In this document: positions 1 to 42,571 of the stretch, one piece after another
Numbering within the stretch: position 1 is the first letter of the stretch
Layout of the letters: every line of letters begins with the position of its first letter
From: Nitrososphaerota archaeon
Lineage (GTDB): Archaea; Thermoproteota; Nitrososphaeria; Nitrososphaerales; Nitrosopumilaceae
Assembly (NCBI GenBank): GCA_005877205.1
Contig: VBPL01000011.1
Location: 1 to 42,571 of the forward strand
DNA: 42,571 nt
Direction: 5' to 3'
Translations under genes and position numbers: made by a program
The notes under the pieces: model-generated
Seen by the model: only the letters and a program-made list of their open reading frames with translations
Database searches by the model: none
Told to the model about the DNA's origin: nothing

Positions 1-1431
1 TGTCAGATAGTTTAGCCCGACATTTTTCAAAAATTCCAGTCTTGAAATTATTTCTTTTAGTACAGATTTGGCTATGTATTTTTCAGTATCAGAAAGCTTG
101 AGAGTTTGGAAAAAGTCATAACACGCATCAATGGACAAGTCGCACACGTCCATTATCGGCTTTTCATTTATCATTACGGCAAGCGCTTCGTCTTTTAGCC
201 TTCTGCCCCTGCAAGAGTTACACGGGGTTTCACGCATGAATTTTCTAAGCTCTTCCCTTTTTGACTCTGAATCAGTCTCTACGAAATTTTTGTGTAAGCT
301 TGGTATGACTCCGCTAAAGGTATTGGTGTACTGCCATCTAGAATCAGTCGTTTGAGACTCATATGAGAACCGTAGCACTTCATCTGTACCATACAAAATG
401 ACTTGAAGCTGTTTTGGACTCATCTTGTTTATTGGAGTCAATAAATCAAAACCAAACTTTTTGCCTACATCTCTAAGTGTCTGCCTTCTAAACGAGGAAA
501 ATCTCCCCGACCATGGTACTATGGCACCATCAAGGATCGATTTTGTCTTGTCTGGGATGAGCAAATCTGAATCAAACTCCATCTTGACTCCAAGGCCGTG
601 GCACGTCTTGCAGGCCCCAAAAGGCGAGTTGAACGAAAACGTTCGCGGTTCAAGCTCACCTATTGTTATTCCACAGTAGGAACATGCATTATTTTGAGAA
701 AATATTTGCTCGTCTGAACCAGAAATTAATACCGAACCCTTGCCTGCCTTTAGCGCATTTTGGACAGATTCAAAGAGTCGGCTTTTTTCTTCTTTTGACG
801 CCTTTATCCTGTCAACTACTATCTCGATGTTGTGCCACTTTTGCTTGTCAAGTGTGGGAATCTCGCCGTTTAGCTCTACTATTTCGTTGTCTACTCTTAT
901 TCTAGAATATCCAGATTTTTTTACCTGCTCAAATAATTTCTCATACGTGCCTTTTTTTCTTTGGATAAGTGGTGCCAAAATTAAAATATTTTTTCCATCT
1001 GACTCTTTGAGAACTGATTCGCAGATTGATTCTGCTGACTGGTTTGATATTATTCGACCACATTTTGTACAGTGTGGGATCCCTATTCTTGCATAAAGAA
1101 GTCTTAGATAATCATAGATTTCTGTTATTGTTCCAACTGTCGATCTTGGATTTTTGCTTGTAGTCTTTTGCTGAATTGAAATAGCTGGAGACAAGCCTTC
1201 TATTGAATCCAAATCCGGCTTGTCCATCATTTCTAAAAACTGTCTTGCATATGCAGAAAGCGATTCTACGTATCTTCGCTGCCCTTCTGCATAAATTGTA
1301 TCAAATGCCAGAGTAGACTTGCCAGAACCAGAAAGACCAGTAATTGTAACCAGTCTATTTTTTGGAATGTCCAAATTGATGTTTTTCAAGTTGTGCTCCC
1401 TTGCACCTCGAATAATTAGCTTGTCGTTCAT
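1..1431 (-). CDS. uvrA: Excinuclease ABC subunit A, N-terminal part (cut by window edge)
   Basis: UvrA is the dimeric ABC-type ATPase that recognises bulky DNA lesions and loads UvrB in nucleotide excision repair. The visible 477 codons begin with ATG at 1431 and read continuously to position 1, so the C-terminal half lies outside the window. The Walker A motif GLSGSGKST sits at residues 32-40. A UvrA zinc module (CSYCG, then CKTCHG) and the conserved stretch FNSPFGAC are present. The start overlaps the uvrB stop as ATGA, so the two genes are an operon with likely translational coupling. Archaeal UvrABC is generally regarded as acquired from bacteria; that is family knowledge, not seen here. 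Confidence 0.97.
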   Translation of the reverse strand, partial: MNDKLIIRGAREHNLKNINLDIPKNRLVTITGLSGSGKSTLAFDTIYAEGQRRYVESLSAYARQFLEMMDKPDLDSIEGLSPAISIQQKTTSKNPRSTVGTITEIYDYLRLLYARIGIPHCTKCGRIISNQSAESICESVLKESDGKNILILAPLIQRKKGTYEKLFEQVKKSGYSRIRVDNEIVELNGEIPTLDKQKWHNIEIVVDRIKASKEEKSRLFESVQNALKAGKGSVLISGSDEQIFSQNNACSYCGITIGELEPRTFSFNSPFGACKTCHGLGVKMEFDSDLLIPDKTKSILDGAIVPWSGRFSSFRRQTLRDVGKKFGFDLLTPINKMSPKQLQVILYGTDEVLRFSYESQTTDSRWQYTNTFSGVIPSLHKNFVETDSESKREELRKFMRETPCNSCRGRRLKDEALAVMINEKPIMDVCDLSIDACYDFFQTLKLSDTEKYIAKSVLKEIISRLEFLKNVGLNYLT

Positions 1432-3365
1432 TTTCCTAACTCTTTTTGTATCTTTGCAAGCTTGTCACGATATTCAATTGCACGCTCAAAGTCAAGCTCT
1501 TCAGCAAACCTTTTCATGGCTGCTTCTGTCTCGATTGCATACTTGACCAAATCATGACTAGACATATGTTTTAACTCATCAAGTTTTGCCGTCTGAGCTG
1601 GAATTGCCTTTACTATGGTAGCTGGCTTGATGCCCATCTTTTTGTTATATACTATCTGTTTGTTTCTTCTGCGCTCGGTCTCTAGCATTGCAAGCTTCAT
1701 AGACTGTGTCTGAGCATCTGCATACATTATGACGCTACCATCAATGTTTCTTGCGGCTCTGCCAAAGGTCTGAATCAAACTAGTATTGTTTCTCAAAAAT
1801 CCTTCCTTGTCTGCATCTAGGATGGCAACAAGGGAGACTTCGGGTATGTCAAGACCTTCTCGTAGTAGGTTTATTCCTACTAGAACATCAAACTCGGCAA
1901 GACGTAGCTGCCTTATCAGCTCAGTTCTTTGCAGATTTTCAATCTCAGAGTGAAGATATCTTACCTTTACTTGCTTTTTTGAGAGATACTCTGCCAAGTC
2001 TTCTGCCATGCGCTTTGTTAAGGTGGTAACAAGGACACGCTGGTCTTTTTCAACTCTTTTTTTAATTTCAGAGACTAGGTCATCCATTTGGTTTTCTGTC
2101 TTTCTTACTTCTACTTGGGGGTCAACAAGGCCAGTTGGACGAATTAGCTGCTCTACTATCTGAAAACTTTTTCTTCTCTCATAATCGCTTGGGGTTGCAG
2201 AAACAAAAATGGTGTTTTTGATGTATTTTTCAAATTCTTCAAATTTTAATGGCCTGTTATCAAACGCGCTTGGGAGCCTAAACCCATAATCTATCAGTGA
2301 CTTTTTTCTAGTGTGATCACCATGGTACATGCCATGCAGCTGTGGAATTGTGACATGAGATTCGTCTATTACGAGTAAAAAATCATCTCCAAAAAAGTCA
2401 AGCAAGCAAAATGCCGGCTCTCCTGGATTTCTTCCATCAAAATGTCTTGAATAGTTTTCAATTCCTGAGCAGTATCCAAGCTCCTCTATCATTTCCAAAT
2501 CATAATTTGTTCTCATTTCAAGTCTCTGTTTTTCTAGCTCTTTTAGCTGAGCAAGTCTCTCTTTGAGCTCCGACCTTATCGACTCTGTTGCAGTTTTTCT
2601 TACATCGCTTGCAACTAGATAGTGTTTTGCTGGAAAAATTCTGATCCTTGAAATATTTTTTTTCTCCTTAAGGGAAACAGGATCACAGAGAGATATTTTT
2701 TCCACCCTATCTCCAAACATTGAGATCCTTACAACATCATCAGAGTAGGCAGGAATGATGTCTATGGTATCTCCTTTAATTCTAAACCTTCCTGAGACAA
2801 GCTCTGTATCGTCTCTCTCATATCTTGCATTGACTAGTTGTTTTATGAGAGAAGAGCGTCCAGATTCTTTTCCTTTTTCAACAGTAATTGACATTGATTC
2901 CCAATCTCTCGGTGAGCCAAGTGAATAGATGCATGAAACTGTAGCAACAATAATTGTCGGCTCACCTGAAAGAAGCATTGCAGTTGCCTCTAGTCGCATC
3001 TTTTCAATTTTTTCATTGATCTGGGTGTCTTTTTCTATATAGGTGTCAGTCTGTGGGATGTAACTTTCCGGCTGGTAATAATCATAATAGCTAACAAAAT
3101 ATCCGACATTATTTTTTGGAAAAAATTGCTTTAGTTCAGAATAAAGCTGGGCGGCAAGGGTTTTATTGTGTGATATTACAAGTGCGTTTTTTCCCGTGCG
3201 TTGAATTACGTTAGCCACGGCAAATGTCTTGCCACTGCCTGTTACTCCAAGCAGGGTCTGAATTTTCTTCTTTCTTACCCCGTTTACTAGAAGCTCAATT
3301 GCTTGTGGCTGGTCTCCAGTAGGGGCAAATTCTGCTACTAACTCAAAACTAGGATTTTCTAGCAA
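1428..3365 (-). CDS. uvrB: Excinuclease ABC subunit B
   Basis: UvrB is the helicase-like damage-verification subunit of the UvrABC system. The 645-residue length is normal for the family. Visible motifs are PTGDQPQAI (residues 15-23), Walker A GVTGSGKT (40-47), the YYDYYQPESYIP beta-hairpin region, the helicase motifs SATP and GINLLREGLD, and a C-terminal UVR domain rich in E and R that normally contacts UvrC. The start is TTG at 3365: an in-frame stop lies two codons upstream and no ATG fits. A TATA-like box at 3388-3398 is about 28 bases upstream, which suggests a leaderless transcript. uvrA follows with a 4-base overlap. Confidence 0.97.
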   Translation of the reverse strand: MLENPSFELVAEFAPTGDQPQAIELLVNGVRKKKIQTLLGVTGSGKTFAVANVIQRTGKNALVISHNKTLAAQLYSELKQFFPKNNVGYFVSYYDYYQPESYIPQTDTYIEKDTQINEKIEKMRLEATAMLLSGEPTIIVATVSCIYSLGSPRDWESMSITVEKGKESGRSSLIKQLVNARYERDDTELVSGRFRIKGDTIDIIPAYSDDVVRISMFGDRVEKISLCDPVSLKEKKNISRIRIFPAKHYLVASDVRKTATESIRSELKERLAQLKELEKQRLEMRTNYDLEMIEELGYCSGIENYSRHFDGRNPGEPAFCLLDFFGDDFLLVIDESHVTIPQLHGMYHGDHTRKKSLIDYGFRLPSAFDNRPLKFEEFEKYIKNTIFVSATPSDYERRKSFQIVEQLIRPTGLVDPQVEVRKTENQMDDLVSEIKKRVEKDQRVLVTTLTKRMAEDLAEYLSKKQVKVRYLHSEIENLQRTELIRQLRLAEFDVLVGINLLREGLDIPEVSLVAILDADKEGFLRNNTSLIQTFGRAARNIDGSVIMYADAQTQSMKLAMLETERRRNKQIVYNKKMGIKPATIVKAIPAQTAKLDELKHMSSHDLVKYAIETEAAMKRFAEELDFERAIEYRDKLAKIQKELGK

Positions 3366-3387
3366 ACATTACAAATTATCAAGATCG

Positions 3388-3398
3388 AAATTTAAAGC
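3388..3398 (-). promoter_or_regulatory. TATA-like box for uvrB-uvrA
   Basis: Read on the minus strand this is GCTTTAAATTT, centred about 28 bases before the TTG start of uvrB. That is the spacing expected for an archaeal box A driving a leaderless mRNA. It is the main support for the unusual start codon. Confidence 0.5.
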
Positions 3399-3417
3399 AA
3401 TGGTAGTTCTAAGATAA

Positions 3418-4050
3418 CTACCAGTTTGGTTCCTCTGAGATTATCAACCCATCATTGGTTTGGCTTATTCCCATAATCCTAAGCGTGTTTAATGCAGTAG
3501 CCGAGTTTCTTTCAAGAATCTTTTTGGCAAGCTCAACACGCGATCTTTTGTCAAGATGCTGCCCAACCTTGTATTTTCCCCGCATTGTAATTGGGACCAC
3601 CCTAATTATTGCAACCTCATCAACTACTTCCATTTCAGGCCTTATAGGTTCATAACCGCCTTCTGGTTGGTATTTTTTCATCAACGCATTAAGTGCTATT
3701 GTTTTTTCGATTCTATCTGTGATGATACTTCCTGTGCCTTTGATTACAACACTGATGTAAAGAGTGTCTGCTTGCGACGCATCTGTTGGATGTGTAAAGT
3801 ACGATGGAAGAAATTCCAAGCTTTGATCTACCTCAAAGCCAACTTTGGAGTTTTTCTTGATATTTTCGAGTTTCTCACCTTTGATATGTGAATGCATGTA
3901 AATTGCATCATTTGTATAAACAAAATTCATCGGAATTATCTGAGGATGGCCTTCTTTGTCAATACTGCATATCCTACCGGTTTCCTGTGTGTTTAAAAAC
4001 TCAATTATCTTGTCTTTTGACTTGATCTCAAGTCTTCCTAGCAGCTGCAT
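3418..4050 (-). CDS. Pyridoxamine 5'-phosphate oxidase-like FMN-binding protein
   Basis: This 210-residue protein has the N-terminal PPOX/split-barrel pattern: a short helix, then GRICSIDKEGHPQIIPMNFVY and, further on, IYMHSHIKGEKLENIKKNSKVGFEV. That is the layout of FMN- or F420-binding pyridoxamine oxidase-related proteins (NimA-like). About 60 extra C-terminal residues after the barrel contain no recognised motif. It is probably a cytosolic flavin or F420 oxidoreductase or a cofactor-binding protein; the substrate cannot be read from sequence. It lies 52 bases upstream of uvrB on the same strand and is divergent from the next gene. True vitamin B6 synthesis is less likely than a generic flavin role. 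Confidence 0.8.
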   Translation of the reverse strand: MQLLGRLEIKSKDKIIEFLNTQETGRICSIDKEGHPQIIPMNFVYTNDAIYMHSHIKGEKLENIKKNSKVGFEVDQSLEFLPSYFTHPTDASQADTLYISVVIKGTGSIITDRIEKTIALNALMKKYQPEGGYEPIRPEMEVVDEVAIIRVVPITMRGKYKVGQHLDKRSRVELAKKILERNSATALNTLRIMGISQTNDGLIISEEPNW

Positions 4051-4083
4051 ATTATTTGATTCTCCGTCTTATTATTTCTGCGT

Positions 4084-4536
4084 ATGGTTTTAATAGATAA
4101 ATGGGGGACCATATTATTACTTGGTATGATAGGAAAAGAAAGTTTTGCTAACTTGAAGGCATTTGTCTTAATTGGAACCTCGGTAGCGTCATTTTCCAGC
4201 TTTGTATATCATCTATTTGGATATACTATTCCAGCCATTATGTGGATGCATCTTAAGGAAATAGGGGCAGCTTTCATTATGTTGGCTGTATTTGCATTTG
4301 CGATCTCGTGGCTTCTTAGAGCAAAGCCACACAAAAGACCAATGCGCTACTTTCTCAAAGTCTATGATGTTTTTGGCTGTGAATCAATTATCGACGGGAT
4401 AAGATCGGAATACAAGACGTACGAAGTTGCACTGAGCTTTATGAAAGAATACAAAAAGTTGTACCCATTGTACAACTTTGCGCTTGTCTCAGATCTGCCA
4501 AACTCAGATAAAATGACTATCTTCAGATATATCTAG
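4084..4536 (+). CDS. Small membrane protein, function unknown
   Basis: I do not recognise a family. The 150-residue product has two hydrophobic segments (about residues 28-50 and 58-78), the second ending in an Arg/Lys-rich stretch (LLRAKPHKRPMRY) that should lie in the cytosol. A soluble C-terminal domain of about 70 residues follows, with no cysteines forming a metal site. An alternative start is the in-frame ATG at 4126, because an AT-rich box (TTTTAATAGAT, around 4087-4097) could promote a shorter transcript. Only 33 bases separate it from the divergent PPOX-like gene, so their promoters must overlap. Confidence 0.65.
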   Translation: MVLIDKWGTILLLGMIGKESFANLKAFVLIGTSVASFSSFVYHLFGYTIPAIMWMHLKEIGAAFIMLAVFAFAISWLLRAKPHKRPMRYFLKVYDVFGCESIIDGIRSEYKTYEVALSFMKEYKKLYPLYNFALVSDLPNSDKMTIFRYI

Positions 4537-4541
4537 AATGG

Positions 4542-5627
4542 TTATTTCCTAGGGTTGTGCTGTTCTTTAAAGTAAGGTAGTATAGTGGAACCAAATTTAT
4601 CTATAGAGCCAAAGTATCCAGAACCCCAGAATCTAACTATAAAATGGTTCACACCAGCCTTCATGAATCTCTCAAAGACAGGAATGATATCATCTGGGGT
4701 ACCAATGCCGATTGAAGAGCGAGCAACACTGTCAGGAATTGTTTGCGCAGCCTCTCTCATTTTTACTATCCATTCTTGGTTTGACATTGAATACTCTGTA
4801 AAGTATTTTTTGAAATCAAAACCTGCAATGTCTTCAATTCCATGTACTTTGAGAACCTCGGGCTTGAATAAGCTAACCTTGACAGCATTTTTCATTTTTG
4901 CCCATGCCCGCTCTGAATCATCAGAAAAGTAAACATCTATATCAACCGCATATTGGAATTTTGAATCCTCTCTGCCGTTTTCCTTCATAGATGCTTTGAT
5001 AGCTTTTGCGTGTTCTTCATAAAGTTCTGGTGTATAGCCTATTGGAATCCAACCATTGCCGTACTTGCCACATAGTGCCAAAGTTCTGGGGGCTCCGGCT
5101 GCCATGTAAATTGGAGGATGCGGCTTTCTGATACTCTTTGCCTGCAGACATGCTTCTGCAAGTTCGTAAAATTCACCTTTGAAATTAACACGATGCTCAG
5201 GCGATGATTCAAAAAGTAATTTGATTACTTCAAGTTGCTCAGCAAATCTGCCAACAGGTTTGTCCCATTGAATTTTGAATTCCTTGATATTTTGGGCCTC
5301 ACCTGCCCCAATTCCTAGTGTGCCCCTTCCGTGTGACACCCTATCAAGAGTAACTGTTGCTAATGCAATATTTGACGGGTGTCTTCGTACAGCATCAGTT
5401 ACACACGTACCTAATTCTACTCTGCTTGTAACAGCAGCTATGGCAGCAAGCATAACCCAAGGATCATTTACTATTGCATGGTTCCACTGAGGTACATTGC
5501 TGTGGTCCATGTACCAAATAGAGTCATAACCCATTTTGTCTGCTAGAACGCATGCAGTAAGGATTTGATCTTCTGTCAATCCCAGCCGTGCTACATTTAG
5601 CCCTTGTTGAATTCCAAATTTGATCAT
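4542..5627 (-). CDS. Luciferase-like (LLM) F420/flavin-dependent oxidoreductase
   Basis: The 361-residue protein has the bacterial luciferase-like TIM-barrel pattern. It opens with KFGIQQG, then DSIWYMDH (about 35-42), the signature RHPSNIALATVTLDRVSHGR (82-101) and GIGAGE (105-110). The C-terminus is typical of the Mer/F420-dependent reductase group. Archaeal relatives reduce methylene-tetrahydromethanopterin or other substrates with F420H2; thaumarchaeotes make F420, so an F420 cofactor is plausible but inferred. The exact substrate is unknown. It starts at ATG 5627 with a strong TATA-like box at 5665-5674, leaving a very short leader, and appears monocistronic. Confidence 0.85.
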   Translation of the reverse strand: MIKFGIQQGLNVARLGLTEDQILTACVLADKMGYDSIWYMDHSNVPQWNHAIVNDPWVMLAAIAAVTSRVELGTCVTDAVRRHPSNIALATVTLDRVSHGRGTLGIGAGEAQNIKEFKIQWDKPVGRFAEQLEVIKLLFESSPEHRVNFKGEFYELAEACLQAKSIRKPHPPIYMAAGAPRTLALCGKYGNGWIPIGYTPELYEEHAKAIKASMKENGREDSKFQYAVDIDVYFSDDSERAWAKMKNAVKVSLFKPEVLKVHGIEDIAGFDFKKYFTEYSMSNQEWIVKMREAAQTIPDSVARSSIGIGTPDDIIPVFERFMKAGVNHFIVRFWGSGYFGSIDKFGSTILPYFKEQHNPRK

Positions 5628-5664
5628 GTCTCGAAATCCTGTTGAATGTTGGTCAATTGAAAGT

Positions 5665-5674
5665 GATATTTAAG
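5665..5674 (-). promoter_or_regulatory. TATA-like box for the LLM oxidoreductase
   Basis: On the minus strand this reads CTTAAATATC, a close match to an archaeal box A. Its centre is about 43 bases before the ATG at 5627, predicting a leader of roughly 15 bases. Confidence 0.5.
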
Positions 5675-5844
5675 TTTAGTAAAAAACATGATACTGTCAT
5701 CTAATAGTGCGTTTATCGACAGAAGACGAGAAACAGAGTTTCAATAGCATCTAAGAATTTCCGTTAAAATTGATTCCACTAGGGGAAAGACTATCGCATC
5801 ATTACAAAAAGTTTGGAGAATACTAAGATTTTGAGTGTCTTTTT

Positions 5845-6513
5845 CTATGGGTTTGCAACTGTCACGGGTATTGGTGCGCCAACCTTACCGGCGTACAGTG
5901 CTACAGTGGTTGCTGAGCCAGAATCTACTGTGGACAGAACCCCATTTGGCAGATGGAAGTAGATTACTACAGACTCGCCTGGTTTCAGTGAGATTGGACC
6001 ATTTGACGGGCCTAAACAAATCATTGGTTTTCCTACATTTCCATCCGTATCGATCTGAATTGCAGCTGTAGGAGTGCATGTATCGGTAGATGGAGTACTA
6101 CCTGCTGGCCCACGATAGGTTTTCAACATTCCTTTGCCATCATTTGAACCATAAACAAATTGGTCTTGTATGTTTGCAAGTGAATTTGTAGTATTAGCGT
6201 AGTACCAGTTAGCATACGGCACAATAACTCCTCTCATGCTGATATTATCAACTGCTTCGAGCTTGTCGCCAGTGTTTCTAACTGCTACTGCACCCCAGGA
6301 AGTTCCTTTAGCATCGGTGGCATTTACCCACAACTTGAGGCCTTGGGTTGAAATTGTCTCCGATTGTGCATTTGTCTGGAAAAGACTTGTACCATAGATA
6401 ACAACTCCAGAGCCTAGTACAACTGATGATACCAAGATAATCATTGTGGTAATCACGGTGGCTATGGCTTTTCTTTTCCTTGATTGTTTCAAGATATATC
6501 GCTGGCAAATCAT
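5845..6513 (-). CDS. Secreted/pilin-like protein with class III signal peptide
   Basis: The N-terminus has a basic stretch (SRKRKA, about residues 11-16) followed directly by a hydrophobic helix beginning IATVITTMIILVSSVVLG. That is the arrangement of archaeal type IV pilins and archaellins processed by a PibD/FlaK-type peptidase, with cleavage predicted near KRKA|IATV. The remaining 180 residues form an extracellular beta-rich domain with many Gly, Thr and Asn residues and two cysteines. The 222-residue length suits a pilin or archaellin subunit, but no neighbouring assembly genes are present, so it may be a stand-alone adhesin-type pilin. A TTG at 6492 could be the true start (MKQSRKRKA). 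Confidence 0.75.
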   Translation of the reverse strand: MICQRYILKQSRKRKAIATVITTMIILVSSVVLGSGVVIYGTSLFQTNAQSETISTQGLKLWVNATDAKGTSWGAVAVRNTGDKLEAVDNISMRGVIVPYANWYYANTTNSLANIQDQFVYGSNDGKGMLKTYRGPAGSTPSTDTCTPTAAIQIDTDGNVGKPMICLGPSNGPISLKPGESVVIYFHLPNGVLSTVDSGSATTVALYAGKVGAPIPVTVANP

Positions 6514-6653
6514 GGCACATTGATCATTATCTGTACTAGCAAGTTAGAATGCATTACACATATCGTCAACACCAGTCTGTCAAATTTAGAAAAGAACGTT
6601 TTAGCAAATCACTCTCAAAAAGCATTTCTAAACTAGAAAAATTGAAGAGGGTT

Positions 6654-7598
6654 TTACAGTCTACCGTCTACTATGTCTTTTAAGAGATGCATGACATCTT
6701 CTTTGGTTACCGGTACAGGGTTTGGGTCCAAGTGACCACGGTCAGTCATGACGATATCAGCAGCTTGATCAATTGGAGCCTTGAGTGTAAGTCGGTCAAA
6801 TTTCAGTTTTTCCATTACTTCTTTGAACTTTTCATAGAAAATTGATTTGTTGAACCTATGTGCTACTGTGGTGCATGAGGAAAGTGAATAACCGTGTGGT
6901 ACTCCCTCGTTTGAGAATACATATGATAGCGCATGCCCTAAAGTTGTTGACGCATTTCCAAATCCTATTCCAGATAACATTGAACCAAAGGGATAATTCT
7001 CTGGTTTGTTATTCACTATTGCGTCGTATAGGACCTCAAAGGCAGATTTGCACATCATCCGAGTAAGGTCGTTTCCTTTTTTACTATCGTATCCTTCCGT
7101 TGCCTGCGCACACGCATCACAGACTGAGTTTTTTACTATTGCTTCTGGTGTTCCCTCCATAAAGTATGAATCTACTACAGCCACATCTGCAAGGAATCTT
7201 TCATCCTGTAACAGTTTCTTTTTGCCTTCGAATTTTAGTACACAGTATGTTGTCATCTCTGCGCCAGTGCCAAAGGTTGTGGGAATCAGTATCTTTGGGA
7301 TCTTCAATTCTGCACCAGAGTATTTTGCTACATCTAAAGAGCTTCCACCACCTAAACCGATTATGGCAGATGGATTCTTTGACTTGTATTCTGACATTAC
7401 CTTGTTAACAGTCTCAATTGATGGCTCAGGCTCTACCTTGTCATATAGCATGTAATCCGTGATCTTCATCTTGGCAAGCCATTTTGATGAAACCTCTGGA
7501 GGTGCTGTTGTTACCACTAGAGCATTTTTTGGAAATTGCGTTTCAGATAAGGCGTTTTTGCCGAAATTGATTATCTTTGGAATTCTTACCGTATGCAT
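6654..7598 (-). CDS. Iron-containing alcohol dehydrogenase family protein
   Basis: This NAD(P)-dependent alcohol or semialdehyde reductase belongs to the iron-type ADH superfamily. Motifs are GLGGGSSLDVAK (residues 81-92, nucleotide binding) and PTTFGTGAE (106-114). Metal-site candidates are D161, H222 (GHALSY) and H235 (VPHG). The residue four after D161 is Gln165, where many iron ADHs have a His ligand, and the protein is short at 314 residues. In thaumarchaeotes, members of this family serve as semialdehyde reductases of the 3-hydroxypropionate/4-hydroxybutyrate CO2 cycle. Such a role is possible here but cannot be proven from sequence. A TATA-like element lies about 26 bases upstream, so the mRNA is probably leaderless. 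Confidence 0.88.
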   Translation of the reverse strand: MHTVRIPKIINFGKNALSETQFPKNALVVTTAPPEVSSKWLAKMKITDYMLYDKVEPEPSIETVNKVMSEYKSKNPSAIIGLGGGSSLDVAKYSGAELKIPKILIPTTFGTGAEMTTYCVLKFEGKKKLLQDERFLADVAVVDSYFMEGTPEAIVKNSVCDACAQATEGYDSKKGNDLTRMMCKSAFEVLYDAIVNNKPENYPFGSMLSGIGFGNASTTLGHALSYVFSNEGVPHGYSLSSCTTVAHRFNKSIFYEKFKEVMEKLKFDRLTLKAPIDQAADIVMTDRGHLDPNPVPVTKEDVMHLLKDIVDGRL

Positions 7599-7618
7599 AG
7601 AAAAATAACATTTACAAT

Positions 7619-7629
7619 TATTATTATAC
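7619..7629 (-). promoter_or_regulatory. TATA-like box for the iron-type ADH
   Basis: The minus strand reads GTATAATAATAA across this stretch, centred about 26 bases before the ATG at 7598. This fits a leaderless transcript. Confidence 0.4.
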
Positions 7630-7638
7630 TATTGCATG

Positions 7639-8652
7639 TCAATGACTGAGCCTATTCATAGATTTTGTAATTAGTTTTGCCCCAAGTATTGCAGAAACTG
7701 AAAGCATGGTCAGAACAAATAAAGAAGTAGTTACCATCAAACCATATTCATTCCCAGTAAGTATTGCGCCTAACGTAGCCGCAAATATAGATGTGATAAC
7801 GTAAACGGCTATTTTGTAATTGAATCTTGTAGTACGAACCTGCTTTACAGATAGTGCAAAGGGCCAAAAGTATACTGCACCTATCATTGAACTTGCAATT
7901 GTTCCAGCAGCTAAAGCGCCATAATCTCCCGGGATTAACGAAAATCCTTTCTCAGAAAGTGTAAGAATGCCTAAAAGTGGATATATTAATGCCTTGACTG
8001 TCTCTTGCAACCAAGGTTGCTGTCTTTCATAATCTGCAACATACGGACTAAATGAATAGTACCATGCATTGAATATGGTCATAAAACTTGAGCCTGAGTC
8101 GGTAGCAAGTATGTGATCGTCCCTAAAGTTTCGTAAGAATTGGACTTGAGGTGTAAGTTCGCTACCAAAGGCAGCAGTAGCAATGAGGCAGCCGCTTTTA
8201 TTGCCGGGTGTCGGGTTAGGACTTACGCTTGTTACATTTACTGTGAATGAAGCAGTCTCCGGTGGATTTGGCTGGAATAGAATGCCGTCGACTTCCACTA
8301 TTACTTGATAAGTTCCTGCTGTCTGGAACTGAATTGGAATGCTAACTGACCCTTCACCTGTATGAGTTATAGGTATGCCAAATACCTGATTTCCATCTTG
8401 CTTTACAGATACTTTGTAGTCAATGTGCTGTTGGACTGCGTTCGTTTGTTTATTGATGAAGCTTATCTTTAGTTGTGTCTGGTCACCAGGATTTGGTTTT
8501 GCCGGATCAGTTGAGAATCCTACATCGATAGTTCCTTTATCTGTAGGTTTTACAGTTTCGTCTGCGTAAGCTGGAATTACCAAAATAGTGAGAATAAAAA
8601 GTCCAAAATACATTGATAGTTTACTCTTAGCTAGATGATTTGAATTTATCAT
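7639..8652 (-). CDS. Secreted/membrane protein with Ig-like domain, CFI-box motif and C-terminal membrane helices
   Basis: This 337-residue protein begins with a signal sequence (MINSNHLAKSKLSMYFG then a hydrophobic core ending ...PAYADE). A beta-sandwich of about 110 residues follows, with the pattern of an Ig-like or CARDB-like domain (DPAKPNPGDQTQLKISF). Next comes the motif CLIATAAFGS at residues 155-164, matching the CFI-box (CFIATAAYGS) known from some bacterial and thaumarchaeal surface proteins. About 130 further residues contain three to four hydrophobic helices. I chose ATG 8652 over an upstream ATG at 8745 because a TATA-like box lies 25 bases before it. Function is unknown; a surface-anchored role is inferred. 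Confidence 0.7.
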   Translation of the reverse strand: MINSNHLAKSKLSMYFGLFILTILVIPAYADETVKPTDKGTIDVGFSTDPAKPNPGDQTQLKISFINKQTNAVQQHIDYKVSVKQDGNQVFGIPITHTGEGSVSIPIQFQTAGTYQVIVEVDGILFQPNPPETASFTVNVTSVSPNPTPGNKSGCLIATAAFGSELTPQVQFLRNFRDDHILATDSGSSFMTIFNAWYYSFSPYVADYERQQPWLQETVKALIYPLLGILTLSEKGFSLIPGDYGALAAGTIASSMIGAVYFWPFALSVKQVRTTRFNYKIAVYVITSIFAATLGAILTGNEYGLMVTTSLFVLTMLSVSAILGAKLITKSMNRLSH

Positions 8653-8670
8653 ATGATGGGTTAGATTGGG

Positions 8671-8684
8671 CGATATATAAAAAA
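8671..8684 (-). promoter_or_regulatory. TATA-like box for the CFI-box protein
   Basis: The minus strand reads TTTTTTATATATCG here, centred about 25 bases upstream of the ATG at 8652. It would lie inside the gene if the longer upstream start were used, so it decides the start. Confidence 0.55.
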
Positions 8685-8793
8685 AGTGAAACAAAGTTAA
8701 GTCTCTTAAATTGGACCCTTTGGTACTAGCTTCAATGCAAAACAAAAAGATTCAAAATTTGGCAGCGTTCTACCTATTGTACAACGATGAACA

Positions 8794-10077
8794 ATGATAA
8801 TTAAAAATTTCAAAAGGCTTGCAACTAGTTCACAAAAAAAACATGCCTTGTCTATAATTGAATCTGGTTTGCAGGCCGCTATGCCTGATAGGGTACTCCG
8901 AAAAATTGTACACAAAGACCATATTTTGATTGGCGGGAAAAAGATCAGCATAAAAAAGTATCATCGTGTTTTTATTATCGCGATTGGAAAGGCAGCCGAT
9001 TCTATGACTAGAACGTTAAATTCCTTGACTCGTGTTGATGGAGGAATTATCGTAGCTCCAAACCAGTATTCTTCTATACACTTATCAAAAAAATTCAAAA
9101 CACTAAGGGCAAGTCATCCAATTCCTGATGCAACAAGTGTACAGGCTGCCAAGACCATAATTGAATTCCTAGCGAATCTAAAACCGACAGATTTTGTCAT
9201 CTTTTTAATATCGGGTGGTGCATCGTCTCTTGTAACACTACCTGATGGAATATCTCTTAGAGACAAGCAACTTGCAACTGATATCTTGCTCAAAAGTGGA
9301 GCGAATATACGAGAAATTAATTGTGTAAGAAAACATCTATCTAAAGTAAAGGGCGGTAAACTATTAGATCAGCTCACAAGTGATGCTATATCATTAGTTA
9401 TGTCAGATGTGCCAGGTGATGATTTATCGGCAATTGCGTCAGGAATCACTTATTTTGATTCTACCACCTTTTGGGATGCAAAAAGAATCCTTATGCGCTA
9501 CAGATTGGAAAAAACTATTCCAAAGAGCGCGATGCAAAGAATCGAACTTGGAGTTAAAGGAGTAATTTCTGAAACCCCAAAAGTCAGTAGGATACGAAAT
9601 TATGTTATATCAAGTAACAAAAACTGTCTTGATGCAATGGCACTGCACGCAAGGCATCTTGGCTTTTCTACAAGAGTCGCGCTATGTATTTCAGGCAATG
9701 TCAACAAGACTTCTGTAAAAATTACAAAAATGTTGTCTAGGCGCAAGAATAGTTGCGTTATTTTTGGTGGTGAGACAACTGTAATCATAAGGGGAAAAGG
9801 AAAAGGTGGGAGAAACCAAGAATTAGTTTTGCACATGCTAGAGAATTTGAAAAAACAGAACAAGAAAGACGTTATAGTTTCTGTGGGTACTGATGGAATA
9901 GATGGCAATACAGATGCTGCAGGAGCAATAGCCGAATCTGATATACCTACACAGAAAATGAACAGATTTCTTAGGAATAATGACTCATATCATTTTTTCA
10001 AAAAATATGGAGGATTAATTTTCACAGGACCAACACATGCAAACCTGATGGATATAGGATTGATTCTACGAAGATAA
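8794..10077 (+). CDS. Glycerate 2-kinase (DUF4147/MOFRL family)
   Basis: The enzyme phosphorylates glycerate to 2-phosphoglycerate and feeds lower glycolysis or gluconeogenesis. The 427 residues match the type II glycerate kinase family. There is an N-terminal DUF4147 domain with IIAIGKAA, SGGASSL (about 148-154) and SDVPGDDLSAIASG. The C-terminal MOFRL domain carries FGGETTV, GKGGRNQE and GTDGIDGNTDAAGAI. All expected signature blocks are intact. The start is ATG 8794. The gene is divergent from the CFI-box protein and has no obvious operon partner; 263 noncoding bases follow it. Whether the cell uses it for glycerate salvage or a modified sugar pathway is not visible. Confidence 0.92.
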   Translation: MIIKNFKRLATSSQKKHALSIIESGLQAAMPDRVLRKIVHKDHILIGGKKISIKKYHRVFIIAIGKAADSMTRTLNSLTRVDGGIIVAPNQYSSIHLSKKFKTLRASHPIPDATSVQAAKTIIEFLANLKPTDFVIFLISGGASSLVTLPDGISLRDKQLATDILLKSGANIREINCVRKHLSKVKGGKLLDQLTSDAISLVMSDVPGDDLSAIASGITYFDSTTFWDAKRILMRYRLEKTIPKSAMQRIELGVKGVISETPKVSRIRNYVISSNKNCLDAMALHARHLGFSTRVALCISGNVNKTSVKITKMLSRRKNSCVIFGGETTVIIRGKGKGGRNQELVLHMLENLKKQNKKDVIVSVGTDGIDGNTDAAGAIAESDIPTQKMNRFLRNNDSYHFFKKYGGLIFTGPTHANLMDIGLILRR

Positions 10078-10340
10078 CCACATTCTTGCGCGATTCTTTT
10101 TGCTGTTCGATCAATGGGTTAGCTAACGTCCAAGCTTTTCCGTTTTATCAAACTGCCTTATGAAATAAGTTCTCGTTTCTATGAATGATGTTCATCTTTT
10201 CATTGTTTTTCAATAACCCGGAGATCGTTCTCTCATTTCGATCAAAATAGTATGTCTGATCCATATGTCAATCAAAAAGGTGTTGATTGTCTATTTATTT
10301 TAAATCTATAACTGAATAATAAAAACAAAAACTTGCTATC

Positions 10341-10547
10341 GTGCTGGAAGCCAATTCCTTCTTTACAAACATGGTAGATGAGCTGGTAGAATTTTCCGAA
10401 TACGATCCAGAACTTGCTGAGGGACTAAAATGGCTAGATGGCGAGGCACAAAAACGCGGAATTACTTTCTATGAAATGGTCTTTGATGTTCTTCATAGAT
10501 ATGATGTGGATACAAAAGCAAAAGATTGGCTAGCTAACAGAAATTAA
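10341..10547 (+). CDS. Small acidic protein, paralogue of the one at 11884
   Basis: This 68-residue acidic protein is predicted to be all-helical and contains the block GITFYEM. The same pattern appears as GISFYDM in the 76-residue protein encoded at 11884-12114. The two share the layout EEL-type helix, L-D-x-E-x, G-I-x-F-Y-[ED]-M, and one lies on each side of the citrate synthase gene. Function is unknown. The start is GTG at 10341; ATG 10371 is an alternative. A TATA-like stretch (TTATTTTAAATC, about 10295-10306) lies some 40 bases upstream of the GTG. Confidence 0.7.
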   Translation: MLEANSFFTNMVDELVEFSEYDPELAEGLKWLDGEAQKRGITFYEMVFDVLHRYDVDTKAKDWLANRN

Positions 10548-10581
10548 TTTATCAAAGAAAAAGGCCTAATCGATTAAATGT

Positions 10582-11760
10582 TTACTCGTGAATTTCCGGC
10601 TCTCTTTTATCAATAGGTACATACTCACAACCAAAAGGTCCACAGTATTTGCCCACATAAACTGCCTTTGGTCTGTAAAGCATTGGCTTTGGAGCTGCCT
10701 CGGCAAATTTTTCTTCTATTATGTGGGCAGTCCAACCAGCAACTCTTGATACTGCAAATATTGGTGTATTAAGGTCCATGGGTATTCCAAGCATATAGTA
10801 CGTCGAAGCGCTGTAAAGGTCTACATTAGGAAATATGTCTGAACCCTTTACCTTTTTCATCTCCTCTGCTGTGACGTCCTCCACTTTTTTTGTAATCTTG
10901 TACCAGGGCTGTCCAGTTTTCTCTGACAATCTTTTTGACAACTCTCTTAACACTTCGGCTCGTGGATCAAATGTTTTGTATACTGCATGACCCATCCCCA
11001 TTATCTTTTGTCCTTTTGATATTTTTTCTTTGATCCATTTTTCTACTTTGTCTTCTTTGCTTATCTCCAAAAGCATTTTCATTACTTGGTAATTTGCACC
11101 TCCGTGTAATTCTCCACTTAGAGCTCCCACTGCGGCACTTATGGCAGCATACATGTGAGCACGGGTAGATGCTACCTCCCTTGCAGCAAAGGTAGATGCA
11201 TTAAAGCTGTGCTCTGCATGTAAAATTAAACAGATATCAAAAATTCTAGTAAATTCAGTGTCAGGCTCCTTACCAGTTAGCATGTAGAAAAAATTTCCAG
11301 CATGATTCAGCTTCTTTGAAGGCTCAATGAGGTCTTTGCCGCTTCTAATTCTTTCCCAACACGCAACTATTATGGGAATCTTTGAGACAAGATTGATTGC
11401 TCTGTTATAATTGATTTCCTTGTCATCTACTTGTTCTTTATCATACATGCCTAGCTCTGCTACCCGAGATTGAAGTACATCCATTGGATTGGCTTTTTTT
11501 GGGATATTTTGTAGGCTCTTTTCTAGTCCCTCAGGAATTTCTCTAGCTTCAACCAGTCTACTTGAAAACTCAGAGAGGACATTCTTACTGGGCAAGTCAT
11601 CATTGAGAAGTAAACATGCAGTTTCTTCAAAAGTTGATTTTTTTACAAGGTCTAATATATCATAGCCTCTGTAAATGAGCTTTCCATTTATTCCGTCTAT
11701 TGCAGAAATCTTGGTATCAGCTACTTCTATATTACGAAGGCCGATATTCTTTGTTTGCAC
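10582..11760 (-). CDS. gltA: Citrate synthase
   Basis: The enzyme condenses acetyl-CoA and oxaloacetate to citrate. The 392-residue length fits the archaeal/Gram-positive type II dimeric enzyme. The catalytic residues appear to be His219 (GELHGGAN), His258 (GMGHAVYK) and Asp314 (FPNVDLYSAS); HAEHS at 181-185 is the family signature. In autotrophic thaumarchaeotes the TCA cycle serves biosynthesis. The start is GTG at 11760, supported by a TATA-like box 26 bases upstream. The gene runs opposite to two small paralogous genes that flank it. The C-terminal extension after GPFGCEYVPID is short and ordinary. Confidence 0.97.
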   Translation of the reverse strand: MQTKNIGLRNIEVADTKISAIDGINGKLIYRGYDILDLVKKSTFEETACLLLNDDLPSKNVLSEFSSRLVEAREIPEGLEKSLQNIPKKANPMDVLQSRVAELGMYDKEQVDDKEINYNRAINLVSKIPIIVACWERIRSGKDLIEPSKKLNHAGNFFYMLTGKEPDTEFTRIFDICLILHAEHSFNASTFAAREVASTRAHMYAAISAAVGALSGELHGGANYQVMKMLLEISKEDKVEKWIKEKISKGQKIMGMGHAVYKTFDPRAEVLRELSKRLSEKTGQPWYKITKKVEDVTAEEMKKVKGSDIFPNVDLYSASTYYMLGIPMDLNTPIFAVSRVAGWTAHIIEEKFAEAAPKPMLYRPKAVYVGKYCGPFGCEYVPIDKREPEIHE

Positions 11761-11781
11761 TATTATTATTGCGAAAAATGT

Positions 11782-11792
11782 GTATTAAATTA
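11782..11792 (-). promoter_or_regulatory. TATA-like box for citrate synthase
   Basis: The minus strand reads TAATTTAATAC, centred about 27 bases before the GTG start at 11760, implying a leaderless mRNA with a GTG start. Confidence 0.5.
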
Positions 11793-11883
11793 TTACTACG
11801 GATTGAGCAAGTAAAAAATTAAGCACTTTGTCTAATCTGGCAACTCTACCCCATATAGCAAAACTTGTCATGAATGCTTAGAA

Positions 11884-12114
11884 ATGACCCAATGGGAAGA
11901 GGACTTCATAAGACTTGTTGACAGTTTTGTGGCAGAAACCAAGGATCCAAAAATCTTGGAAGAAATTGCGCAACTAGACAGAGAATCAAGGCTGCTAGGC
12001 ATCTCTTTCTATGATATGTACTGTGTAGTTTTGCAAGACGTGAAAGGACACCAAAACTTTGTTGCAGAATTCAGGACATACATGAGCTTAAAGAAAGTAA
12101 AACCTGTTTTTTAG
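11884..12114 (+). CDS. Small acidic protein, paralogue of the one at 10341
   Basis: This is a 76-residue predicted helical protein with the block LLGISFYDMY. It resembles the 68-residue protein at 10341-10547 in its acidic N-terminal helix, a central L-D-x-E stretch and the GI[ST]FY[DE]M motif, but has a longer basic tail (SLKKVKPVF). There is no signal peptide and no metal site. It starts at ATG 11884, with CCATATAG (about 11851-11858) as a possible TATA box. It is divergent from citrate synthase and 33 bases upstream of the DHH gene. I do not recognise the family. Confidence 0.75.
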   Translation: MTQWEEDFIRLVDSFVAETKDPKILEEIAQLDRESRLLGISFYDMYCVVLQDVKGHQNFVAEFRTYMSLKKVKPVF

Positions 12115-12147
12115 TTTAAATGAGGGTCGTCCTGCCTTGTTAATTCT

Positions 12148-13128
12148 ATGGCAAAAACTAAGGTTGTCTGCGTTTCTCACAAGGAAGACGCTGATGGAAT
12201 AGGAGCTGCGTCACTGATAAGGCAAGCCTTCGGTGGAGAAACCAGGTTGGTGGATTATCCAGGACTTATGAACGAATTAGAACAACTGCGCAATGATGGC
12301 TCTTTGAAGACATTATTCATATGCGATCTTGGTCTTAGCAAGACAAACCAGGATCAATTTGTAGAACTCTTAGAACGTCTCAGAAAGAACCGCGTTTCGG
12401 TAACTTACATTGATCACCATGATATTGAAGATGAAATAAAGAAAAAAATTCAGTCTCTTAAAGTCAAGCTGATTCACACTATCAATGAATGTACGACCGT
12501 TCAGGTATACGGCGCGTTTAAATCTAAATTAAATGACCACAGTTCGTTTATAGCTGCATGCTCTGCAGTTACAGATTACATGGAAGACAGACCCATGGGC
12601 TCAAAACTTCTTCAAAGATTTGACAAACAATTCGTTCTCCTTGAGGCTACTGTTTTGACATTTACAATAGTAAGCCATCAGAAAGATTGTGACTATCTCA
12701 TGTATCTGGTAGAAGAATTAAGTGAAGCAAAGTACCCACATGAAATCCCAAACACATTTGAATTTGCTCGTATTCAGGCAGAAAAAATTTCTGCTGTTAT
12801 TCAGAAGGTAAAAGATAACATGAAAAAAATGAAGAATCTTGCATATATGGAAGTTACAGATTCTGGAGCAAGCATGGTTGTAAATTTTGTACTAGGATTG
12901 TCTGGCAAAGATGTTGGCGTTTCATACAAGCTAAGAGAAGAACAAGGAATTTACGCAGTCTCAATACGCGGTTCAAGAACATGTAAACTGCATCTTGGTA
13001 AACTCGTTAACCAACTAGCTACAGAACTTGGCGGTTCCGGAGGTGGTCATGATAAGGCATGCGGAGCAGTCATTCCAAGAGAAAAAATTGCCATGTTTCT
13101 AAAAAAGTTCAATTCTAGACTCAAATAA
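12148..13128 (+). CDS. DHH-family phosphoesterase (RecJ/NrnA-like)
   Basis: This 326-residue protein belongs to the DHH/DHHA1 phosphoesterase superfamily. Members are manganese-dependent nucleases or (oligo)nucleotide phosphodiesterases. Motif I is HKEDADGIGA (11-20), motif II CDLG (59-62), the name-giving DHH is at 89-91, and the C-terminal DHHA1 motif GGSGGGHDKACGA is at about 295-307. All metal-binding blocks are present, so it is probably active. Possible roles are nanoRNA or cyclic dinucleotide degradation, or a GAN/RecJ-like replisome nuclease; sequence alone does not decide. A TATA-like TAGTTTAAATGAG about 30 bases upstream suggests its own promoter. Its 3' end overlaps the convergent RidA gene by 8 bases. 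Confidence 0.88.
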   Translation: MAKTKVVCVSHKEDADGIGAASLIRQAFGGETRLVDYPGLMNELEQLRNDGSLKTLFICDLGLSKTNQDQFVELLERLRKNRVSVTYIDHHDIEDEIKKKIQSLKVKLIHTINECTTVQVYGAFKSKLNDHSSFIAACSAVTDYMEDRPMGSKLLQRFDKQFVLLEATVLTFTIVSHQKDCDYLMYLVEELSEAKYPHEIPNTFEFARIQAEKISAVIQKVKDNMKKMKNLAYMEVTDSGASMVVNFVLGLSGKDVGVSYKLREEQGIYAVSIRGSRTCKLHLGKLVNQLATELGGSGGGHDKACGAVIPREKIAMFLKKFNSRLK

Positions 13129-13576
13129 CTTCTGCTATCAAATCTATCTCGACTGCGGAGTTTAGCGGCAGGCTTGCAACTCCAACAGCTATTCTGGAAT
13201 GCCGACCTTTCTCTCCGAAGATCTCAAAGAGAAAATCTGAGGCAGCGTTGATCACCTTGGGTTGCTCGGTAAACTCCTGTGAGCTGTTGACAAATCCGGA
13301 AACTCTTACAATTTTCAAGATTCTATCAAGTGTGCCAAGCTCGGCCTTTAGTTGTGCAAGTGCATTTATGGCACACAGCTTGGCAGCCTTTTGCGCCTCC
13401 TCTACTGAAATATTGGTTGGAACCTTGCCCTCAAACTGTATCTTGCCATCTTTTATGGGAATCTGTCCTGATACAAATAGAAGGCTGCCAGCTTTAACAA
13501 CAGGTATGTAAGAACCAGCTGACTTGGGTGGACTTGGAAGGGAAATATTTAATGAAGCAAGTTTCTCTTCTATCAT
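13121..13576 (-). CDS. RidA/YjgF/UK114 family protein
   Basis: RidA proteins are trimeric and hydrolyse reactive enamine/imine intermediates formed by PLP enzymes. This 151-residue protein shows GSLLFVSGQIP near the N-terminus and the C-terminal block VASLPLNSAVEIDLIAEV, typical of the longer RidA subgroup of about 150 residues. The start is ATG 13576. In that subgroup the catalytic Arg of classic RidA is often replaced: the usual R-x-x/VEVE region reads SLPLNSAVEID here, so deaminase activity is uncertain. It is convergent with the DHH gene, overlapping by 8 bases. Confidence 0.88.
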   Translation of the reverse strand: MIEEKLASLNISLPSPPKSAGSYIPVVKAGSLLFVSGQIPIKDGKIQFEGKVPTNISVEEAQKAAKLCAINALAQLKAELGTLDRILKIVRVSGFVNSSQEFTEQPKVINAASDFLFEIFGEKGRHSRIAVGVASLPLNSAVEIDLIAEVI

Positions 13577-13640
13577 GAATCTGCTTGGTAAGTGTCTGCT
13601 TTAACTTTATGTTCATATAGGATGTCAAAAGAAATTATTT

Positions 13641-13877
13641 GTGGAAAAGAGTAAACCACATGGCAAAGATGTTAAAAAAGAGTTGGATATTCTACTGTCT
13701 AGGCTAAACGCCCTTGAAGCTTCGTCAACAGATAGGGCACAAAAGTCGGTAATAGGCGTTATGAAAATACTTGTTGAGAACCAAAAACATTTCGTAGACG
13801 AATTTGAGCATCTAAAAAAAGCAATAGACTTACTTACCCTTCAATTCTTCAAACTTGGACACGACAAAAATAAATAG
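13641..13877 (+). CDS. Small coiled-coil protein, unknown
   Basis: This 78-residue charged protein has long amphipathic helices (ELDILLSRLNALEA, and HFVDEFEHLKKAIDLLTLQF) that look like a coiled coil. There are no cysteines and no membrane segment. The start is GTG 13641; a TATA-like GTTCATATAG (13611-13620) about 26 bases upstream supports a leaderless GTG start. The family is not recognised. Confidence 0.65.
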   Translation: MEKSKPHGKDVKKELDILLSRLNALEASSTDRAQKSVIGVMKILVENQKHFVDEFEHLKKAIDLLTLQFFKLGHDKNK

Positions 13878-13978
13878 AATTCAATGAATTAGTGTTCATA
13901 CCTTTGAAGATCATGAAGGGGGCTAGCACAAGTTTACTAATAAAAGATTAAATTCCGCCACCAATTGTTGGACAGCAA

Positions 13979-14734
13979 ATGTCGGCTGCAAATGAATCCA
14001 AGGATAGCTCAATGCCCGTAGTAAAAGGCAAAGATCCACACAACTATAGAAAAGTTGGTTATTCGATGATCGTAATTTCCGTTTCTCTTGTGCTAATTGG
14101 TCTGCTAGTGTGGGCAATAGGAGACAACTATCATTTTGCAAGTAATATTATGGCTGCACAAGAAGTAGATGCTATGACTCCAAAGCAGGGCTATGACATT
14201 GTCTCTTTTGATTACACACAACCTGTAGGCGCAAAATTAAAACTACTTGATTATGCTAGTTCTATTGATGACGCAAAGAAACTTCAAGACAAGTACATGC
14301 AAAATGCAGAAGCGTCGCAAATCTTGATCTTTGGAAACGCCCCCGATCAGAATGTAGACGTAATGGCTCAAGCAGAAGTGACTGCCTTGACTCCAATAGG
14401 AGGCTATAATGTCATTCTTTTTAATCACGCATTGCCAGTTGGGTCAAAATTAACTATGGGTAAGCATGACGATTCGCTCGTTAATGCTACCAAATACAAG
14501 CAAGATCAGGAAGAGCAAAACAAAGACAAAGATGTCAGCGTAATTATTTTTAGCTCTTCTTATGGCGATAATCTGAAGATCGTGGGAGTAAACCAAACAG
14601 CAGGAACTACAACCTCAGCAACTGGCATCAACTCAGATCAGTTGGCAGTTAATGCGAACGTGAATAACGGAACTTCAAAAACAGTGTCGCTTAGCGAAAA
14701 AATTGAAATTAATGCTTCAAATTCTGGCAAATAG
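13979..14734 (+). CDS. Membrane-anchored protein with an internal tandem duplication
   Basis: This 251-residue protein has a hydrophilic 26-residue N-terminus, one transmembrane helix (about residues 27-47) and a large external part. Two copies of a unit of about 62 residues follow. Copy one (59-119) has EVDAMTPKQGYDIVSFDYTQ then PVGAKLKL; copy two (129-192) has EVTALTPIGGYNVILFNHA then PVGSKLTM. Both end in a hydrophobic strand (SQILIFGN; SVIIFSSS). The tail is Thr/Ser/Asn-rich. ATG 13979 is preceded by an AAAAGATTAAAT box about 30 bases upstream. It is not recognised as a known family; it is probably an extracytoplasmic ligand-binding or structural protein. Confidence 0.7.
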   Translation: MSAANESKDSSMPVVKGKDPHNYRKVGYSMIVISVSLVLIGLLVWAIGDNYHFASNIMAAQEVDAMTPKQGYDIVSFDYTQPVGAKLKLLDYASSIDDAKKLQDKYMQNAEASQILIFGNAPDQNVDVMAQAEVTALTPIGGYNVILFNHALPVGSKLTMGKHDDSLVNATKYKQDQEEQNKDKDVSVIIFSSSYGDNLKIVGVNQTAGTTTSATGINSDQLAVNANVNNGTSKTVSLSEKIEINASNSGK

Positions 14735-14737
14735 GAT

Positions 14738-14890
14738 TCAAATCAAATCGTCATCTATCTCTTCTATTGGATCTATGAATTGCTTGCAAGTACAATTCGG
14801 TATGAGGCATTTGCCAGCCTTTACTATGGAGACACTCTGAGCGGAGGATTCGTGAGCATCATTAACATGGTGGCATCTCTTACAATTCAT
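14738..14890 (-). CDS. 50-residue Cys/His-rich microprotein (probable zinc binder)
   Basis: A 50-codon reading frame from ATG 14890 to TGA 14738 encodes a protein with CKRCHH at residues 3-8 and CLIPNCTC at 28-35. Its acidic tail is PIEEIDDDLI. The cysteine and histidine spacing looks like a small zinc-binding fold. A TATA-like box at 14911-14920 is about 26 bases upstream, as for neighbouring leaderless genes. The frame ends 3 bases from the end of the convergent membrane-anchored gene. Family and function are unknown; a regulatory or redox role is only a guess. Confidence 0.65.
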   Translation of the reverse strand: MNCKRCHHVNDAHESSAQSVSIVKAGKCLIPNCTCKQFIDPIEEIDDDLI

Positions 14891-14910
14891 ACCTCAAGAA
14901 ATTTCTACTC

Positions 14911-14920
14911 TTATTTAACA
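14911..14920 (-). promoter_or_regulatory. TATA-like box for the 50-residue microprotein
   Basis: The minus strand reads TGTTAAATAA, about 26 bases before the ATG at 14890. It is the main support for expression of the small gene. Confidence 0.5.
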
Positions 14921-14947
14921 TTTGAATAAGTGACTTGTTGTCCGGAG

Positions 14948-15862
14948 CTAAACTTTGACTATTCCTGCATTTATCAGATATTGGATTCCTGCCAAAAAAT
15001 CCTGATCGGAAATTTTTCCTTCAGACCACCATCCTGCATTACTTTTTATCCAACTTGGTATCTGTTGTGATGTTCCTGATGGAAAAGAGTCATGAGGAAC
15101 TTGCATTACGCCGCTCGATATAAGATACTGAATACCTTTTACAAACTCTGAATCGTCAATACTTCCTTCAGACCACCACTTGGCATTATTTTTTATCCAA
15201 TTTGGTATTGATATATCACTTGTGGAAGATTCTGCTTCTGTGAAGTCTGAATTTATAATGTTTGTCTCTACAAGATTATTCGATGATTCAACCATTACGG
15301 GTTTGCCAAGAATAGTAGCTATGCCCACAAAGTGCTCATTGAGAAGAACTCCTGTTTGTTTATCATATTGCACATTAAAAGAACCATTGGCGTCTGTTTG
15401 AGTAGTAACCAATGCTGTCCTTTTGAAACCTTTGAAGTCTTCTAATTCTGTTGTTACGGCTGTGCTAGTCGTGTTATATGCTATTGGTGTTGGTAATATG
15501 GACAGAAACGGTACTGTTGTGCTATTTTTTTGTTCACCGTGGATAAAACCTGTCTTCACGTTTAGAATGAGGGTACTATTTTCAGTCGCATTTTGGTCTA
15601 TGCTGGACTGCTCTAATACTTTGATATTTTCATCATCAATCATGTCGCCGAACATGTAGGTCTGCGAGCTTTTGACAACGCCCATCTGAATTTGATATTT
15701 GAGGTGATCTCCTGGGTGGACGCAGACAGAGTGGGATGGACAAGAGCTATTTTCCTGTGCAAAAGCAAAACCTGCCTGAACTAGGAGTAGTGCGGTAGTC
15801 AGTATAATAATATTCTCATATTTTTCTTTCATTAATAACTTGACCTTATAGATGCTAAACAT
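14948..15862 (-). CDS. Secreted protein with two C-terminal WIK..A.WWSEG repeats
   Basis: The 304-residue product has a signal peptide (hydrophobic IIILTTALLLVQAGFAFA, cleavage near FAFA|QE). A beta-rich region follows with several N-glycosylation-type sites (NATENST). Two C-terminal repeats, residues 219-256 and 268-304, each read IP.WIK.NA.WWSEG.I.D..F..GIQYLI..G. This repeat recurs in many thaumarchaeal secreted proteins and is probably a cell-surface module, but its function is unknown to me. An in-frame ATG at 15832 (MKEKYEN...) would give a more usual signal peptide and may be the real start. The microprotein gene lies just downstream on the same strand. Confidence 0.75.
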   Translation of the reverse strand: MFSIYKVKLLMKEKYENIIILTTALLLVQAGFAFAQENSSCPSHSVCVHPGDHLKYQIQMGVVKSSQTYMFGDMIDDENIKVLEQSSIDQNATENSTLILNVKTGFIHGEQKNSTTVPFLSILPTPIAYNTTSTAVTTELEDFKGFKRTALVTTQTDANGSFNVQYDKQTGVLLNEHFVGIATILGKPVMVESSNNLVETNIINSDFTEAESSTSDISIPNWIKNNAKWWSEGSIDDSEFVKGIQYLISSGVMQVPHDSFPSGTSQQIPSWIKSNAGWWSEGKISDQDFLAGIQYLINAGIVKV

Positions 15863-15908
15863 TACTGTTTCTATTCATAATAGGCAAAAAAATTACACAC
15901 AGAGATCA

Positions 15909-15919
15909 ATACAAATATC
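15909..15919 (+). promoter_or_regulatory. TATA-like box for the YyaL-family gene
   Basis: ATACAAATATC is centred about 26 bases before the GTG at 15940, consistent with a leaderless GTG-start mRNA. Confidence 0.4.
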
Positions 15920-15939
15920 CTTGAAGACCTGTAAAATTT

Positions 15940-17970
15940 GTGGAAGCAAATAAATTAATCAAAGAGACAAGCCCGTATCTTCTGCAACATGCCTACAACC
16001 CGGTAAAATGGTATCCGTGGGGAGATGAGGCACTTGTGAGAGCAAAAGAAGAAAACAAACCGATCTTTTTGAGTGTGGGTTATAGCGCATGTCACTGGTG
16101 TCATGTTATGGCACATGAGTCCTTTGAAAATGAAGAGATTGCCCAAGTCATGAATGAAAACTTCATAAACATAAAACTAGACAGGGAGGAAAGACCAGAT
16201 ATTGATGATATTTATCAGAAAGTCTGTCAGCTCACAACGGGAAGCGGCGGCTGGCCTCTTAGTGTATTCCTAACTCCTGACCAAAGACCGTTCTATGTTG
16301 GAACTTACTTTCCACCACTAGATAGTTACGGGCGACCAGGATTTGGAAGTATAGTAAGGCAGCTTTCTCAAGCTTGGAAGGAAAAACCTCATGATGTAGA
16401 ATCCGCCGCAGAAAATTTTCTTAACACACTCAAAAAGACAGAGTCAATATCGCTTCCATCAAAACTTGATAAATCAATACTTGATGAAGCAGCAGTTAAC
16501 TTGCTTTCTCTTGGTGATCCTACTAATGGTGGATTTGGTCATGCTCCTAAATTTCCTAATGCTGCAAATCTTTCTTTTATGCTCCGGTATTCAAAAGTGT
16601 CTGGCATCTCAAAGTTTCAAGAATTTGTACTCAAAACTCTGACAAAGATGGTAAATGGTGGTATATATGATCAGATTGGTGGTGGATTTCATAGGTATTC
16701 TACGGATTCCAGATGGCTGGTTCCACACTTTGAGAAAATGCTTTATGATAACGCCCTATTGCCTCTTGTGTATGCAGAAGCGTATCAGCTGACAAGAGAT
16801 GGGAGATTCTTGAACGTAATAAAAGAGACATTGGGATACGTCCTAAAAGAGATGACTTCGCCAGAAGGAGCGTTTTATTCTGCACAAGATGCTGATTCTG
16901 AAGGAGAAGAAGGGAAATACTATGTCTGGAAAAAGAAGGAAGTTCAAGAAATACTGGGTGCTGACTCTGATGTGTTTTGTCTTTATTACGATATAGCAGA
17001 AGGCGGGAACTTTGAAGGACACACCATCTTAAACAATAACATAAATCTGTCAACGGTAGCATTTAATTTTGGGAAAAAGGAATCTGAAGTTAACGATATC
17101 ATAAAACGTTGTAAAGAAAAACTCATTGTGGCTCGTACCAAAAGAGTGCCTCCGGGAAGAGACGAGAAGATTCTTGTGAGCTGGAACGCCTTAATGATAT
17201 CTGCGTTTTTGAAAGGATACCGGGTAACAGAAGAAACCAATTTCTTGAGGGCTGCAGAAAATTGCATAAAATTCATCGAGCAAAAAATGACAAAAGAGGG
17301 TGAGCTACTACACACGTATAAAGATGGTCAGGCTAAACTACGAGCATACCTTGATGATTATGCCTATTTTGTGAATGCGTTACTGGATTATTTTGAGATA
17401 GACCCCTCGAAGAAATACTTGAACATTGCAATCCATCACGCAAATTATTTGCTGGAGCATTTCTGGGACGAAAATGAAAAAAGCTTCTTTTTCACAGGAG
17501 ATAATCATGAGAAGCTGATAGTGCGAACAAAAAACATTTTTGACCTATCGCTACCATCTGGAAATTCAGTTGCAACAGGAGCACTACTAAGGCTTTATCA
17601 TATAACTCAAGAAAAAAAGTATCTAGATATAGCACTGAAAGTGATGGAGTCTCTATCAACTATGGCTGCAGAAAATCCATTTGGCTTTGGGCAACTTCTG
17701 AATGTCATTTACATGTATTTACAAAAACCAATTGAAATCACAATAATGAATCAAGATGATTCAGAAATTTGTCGCTATCTTGCAAGAAAGTTCTTACCAG
17801 AATCAATACTTGTCAGCATTTCAAAAAAAGAGCGATTGGATGACTTGAAACAACTGCCATTTTTTGCCGGAAAAGATTATGACAGTACCAAAACCAAGAT
17901 ATACATTTGTAAAGACTTTACCTGCTCGTTGCCTCTAGAGACTGTTCAAGAGATAGAGAAGCTTCTCTAG
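15940..17970 (+). CDS. Thioredoxin-fold/DUF255 protein, YyaL (SSP411) family
   Basis: This 676-residue protein has an N-terminal DUF255 thioredoxin-like domain starting [21 protein letters not shown], with the CHWCH motif at residues 51-55 followed by VMAHESF. The block [23 protein letters not shown] comes next. The rest resembles an (alpha/alpha)6 barrel of the N-acylglucosamine 2-epimerase/glycosidase type, with [17 protein letters not shown] and [12 protein letters not shown]. Length and motifs match the YyaL/spermatogenesis-associated protein 20 family. The molecular function of this family is not settled; a redox or sugar-related role has been suggested from the fold. The start is GTG 15940. 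The 3' end overlaps the convergent gene by 4 bases. Confidence 0.93.
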
Positions 17971-18290
17971 ATCTTTTTTATGTTGATTTCTAACTTCTGC
18001 CCAACGCTAGGACTGCCCATTCTTTGATATTTGCGCTTTGGCATAGTTATTGTAATTGAAGTCTGCGCGTAGCTCTTTATCGCAATTGTGGGCTGGGCTT
18101 GCAGTATTGCTTCCATGAATGGTGCAATCTGGTCCCTTAATTCAGGATCTAGTTTTTTATTTATGGCATCTAGCATTAACTGCTTTTGTGAAACAGGTTC
18201 GGTTTGCACATCTTCTGCAAGTGATAGCTGCACTGTTTGACCATTGTCAATTAACTGTAGAATCTGGTATTGCGTGACCTCAGACATCAT
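17967..18290 (-). CDS. Conserved-looking small protein, unknown
   Basis: This 107-residue protein has no cysteines or membrane helices. It carries an N-terminal helix-strand segment ([18 protein letters not shown]), a central helical stretch ([19 protein letters not shown]) and a basic beta tail ([18 protein letters not shown]). Start ATG 18290 or ATG 18287; an AGATAAATCT box at about 18309-18320 fits either. It is convergent with the YyaL-family gene. I do not recognise the family. Confidence 0.65.
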
Positions 18291-18492
18291 GTATCGTTTA
18301 AAGATATTGAGATTTATCTGTATGCAATAAATTAATCAAAACTGTCGGAAAGTTTAGGGATGAGAACAATAGGTCTGGTTTACTCGACTTGGTGCTAAAA
18401 AACCCCACGGTTTCTAGATAAGGTTATTGTTGTGATAAGATAACGGCAGTATTTTTTTATAACAAACAGCGGATTTCATTTTACGCTTTAAT

Positions 18493-18774
18493 TCAAGCTT
18501 TTGCATCTAATATGCTGCGCTCTATCTGTGCTGCTCTGAGCTTGATTATTTGTGTGAACTCTTGAGTATCTTCAAGTGTTGGCTTTTGCTTTTGATTTAC
18601 ATACGCTTGCAAAAATCCAGAATAAACACAGCCTACTATTATTCCAAAAGTAGATGCAGTAACATCGCCTGTCTCGTCAGAGTAATTTTTAGCTAATTGC
18701 TTGTATGCTGAAGCCTCGCTGATGTAGTAATCAATCAAACTATCAATAAATGCCCTAGTTGTAGTAGGAATCAC
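18493..18774 (-). CDS. Small helical protein, unknown
   Basis: This 93-residue, probably all-helical protein has an acidic and aromatic N-terminal half (FIDSLIDYYISEASAYKQLAKNY), a mildly hydrophobic centre (STFGIIVGCVYSGFLQAYV) and a charged tail. The centre may be a buried helix rather than a membrane span. The start is GTG 18774, supported by a GTTATAAAC box around 18795-18803. About 200 noncoding bases separate it from the next gene on the same strand. The family is not recognised. Confidence 0.6.
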   Translation of the reverse strand: MIPTTTRAFIDSLIDYYISEASAYKQLAKNYSDETGDVTASTFGIIVGCVYSGFLQAYVNQKQKPTLEDTQEFTQIIKLRAAQIERSILDAKA

Positions 18775-18927
18775 GAATTACATTTGATTCCAATTGTTTA
18801 TAACGTTTGATTTTAGATTCGTTCTAGTCGATTTTATGAAGACGCTACATAAAATATGCTGTTATTAGAGAAATTGCAAATATATTTTGACCTCTTGTCT
18901 TTTGAAGAATTGCTGTTAAGAGTTGCC

Positions 18928-19065
18928 ATGCCAATTGAAATTAATCGCGTCAACAGAGAATGTCCTCAGTGTAAGAATTCTACCATATTTAATACGGGGA
19001 AGGGCTATTTCTGTGGTAAGTGTCTTAGTACACTTGAGATAAGCCAGTCAGCTGCAAAACTCTAG
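18928..19065 (+). CDS. Small zinc-ribbon protein
   Basis: This 45-residue protein has CPQC at residues 12-15 and CGKC at 29-32, a four-cysteine zinc ribbon with a 13-residue spacing. I chose ATG 18928 (MPIEINR) because it gives a compact ribbon and an AAATATATTTT box lies about 40 bases upstream. ATG 18856 in the same frame would add a 24-residue leucine-rich extension. The next gene begins 10 bases downstream on the same strand, so the two are probably co-transcribed. The target is unknown. Confidence 0.6.
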   Translation: MPIEINRVNRECPQCKNSTIFNTGKGYFCGKCLSTLEISQSAAKL

Positions 19066-19075
19066 GTATAAAATA

Positions 19076-19531
19076 ATGTGGAGACTAGAACGAGAAGGAT
19101 ACTATTTCAAAATTTACGACGAGAGTAAGAATATCGTAGGTTACTTTGCGCCAGAATACGGAGAAATCTATCCAGAGGACAAGGCTAATGAAGTCATTGA
19201 GGAAATGCACAAAACACATCAGAAAATCAAAGGTGGATACATGATGCTTCCTCTTGTAAAGTTTGGAATATTTGAAGAAGGAAAAGAGATGAACTTGGAT
19301 TACCTATTAAAGAAGATAGAAGACGTAAACAACAGAATTTCGTTGTGGCAAAGTCTCCTTTCTAATGAAGGAGTACGACAATACAAAATTACCATATCAC
19401 ATACGGATCATGATATGCTAAGTATTACACTGGAGCTTATTTTTGCGTCACCGGTCGCACTTGAGAAATCTCAATTACAAAATGAACTAGACAAAATTTT
19501 AGATTCGATTCATCAACGAGGCTTACTGTAG
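19076..19531 (+). CDS. Unknown protein, possible operon partner of the zinc ribbon
   Basis: This 151-residue soluble protein begins MWRLEREGYYFKIYDESKNI, followed by GYFAPEYGEIYPEDKANEVIEEMHK. It has a central coiled-coil-like region (MNLDYLLKKIEDVNNRISLWQSLL) and a beta-strand-rich C-terminus. There are no cysteines and no membrane helix. It follows the zinc-ribbon gene by 10 bases. Its 3' end overlaps the convergent membrane-anchored gene by 9 bases. The family is not recognised. Confidence 0.65.
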   Translation: MWRLEREGYYFKIYDESKNIVGYFAPEYGEIYPEDKANEVIEEMHKTHQKIKGGYMMLPLVKFGIFEEGKEMNLDYLLKKIEDVNNRISLWQSLLSNEGVRQYKITISHTDHDMLSITLELIFASPVALEKSQLQNELDKILDSIHQRGLL

Positions 19532-20032
19532 ACCTTTAGATTTTAGTGTACCATACGACTGAAGAGCGCTCATCTCGTATTGAAACGACTGTTGCAATAA
19601 TTCGTCTGACTTTGCCTTGCTAGAGTTATCGCCTGTCTGAACCCATTCTCTTAGATACTTGTCACTTTCTAATTGTGTTTGAGTTGAGAGCCTAAATAGC
19701 TGCAAAGATGGAGCAAAAAGTTCAGGTGGCTTTAAACTGTCATATCTTGAAAGTATGTTCTGAATTATTCCGATGTGGCTGTCGGCTATCTTGAGCATTT
19801 CATCTTTGGGCAATTGACCCTTTTGATAAAGTGTAATCTGAGAATCAAAATCGCGTGTTTCATTTTTTAGATCTGTTTGAATCTGTGCCAGTTGGTCTCC
19901 AAATCTCTGTCCAGATAATTTTGCCTGATCTAGGTAATAATTGATAAAGATTGTAATGCCAACAATAATTATGGCAATTCCTATTGCCACTTGAAGCCGA
20001 CGTTTTGGATTAACTACTCTCGTCTTTCTCAC
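19523..20032 (-). CDS. Single-helix membrane-anchored protein, unknown
   Basis: This 169-residue protein has a basic N-terminus (RKTRVVNPKRRLQ), one membrane helix (about residues 15-32, VAIGIAIIIVGITIFI) and a helical domain, presumably outside, with long heptad-like stretches (GQRFGDQLAQIQTDLKNETRDF; LFRLSTQTQLESDKYLREWV). The layout resembles small extracytoplasmic four-helix sensor domains, but no signalling domain is attached. The start is GTG 20032. Function is unknown. Confidence 0.65.
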   Translation of the reverse strand: MRKTRVVNPKRRLQVAIGIAIIIVGITIFINYYLDQAKLSGQRFGDQLAQIQTDLKNETRDFDSQITLYQKGQLPKDEMLKIADSHIGIIQNILSRYDSLKPPELFAPSLQLFRLSTQTQLESDKYLREWVQTGDNSSKAKSDELLQQSFQYEMSALQSYGTLKSKGLQ

Positions 20033-20076
20033 GAGCCAATTAGACTATTATCTGAGATAAATCTATTTTTGAAAAA

Positions 20077-20412
20077 TTAGTCTATGTAATTTCCTTCAGG
20101 ATCAGTTTTTAGTTCAATTATTTTTATGCTTCCACTGATGTAAGAGTCATTTCTAACTGTTCTGACCCGTCCTACCTCGAGATGGTAAGGCCAAACATCT
20201 ACAACTACAGTGCCTATTTTCACGTCAGAAGGAGCATCCGTGATAACAATATCTTCCTTTTTGATTCCATGATCTGTGAGTTTCTTTACACAATGATCGA
20301 GTAATGGTTTTGGCAAACCATGATTTATGGCCCAAACTGTACCCACGTATTCAATTTTATCCAATTGATTAACAGTTAGTTCACTTCTATAATTATCATT
20401 CGGGGTTTGCAA
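20077..20412 (-). CDS. Unknown small protein overlapping a RAM-domain gene
   Basis: This 111-residue protein of no recognised family contains VGTVWAINHGLPKP near the N-terminus and a beta-rich C-terminus with VVVDVWPYHLEVGRVRTVRNDSYISGS. The frame opens at TTG 20412, which overlaps the upstream RAM-domain gene by 17 bases; an internal TTG (LDKIEYVG) is an alternative start. The overlap suggests co-transcription with the RAM protein. No signal peptide or metal site is seen. Confidence 0.6.
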   Translation of the reverse strand: MQTPNDNYRSELTVNQLDKIEYVGTVWAINHGLPKPLLDHCVKKLTDHGIKKEDIVITDAPSDVKIGTVVVDVWPYHLEVGRVRTVRNDSYISGSIKIIELKTDPEGNYID

Positions 20413-20632
20413 CTTTCAACGTCATGGTACTGACAACCCTTGATAGATTTCTTATCTTGTGTGATACAGTCTCATCGAAATCCTCTGGACTTTGAGCTTG
20501 AAGCTCTGCTATGACATCGTATGCACCGAAAGTAACATATGCATTTTTTATTTGTGGAATAAGCTTCAGTTCTTCTATGATGTAGTCTTCCGCACCTAGA
20601 TCGCAATTAATAAGTACAAATCCCTTTTCCAC
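20396..20632 (-). CDS. Stand-alone Lrp/AsnC ligand-binding (RAM) domain protein
   Basis: This 78-residue protein corresponds to the C-terminal effector domain of Lrp/AsnC regulators without the DNA-binding helix-turn-helix. It has FVLINCDLGAEDYIIEELKLIP, the glycine turn TFGAYDVIAELQAQSPEDF and the ending NLSRVVSTMTLKV. Such domains form oligomers and bind small molecules, often amino acids. The start is GTG 20632. The next gene on the strand overlaps it by 17 bases. It is paralogous to the RAM protein at 27275-27529. Confidence 0.85.
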   Translation of the reverse strand: MEKGFVLINCDLGAEDYIIEELKLIPQIKNAYVTFGAYDVIAELQAQSPEDFDETVSHKIRNLSRVVSTMTLKVANPE

Positions 20633-20679
20633 ACTTTTTCCAATTATGCAACTTACTTAACTTTGTCTATTTTTTGAAA

Positions 20680-20754
20680 AGCCAATGGGGGGATTTGGAC
20701 CCCCGACCTTCTGCTTACAAGGCAGATGCTCTAGCCAGGCTGAGCTACATTGGC
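20680..20754 (-). tRNA. tRNA-Thr (anticodon TGT)
   Basis: On the minus strand the acceptor arm GCCAATG pairs with CATTGGC. The D arm is GCTC/GAGC, and the anticodon stem TCTGC/GCAGA encloses loop CTTGTAA with anticodon TGT. The T arm is GGGGG/CCCCC around TCCAAAT. A T discriminator follows and no CCA is encoded. No intron is seen in the anticodon loop. A TATA-like TTTTAAACC lies about 30 bases upstream. Confidence 0.97.
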
Positions 20755-20778
20755 ATTAGGTATGAGGTTTACAGGATG

Positions 20779-20788
20779 GTTTAAAATG
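20779..20788 (-). promoter_or_regulatory. TATA-like box for tRNA-Thr
   Basis: The minus strand reads CATTTTAAAC, about 29 bases before the tRNA 5' end, the normal place for an archaeal box A. Confidence 0.5.
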
Positions 20789-20889
20789 TTATTACATTAA
20801 GAATCAACTAAAAGAAAGGACTAATTATTACTACACTCAAAATGAAAAAATGAAGGAGAATCTCAGAAAAATAAAATCAGACAAGGCTC

Positions 20890-21306
20890 TTGTTGTCGCA
20901 CAAGAAATTACTTTTAGGCGAAGTTCTTCTACGAGACGTATCCAAGAAAATACATGTTAAAGATCAGAAAGTATACCATGTAGCATTCAAGCGTGGGGCT
21001 AGAACTAAACTTCATTATCATGAAGAAGGGCAGCTTCTTTTTGTAACCGAAGGAAAGGGAATACTTGTTTTTTGCAAAAGATCTTCTAATGAATATGGCA
21101 GTGTCAAGATAAGAGCAAGTTCCAAGTCCAGACTCAAAACTGGTGACATGGTCTACATTCCAAAATATACACTTCATTGGCATGGAGCCCTTAAGGGAAG
21201 TAATTTCTCGCATATTGCTTTTATTGCATTTACAAAGAAAGGGAAAGAAGCGGACACAGTCTGGTATGAATCTGATTTTGTGTCCTACGCTGCCAAAAAA
21301 GTGTAA
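20890..21306 (+). CDS. Cupin-domain protein
   Basis: This 138-residue cupin has motif 1 GARTKLHYHEEGQLLFVTEGKG, with His42 and His44 as likely metal ligands. Motif 2 is GDMVYIPKYTLHWHG, with His96 or His98. The usual Glu of motif 1 is displaced (EEGQ). The frame opens only at TTG 20890 or TTG 20893, because an in-frame stop lies just upstream. A nearby ATG at 20850 is in another frame, so either the start is TTG or there is a frameshift. Metal and substrate are unknown; small single-domain cupins include oxygenases, isomerases and binding proteins. Confidence 0.8.
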   Translation: MLSHKKLLLGEVLLRDVSKKIHVKDQKVYHVAFKRGARTKLHYHEEGQLLFVTEGKGILVFCKRSSNEYGSVKIRASSKSRLKTGDMVYIPKYTLHWHGALKGSNFSHIAFIAFTKKGKEADTVWYESDFVSYAAKKV

Positions 21307-21338
21307 TATGAAAACATAAACTTAGTTTTGTCTCGAAG

Positions 21339-22187
21339 TTATGCTGTATTTGATGCAGACGCAAGTAAAACTGTCCACGGGAATGTAATACTTTCACTCT
21401 TGATGTATTTCGAGGCATTCCGCTGTGATTCACTTTTTATTGCTGAGATCATATCTGAGTCTTGACTTTCAATTTTCGATCTAATCGAATTGGCAGTTAA
21501 ACACATGTAGTCTTGCCAGTATTCTTCAAACGTTCCTGCGTTATAACTAAAATTGTATTTTCTTATTGAAATATCGGAGAACCCTGCATCTGATAATTCA
21601 TCTTGCAGATCATTTGGGTTGCCAAATCTGTGAACAGTTGGTGTTCCTTCAGATCTTATATTAGGAATGTGAACTATGATGGGATCCATTATGGTGCTAA
21701 AATAGGGGACTTCGTGTGATAAACCATGTACTGCAAGAACCAGTTTTCCATTTTTTTGCATAATTTGTTTGATTGAGCTTAGAACGTTTTTTACATTAGG
21801 AAAGAACATGAGCCCATACTGACAAAGTATTTTATCAAACTTAAAATTGAAACCAATATTTTCGGCGTCGATCTCTAAAAATGAGGCATTAGACGATTGT
21901 ATTGATTTTTTTGCAATTGTAAGAGCGGTTCTAGATAAATCGACACCAACTACGAGCCCATCTTTGCCTAGATATCGCGATACCTCTTTTGAAACAACAC
22001 CCGTTCCACATGCAAGATCTAGTACGCTATCGGTTGGTTTGATATTTGCCTCTCTCACTAATTCCGTTGTGGACTTGAATGGTCCGATTTGTTTTGCGGC
22101 CCAGTTATGATGATAGTCAGCAGCTACAGTATTCCAATTTGTCTTGGTTGTTAACTTGTATTGGGTAGGATCAAACTTTACTGTCAT
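21339..22187 (-). CDS. Class I SAM-dependent methyltransferase
   Basis: The Rossmann-fold motif I VLDLACGTGVVSKEVSRYLG is followed by the acidic strand end GVDLS and by a typical DKILCQYGLMFFPNV motif IV. The N-terminus (NTVAADYHHNW) and the C-terminus resemble the UbiE/COQ5-like Methyltransf_11 group, but the substrate cannot be named. I chose ATG 22187 (MTVKFDPTQ, 282 residues) over GTG 22196, because a shared TATA-like element at 22212-22223 then has suitable spacing. The gene is divergent from purS with a very short intergenic region. It is probably a small-molecule methyltransferase. Confidence 0.85.
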   Translation of the reverse strand: MTVKFDPTQYKLTTKTNWNTVAADYHHNWAAKQIGPFKSTTELVREANIKPTDSVLDLACGTGVVSKEVSRYLGKDGLVVGVDLSRTALTIAKKSIQSSNASFLEIDAENIGFNFKFDKILCQYGLMFFPNVKNVLSSIKQIMQKNGKLVLAVHGLSHEVPYFSTIMDPIIVHIPNIRSEGTPTVHRFGNPNDLQDELSDAGFSDISIRKYNFSYNAGTFEEYWQDYMCLTANSIRSKIESQDSDMISAIKSESQRNASKYIKSESITFPWTVLLASASNTA

Positions 22188-22211
22188 AGTTGACACTCGT
22201 CTTTACTCAAG

Positions 22212-22223
22212 GCTTAAATTAAT
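22212..22223. promoter_or_regulatory. Shared TATA-like element between methyltransferase and purS
   Basis: The stretch GCTTAAATTAAT contains the near-symmetric TTAAATTAA. Its centre is about 25 bases before the purS ATG at 22242 and about 30 bases before the methyltransferase ATG at 22187. The same ten-base core CTTAAATTAA lies between the divergent DUF371 and psmA genes. Confidence 0.45.
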
Positions 22224-22241
22224 TGTGTTTAAACGGATTTT

Positions 22242-22502
22242 ATGCCTTCTTTTATGGTTAATGTGATAATTGAGAACAAGCCTGAAATCGTAGACCCTGA
22301 GGGGGACACAATCCTAAACGATCTGATACTAAAAGATAAAAAAAGTTCTGTCAAGAAGGTGCGTTCAGCTAAAATGTTAAGGTTTGAAATTGAGGCAAAA
22401 AACAAGGAATCTGCTGAAAAGGCAGTACGTGATTTATGTAATGAATTTAGAATATACAATCCGCTAGTAAGTACGGTGTCTGTTGAAATCTTTGACAACT
22501 AA
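22242..22502 (+). CDS. purS: Phosphoribosylformylglycinamidine synthase, PurS subunit
   Basis: PurS is the small subunit that bridges PurQ and PurL in the FGAM synthase complex, the fourth step of purine synthesis. The 86-residue length is typical. The signature is VIIENKPEIVDPEGDTIL at the N-terminus, then VKKVRSAKMLRFEIEAKNKESAEKAVRDLC and a C-terminal strand STVSVEIF. It starts at ATG 22242, leaderless by the TATA position. It is separated from purQ by a CBS-pair gene on the opposite strand, whose end it overlaps by 4 bases, so purS probably has its own transcript. Confidence 0.92.
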   Translation: MPSFMVNVIIENKPEIVDPEGDTILNDLILKDKKSSVKKVRSAKMLRFEIEAKNKESAEKAVRDLCNEFRIYNPLVSTVSVEIFDN

Positions 22503-22939
22503 CTCTTTTTTACTACTTTGCGATTCAAAGCCGTAACATCGTCGACTGCTCCTTCTATGAGTAGCTTGCTGCGAAGGTATTTTGCAAGATCAGTCTCGGT
22601 TATAATTCCAACCAGCTTTCCATTATCAAGGACAAGAAGTCTTCGTATTTTCTTGTTTAGCATCTTCTGTACGGCATCTTCTATTGGAGTCATTGGTTCT
22701 ACCCACCTGAAGTTGGCTGACATTATCTCAGAGAGCATCACCTCGGAACTTTTCCTATCGGTGGTTGAAACCTTGCGTGCAAGATCTCGCTCAGTTACAA
22801 GGCCAATAGGGTTGCCATCTTTTACAACCACGAGAGAGCTTATCCCTCTTTCGGATAACAACGATGCTACTTCCTTTGCAGTCTTGTCGTGTTCTATTGT
22901 GACAACATTACGAACCATGATGTCACGAACTAGACCCAT
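22499..22939 (-). CDS. CBS-pair domain protein
   Basis: Two CBS domains cover almost the whole 146-residue protein: the first with VRDIMVRNVVTIEHDKTAKEV and GLVTERDLAR, the second with EIMSANFRWVEPMTPIEDAV and GIITETDLAKYL. CBS pairs bind adenine nucleotides or SAM and regulate partner proteins. No catalytic domain is attached. I chose ATG 22939 (MGLVRDIM) over the upstream TTG 22951. The position between purS and purQ on the opposite strand is suggestive of adenylate sensing, but that link is inference only. It is convergent with purS (4-base overlap) and divergent from purQ. Confidence 0.9.
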   Translation of the reverse strand: MGLVRDIMVRNVVTIEHDKTAKEVASLLSERGISSLVVVKDGNPIGLVTERDLARKVSTTDRKSSEVMLSEIMSANFRWVEPMTPIEDAVQKMLNKKIRRLLVLDNGKLVGIITETDLAKYLRSKLLIEGAVDDVTALNRKVVKKS

Positions 22940-23007
22940 AGCTAGTAGCAAAGAGTATTAGAATAAAAATGATTTCTTTCGATTCAATTTAATACGGCCT
23001 GAGAGTA

Positions 23008-23697
23008 ATGAAAATTGTGAAAGTTGCCATAATTGTTTTTCCTGGAAGTAATTGTGATCGCGATATGAACCATGTTCTTTCTGATGTCTTTAAACTAGAT
23101 TCTCAGCTTGTATGGCATACAGATCCATTGCCCAATAATGTAGACGCAATCGTGCTTCCTGGTGGATTCTCTTACGGTGATAGATTAAGAGCCGGTGTAA
23201 TTGCTGCTCACAGTCCTGTGATATGTGAAGTAAAAAAGATGGCAGAAAGAGGAATGCCGATTCTTGGTGTTTGTAATGGGTTTCAGATTCTAGTTGAGGC
23301 GGGTCTTCTTCCAGGCGCCCTTTTAAAAAATACCTCCCTTAGCTATATCTGTAAATGGACGGAAATTATAGTTAAAAACAACAAGACGCCGTTTACGAAC
23401 AAATTCAAGCTCAATCAAAGAATCCCAATTGCGATTGCAAATGGGGAGGGACGTTACTATGCAGACAAAGAGACTTTGAAATCATTAAAGAAAAATAACC
23501 AAATTGTTTTCACTTATGCTGAAGAGATCAATGGCGCTTCTATGAGGATAGCCGGTATCTGTAACAAAGAGGGAAATGTTGTTGGAATGATGCCACATCC
23601 AGAAAGATCTGCTGAACAAATCATCAATCCAACAAATGCAAAACCAGCTTCTTTGATCTTCGAATCATTGCTGAAAACTTTGGGTGTTACAGCATGA
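23008..23697 (+). CDS. purQ: Phosphoribosylformylglycinamidine synthase, PurQ (glutaminase) subunit
   Basis: PurQ supplies ammonia from glutamine to PurL. The class I glutamine amidotransferase triad is visible: Cys89 in GVCNGFQ, His197 and Glu199 in MMPHPERS. The N-terminal block VAIIVFPGSNCDRDM is the family signature. The 229-residue length is normal. A GTG at 23017 would give the classical start MKVAIIVFPGSN and fits a CAATTTAATAC box at about 22985-22995, so the true start may be nine bases downstream. It overlaps purL by 4 bases (ATGA), so the subunits are translationally coupled. Confidence 0.95.
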   Translation: MKIVKVAIIVFPGSNCDRDMNHVLSDVFKLDSQLVWHTDPLPNNVDAIVLPGGFSYGDRLRAGVIAAHSPVICEVKKMAERGMPILGVCNGFQILVEAGLLPGALLKNTSLSYICKWTEIIVKNNKTPFTNKFKLNQRIPIAIANGEGRYYADKETLKSLKKNNQIVFTYAEEINGASMRIAGICNKEGNVVGMMPHPERSAEQIINPTNAKPASLIFESLLKTLGVTA

Positions 23698-25853
23698 GCC
23701 TAACTCCGACAGAATTTGATTATCTTGAAAAGAAGATAGGGCGTAAACCAAATCCCGTTGAATTACAGATTGTAGCTGCAGAGTGGTCAGAGCATTGCTC
23801 TTACAAATCTTCCAAAAAACACTTGGAAATTTTGCCAAGAGAAGGCAAGAGAGTGATTTCAGGCCCAGGTTATGATTCCGGTGTACTGGACGTGGGAGAC
23901 GGATACGTAATTACTGTACACATAGAAAGTCATAACCATCCGTCTGCTGTTGAACCATACGGAGGAGCTGCCACGGGTGTAGGCGGCGTAATAAGAGACA
24001 TTTTATCAACTAGACCTATTGCGATACTTGACGGATTGAGATTTGGTGATATAGAACAAGACACACATGCACGCTGGCTGTTCAAAAATGCAGTAAGAGG
24101 AATTGCCGATTATGGAAACTGTCTTGGGATACCAACAGTAGGTGGCGAGATTGAATTTGATGGATATTTTACAAATTATGCGCTAGTTGATGTTGCAGCA
24201 ATAGGGTTTGGAAAAAAAGAGCGACTCATACAAAATCATGCCGACGAAGGTGATTTTCTTGTTTTAATTGGTGGTTCCACTGGAAGAGATGGAATTGGAG
24301 GATCACAGTTTGCATCAGACAAGCTAGAAGCGGAGAATCGATCAGCCGTGCAGATTCCGGATCCATTTATTGAGAAGCTAGTAATAGAAGCTATCCTGGA
24401 AGCAAGAAACCAAAATTGCATAAAGGCCATGAAAGACTTGGGCGGCGGTGGTTTATCATGTGCAATCTCAGAAACAGCAGATGCCTTATCAGTTGGAATT
24501 GAGCTTGATATATCATTAATCCACAAAAGAGAAGAGAACATGTCACCGTCAGAACTGATGGTTTCTGAATCTCAGGAACGAATGCTTGTCTTAACAGACC
24601 AAGAAAAATTGTCAACTTTGCAAAAAATTTGTGAAAAATTCCATGTGCCGTATTCAGTGATAGGTCGAGTAACAGGAGATTCTATGATGGAAGTAAAAGC
24701 AGAGCAGGAAACGATTGCCAGACTTCCAAGTGAGGTAGTTGCAAATGCTCCACTTCTTGATAGACCGACGTCTAAGCCGAAATATCTTGAAAGTATGGAA
24801 TTAACAAAAAAACCCAGTACTCCAAAAAATCTATCTGAGGTCCTTTTGAAAATGCTTGCAAACCCAAATATTGCAAGTAAGCACTGGGTTTACACTCAGT
24901 ATGATCATGAAGTAGGGATAAGAACTATCATAAAGCCAGGAAGCGATGCCTCTGTCCTAAGGCTTGATAATGGCAAGTTTCTGTCTGTTAAAATAGATGG
25001 GAATTCCAAGCATTGCTACGTAAATCCTCGTCAGGGAGCAATAGGTTGTTTTGATGAAGCATGCAGAAACGTAGTTTGCACTGGTGCAACTCCGATTGGA
25101 ATGGTAGATCATTTACAATTTGGAAATCCAGAGGATCCTGAGATATTTTGGACATTCAAAGAATCGATTCAAGGAATAACAGAATACGCAAAATATTTTG
25201 AAATTCCTTGTGTAGGTGGCAAAGTTAGTCTGTACAATGAGACTGATACAGGACCAATCAAACCCACACCATTAATAGGTGTACTAGGACTTATCGAGAA
25301 GAAACCACTGATCTCGAAGACAATCGAAAGAAAAGACTTTCTCGTGTTGGTAGGAAAAACCAAGGACGAACTGGGAGGCTCTGAATACTACGAGTATATA
25401 CATGGTGCAATCGGAGGCAAATGCCCTGTTGTCAATATGAAATCATCCAAAGATAATCAGCAAAGCGTATTGGAACTAATAAACCAAGATCTGGTACAAA
25501 CTGCACACGACTGTTCAAAGGGAGGACTAGGCGTTGCCGTCTCTGAGATGTGTATTAGAAATGAGATCGGATGTATGATTTCTCTTGACAAGATATCTGC
25601 ACAGAAAATAAGAACCGACGAGTTATTGTTTTCAGAATCTCATTCGAGATATTTGTTAGCCATCTCGCCAAAACATATCAAAAACACAAAATCGCTACTT
25701 GAAAGGCATGGAGTAGTACATGAAATTATTGGGAGGTTTTTAGGCTCTAGTGTTGTCTTTAAAGATGGAAAAAAGATCTTGATTAGTGTAAGGGTTGATA
25801 AGGCGCGAGAAAAATGGTTAAACTCGTTGGAATCACTGGTGAGTCATGGTTAA
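23694..25853 (+). CDS. purL: Phosphoribosylformylglycinamidine synthase, PurL subunit
   Basis: PurL is the ATP-dependent synthetase subunit that converts FGAR to FGAM with ammonia from PurQ. At 719 residues it is the small (three-component) type that needs PurS and PurQ, both encoded here. Signatures are EWSEHCSYKSSKKHL near the N-terminus, HIESHNHPSAVEPYGGAATG, KDLGGGGLSCAISE, and in the second half GAIGCFDEACRNVVCTGATP and AHDCSKGGLGVAVSEM. The gene overlaps purQ by 4 bases and purF by 8 bases, making one tight operon. Nothing unusual is seen. Confidence 0.97.
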   Translation: MSLTPTEFDYLEKKIGRKPNPVELQIVAAEWSEHCSYKSSKKHLEILPREGKRVISGPGYDSGVLDVGDGYVITVHIESHNHPSAVEPYGGAATGVGGVIRDILSTRPIAILDGLRFGDIEQDTHARWLFKNAVRGIADYGNCLGIPTVGGEIEFDGYFTNYALVDVAAIGFGKKERLIQNHADEGDFLVLIGGSTGRDGIGGSQFASDKLEAENRSAVQIPDPFIEKLVIEAILEARNQNCIKAMKDLGGGGLSCAISETADALSVGIELDISLIHKREENMSPSELMVSESQERMLVLTDQEKLSTLQKICEKFHVPYSVIGRVTGDSMMEVKAEQETIARLPSEVVANAPLLDRPTSKPKYLESMELTKKPSTPKNLSEVLLKMLANPNIASKHWVYTQYDHEVGIRTIIKPGSDASVLRLDNGKFLSVKIDGNSKHCYVNPRQGAIGCFDEACRNVVCTGATPIGMVDHLQFGNPEDPEIFWTFKESIQGITEYAKYFEIPCVGGKVSLYNETDTGPIKPTPLIGVLGLIEKKPLISKTIERKDFLVLVGKTKDELGGSEYYEYIHGAIGGKCPVVNMKSSKDNQQSVLELINQDLVQTAHDCSKGGLGVAVSEMCIRNEIGCMISLDKISAQKIRTDELLFSESHSRYLLAISPKHIKNTKSLLERHGVVHEIIGRFLGSSVVFKDGKKILISVRVDKAREKWLNSLESLVSHG

Positions 25854-27282
25854 GGAAAACTGTGGCGTAGTTGGAATTTTCAGCCTAGATGGCGCCAATG
25901 TTATACCTATGATAATTGATTCATTGAGAGCTCTTCAACATCGCGGTCAAGAGGCTTGGGGTATTGCGGTTCCAAAGAAAAATCCACACAAGCAGCTGGG
26001 TTTAGTCTCTTCGGCAGTATCAGAATTCGACAAGATTACCAGAGAATACGCATCACCTGCAGCCATAGGTCATGTTAGATATTCAACTATTGGAAAGAGC
26101 AACTTGGAAAACGCACAGCCGTTGAAGGTCAAAGACCTATGCATTGCTCATAACGGAACAATATCAAATGTTGAAGAATTGGCGGGCATGGTAGGTGGTT
26201 GTACGTTTACTCCGCAGAACGTAAGTGATACGTTGGTAGCAGCAAAAAGGCTAGTATCACTGATGTCTGAAAATGGTAAACTAGGGAGCGCTCTATCTAT
26301 CTTGAAAAACGAGATGGTAGGCTCATTTTGTTTTACTTTTGTTACAGATGATAACGCAGTATATGCTGCACGTGATCCCATGGGCTTTAGGCCTATGGTA
26401 ATTGGTTATAGAAAAGATAACAATTCGTATATTGTAGCATCGGAATCTGTAGCACTTGCCGCAGTAGGGGCACAACTTGTAAGAGATGTTAAACCTGGGG
26501 AGCTTGTCAAAATAAGTGAAAGTGGATTGGAATCAGAAATTTTTTCAGAATCTAAAGTGCCTGCACATTGCTCATTTGAATTCACTTATTTTGCTCATCC
26601 TTCTAGTATCATGGAAGGATCAAACATTTACATGGCAAGAAAAAGAATCGGTCAATTTCTTGCAAAAAAGTTTCCAATTAACGACGCCGATATTGTAATT
26701 CCTGTGCCTGACTCCGCGAGACCAGCAGCTTTGGGGTATGCACAAGAACTAGGAGTTCCATTTGAGGAAGGTTTGCTGAAGGATAGATATAGTAGAAAAG
26801 GTCCACTGAGAAGTTTCATTGAACCACATCAAGCCGACCGAGTTGAAATCAATCGTTGGATTATTCCAATAACCCAAGTAATTAATGATAAACACGTAGT
26901 CGTAGTAGACGACAGTTTGGTTAGAGGTACAAGCTCAAAAGCTATCATAAAAGCACTCCGAAGAGCAGGAGCAAGAAAAATTAGTATGGTGATTACTTTT
27001 CCACCAATCCGGTTTCCATGTTATGCTGGAATCGATTTCCCGTCGCAAGATGAACTTGTTACGTTCATGGGTGACGGAAGGGAGTACACCGAGGGAGAAG
27101 TGACGGAAAGAGTAAGGCAAATCATAGGTGCAGATTTTCTAGGATATAATGATGCAAAAAACCTTGCCGAAGCTGTAGGGATGGACGTAAATTCGATGTG
27201 TTTTACTTGTTCTTCTGGTAATTATTCTACATTGGGAATCAAACCTACGTTTAAGAGCAGAGCAGAAATCAAAGGTGAATGA
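25846..27282 (+). CDS. purF: Amidophosphoribosyltransferase
   Basis: PurF catalyses the first committed step of purine synthesis, PRPP plus glutamine to phosphoribosylamine. The N-terminal glutaminase begins MVKENCGVVGIF, so Cys6 would become the N-terminal nucleophile after removal of a five-residue propeptide. ALQHRGQEAWGIA, GHVRYST and HNGTISN follow. The phosphoribosyltransferase domain has the PRPP loop VVVDDSLVRGTSSK and IPVPDSARPAALGYA. Late cysteines (SMCFTCSSG) may be part of the iron-sulphur or structural site seen in some family members. It overlaps purL and the RAM gene by 8 bases each. Confidence 0.97.
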   Translation: MVKENCGVVGIFSLDGANVIPMIIDSLRALQHRGQEAWGIAVPKKNPHKQLGLVSSAVSEFDKITREYASPAAIGHVRYSTIGKSNLENAQPLKVKDLCIAHNGTISNVEELAGMVGGCTFTPQNVSDTLVAAKRLVSLMSENGKLGSALSILKNEMVGSFCFTFVTDDNAVYAARDPMGFRPMVIGYRKDNNSYIVASESVALAAVGAQLVRDVKPGELVKISESGLESEIFSESKVPAHCSFEFTYFAHPSSIMEGSNIYMARKRIGQFLAKKFPINDADIVIPVPDSARPAALGYAQELGVPFEEGLLKDRYSRKGPLRSFIEPHQADRVEINRWIIPITQVINDKHVVVVDDSLVRGTSSKAIIKALRRAGARKISMVITFPPIRFPCYAGIDFPSQDELVTFMGDGREYTEGEVTERVRQIIGADFLGYNDAKNLAEAVGMDVNSMCFTCSSGNYSTLGIKPTFKSRAEIKGE

Positions 27283-27529
27283 TCTGGAGTTAGCATTTGT
27301 TTTGGTCAAGAGCCGAATGGGTCATGAAATGGAGGTTATGAACGAGATTTTGAAAATTCAGGGAATTAAGGAAGTGATGGGAACATATGGTCAATATGAT
27401 ATTTTTGTAAAGGTGCAAGGACCAACAAGATCTCAAATCGAAAGAATAATTACAAAAGAAATAAGAGCAGTACGAAATGTAGTTTCCACAACCACATTGC
27501 CAGTTATTCCTGGCCGGAGCAACAAATAG
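27275..27529 (+). CDS. Stand-alone Lrp/AsnC ligand-binding (RAM) domain protein
   Basis: This 84-residue RAM domain lacks a helix-turn-helix. It has FVLVKSRMGHEMEVMNEILKI, then GTYGQYDIFVKVQGPTRSQIE and the ending RNVVSTTTLPVIPG. Related Lrp domains form beta-alpha-beta dimers or octamers that bind amino acids. The start is GTG 27275, 8 bases inside purF, so it is translated from the purine operon. It may sense a metabolite for the pathway, but no partner is identified. It is paralogous to the protein encoded at 20396-20632. Confidence 0.87.
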   Translation: MNDLELAFVLVKSRMGHEMEVMNEILKIQGIKEVMGTYGQYDIFVKVQGPTRSQIERIITKEIRAVRNVVSTTTLPVIPGRSNK

Positions 27530-27541
27530 CCTTATAGTTGC

Positions 27542-27934
27542 ATGTTGGTATTTTATGATGTGAAAAAAGCAACAATTGCCAGCATTTCTGCTGGAGTCGT
27601 AGTGGCAATCATATTGGTTGTCTTTTTTGTAGCGAAGCCTACAGAAAGATATTCACTTTCGCTTGACCCGTTTATAGATCAGCAAACCCTTGTAACAAAT
27701 ACGCATGTGACCGTTCAAAATACTGGCAGTGAACCGCTTACTAACGTAAGGGTGGATTATGGGGATGATAGTAAGCCAGATATAATTCCAGTATTGAATC
27801 CTGGCGACAAGCTAATCTTGTCGCCGCCCTCGAACAGCAACCTCGAGCAGGTTACCGTTACAACTGATCAGGGAATTAGTGTTACAAAACCGTATAGATC
27901 AGCCCCGAAGATGGTTGGCATGATGGGCTCATAA
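27542..27934 (+). CDS. Small membrane-anchored protein with beta-sandwich domain
   Basis: This 130-residue protein has an N-terminal membrane helix (about residues 9-30, ATIASISAGVVVAIILVVFF). A beta-rich domain follows that resembles CARDB/Ig-like modules: VTVQNTGSEPLTNVRVDYGDD then PVLNPGDKLILSPP. ATG 27542 is used here, but the in-frame GTG 27560 (MKKATIAS) would give a more usual basic N-terminus. It sits between the RAM gene and purC on the same strand, without an obvious metabolic link. Function is unknown. Confidence 0.65.
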   Translation: MLVFYDVKKATIASISAGVVVAIILVVFFVAKPTERYSLSLDPFIDQQTLVTNTHVTVQNTGSEPLTNVRVDYGDDSKPDIIPVLNPGDKLILSPPSNSNLEQVTVTTDQGISVTKPYRSAPKMVGMMGS

Positions 27935-27944
27935 TGTCCATCAA

Positions 27945-27953
27945 CTTAAATTC
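27945..27953 (+). promoter_or_regulatory. TATA-like box for purC
   Basis: CTTAAATTC is centred about 27 bases before the TTG start of purC, so purC probably has its own leaderless transcript within the purine block. Confidence 0.5.
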
Positions 27954-27975
27954 AAGTCAGTTCAATGACGCCTAA

Positions 27976-28803
27976 TTGAAGTTTCTTCGTTCAGGAAAGG
28001 TCAAAGATATATACGAATTACCAGATAGAAGCTTGATCTTTCATTTCTCCGATAGAGTCTCTGCATTTGATGTTCAATTTCAAGATCTAATCCCTAGAAA
28101 AGGTGAAGTTCTGTGCAAATTTGCTGAATTTTGGTTCAATAAATTACCAGTAAAAAATCATTATATTCGAACAGAATCAAAAGACAAAATAATTGTAAAA
28201 AAAATACAGATGATACCAATTGAATGTGTGGTCCGTGGATATTTTTATGGTAGTCTGGTTCAGAGATGGAAAGATGGTAAAATAACAATCCCTATTGGTT
28301 CAGATACCAGGATAGCGACAAAGCTATCAAACCCACTTTTTGATCCCACAACCAAGTCTGAAACCCATGACATTCCTATAACAAAAAAGGACGCAATGGA
28401 TAGAAAATTAGCAAGTTCATATGAATATGATTGGTTAGAACAAACATCAATTCAGATTTATGAAAAAATGGCTGAAATTGCAGATAATGCTGGATTTATT
28501 CTTGCAGACTTGAAGCTTGAATTTGGTAAAATTGGTAATGACATCATTTTAGGTGATTCTATAGGACCAGATGAATATAGGATGTGGCCCAAGGAATCTT
28601 ATCAGATAGGAAAAACTCAGGAGAGCTATGACAAGCAGCTACTTCGTGACTGGCTAGCCTTGCGTGGCTATCAACTGAAATTTGAAGAAGAACGAAAGAT
28701 GGGGAAAGAACCAGTCGCACCAAAACTGCCAGACGAACTACGACAAGAATTATCCTCAAGATACGTAGCTGCCTACGAAAGGATTACGAAGCTCAAACTT
28801 TAA
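27976..28803 (+). CDS. purC: Phosphoribosylaminoimidazole-succinocarboxamide synthase (SAICAR synthase)
   Basis: PurC joins aspartate to CAIR using ATP. The 275-residue protein opens with FLRSGKVKDIYELPDRSLIFHFSDRVSAFD, the classical PurC start. VVRGYFYGSLVQRW, SNPLFDPTTKSETHDIP, ADLKLEFGK and GDSIGPDEYRMWP follow; all are family signatures. The start is TTG 27976, supported by the upstream box A; no in-frame ATG precedes the conserved start. The tail after RDWLALRGY is longer than in bacteria but ordinary for archaeal forms. It stands last in the purine block. Confidence 0.96.
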   Translation: MKFLRSGKVKDIYELPDRSLIFHFSDRVSAFDVQFQDLIPRKGEVLCKFAEFWFNKLPVKNHYIRTESKDKIIVKKIQMIPIECVVRGYFYGSLVQRWKDGKITIPIGSDTRIATKLSNPLFDPTTKSETHDIPITKKDAMDRKLASSYEYDWLEQTSIQIYEKMAEIADNAGFILADLKLEFGKIGNDIILGDSIGPDEYRMWPKESYQIGKTQESYDKQLLRDWLALRGYQLKFEEERKMGKEPVAPKLPDELRQELSSRYVAAYERITKLKL

Positions 28804-28915
28804 CTCGAATTTCGATTTAGACTGTAAGTCAATTTTGACCCGTCAAGACGAATTTTGAACCCCCTGGGCGGCTGTCCGCAGCACGAGCCATATTTTGCAA
28901 AATTTTTTGGGTTTT

Positions 28916-28929
28916 TTGTAACGTTACAA
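28916..28929. promoter_or_regulatory. 14-bp palindrome, candidate operator
   Basis: TTGTAACGTTACAA is a perfect palindrome. Its half-site GTAAC recurs at 29039-29043 and, inverted, at 29054-29058. Both copies are preceded by a T-run (GTTTTTTGTAACGT). Binding by the downstream regulator is inference. Confidence 0.45.
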
Positions 28930-29033
28930 CTATCATAATAATGGTGGTAAAATCATAGTAATACTATTGATTCGATTGTTTTGAAACTATACAAATGGAA
29001 ACGTCTGCGCAAATTCTTAGATTCTTCTGAAGT

Positions 29034-29060
29034 TTTTTGTAACGTAAAAAAAAGTTACGT
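29034..29060. promoter_or_regulatory. Second GTAACGT/ACGTAA inverted repeat, candidate operator
   Basis: TTTTTGTAACGT is followed by an A-run and then GTTACGT, giving inverted half-sites ACGTAA (29042-29047) and TTACGT (29055-29060). It lies about 60-85 bases before the winged-helix start and shares its half-site with the palindrome at 28916. Confidence 0.4.
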
Positions 29061-29119
29061 ATTGAGCAAAAAAATATGATCTGGGGTTCTTTTAGGTTAA
29101 ATAAAGATTGAAGTTAAAA

Positions 29120-29662
29120 ATGTCTACCTTGCTACAAAGAGAAATCAAAATCAACAAAATTCTTAGTACTAATGCTGAACAAGCAAAAGCACTCGATGAT
29201 CCTGCCCGAATTAAAATTCTACAGATATTATATCATGCGCAACTGCCCACAGAGAAAATTGTGGAAGAACTCCACAAAGGTGGTTACAAAAAAGCTACGA
29301 CTACAATAAGACATCATCTTGATGTTCTAAAGGAGGCTGGGTTGGTCGAAATTGTAAAAATGCAGGAAGTGCGGGGGGCAGTAATGAAATATTATGGCAC
29401 ATCGGTTAGAATCCTCGGACATAAGCTTCCAACCAATTTTGAAATCGAATATTCAAAAACAATTGCTGACGCTTCGGTAAGAATGGAAAAAATAATGAAG
29501 AACATATCTAAAAACACGGCATCAAAAATACGGAAGAAAAGTTCTACAAAAACGGATATGCAGGATTCGGATTACGAAGAACACATTCTCGTCGAGATTG
29601 TAAACAGAGCAATGACAAAAGTTTTTGAAAATAATGGTTCTGCTTTGTCACAAAAACAGTAA
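29120..29662 (+). CDS. ArsR-like winged-helix transcriptional regulator
   Basis: The N-terminal half is a winged helix of the ArsR type: ALDDPARIKILQILYHAQLPTEKIVEEL, then TTTIRHHLDVLKEAGLVEIVKMQEVRGAVMKYYGTS with the recognition helix TTTIRHHLDVL. The C-terminal half is basic and helical (KIMKNISKNTASKIRKK), ending in an acidic tail. No cysteine metal-sensing motif is present, so it is not a classical metal sensor. I chose ATG 29120 (MSTLLQ) over TTG 29108. It is convergent with the DUF371 gene, 4 bases apart. The palindromes just upstream suggest autoregulation. Confidence 0.85.
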   Translation: MSTLLQREIKINKILSTNAEQAKALDDPARIKILQILYHAQLPTEKIVEELHKGGYKKATTTIRHHLDVLKEAGLVEIVKMQEVRGAVMKYYGTSVRILGHKLPTNFEIEYSKTIADASVRMEKIMKNISKNTASKIRKKSSTKTDMQDSDYEEHILVEIVNRAMTKVFENNGSALSQKQ

Positions 29663-29666
29663 TCGA

Positions 29667-30083
29667 TTAAATTACATCTATTGCAAAGATTCCATGCGTA
29701 TCTGGATTTTGCAACAACTTTATCATTTGTCTTGGTATAGAATCCGAGGCCACAATACAATTCGTTGCCATAGTACGGGGGCACACAAACGAGCTCTTTC
29801 TAATTACTATGTCATGAGGATTTGTCAAAGTTAATTTTTCGTTACCTTTTCCTTTGATCTTAAAGTTTAGGTCCTTGACTATTATTGTACATAATACTTC
29901 TGATTTAGAATTCTTCAAAAGTGATTTAAGACGTGCAGGAATATCACTACATCCAAAACTTGCTTTGACGCCAATGACGCAATCTCCGTTTAGTGTGAGA
30001 TTTGGTTCCGTTGTGATTTCAATTGTTTTTTGATGCAGTGATCTTATGTTTGCATGACCATAAAATGGGATCTCAAAGTGCAT
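29667..30083 (-). CDS. DUF371 family protein
   Basis: This 138-residue protein matches the archaeal DUF371 pattern: FYGHANIRSLHQKTIEITTEPNLTLNGDCVIGVKASFGC, then a region with TLTNPHDIVIRKS and a Cys-containing VCPRTMATNC. The family is widespread in archaea and of unknown function. It has no membrane segment. It starts at ATG 30083 and shares a divergent intergenic region with psmA, including a common TATA-like element at 30101-30110. It is convergent with the winged-helix gene. Confidence 0.85.
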   Translation of the reverse strand: MHFEIPFYGHANIRSLHQKTIEITTEPNLTLNGDCVIGVKASFGCSDIPARLKSLLKNSKSEVLCTIIVKDLNFKIKGKGNEKLTLTNPHDIVIRKSSFVCPRTMATNCIVASDSIPRQMIKLLQNPDTHGIFAIDVI

Positions 30084-30100
30084 AATTCTTACTTGTATAA

Positions 30101-30110
30101 ACTTAAATTA
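30101..30110. promoter_or_regulatory. Shared TATA-like element between DUF371 gene and psmA
   Basis: ACTTAAATTA, with TTAAATTAA symmetric on both strands, is centred about 31 bases before the psmA ATG and about 22 bases before the DUF371 ATG. The same core CTTAAATTAA occurs between the methyltransferase and purS. Confidence 0.45.
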
Positions 30111-30135
30111 AACCTTCAAAGGTAAGAATTTTGAA

Positions 30136-30873
30136 ATGCTTCCAGCAGCAGCAGGTTATGATAGAGCAATTACTGTCTTTTCTCCTGATGGGAGACTTTA
30201 CCAAGTAGAATATGCAATTGAAACGGTAAGGCGTGGGACACTTGCATTAGGAATCAAAAGCAAGGACGGAATCATTCTAACAGTAGAAGAAAAGCCAAGA
30301 AAACTGCAAAACTCGGAAATTACGCAAAAAATATTTCAGGTCGACGATCATATTGGCGTAGCTGCGGCTGGTTATATTCCTGATGCAAGGTCACAGGTTG
30401 ATAATGCACGATTCTTCTCACAAAGCAACAGGATGATTTACGATGAGCCCATAGAGGTTGAATCGGTAGCAAAGCATCTTGCTGACCAGTGTCAACAATT
30501 TACTCAGTATGCAGGAGTAAGACCCTTTGGTGTTGCATTGATTATTGCGGGTATTGACAAGAGTGGAAGTACAATATTCCTAACTGACCCAAGTGGAACT
30601 TACATATCATACGATGCAGTTGCTATCGGGGCAGGCTCAGATCAAGTGACGGAGTATCTTGAAAAGTATTACAAGAGAGACATGTCTTTTGAAGAAGCTG
30701 CAACATTAGCAATTGAATCCATCTATTTAGTAAGCGAAGAAAAGGAAGGTGTGAAGCACATCAAAATGGCTCACATACTTAATGATGCCAAACTTATGAC
30801 AAGAACTCCTGAAAAGGATATAGAACGGTACGCAACAAAAGCAAAAGAAAACGCCGCAAAAAGGCAAAAATAA
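30136..30873 (+). CDS. psmA: Proteasome subunit alpha
   Basis: PsmA forms the outer rings of the archaeal 20S proteasome and gates substrate entry. The 245-residue protein has the alpha-subunit signature near its N-terminus, YDRAITVFSPDGRLYQVEYA (residues 8-27), followed by RRGTLALGI. The N-terminal extension before it is the gate region. The catalytic N-terminal Thr of beta subunits is absent, as expected. The C-terminus is Lys/Ala-rich. It starts at ATG 30136 with a five-base predicted leader. The SPOUT gene follows 38 bases downstream and has its own TATA-like box. Confidence 0.96.
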   Translation: MLPAAAGYDRAITVFSPDGRLYQVEYAIETVRRGTLALGIKSKDGIILTVEEKPRKLQNSEITQKIFQVDDHIGVAAAGYIPDARSQVDNARFFSQSNRMIYDEPIEVESVAKHLADQCQQFTQYAGVRPFGVALIIAGIDKSGSTIFLTDPSGTYISYDAVAIGAGSDQVTEYLEKYYKRDMSFEEAATLAIESIYLVSEEKEGVKHIKMAHILNDAKLMTRTPEKDIERYATKAKENAAKRQK

Positions 30874-30880
30874 CATCTAA

Positions 30881-30890
30881 TATTTTATAA
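30881..30890 (+). promoter_or_regulatory. TATA-like box for the SPOUT methyltransferase gene
   Basis: TATTTTATAA is centred 26 bases before the TTG start at 30912, supporting a leaderless TTG start. Confidence 0.5.
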
Positions 30891-30911
30891 CCCAACAAAG
30901 TAATTGCTATA

Positions 30912-31727
30912 TTGAAACTATCGATAGCTATTCCAGATTCATCATTAGTTGATGAACCTACACAGATGAGCAAGACACTAAAAATTTCACAAATCGCACG
31001 AGCTTGTGCAATTTTTCAAGTAGATACGATATATCTGTATCATGAAGTAGGAGGAAGTGAACGTGATCGGTCTCTTCTAAGAACTATCTTAAGGTATCTA
31101 GAGACACCCCAATATCTACGTCGGCTACTCTACAGGAAGATGGATGAATTGAAATTTGCAGGAAGTTTGAGTCCACTAAAAATTCCATCGCATTTACAGA
31201 CTGCTGAATCACGCAAGATCAAAGCAAAGGATATTCGTGAGGGAGTGATTGTATTTGCCAGAGGAAAAAAATACATAGACGTTGGTGTAGATCAGCTAAT
31301 TCCTTATTATGGGAATGATGAAGAAGGTAAAAGAATAATTATTCAATTCAAAGAAGGATTTCCCAATTTTGCAATAAAACAGATCAAAAAGGAAGAGATC
31401 CAGCAATATTGGGGATACGATGTAAAAGAAAGTGCGAACCTAAGCGCACTTCTTTCTTCATGGGAATCTACTATTATATTTACATCGAGAAAAGGTAAAC
31501 TGATACACAAAACTCAAAAATACTTTGACGAGATCATGTATGGGAACATCTTGATTGTTTTTGGTTCCCCAAAAAGAGGTATCCACGAGATCTTGGGGAA
31601 GACATTACACAATGTGCAAAGATCTCAAGTTCTAAACTTTTTTCCAGATCAAGCTACCGAGACAGTGAGACTAGAGGAAGCAATACTTGGCACCCTTGCC
31701 ATAATAAATATACTGACTCGCAAGTAG
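30912..31727 (+). CDS. SPOUT-family RNA methyltransferase (COG2106-like)
   Basis: This 271-residue protein resembles the archaeal/eukaryotic SPOUT methyltransferases of the C9orf114/COG2106 type. It has SIAIPDSSLVDEPTQMSKTLKISQIARAC near the N-terminus, an inserted OB-like domain (about residues 90-160) and the SPOUT knot region ILIVFGSPKRGIHEILG, then VLNFFPDQATETVRLEEAILGTLAIIN. Such proteins bind SAM in a trefoil knot and act on RNA; an rRNA target is likely but unproven. The position just before the ribosomal protein operon is common in archaea and supports a ribosome-related role. The start is TTG 30912. Confidence 0.9.
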   Translation: MKLSIAIPDSSLVDEPTQMSKTLKISQIARACAIFQVDTIYLYHEVGGSERDRSLLRTILRYLETPQYLRRLLYRKMDELKFAGSLSPLKIPSHLQTAESRKIKAKDIREGVIVFARGKKYIDVGVDQLIPYYGNDEEGKRIIIQFKEGFPNFAIKQIKKEEIQQYWGYDVKESANLSALLSSWESTIIFTSRKGKLIHKTQKYFDEIMYGNILIVFGSPKRGIHEILGKTLHNVQRSQVLNFFPDQATETVRLEEAILGTLAIINILTRK

Positions 31728-31759
31728 TTTTATTATCATATCTTGTTCCCAAGACAGTA

Positions 31760-31861
31760 TTGAAAGAAAAAAGATTCTTGCTGTTAGCAATATTTGCAGG
31801 ATTTGTTGGAATGATAATTGGAATAATAATTATTGCGACACAACTTGTACATTTCTGGTAA
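31760..31861 (+). CDS. 33-residue single-helix membrane microprotein
   Basis: A 34-codon frame from TTG 31760 to TAA 31861 encodes a basic start (KEKRF) and one long hydrophobic helix with glycine spacing (AGFVGMIIGIIIIATQL). It ends in HFW. A TTTTATTATCATAT stretch (31727-31740) lies about 26 bases upstream, matching the leaderless TTG pattern of this genome. It sits between the SPOUT gene and the uL3 operon. The frame is short, so coding status is uncertain. Confidence 0.45.
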   Translation: MKEKRFLLLAIFAGFVGMIIGIIIIATQLVHFW

Positions 31862-31911
31862 CCAGGAGAAAGATTCTCTAAAAAATTATCATGAGCTATT
31901 TTTCTAATTAT

Positions 31912-31923
31912 AGACTTATAATG
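31912..31923 (+). promoter_or_regulatory. TATA-like box for the ribosomal protein operon
   Basis: GACTTATAATGG is centred about 32 bases before the uL3 ATG, predicting a leader of about six bases. An inverted repeat lies directly downstream. Confidence 0.4.
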
Positions 31924-31926
31924 GGG

Positions 31927-31946
31927 TAAACGACATCTAGCGTTTA
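31927..31946. promoter_or_regulatory. Inverted repeat just before the uL3 start
   Basis: TAAACG-ACATCTAG-CGTTTA has perfect six-base arms with an eight-base spacer and ends three bases before the ATG. Given the TATA position, most of it lies between box A and the predicted transcription start, so it looks more like an operator than an RNA hairpin. Confidence 0.4.
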
Positions 31947-31949
31947 TCA

Positions 31950-32942
31950 ATGGGGCATAGGAAGCACAGTCAACCAAGAAGAGGAAGCCTCGCCTATTTG
32001 CCAAGGGCGCGAGCGAAAAGCATGGAAGCAAGAATGCGCACTTGGCCTGAACTAGATGGCGATCAGCCAAAGCTGCAAGGTCACGCTGGTTTCAAGGCGG
32101 CATGTATGCGTATTGCTAGCATTGACGACCGCGAAAAGACTCCGAATTTTGGCAAACAACTCGTAAGCCTCGGAACTGTTGTGGTTACACCACCAATGAC
32201 AATTATAGGAATTAGAGGTTATTCTAAGGATAGATACGGATTAGATTCTATTTTTGACATTTATGCAAAAGACTTGCCAAAAGAACTCTCAAGGCTCTTC
32301 AAGACAAAATATGATGAGAAAGGAGTAGAGAAAGCAGAAAAGATTCTTGGTCATGTTGAAGAACTCTTTGCGATAGTGGCAGTAACGCCACATCGTGCGG
32401 GCTTGGAACAAAAGAAGCCTTACATCTTTGAAGTGGCTGTAAAGGGGGGAGATACTCAAAAACAATTTGTGTATCTTAAAGAACTGTTAGGTAAGGAAGT
32501 AAAAATTGACCAAGTTTTTCAGAAAGGTGCTGAAGTTGATGTTGCAGCTATAACAAAAGGCAAAGGATTTGAAGGTCCAATTACAAGATGGGGAGTAAAA
32601 AAGAAACAACACAAATCAAGAAAGAGCGTAAGAGCTCTTGGTACGCTTGGGCCAATTAGCCCGGCAACAATCATGTACACGGTTCCACGGGCAGGTCAGA
32701 GAGGATTTCATCAACGAGTTCAGTATAACAATAGAATAATGATTGTGGGAACTTCAGAAAGTAATGAATTCAAAATTAATCCCGCTGGTGGATTCAAACA
32801 TTTTGGATTGGTAAAGGGAGACTATATCATCATACGTGGTTCAATTCCTGGTCCTTATAGAAGATTAGTAAAGATCCGTGACCCAATCCGACCAAAATTG
32901 ACTAAAGCCACTCAGCCTAAAATTCTGGAGATAATGTTATGA
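31950..32942 (+). CDS. rpl3: Large subunit ribosomal protein uL3
   Basis: uL3 binds 23S rRNA near the peptidyl transferase centre and nucleates assembly. The archaeal/eukaryotic form is seen here at 330 residues, opening with MGHRKHSQPRRGSLAYLPR. The conserved centre contains GVKKKQHKSRKSVRALGTLGP, and TVPRAGQRGFHQRVQYN carries the loop residues that reach the active site. It is the first gene of the operon; the start is ATG 31950. It overlaps uL4 by 4 bases (ATGA). Confidence 0.97.
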   Translation: MGHRKHSQPRRGSLAYLPRARAKSMEARMRTWPELDGDQPKLQGHAGFKAACMRIASIDDREKTPNFGKQLVSLGTVVVTPPMTIIGIRGYSKDRYGLDSIFDIYAKDLPKELSRLFKTKYDEKGVEKAEKILGHVEELFAIVAVTPHRAGLEQKKPYIFEVAVKGGDTQKQFVYLKELLGKEVKIDQVFQKGAEVDVAAITKGKGFEGPITRWGVKKKQHKSRKSVRALGTLGPISPATIMYTVPRAGQRGFHQRVQYNNRIMIVGTSESNEFKINPAGGFKHFGLVKGDYIIIRGSIPGPYRRLVKIRDPIRPKLTKATQPKILEIML

Positions 32943-33754
32943 AAGTGCCAGTTCTTTCAACTTCTGGTTCAAAAGAGGGTGAGGTGGAGCTGCCAATTGT
33001 TTTCTCTACTCCGTTAAGAAATGATTTAATTCACAAAGCATATGTGCATTTGGAATCCCACAAGTTTCAAAGACAAGGCAGATATCCAAACGCAGGTATG
33101 GACGTAGTAGCAGAATCAAATAGTCCACCAACAGGTCACGGTCAAGCAAGAGTTGCACGAATGAGTGGTGGTGGCGGAGGAAGACAGGGGCAAGGTGGTG
33201 GAGTAGCAATGGTACGAAAAGGCAGACAAGCGCATCCGCCGCTTGCAGAGAAGATTACCTACAAAGTGCTAAACAAAAAAGAAAATAAAATTGCTTTATG
33301 TTCAGCTATAGCTGCTACTGCATCTTCTGCTCTTGTAAAGGTGCGAGGGCACCACATAGAAAAAATTGAGCATTTCCCGGTGGTTGTGTCAGACCAAATT
33401 GAATCCATATCAAAATCGAAAGAACTTTCAAAGATTTTTGATGTTTTACATTTATCCCAGGATGTTACGCGACTTGAAAATAGACAAAAGCGCCGCTCAG
33501 GGAAGTCATTGTTGCGTGGAAGAAAGACAAAGGTAGGCAAGAGCGTTCTGCTTGTTGTGCAAGACTCCAAAAATCTTTCCAAAGCATCTGGTTCTCTAAC
33601 CGGTGTGGATGTAGTTGAAACAAAAAACCTAAGTGTGCTTGACTTGGCACCTGGTGCCAAACCAATAAGATTAACGATATTTTCAAAAGGTTCTATTGAA
33701 GAGATTGGAAAGATGAAATCTCCTCATCTTGAACTTATGGTGACTACAAGATGA
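32939..33754 (+). CDS. rpl4: Large subunit ribosomal protein uL4
   Basis: uL4 lines the exit tunnel with an extended loop. The 271-residue protein has the glycine/arginine-rich tunnel loop GHGQARVARMSGGGGGRQGQGGG (about residues 62-84), then RKGRQAHPP, as in archaeal/eukaryotic L4. The C-terminal globular domain shows SVLLVVQDSKNLSKASGSLTGVDVV. It overlaps uL3 and uL23 by 4 bases each. In bacteria L4 can repress its own operon; whether the archaeal protein does so is not shown by the sequence. Confidence 0.96.
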   Translation: MKVPVLSTSGSKEGEVELPIVFSTPLRNDLIHKAYVHLESHKFQRQGRYPNAGMDVVAESNSPPTGHGQARVARMSGGGGGRQGQGGGVAMVRKGRQAHPPLAEKITYKVLNKKENKIALCSAIAATASSALVKVRGHHIEKIEHFPVVVSDQIESISKSKELSKIFDVLHLSQDVTRLENRQKRRSGKSLLRGRKTKVGKSVLLVVQDSKNLSKASGSLTGVDVVETKNLSVLDLAPGAKPIRLTIFSKGSIEEIGKMKSPHLELMVTTR

Positions 33755-34017
33755 ATATAGACGAGGCAACCCACATTATACTCAAACCATACGTGACAGA
33801 AAAAACATTCTCATTAGTAGAAAATGAAAAAAGAATTTGTTTCTTGGTGAAAGAAGAGTCTTCCAAGCCAAAAATAATGGAGGCGATCAAAGTTCTCTAC
33901 AACGAAACATCGGTAGGGGTAAATGTCGCAAGAACAGTTTATGGAAAGAAAGCGTTCGTAAAGTTCGAAAGTGTGGAGAAGGCAAGGGATCTTGCTACAA
34001 AGATAGGAATGCTATAA
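33751..34017 (+). CDS. rpl23: Large subunit ribosomal protein uL23
   Basis: uL23 sits at the tunnel exit and forms part of the SRP docking site. The 88-residue protein has ILKPYVTEKTFSLVENEKRICFLV, then IMEAIKVLYNETSVGVNVARTVYGKKAFVKF, the typical L23 layout. It is shorter than eukaryotic forms, as usual for archaea. It overlaps uL4 by 4 bases. Only 41 bases separate it from uS19, where uL2 is normally encoded, so uL2 is missing from its expected place. Confidence 0.95.
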   Translation: MNIDEATHIILKPYVTEKTFSLVENEKRICFLVKEESSKPKIMEAIKVLYNETSVGVNVARTVYGKKAFVKFESVEKARDLATKIGML

Positions 34018-34058
34018 TATGGTTTTTCGTCAACTCTCTGAAGTAAAGGCACAAACAT

Positions 34059-34454
34059 ATGGTTAAAGAATTCAAATACAGAGGAGTCCGGGTGGACGAA
34101 TTACAAAATCTGTCATTGGAGAAACTATTTGAGCTTCTGCCTTCCAGAGCTAGAAGATCACTTACAAGAGGAATTACAGATAACAAAAGAAAATTACTTG
34201 AGGAAACAAAACTAGCAAAGGCAGGAAAACTTACTACTCCAATCAAGACACACCTACGTGATGTAATAATTATGCCCTACATGGTTGGTTTAACAATTCA
34301 AGTTTTTTCAGGAAAAGAATTTCACCCGGTTGCTATCAAGCCAGAAATGATAGGCCACTACCTTGGAGAATTCGCGCTTACTAACAAAAGAGTTGTTCAT
34401 GGAGCTCCCGGCGTAGGGGCGTCGAGATCCAGCTTATATGTGCCATTAAAGTGA
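34059..34454 (+). CDS. rps19: Small subunit ribosomal protein uS19
   Basis: uS19 binds the head of the 30S subunit near helix 42 and contacts the A-site region. The 131-residue archaeal form has [35 protein letters not shown], then [41 protein letters not shown]. The C-terminal [11 protein letters not shown] is the conserved archaeal tail. ATG 34059 comes 41 bases after uL23. The next gene starts 5 bases after the stop. Confidence 0.95.
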
Positions 34455-34459
34455 TTTTT

Positions 34460-34915
34460 ATGCAATTCAAATACGCTTTTCAAAATTATGATAAAACAAG
34501 ACATGTACGTGCTGCACTGAGAGAAAAAACAATTTCTCATAAGCACGCCAGAGAAATTGCTGTTGCCATAAAAGGCATGTCTATTGAATCGGCACGGATC
34601 TATCTACAATCTGTCATCGATCTAGAACGCGCAGTTCCATTTAGACGATATAACAACGAAGTTGGCCACAAATCAGACACGGGTGTGATGGCAGGTAGAT
34701 ATCCAAGAAAAGCGGCAACAGAATTCGCAAAGCTTCTTGATAATTTAGAATCAAACGCGGAATATCGTGGCATGGATCTTGATAGACTAAAGATAATTAA
34801 CGCGACTGTACATAAGGGTAGAAAAATTGAACGATTCATTCCTCGTGCGATGGGACGAGCCACACCTAAAATAGATATTCTAACACATGTGGAGCTTGTA
34901 GCGCAGGAGATTTGA
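34460..34915 (+). CDS. rpl22: Large subunit ribosomal protein uL22
   Basis: uL22 lines the exit tunnel with a long beta-hairpin. The start is ATG 34460 ([11 protein letters not shown]), five bases after uS19; GTG 34451 is possible but overlaps the uS19 stop. Visible blocks are [33 protein letters not shown] and, in the hairpin tip region, [28 protein letters not shown]. The 151-residue length is ordinary for archaea. It is followed by uS3 with one base between. Confidence 0.95.
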
Positions 34916-34916
34916 T

Positions 34917-35681
34917 ATGTCATCAGTAAAGAATGTGATACAAGACAGCTACAAATTAATGCTTTTAAAAGATTATCTAAGAGAAGCAATTAAAGAAGCA
35001 GGTTTTTCAGACGTTGACATCCAAAAGACGCCCATAGGAACAAGAGTGGGGTTACATGTAACAAGGCCAGGAATTGTAATTGGAAGAAAGGGTAGCGGGA
35101 TCCGTGATCTTACCAAAGTTTTAGAAAAAGATTTTGGACTTAAAAGCCCACAAATTTCTGTAATTGAGATAACAAGACCAGAACTTGAACCCAGTGTAAT
35201 GTGTAATAGAATGTCACAGCACATTGCAAGAGGCACGGCGTTCAGGCGTGCCGTCATGTGGACCTTACAAACAATAATGGAGGCCGGTGCGATGGGCGTT
35301 CAAATTACAATTTCAGGAAAGCTGCGAGGAGAACGTTCTGGATTTGAAAAACACAGTAAGGGCATCTTACCAAGAGCCGGATATCAAGCTGGCGTGGTAG
35401 TCGCTGAGGATGTAGTGCATGTAGAAACAAAAATGGGTCTTATTGGTATAAGAATCAGAATAGCAAGAAAGGAGAAATTTGTTCCAGAATTTGAATTAAA
35501 GATAGCGACTAAAGAACTAAAACAAAAGCCAAAAGCAGAAGAAGAAAAGGAAATTGAAGTTGTGGAAGAAGCACAGATAGATAAGACAAAACCACGTACA
35601 GAAAGTGAGGAAATCGAACGAGAAGAGAAGCTTATCAAGGAAGTTGAAACATACGAAGACGTTGAGGAGGAGTTGAAGTAA
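34917..35681 (+). CDS. rps3: Small subunit ribosomal protein uS3 with acidic C-terminal tail
   Basis: uS3 lies at the mRNA entry channel of the 30S subunit. The KH domain is visible ([27 protein letters not shown]), followed by the S3 C-terminal domain with [26 protein letters not shown]. After about residue 198 the protein has a charged, low-complexity tail of some 55 residues ([24 protein letters not shown]), probably disordered. Such tails occur in some archaeal S3 proteins. It ends overlapping uL29 by one base. Confidence 0.95.
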
Positions 35682-35884
35682 TGACAAGACTGAAGATGAA
35701 AACCGTAAGGGAGCTCAACGAAACAGATCTAAAAGACAGACTTGATCAATTACGCTCTGAACTGACAAAGCTGAAAATTGAATCATCAAAAGGTACTTTA
35801 AGAAAGGATAGCGGTAAAGTAAAGCCATTAAAAAGAGATATCGCAAGAGTATTAACTAGACTAAACGAGTTGAAAAAAGAATGA
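35681..35884 (+). CDS. rpl29: Large subunit ribosomal protein uL29
   Basis: uL29 is a small helical hairpin protein near the tunnel exit. The 67 residues read as two helices: VRELNETDLKDRLDQLRSELTKLKIES, then KPLKRDIARVLTRLNELKK. A second ATG six codons in (MKTVREL) could be the start; the upstream ATG 35681 is chosen because it overlaps the uS3 stop (TAATG). Its end overlaps Rpp29 by 4 bases. Confidence 0.93.
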   Translation: MTRLKMKTVRELNETDLKDRLDQLRSELTKLKIESSKGTLRKDSGKVKPLKRDIARVLTRLNELKKE

Positions 35885-36147
35885 TTACTAAGGAAAATAT
35901 CTCATTCCACGAGCTAATTGGATTAAACGCCGCAATTGTCAAGTCTAATAATAAGCAGAAGGTCGGTTTTGTTGGAAAGATCGTTGATGAAACAAAGTAC
36001 ATGTTTACGTTAAGAACTGGAAGTTGTATCAAAAAGATACCAAAGGGAACAGCACGTTGGAAATTTGATTTCAATGGCCAAACTGCAACGGTGGAGGGAT
36101 CCGAGCTCATATCGCGACCCTATGAAAGGATAGGAATGAAAACATGA
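35881..36147 (+). CDS. rnp1: RNase P protein component 1 (Rpp29/Pop4)
   Basis: Rpp29 is a protein subunit of archaeal RNase P, which removes tRNA leaders. The 88-residue protein matches the family with [34 protein letters not shown], then [16 protein letters not shown], an Sm-like beta barrel. Its place between uL29 and uS17 is the usual archaeal location. It overlaps both neighbours by 4 bases. Confidence 0.93.
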
Positions 36148-36467
36148 CAAGAAACATCGGCCTTCAGATGACTGCACCAAAATCAGAATGCGATGACAAA
36201 CTATGTCCATTTCACGGTAGTCTTAGTGTAAGAGGTAAGCTTGTTCAAGGAAAGGTAGTAAGTGCAAAAGCCCTCAGAATGATAGTAATACAACAAGAGT
36301 TCCCAAGAATTGTTACAAAGTATAAAAGATATGCTCGCAGTAAGAGCAAGATCCATGCTCATAGACCTCCTTGTATCGATGTAAAAGAAGGAGATATCGT
36401 TCTTACAGCCGAATGCAGACCAATTTCTAAGAGCGTTTCATTTGTAGTAGTAGAGGTTGTGTCATAA
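36144..36467 (+). CDS. rps17: Small subunit ribosomal protein uS17
   Basis: uS17 is a primary 16S rRNA-binding protein with an OB fold. The 107-residue archaeal form has [33 protein letters not shown], then [37 protein letters not shown], the S17 signature. It overlaps Rpp29 by 4 bases and uL14 by one base (TAATG). Confidence 0.95.
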
Positions 36468-36904
36468 TGGCGGCAACAAAAAGTCGTGCAGTTTCGGCTA
36501 AGGGGGTACAGGAATTCAGACCATATGTCACAAGACCGCTTCCTCTTGGAGCACGAGTGGTCTGTGCTGATAATACTGGGGCTAAGATCCTCGAAATAGT
36601 GATGGTACAAAAGACCAAAACCAGAGTTTCTCGTTATCCGTCAGCGGCAGTTGGAGACTTTGTCAATGTAGTGGTCAAGAAGGGCCCAGGTGAACTACGC
36701 GGTCAAATATTCGGTGCTGTAATTATACGACAAAAATATCCTATCAGACGATTAAGTGGGGTGCGCATTACATTTGAAGACAACGCCGCAGTTCTTGTTA
36801 CTCCTGAAGGGGAAATAAAAGGAACTGAAATCAAAGGCCCTGTGGCAGTTGAAGCATCTGAAAAGTGGCCAAGGATAGCAAACCTGGCATCGATGGTGGT
36901 ATAG
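36467..36904 (+). CDS. rpl14: Large subunit ribosomal protein uL14
   Basis: uL14 sits on the 50S interface side and takes part in intersubunit bridges. The 145-residue protein contains LGARVVCADNTGAKILEIVMV, GDFVNVVVKKGPGELRGQIFGAVIIRQKYP, and VRITFEDNAAVLVTPEGEIKGTEIKGPVA. Its length and its extended N-terminus (ATKSRAVSAKGVQEF) are typical of archaea. It overlaps uS17 by one base; uL24 follows one base later. Confidence 0.96.
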   Translation: MAATKSRAVSAKGVQEFRPYVTRPLPLGARVVCADNTGAKILEIVMVQKTKTRVSRYPSAAVGDFVNVVVKKGPGELRGQIFGAVIIRQKYPIRRLSGVRITFEDNAAVLVTPEGEIKGTEIKGPVAVEASEKWPRIANLASMVV

Positions 36905-36905
36905 A

Positions 36906-37469
36906 ATGAAACCTACCATAATAAGAAATAGAATGATGTTCATGGCACCGCTGCACTTGGTAAGCAAGCAGCTTGGAGCTCCATTATCAAAAGAAATCCA
37001 GAGAAAATATCACCGAGGAAGTGCTCGCGTGATAGAAGGTGATACTGTGAAGGTTTTACGCGGAGAATTCAAAGGAATAGAAGGGAAAATTACCCACGTA
37101 TCTACAGAAAAGAGAGGAATTGCAATAGAAGGAATCAAACGCGAAAAACTCAAAGGTGGAAATGTTGACATTTACATTCATCCATCAAATGTAGTGATAA
37201 CTGCATTAAATCTAGAAGATAAATGGAGACAAAATAGATTGGAGGGGCAAAAGACCAAAACTCCAAGATCTTCACAATCCGAAGAGCAAAAAGAAACTGA
37301 AAAATTAGAAAAACCAAAGGAACAGAAAGAAAGATCAGAAGAAAAAAAGAAAGAACCAAAAAAAGTAGTACAGAGCAAAAACCATGAAGCAAAACAGAAA
37401 GACATTAAAGCAAACAGCAGGACCAATAAGAAGAAAAAATCTGCAAAATCAAAGGTGGAAGATAAGTAA
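36906..37469 (+). CDS. rpl24: Large subunit ribosomal protein uL24 with long charged tail
   Basis: uL24 is an assembly-initiating 23S rRNA-binding protein with a KOW motif. The core occupies about the first 110 residues, with KYHRGSARVIEGDTVKVLRGEFKGIEGKITHV. The C-terminal tail of some 70 residues is almost entirely Lys, Glu, Gln and Ser (EQKETEKLEKPKEQKERSEE), low-complexity and presumably disordered. The tail makes the protein (187 residues) longer than usual archaeal L24 (about 120). The end overlaps eS4 by one base. Confidence 0.93.
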   Translation: MKPTIIRNRMMFMAPLHLVSKQLGAPLSKEIQRKYHRGSARVIEGDTVKVLRGEFKGIEGKITHVSTEKRGIAIEGIKREKLKGGNVDIYIHPSNVVITALNLEDKWRQNRLEGQKTKTPRSSQSEEQKETEKLEKPKEQKERSEEKKKEPKKVVQSKNHEAKQKDIKANSRTNKKKKSAKSKVEDK

Positions 37470-38185
37470 TGGTAAGCATAGCAGGAAGCAAGAAACTAAA
37501 ACGACAAATGGCTCCACTCTTCTGGGGAATCACCAGAAAAGACAAGAGATTTGTAGTAACAGTAAAGCCAGGTGGTCACAAGAAAAACCTGTCTATTCCA
37601 ACGGCTGTATTTATCCGTGACACATTGAAGCTCGTAAATACGCTGCGTGAAGCCAAATCGGTTATCTACGATGGTAAGATCAAGGTAGATGGAGTAGTTC
37701 GTAAATCAATTCATCACGGAGTTGGTCTAATGGATGTGGTAGAGATGGAAGGAATGCCTGACATATACCGCCTTGTTCCAAAGGACTTGACTGTACTGAA
37801 ACCAATTAAAATAAACGAATCAGAAAAGACCAAAAAATTACTTAAAGTAAGTAGGAAAGTTACAATTAAAGATAAAAAAACGCAATTAGGATTCCATGAC
37901 GGCCGTACAATAATCTCAGACGCAAAAGTTAACGTGGGGGACACATGTGTGGTGCAAATTCCAGAAACTAAAATCCTTGACGTAATAAAACTCGGAAAAG
38001 ATGCTCAAGTCATTGTAACTAAAGGTGTGAACGTTGGTAGAATGGGCAGAGTGGTTGATATAAGAGATGGAACCTTCGGTTTACCAAAAAGGGCTTTGGT
38101 TGATATTGGAGAAAAACAGATTGAAATTCCGACGGATTTGGTTATGGCTATTGGCAAGGATAAACCAGTGATAAAAATACAGTGA
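37469..38185 (+). CDS. rps4e: Small subunit ribosomal protein eS4
   Basis: eS4 is an archaeal/eukaryotic 30S protein with S4 and KOW domains. The 238-residue protein has the N-terminal signature AGSKKLKRQMAPLFWGITRKDKRFVVTVKPGGHKK. An S4-type segment LREAKSVIYDGKIKVDGVVRKSIHHGVGLMDVVEM follows, and a KOW-type region VGRMGRVVDIRDGTFGLPK lies near the C-terminus. It overlaps uL24 by one base; uL5 begins 5 bases later. Confidence 0.96.
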   Translation: MVSIAGSKKLKRQMAPLFWGITRKDKRFVVTVKPGGHKKNLSIPTAVFIRDTLKLVNTLREAKSVIYDGKIKVDGVVRKSIHHGVGLMDVVEMEGMPDIYRLVPKDLTVLKPIKINESEKTKKLLKVSRKVTIKDKKTQLGFHDGRTIISDAKVNVGDTCVVQIPETKILDVIKLGKDAQVIVTKGVNVGRMGRVVDIRDGTFGLPKRALVDIGEKQIEIPTDLVMAIGKDKPVIKIQ

Positions 38186-38190
38186 TAGAT

Positions 38191-38712
38191 ATGGCTCAAC
38201 AGGTGGAATCGTCAATGAAAAAAATCTCGGTTGCAAAAGTAGTGTTGAATATGGGCGTTGGCAAGTCAGGAGAACCTATAGAAAAAGCAAAACTTGCTTT
38301 ACAACAAATTGCAGGACAGCAACCATGTCCTAGATTTGCAAGAGCAACACAAAGAGATTGGGGCGTTCATAAGGGAGAGCCCATTGGGGTTGCAGTAACA
38401 CTCAGAAAGGAATCCGCAATTCAATTGATAAAGAGATTGTTTGCAGCTAAAGGAAACCAGATTAAAGGTTCTTCATTTGACAATTTTGGTAACGTCTCCT
38501 TTGGAATAAAAGAACATATAGACATTCCGGGGGTAAAATACGATCCAAGAATAGGAATTGTGGGGATGGATGTTTCTATCTCTTTAACAAGACCAGGTTT
38601 TAGTATCAGATTTAGAAGCAAACACAAAGCAAGCGTTGGCCTCCATCACAGAATATCCGCCGAAGATGCAAAAGAATTTCTAACCAGCAAGTTTGGGATT
38701 GAGGTAGTGTAA
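38191..38712 (+). CDS. rpl5: Large subunit ribosomal protein uL5
   Basis: uL5 binds 5S rRNA and the P-site tRNA region. I chose ATG 38191 (MAQQVESSM) over GTG 38182, which overlaps the eS4 stop. Signatures are ISVAKVVLNMGVGKSGEPIEKAKLALQQIAGQQP, then DWGVHKGEPIGVAVTLR and GIVGMDVSISLTRPGFSIRFRSKHKASVG. The 173-residue length is normal. It is followed by uS14 with one base between. Confidence 0.95.
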   Translation: MAQQVESSMKKISVAKVVLNMGVGKSGEPIEKAKLALQQIAGQQPCPRFARATQRDWGVHKGEPIGVAVTLRKESAIQLIKRLFAAKGNQIKGSSFDNFGNVSFGIKEHIDIPGVKYDPRIGIVGMDVSISLTRPGFSIRFRSKHKASVGLHHRISAEDAKEFLTSKFGIEVV

Positions 38713-38713
38713 T

Positions 38714-38893
38714 ATGGTCAAAATTCGAGATTATAAGATTACAGGAAGGACAGTTCACAAATTTGGAAAGGGTTCAAGATGGTGTAAGAGATGCGGAGAT
38801 TACAATGCCGTCATTCAAAAATATGACTTGATACTATGCAGACGTTGTTTCAGAGAAGTTGCAAATTCACTGGGATTCAGGAAATTTAGGTGA
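38714..38893 (+). CDS. rps14: Small subunit ribosomal protein uS14 (zinc-binding type)
   Basis: A 59-residue frame from ATG 38714 to TGA 38893 encodes the archaeal S14. It has four zinc ligands, Cys24, Cys27, Cys42 and Cys45 (RWCKRCGDY; LILCRRCFREVA), and ends FRKFR. uS14 lies in the 30S head. It sits one base after uL5 and four bases before uS8, the usual archaeal order. Confidence 0.96.
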   Translation: MVKIRDYKITGRTVHKFGKGSRWCKRCGDYNAVIQKYDLILCRRCFREVANSLGFRKFR

Positions 38894-38897
38894 TTAG

Positions 38898-39290
38898 ATG
38901 CCAGCAACTAATATTCTTGCAAATCTATTCGTAACTTTGTATAATAGCGAAGCAAGACGAAAGGGCGGATGTGTGATCTTGCCTACTTCAACACTAGCAA
39001 CTGAGGTGCTCAAGACACTGAAAAATCATAATTATATAGGTGAATTTGAACATGTAGATGACCAAAAAGGAGGGAAATTCAAGATTCAACTATTGGCCAA
39101 GATAACAAAATGTGGAGCAATCACACCACGATTCAAGGTCACAAAGGATGGCTACGCAAAATGGGAGCGGCAGTATCTTCCATCCTATTCACGCGGCATG
39201 TTAATAGTAACTACAAATCAGGGAGTAATGTCTCATCACGAAGCAGAAAAAAATGGGTTAGGAGGACTCTTGATAGGATATGTCTACTAA
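38898..39290 (+). CDS. rps8: Small subunit ribosomal protein uS8
   Basis: uS8 is a primary binder of the central domain of 16S rRNA. The 130-residue archaeal form opens NILANLFVTLYNSEARRKGGCVILPTSTL. It has the family C-terminus MLIVTTNQGVMSHHEAEKNGLGGLLIGYVY, where the serine-rich STSKG region of bacteria is replaced in the archaeal manner. It overlaps uL6 by 11 bases. Confidence 0.95.
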   Translation: MPATNILANLFVTLYNSEARRKGGCVILPTSTLATEVLKTLKNHNYIGEFEHVDDQKGGKFKIQLLAKITKCGAITPRFKVTKDGYAKWERQYLPSYSRGMLIVTTNQGVMSHHEAEKNGLGGLLIGYVY

Positions 39291-39837
39291 ACAAATCGGA
39301 ATACACGAAGTAACAATTCCTATACCAGATCCAGTGAAAGTATCAGAAAGTCACAGAATTCTCAATGTAGAGGGTCCATTAGGCAAGACAAGGAAGAATT
39401 TCAAAAGAATACCCGTGGGTTTACAAGTAAGTGGGAAAAATATCATATTGAAATCACTTGGAACTCGTAAGAAAGACTATGCCATTTTCAAGACAGCTGA
39501 ATCTGTAATTGAGACACTGATCAAGGGAGTTCAGACCGGTTACACATACAAGATGAAAATTGTTTATGCTCACTTTCCCATTACAGTTAAGGTAAAAGAT
39601 GGTCACATTCACGTCGAGAATTTTCAGGGAGAACGTGCTGCAAGAATCTCAAAAATATTTGGCGACAGTAAGGCGATTGCAAAAGGTGATGATGTCATAA
39701 TCACAGGATCGGTTCTAACTGACGTTTCACAAACAGCCGCAGCTTTGCAACAAAATACCAAAGTTAAGAATAAAGATCATCGAGTATTTCTAGACGGAAT
39801 ATACCTTTTTGAAAAACACGACAAGATCGAAAAATAA
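39280..39837 (+). CDS. rpl6: Large subunit ribosomal protein uL6
   Basis: uL6 binds the sarcin-ricin region of 23S rRNA. The 185-residue protein has the two-domain L6 layout. It contains SHRILNVEGPLGKTRKNFKRIP, GYTYKMKIVYAHFPITVKVKDGHIHVENFQGE and a second domain with GDDVIITGSVLTDVSQTAAALQQ. It is the last ribosomal gene visible; tRNA-Asn follows after 44 bases instead of the usual eL32/eL19/uL18. It starts at ATG 39280 inside uS8. Confidence 0.95.
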   Translation: MSTKQIGIHEVTIPIPDPVKVSESHRILNVEGPLGKTRKNFKRIPVGLQVSGKNIILKSLGTRKKDYAIFKTAESVIETLIKGVQTGYTYKMKIVYAHFPITVKVKDGHIHVENFQGERAARISKIFGDSKAIAKGDDVIITGSVLTDVSQTAAALQQNTKVKNKDHRVFLDGIYLFEKHDKIEK

Positions 39838-39847
39838 GTTCAGCAAG

Positions 39848-39856
39848 GATTAAATC
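39848..39856 (+). promoter_or_regulatory. TATA-like box for tRNA-Asn
   Basis: GATTAAATC is about 30 bases before the tRNA 5' end, consistent with an archaeal box A. Confidence 0.5.
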
Positions 39857-39881
39857 GGCTTATCCTACGAACAAGTTTGTT

Positions 39882-39955
39882 GCCGCCCTAGCTCAGCGTG
39901 GTAGAGCAGCTGACTGTTAATCAGCGGGTCGTCAGTTCAAGTCTGACGGGCGGCG
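39882..39955 (+). tRNA. tRNA-Asn (anticodon GTT)
   Basis: Acceptor arm GCCGCCC pairs with GGGCGGC. The D arm is GCTC/GAGC, and the anticodon stem GCTGA/TCAGC holds loop CTGTTAA with anticodon GTT. The T arm is GTCAG/CTGAC around TTCAAGT. The discriminator is G and no CCA is encoded. There is no intron. A perfect palindrome starts five bases after the 3' end. Confidence 0.98.
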
Positions 39956-39960
39956 CACGA

Positions 39961-39986
39961 TATTTCTAAATTCGAATTTAGAAATA
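39961..39986. repeat. Perfect 26-bp palindrome after tRNA-Asn, first of a pair (possible terminator)
   Basis: The arms TATTTCTAAATTC and GAATTTAGAAATA are exact reverse complements, centred on TCGA. As RNA this gives an 11-bp hairpin with a TCGA loop. A five-T run at 39990-39994 follows, so it could act as a terminator for the tRNA. It is related to the palindrome at 40041. Confidence 0.8.
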
Positions 39987-40040
39987 ACGTTTTTAGTTCT
40001 TTGAAATCAAATCTGTAAACCACTAGGTGTTTGAAAAGTA

Positions 40041-40066
40041 TATTTCAGAACTCGAGTTATGAAATA
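40041..40066. repeat. Near-perfect 26-bp palindrome, second of a pair
   Basis: The arms TATTTCAGAACTC and GAGTTATGAAATA pair at 12 of 13 positions. It has the same ends (TATTTC/GAAATA), centre (TCGA) and length as the palindrome at 39961, and starts exactly 80 bp after it. Two of the three differing base pairs are changed on both sides, keeping the pairing. Confidence 0.8.
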
Positions 40067-40095
40067 TTGTACTGCGAAAACATTTTGGTTCATTC

Positions 40096-40118
40096 TATTA
40101 GACTGTATAGATCTAATA
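40096..40118. repeat. Inverted repeat upstream of the zinc-ribbon gene
   Basis: TATTAGA and TCTAATA form perfect seven-base arms with a nine-base spacer, about 40 bases before the TTG start at 40156. It lies in the same leader as the two 26-bp palindromes. Confidence 0.4.
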
Positions 40119-40143
40119 CTGATCGCATTATTAGGAGACATGC

Positions 40144-40150
40144 AGGAGGT
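40144..40150 (+). promoter_or_regulatory. Shine-Dalgarno sequence for the zinc-ribbon gene
   Basis: AGGAGGT lies five bases before the TTG at 40156. A strong ribosome-binding site is unusual in this window, where most first genes look leaderless, and it supports the TTG start. Confidence 0.6.
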
Positions 40151-40155
40151 CCGCA

Positions 40156-40413
40156 TTGGCCAGGACAAGACGCGCAAATAGGTATTGCGTGGATTGTGGG
40201 GGAAGATTGGTTTACTACCCACGCCTTTCGAATCCTAAGGCGCCTAACGAACATAGGATTTTGGTTTATGCTTGTCCAGACTGCACTAAAGATTTTGATA
40301 AACCAAAGATGTTTTCTATTAGACGAAATGTGGTAGAGGAGCCGATAGAAGCTGTTGAAATTGAGATAGTCCAATCTAGAGAAAAGATTTCCGAGGTTAA
40401 TGCAGCGAATTAG
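40156..40413 (+). CDS. Zinc-ribbon protein, unknown function
   Basis: This 85-residue protein has a basic N-terminus (ARTRRANRY), CVDCGG (Cys11, Cys14) and CPDC (Cys40, Cys43), forming a zinc ribbon, then an acidic tail rich in Glu and Val. The start is TTG 40156 with a clear Shine-Dalgarno AGGAGGT in front. It is preceded by 200 noncoding bases holding three inverted repeats, so it probably has a structured leader or read-through from the tRNA region. A nucleic acid-binding or ribosome-associated role is possible but only inferred. Confidence 0.75.
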   Translation: MARTRRANRYCVDCGGRLVYYPRLSNPKAPNEHRILVYACPDCTKDFDKPKMFSIRRNVVEEPIEAVEIEIVQSREKISEVNAAN

Positions 40414-40456
40414 TTTTTATGAGAAAAATACTAAAACCCAGATTGCCAAAAATAAG

Positions 40457-40552
40457 GTGAAAATCATGAGAGATTTCTATACGTACAAGCTGGAAAACAT
40501 CCTTGAAAGGATAGAACTACTGGCTGGAGGCATAAACTCAGAGAACCCTTGA
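40457..40552 (+). CDS. Possible 31-residue microprotein
   Basis: A short frame from GTG 40457 (or ATG 40466) to TGA 40552 encodes a helical peptide containing RDFYTYKLENILERIELLAGG. An AAAAATACTA box (40425-40434) lies about 27 bases before the GTG, like the leaderless promoters elsewhere. The next gene begins three bases after its stop, suggesting coupling. The short length makes this uncertain. Confidence 0.4.
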   Translation: MKIMRDFYTYKLENILERIELLAGGINSENP

Positions 40553-40555
40553 CAT

Positions 40556-40759
40556 ATGGATATCAGACTTTATCAGATAATTGGAAGTCTTGTGCCCATG
40601 GAGCAAGAATTAGAAGAGGGTAAAGACCTCACCAAAGTAAAAGACCTGACCCCAGAGGCTATAAAACTAGGATTTGAGTTTGCTGCTGCAATAAAGCATG
40701 GAGATGGTACTAGGGCATTGGATATACTGGCACAAATAGAAAGACTCCTTACCATATAG
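40556..40759 (+). CDS. Small acidic protein, unknown
   Basis: This 67-residue, probably helical protein has an acidic centre (MEQELEEGKDLTKVKDL), then EAIKLGFEFAAAIKHGDGTRALDILAQIERLL. There are no cysteines and no membrane segment. ATG 40556 is three bases after the microprotein stop. I do not recognise the family. About 600 noncoding bases follow. Confidence 0.6.
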   Translation: MDIRLYQIIGSLVPMEQELEEGKDLTKVKDLTPEAIKLGFEFAAAIKHGDGTRALDILAQIERLLTI

Positions 40760-40930
40760 CGTAAAGACATCTCCCAGAAAACATTTGAAATGGTTATTTT
40801 GTCATTTTTGGCGCTAATTTTATTCAGAAAACACGGGTTTTGTTATAACTCACCCTAAACTTGGGGGTGGGGACACGTTGACTAATGTTCCCTAGAGGTT
40901 TTCAAAATCACACACGAAATTATTCAAAAA

Positions 40931-40943
40931 TAGGGGGTTTAGC
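40931..40943 (+). repeat. G-rich repeat, copy 1 (direct)
   Basis: TAGGGGGTTTAGC, followed by TTCTATTCGT. Compare copy 3, TAGGGGTTTAGC followed by TTTTACG, and the inverted copy 2. Confidence 0.55.
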
Positions 40944-41029
40944 TTCTATTCGTCAGAAAAAAAGGGAAACAAACTCTTACTGAGTAATGGTGGTGTTTTG
41001 ACCATTGGCTCGCATATGCACGCACAAAC

Positions 41030-41044
41030 GCTAAGCCCCCCCTA
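41030..41044 (-). repeat. G-rich repeat, copy 2 (inverted)
   Basis: On the minus strand this reads TAGGGGGGGCTTAGC, a variant of copy 1 with a longer G run, in opposite orientation about 100 bases away. Confidence 0.5.
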
Positions 41045-41096
41045 AAAATCGGACTTTTTGAAAAAATTGGCCTATTCGTAATTAGTAGAAAATCAA

Positions 41097-41108
41097 TAGG
41101 GGTTTAGC
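41097..41108 (+). repeat. G-rich repeat, copy 3 (direct)
   Basis: TAGGGGTTTAGC, followed by TTTTACGAAG. It has the same orientation as copy 1, 166 bases downstream. Confidence 0.55.
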
Positions 41109-41367
41109 TTTTACGAAGAAATAAGAAATCAGCAAAATATGGGAAAATCAGTATTTTCAGAATTGAAATGATGACTAAAGATAGCGCCTTAAAAGATATT
41201 TGAAAGGTGGTGTTAAAGGAACTACGAATCATTTGATTTCAATATTGAAAAGACGGATGTCACATAATATTGCACTAAAGGATCGTTTCAGAGTTCAGTG
41301 TAAACGGCACAGAAATTGTTTCCAAAAATGGCACGACAATCTTAAATGAACGTACCTGCCATTCACA

Positions 41368-41838
41368 ATGATGGTGTTGCTCTCATCGCTCTACGATACG
41401 AGTAATGAAAGGTATCCAATATTCCATTCAGCTATTCTTGCATTTGTTATAACAGTTTTCCTTCCACTCAATATTGGCATCAGTAAACTTCCGCTCGTCG
41501 ATGTCCTTGTCTTGCTTCTGACTGGTTTCTTTTCTTTGTTTATGATTGTAAGAAATGACAAAGTTGGCATGAGTCTTTTGTCTCACTTACGAATACCAGA
41601 TAGAAAGAAAGTCTTGCAGCATGATAAACAATTAGTAACGATAAAGAAGGCAAGATCTAATGTCCACGAATCGATTGAGCCACCACATTACAAGCATGAT
41701 CCCTTCGTTCAGCTTCAAAATGTAGTGGAATACATCATGATTACTCATGATGGGCATATTGATTTGGCTACTCGTGAAAGACTAGAAAACATGCGCCACG
41801 AACTCCAGAAAATTACGAAAGGACTTTGCGAGTTCTAG
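41368..41838 (+). CDS. Membrane protein with two helices and a cytosolic tail, unknown
   Basis: This 156-residue protein has two hydrophobic segments (about residues 19-35, FHSAILAFVITVFLPL; and 42-60, LVDVLVLLLTGFFSLFMIV). A hydrophilic domain of about 95 residues, rich in His and charged residues, follows (HESIEPPHYKHDPFVQLQNVVEYIMITHDGHIDL). The start is ATG 41368; CTTAAATGAA (about 41341-41350) lies 25 bases upstream. The family is not recognised. Confidence 0.65.
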   Translation: MMVLLSSLYDTSNERYPIFHSAILAFVITVFLPLNIGISKLPLVDVLVLLLTGFFSLFMIVRNDKVGMSLLSHLRIPDRKKVLQHDKQLVTIKKARSNVHESIEPPHYKHDPFVQLQNVVEYIMITHDGHIDLATRERLENMRHELQKITKGLCEF

Positions 41839-41874
41839 ACGTTCTTCTCTAAAACTAACCATTATATTCAAAAC

Positions 41875-42000
41875 ATGAAAATAGGATGCATGGTCCTATG
41901 CCACAAATGTTTTGACAACAAACATAGTGAGTGTATGGGGAAAATGGGTATGTTTGATTGTGAATGTGAAGCATGCAAAAAGGAAGTTTTGCACCAATAG
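41875..42000 (+). CDS. 41-residue cysteine-rich microprotein
   Basis: The frame from ATG 41875 to TAG 42000 encodes seven cysteines in 41 residues (Cys5, 9, 12, 20, 29, 31 and 34), arranged C-x3-C-x2-C-x7-C-x8-C-x-C-x2-C. Two histidines flank the middle (CHKCFDNKHSEC). It is probably a small zinc- or metal-binding protein. It follows a membrane-protein gene by 36 bases on the same strand. The cysteine density supports a real gene, although it is short. Confidence 0.55.
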   Translation: MKIGCMVLCHKCFDNKHSECMGKMGMFDCECEACKKEVLHQ

Positions 42001-42172
42001 CTTACTTGAGTTGAGAAATCAGATCTAATGAAAGCTGATGCGAATAATATCTTAGATTAGTGTGTATGCCAGGTTCACCGTAATATGGTAAAGAACTAAC
42101 GATCTCTTTGAATTTTTCATCACTTTGGCATAATTGATATCATGTTAAATAGATAAATTTCTTAGTGGTTCT

Positions 42173-42514
42173 ATGGAAAAATTTGAGCTTAGATTTACGG
42201 CAATTAAGAGACCTACCGACGCCCAATTAAAAAAACTACAAGAATATTTTAGCGGTATGCCTTTGGATGAAATTTTAGCTGGTCTACATTTTGCAAGAAA
42301 TAGGTGGACTGCAAAAGACGCGGGAGTGTTAAAGGTAGGAAGAAAAAGCATTATCAAGCGTGAAATTCATTCAATAACAGTTGAGCAAGCTCAATGGCGT
42401 CTAAAAAACTGGAAGATGATGATTGCAAACTATAGAAAATTGGGATACAGCTACCCTACTATTTCCAGGATAAAGAAACTCTTAGTTGAAATAAGTAAAA
42501 AACGATCTAGGTAG
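42173..42514 (+). CDS. Small basic protein, unknown
   Basis: This 113-residue basic protein is predicted helical. It has MPLDEILAGLHFARNRWTAKDAGVLKVGRKSIIKREIHS, then a helix with QAQWRLKNWKMMIANYRKL. It has no cysteines and no membrane segment, and its charge suggests nucleic-acid binding. GTTAAATAGATAA (about 42144-42156) lies some 25 bases before the ATG, so the transcript is probably leaderless. The family is not recognised. The last 57 bases of the window after it hold nothing recognisable. Confidence 0.65.
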   Translation: MEKFELRFTAIKRPTDAQLKKLQEYFSGMPLDEILAGLHFARNRWTAKDAGVLKVGRKSIIKREIHSITVEQAQWRLKNWKMMIANYRKLGYSYPTISRIKKLLVEISKKRSR

Positions 42515-42571
42515 GCTGTTGTGTTCGGGTCGTAGATGGCAGTGTTGGGGGAAGATCTGGGATGGTCTGTC

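Follow-up and report, generated by a model that had tools for sequence, protein, structure and literature searches.

Nearly all ammonia-oxidising archaea carry a palindromic element whose near-identical copies lie in a single chromosomal cluster opposite the replication origin, are conserved among relatives and consist of symmetric half-sites that vary nearly independently. We put it at about an even chance that these sites form one high-specificity cluster marking the terminus region as a protein-bound landmark. The element is real and conserved, and it is apparently undescribed; neither the motif nor its setting was found described in the open-access literature that was searched. The window (the whole stretch of 42,571 nucleotides that was analysed) holds two copies, and the single terminus-proximal cluster per chromosome is invisible from one contig.

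Palindromes of the window and the site consensus

The features of the window are listed in Table 1. The two palindromes reported beside tRNA-Asn in a preliminary description of this DNA were confirmed, with the pairing given in the table. No other 26-bp palindrome of the window reaches 12 of 13 pairs, and a mean of 0.05 was expected by chance (200 dinucleotide shuffles of the window). Their start-to-start distance of 80 bp, which had been taken as fixed, is exact in the window but is not strict, as paired copies 3' of tRNA-Asn lie ~60-82 bp apart in relatives. When a 341-base query around the sites was compared with 60 relatives, the locus was found to be conserved, and many of the relatives had extra copies 3-4 kb away. 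The window counterparts of these distal copies would fall past the contig end (42571). An Rfam scan of the window returned two tRNAs and nothing else.

The preliminary description had named lack of conservation in close relatives and random occurrence of similar palindromes as observations that would speak against selection. Neither was seen. The position of site 1 after tRNA-Asn is kept in relatives, as is that of the T tract among relatives of the same genus, and TATTTC-N14-GAAATA has only three matches in the 1.56-Mb genome of the window: sites 1 and 2, and a third on contig C34 that lacks the TCGA core.

Table 1. Features of the window that bear on the palindromic sites
Feature	Position	Strand	Remarks
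tRNA-Asn (GTT)	39882..39956	+	flanks the cluster
Site 1, TATTTCTAAATTCGAATTTAGAAATA	39961..39986	.	perfect 26-bp palindrome, 13/13 pairs; directly 3' of tRNA-Asn
T5 run	39990..39994	+	likely tRNA terminator; 3' of site 1
Site 2, TATTTCAGAACTCGAGTTATGAAATA	40041-40066	.	12/13 pairs; extends to a 28-mer (40040-40067) with one mismatched pair
Zinc-ribbon gene	40156..40413	+	85 aa, TTG start; adjoins sites within family f1
Possible decayed site	42158..42179	.	at the p119 start; weak, by comparison with relatives
p119 gene	42173..42514	+	113-aa basic, predicted all-helical protein; candidate site binder

The consensus of 296 unique sites is AATRTTTCTAAAYTCGARTTTAGAAAYATT. Since these sites were gathered with the 22-bp pattern TTTCNNAAYTCGARTTNNGAAA, free variation is limited to the N and Y/R positions and the flanks; within this limit the variable dinucleotide and its partner agree in 57.8% of the 296 sites, compared with 52.6% expected under independent halves. 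The half-sites thus vary nearly independently, which implies a dimeric protein that reads DNA rather than base pairing in RNA. The compensatory changes noted between sites 1 and 2 are real in this pair, but the collection gives no sign of selection on pairing. Of the two targets of selection that had been suggested, a dimeric binding site is supported by the symmetric half-sites and their conservation in relatives, whereas an RNA structure is not. The sites of one genome (G175) have drifted to a GC-richer version with the same plan.

Distribution and chromosomal position of the sites

Of 300 genomes searched in the class, 192 have the exact pattern, all of them in the four related families f1, f2, f3 and f8, and one has the reversed control pattern. 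The matches in a second, named collection were mostly from Nitrosopumilus, Nitrosotenuis, Nitrosotalea, Nitrosopelagicus, Nitrosocaldus, Nitrososphaera and Nitrosocosmicus, and it is because of these organism names that the carriers are called ammonia oxidisers. The remaining matches of this collection were bacterial records, mostly with single hits. Exact matches were seen on four contigs (L200, L215, L223, L230) of the deltaproteobacterial bin ALJrbin.12, and in 12 viral contigs (L060-L071), most of ~4.1-4.4 kb, from which p119 is absent. The viral matches are probably due to chance.

Each of 31 single-contig genomes has 2-5 copies, at one place per chromosome. With at most one mismatch allowed, 2-4 sites were found in each of 27 single-contig genomes and the control gave none in all 27; the sites listed for these genomes are all in one cluster each, the widest (in one f8 genome) extending over ~22 kb. 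Five copies were detectable in G035 at looser thresholds. Outside the clusters, 1.56 Mb of sampled sequence contained no site with up to two mismatches. The copies within a cluster are near-identical and 26-30 bp long. A dispersed repeat of the REP or MITE type was rejected, as there is one cluster per genome.

The cluster is separated from the best cdc6 gene by 0.396-0.487 of the circle (mean 0.456; 31 genomes of three families, nine of the 31 genome lengths being rounded and the relatives being non-independent observations). In f2 and f8 cdc6 is flanked by ORB repeats, and in the window's genus by ORB-like repeats; it therefore marks the origin. The ORB and ORB-like repeats next to cdc6, at L055:143-270, L057:2931-3010 and L058:1128-1210 in three genera of the class, are useful for origin annotation. 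A single origin has been mapped experimentally in N. maritimus (PMC4010727). ORB or oriC boxes were rejected as an identity of the sites, the ORBs being at cdc6, at the opposite pole. The distance between the cluster and the switch in strand composition is 0-20 kb in G151, ~37-55 kb in G103 and ~70-83 kb in G035.

The ribosomal-protein operon usually adjoins the cluster and is itself near the terminus, so that the nearness of the sites to the terminus is partly confounded by this linkage. The two are widely separated only in G151, where the operon is 233 kb from the cluster and the composition switches at the cluster, not at the operon. The main ribosomal-protein operon was found near the terminus pole in G037, G043, G103, G140, G144, G148, G151, G156, G174, G175 and G177, in contrast to its usual origin-proximal place in bacteria.

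Neighbouring genes and a candidate binder

In family f1 the copies are located 3' of tRNA-Asn, 116 bp ahead of the start codon of the zinc-ribbon gene (site 2 in the window, the exact -116 being kept in most genomes of the family), upstream of another small gene, and 3' of a gene read as PPOX-like. In 37 of 38 fetched loci the last of these copies lies 5-34 bp (mode 12) after the PPOX-like stop codon and has unconserved flanks; because the loci were mostly fetched for holding a site, it is the placement and not the frequency that counts as evidence here. In the window's genus sites lie ~77-146 bp upstream of cdvB. The neighbours in f2 and f8 are other genes than in f1, and in some families no zinc-ribbon gene was detected in the vicinity of the sites. 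Outside ORFs of at least 90 aa lie 153 of 165 sites, and 28 are between convergent genes.

The preliminary description suggested that the palindromes might serve the zinc-ribbon gene as a leader or operator array. The exact -116 spacing agrees with this reading, but homologous sites occur at the PPOX-like gene, at cdvB and at the p119 gene, and the array fits poorly because the neighbours differ between families and one copy follows a stop codon without other conserved sequence. The third inverted repeat (40096-40118) and the Shine-Dalgarno sequence AGGAGG assigned to the array are present and conserved in relatives, but in the window the leader (40090-40156) folds no better than shuffled sequences (z = 0.19). 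The zinc-ribbon protein did not reach the cut-off of any curated family. The zinc-ribbon leader (40096-40155) and its homologues contain, across genera, a conserved TTAGAC-N6-GATCTAATA element and the Shine-Dalgarno region GCAGGAGGT; they are possibly a separate protein site or a cis-regulatory leader.

One gene adjoining the sites, that of p119, recurs across families. The protein has a pI of 10.5 and a charge of about +16, and a predicted helix pair resembles a helix-turn-helix. It was found in 206 of the 300 genomes, in the same families as the sites, and none of the 31 site-carrying single-contig genomes lacks it. All 12 distinct p119 upstream regions that were read in f2 and f8 carry a site, which starts 44-89 bp (mostly 44-59) before the chosen start, and in about half of the window's genus a site is located at -15 of the gene. 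The possible decayed site of the window is at the same -15 place as the intact sites of relatives; it retains the TTTC-N14-GAAA ends and has lost the core. For f1 genera other than that of the window, no site was seen at the p119 promoter, and the gene and the sites are kilobases apart (140 kb in G140). p119 usually overlaps or abuts cdvB convergently; cdvB adjoins it in relatives and is beyond the end of the window's contig. The cdvB-like protein next to p119 matches CdvB families below their cut-offs.

No match to p119 was obtained in Pfam, NCBIfam, PDB sequences, PDB folds or viral folds, and PHROG gave weak matches only (best E 0.005). Because no known fold or family matches, p119 may not bind DNA. 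Its charge, predicted helices and gene position suggest it as the binder of the sites, an assignment that we make tentatively and with somewhat less than even confidence.

Possible roles of the cluster

If the cluster is a landmark, a dedicated homodimeric protein would bind each 26-30-bp palindrome, each half-site being contacted by one subunit, and a nucleoprotein complex would be loaded by the 2-5 neighbouring sites. The task of this complex may be chromosome maintenance, in which the last-replicated region is organised, segregated or anchored, and not the switching of one gene. The likeliest binder would be p119, usually encoded next to the ESCRT-III gene cdvB. A natural extension, by analogy with MatP/matS, is that the terminus may be tied to the Cdv division machinery. 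In its most specific form, the cluster would be a centromere-like terminus anchor, bound by the protein beside cdvB and coupling the last-replicated region physically to the ESCRT-III division machinery; we regard this form as rather unlikely. Some sites lie at promoters or keep a fixed distance to a gene, as before cdvB, at the p119 start and 116 bp ahead of the zinc-ribbon gene, and this placement counts against a landmark.

Because some sites are promoter-proximal, a gene-regulatory role, the main alternative, retains a considerable, if minor, share of our confidence. The sites would then be local operators through which a single autoregulated transcription factor, possibly p119, governs its own gene as well as cdvB, the zinc-ribbon gene and some further neighbours, and linkage to the ribosomal-protein operon would account for their place near the terminus. 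Autoregulators that act locally on a small number of operators are common, and the sites at the p119 promoter in f2 and f8, at the p119 start in about half of the window's genus and upstream of cdvB, together with the exact spacing to the zinc-ribbon start, agree with such a factor. Operators of this kind are harder to reconcile with neighbour genes that are not the same across families, with a conserved copy 3' of a stop codon where nothing else is conserved, with the 28 sites between convergent 3' ends, and with a cluster that, away from the ribosomal operon, is found at the composition switch (G151).

A replication fork barrier or trap, similar to Tus/Ter or RTP/Ter, would explain the terminus location and the composition switch so close to the cluster in G151. 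In G103 and G035, however, the switch is ~37-83 kb off, outside the support ranges, and since the sites are symmetric they have no obvious polarity; polar Ter sites were rejected on the symmetry and on the offset in two of three genomes, and a fork trap in general is highly improbable. A dif-like site, at which a tyrosine recombinase resolves dimers, would share the location and a size near that of dif (28 bp). dif/Xer acts at a single terminus site, whereas several copies (2-4 per single-contig genome) with a symmetric centre are present here, and Thaumarchaea have been reported to be without xerA (PMC2958812), which leaves this explanation scarcely any room. We see just as little room for a terminator hairpin of the tRNA or another RNA element: site 1 with the T run after tRNA-Asn does fold as RNA (z = -3.25), but copies exist without a tRNA nearby, the core sequence itself is conserved, and the nearly independent half-sites show no pair-preserving covariation, on which ground an RNA hairpin was rejected.

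A landmark that resembles parS, matS or SegB sites in its logic appears, by analogy, to be the best explanation. Bacterial parS sites, which are 16 bp long and near the origin, also form a small palindrome cluster at one chromosomal pole; the present cluster differs in being near the terminus (0.40-0.49 of the circle from cdc6) and in its 26-30-bp sites. The ParB_N domain (PF02195) was not found in G035 and G105, two site-carrying genomes, and parS/ParB was rejected on this result and on the distance of the sites from the origin. The matS sites of enterobacteria, bound by MatP, are likewise palindromic, restricted to the terminus and possibly similar in a link to division. The confinement to the terminus region was also found here, partly confounded by the ribosomal-operon linkage. 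matS sites are many, 13 bp long and spread over a large domain, whereas the present element is one compact cluster of 2-5 long sites with a candidate binder.

Among archaeal systems, the SegB sites of SegAB in Sulfolobales are palindromes read by a small dimeric DNA-binding protein and located near the binder's gene, as the present sites may be. The SegB motif, TCTAGASTCTAGA, recurs dozens of times across the chromosome, for the most part within genes (PMC12284271), whereas the 26-30-bp sites described here are mostly intergenic and in one cluster near the terminus. Comparison of the 296-site motif with the published one did not reveal TCTAGA-S-TCTAGA, and SegB sites were rejected. A review lists segAB in Crenarchaea and Euryarchaea (PMC5120986). 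In the AspA centromere of the Sulfolobus plasmid pNOB8, a 23-bp palindrome precedes the gene for the small dimeric protein that binds it (PMC5120986), an arrangement that the present sites would share if p119 has the candidate role. The likeness is one of description, and pNOB8 is a plasmid system in contrast to the chromosomal cluster.

To our knowledge, chromosome segregation and organisation are unexplained in ammonia-oxidising archaea, a very abundant group whose genetics is hard. A conserved DNA landmark at a single locus, together with one candidate partner, would provide a direct biochemical entry to chromosome segregation in these organisms. If tied to ESCRT-III division, it would show archaea coordinating replication termination with division without the bacterial systems.
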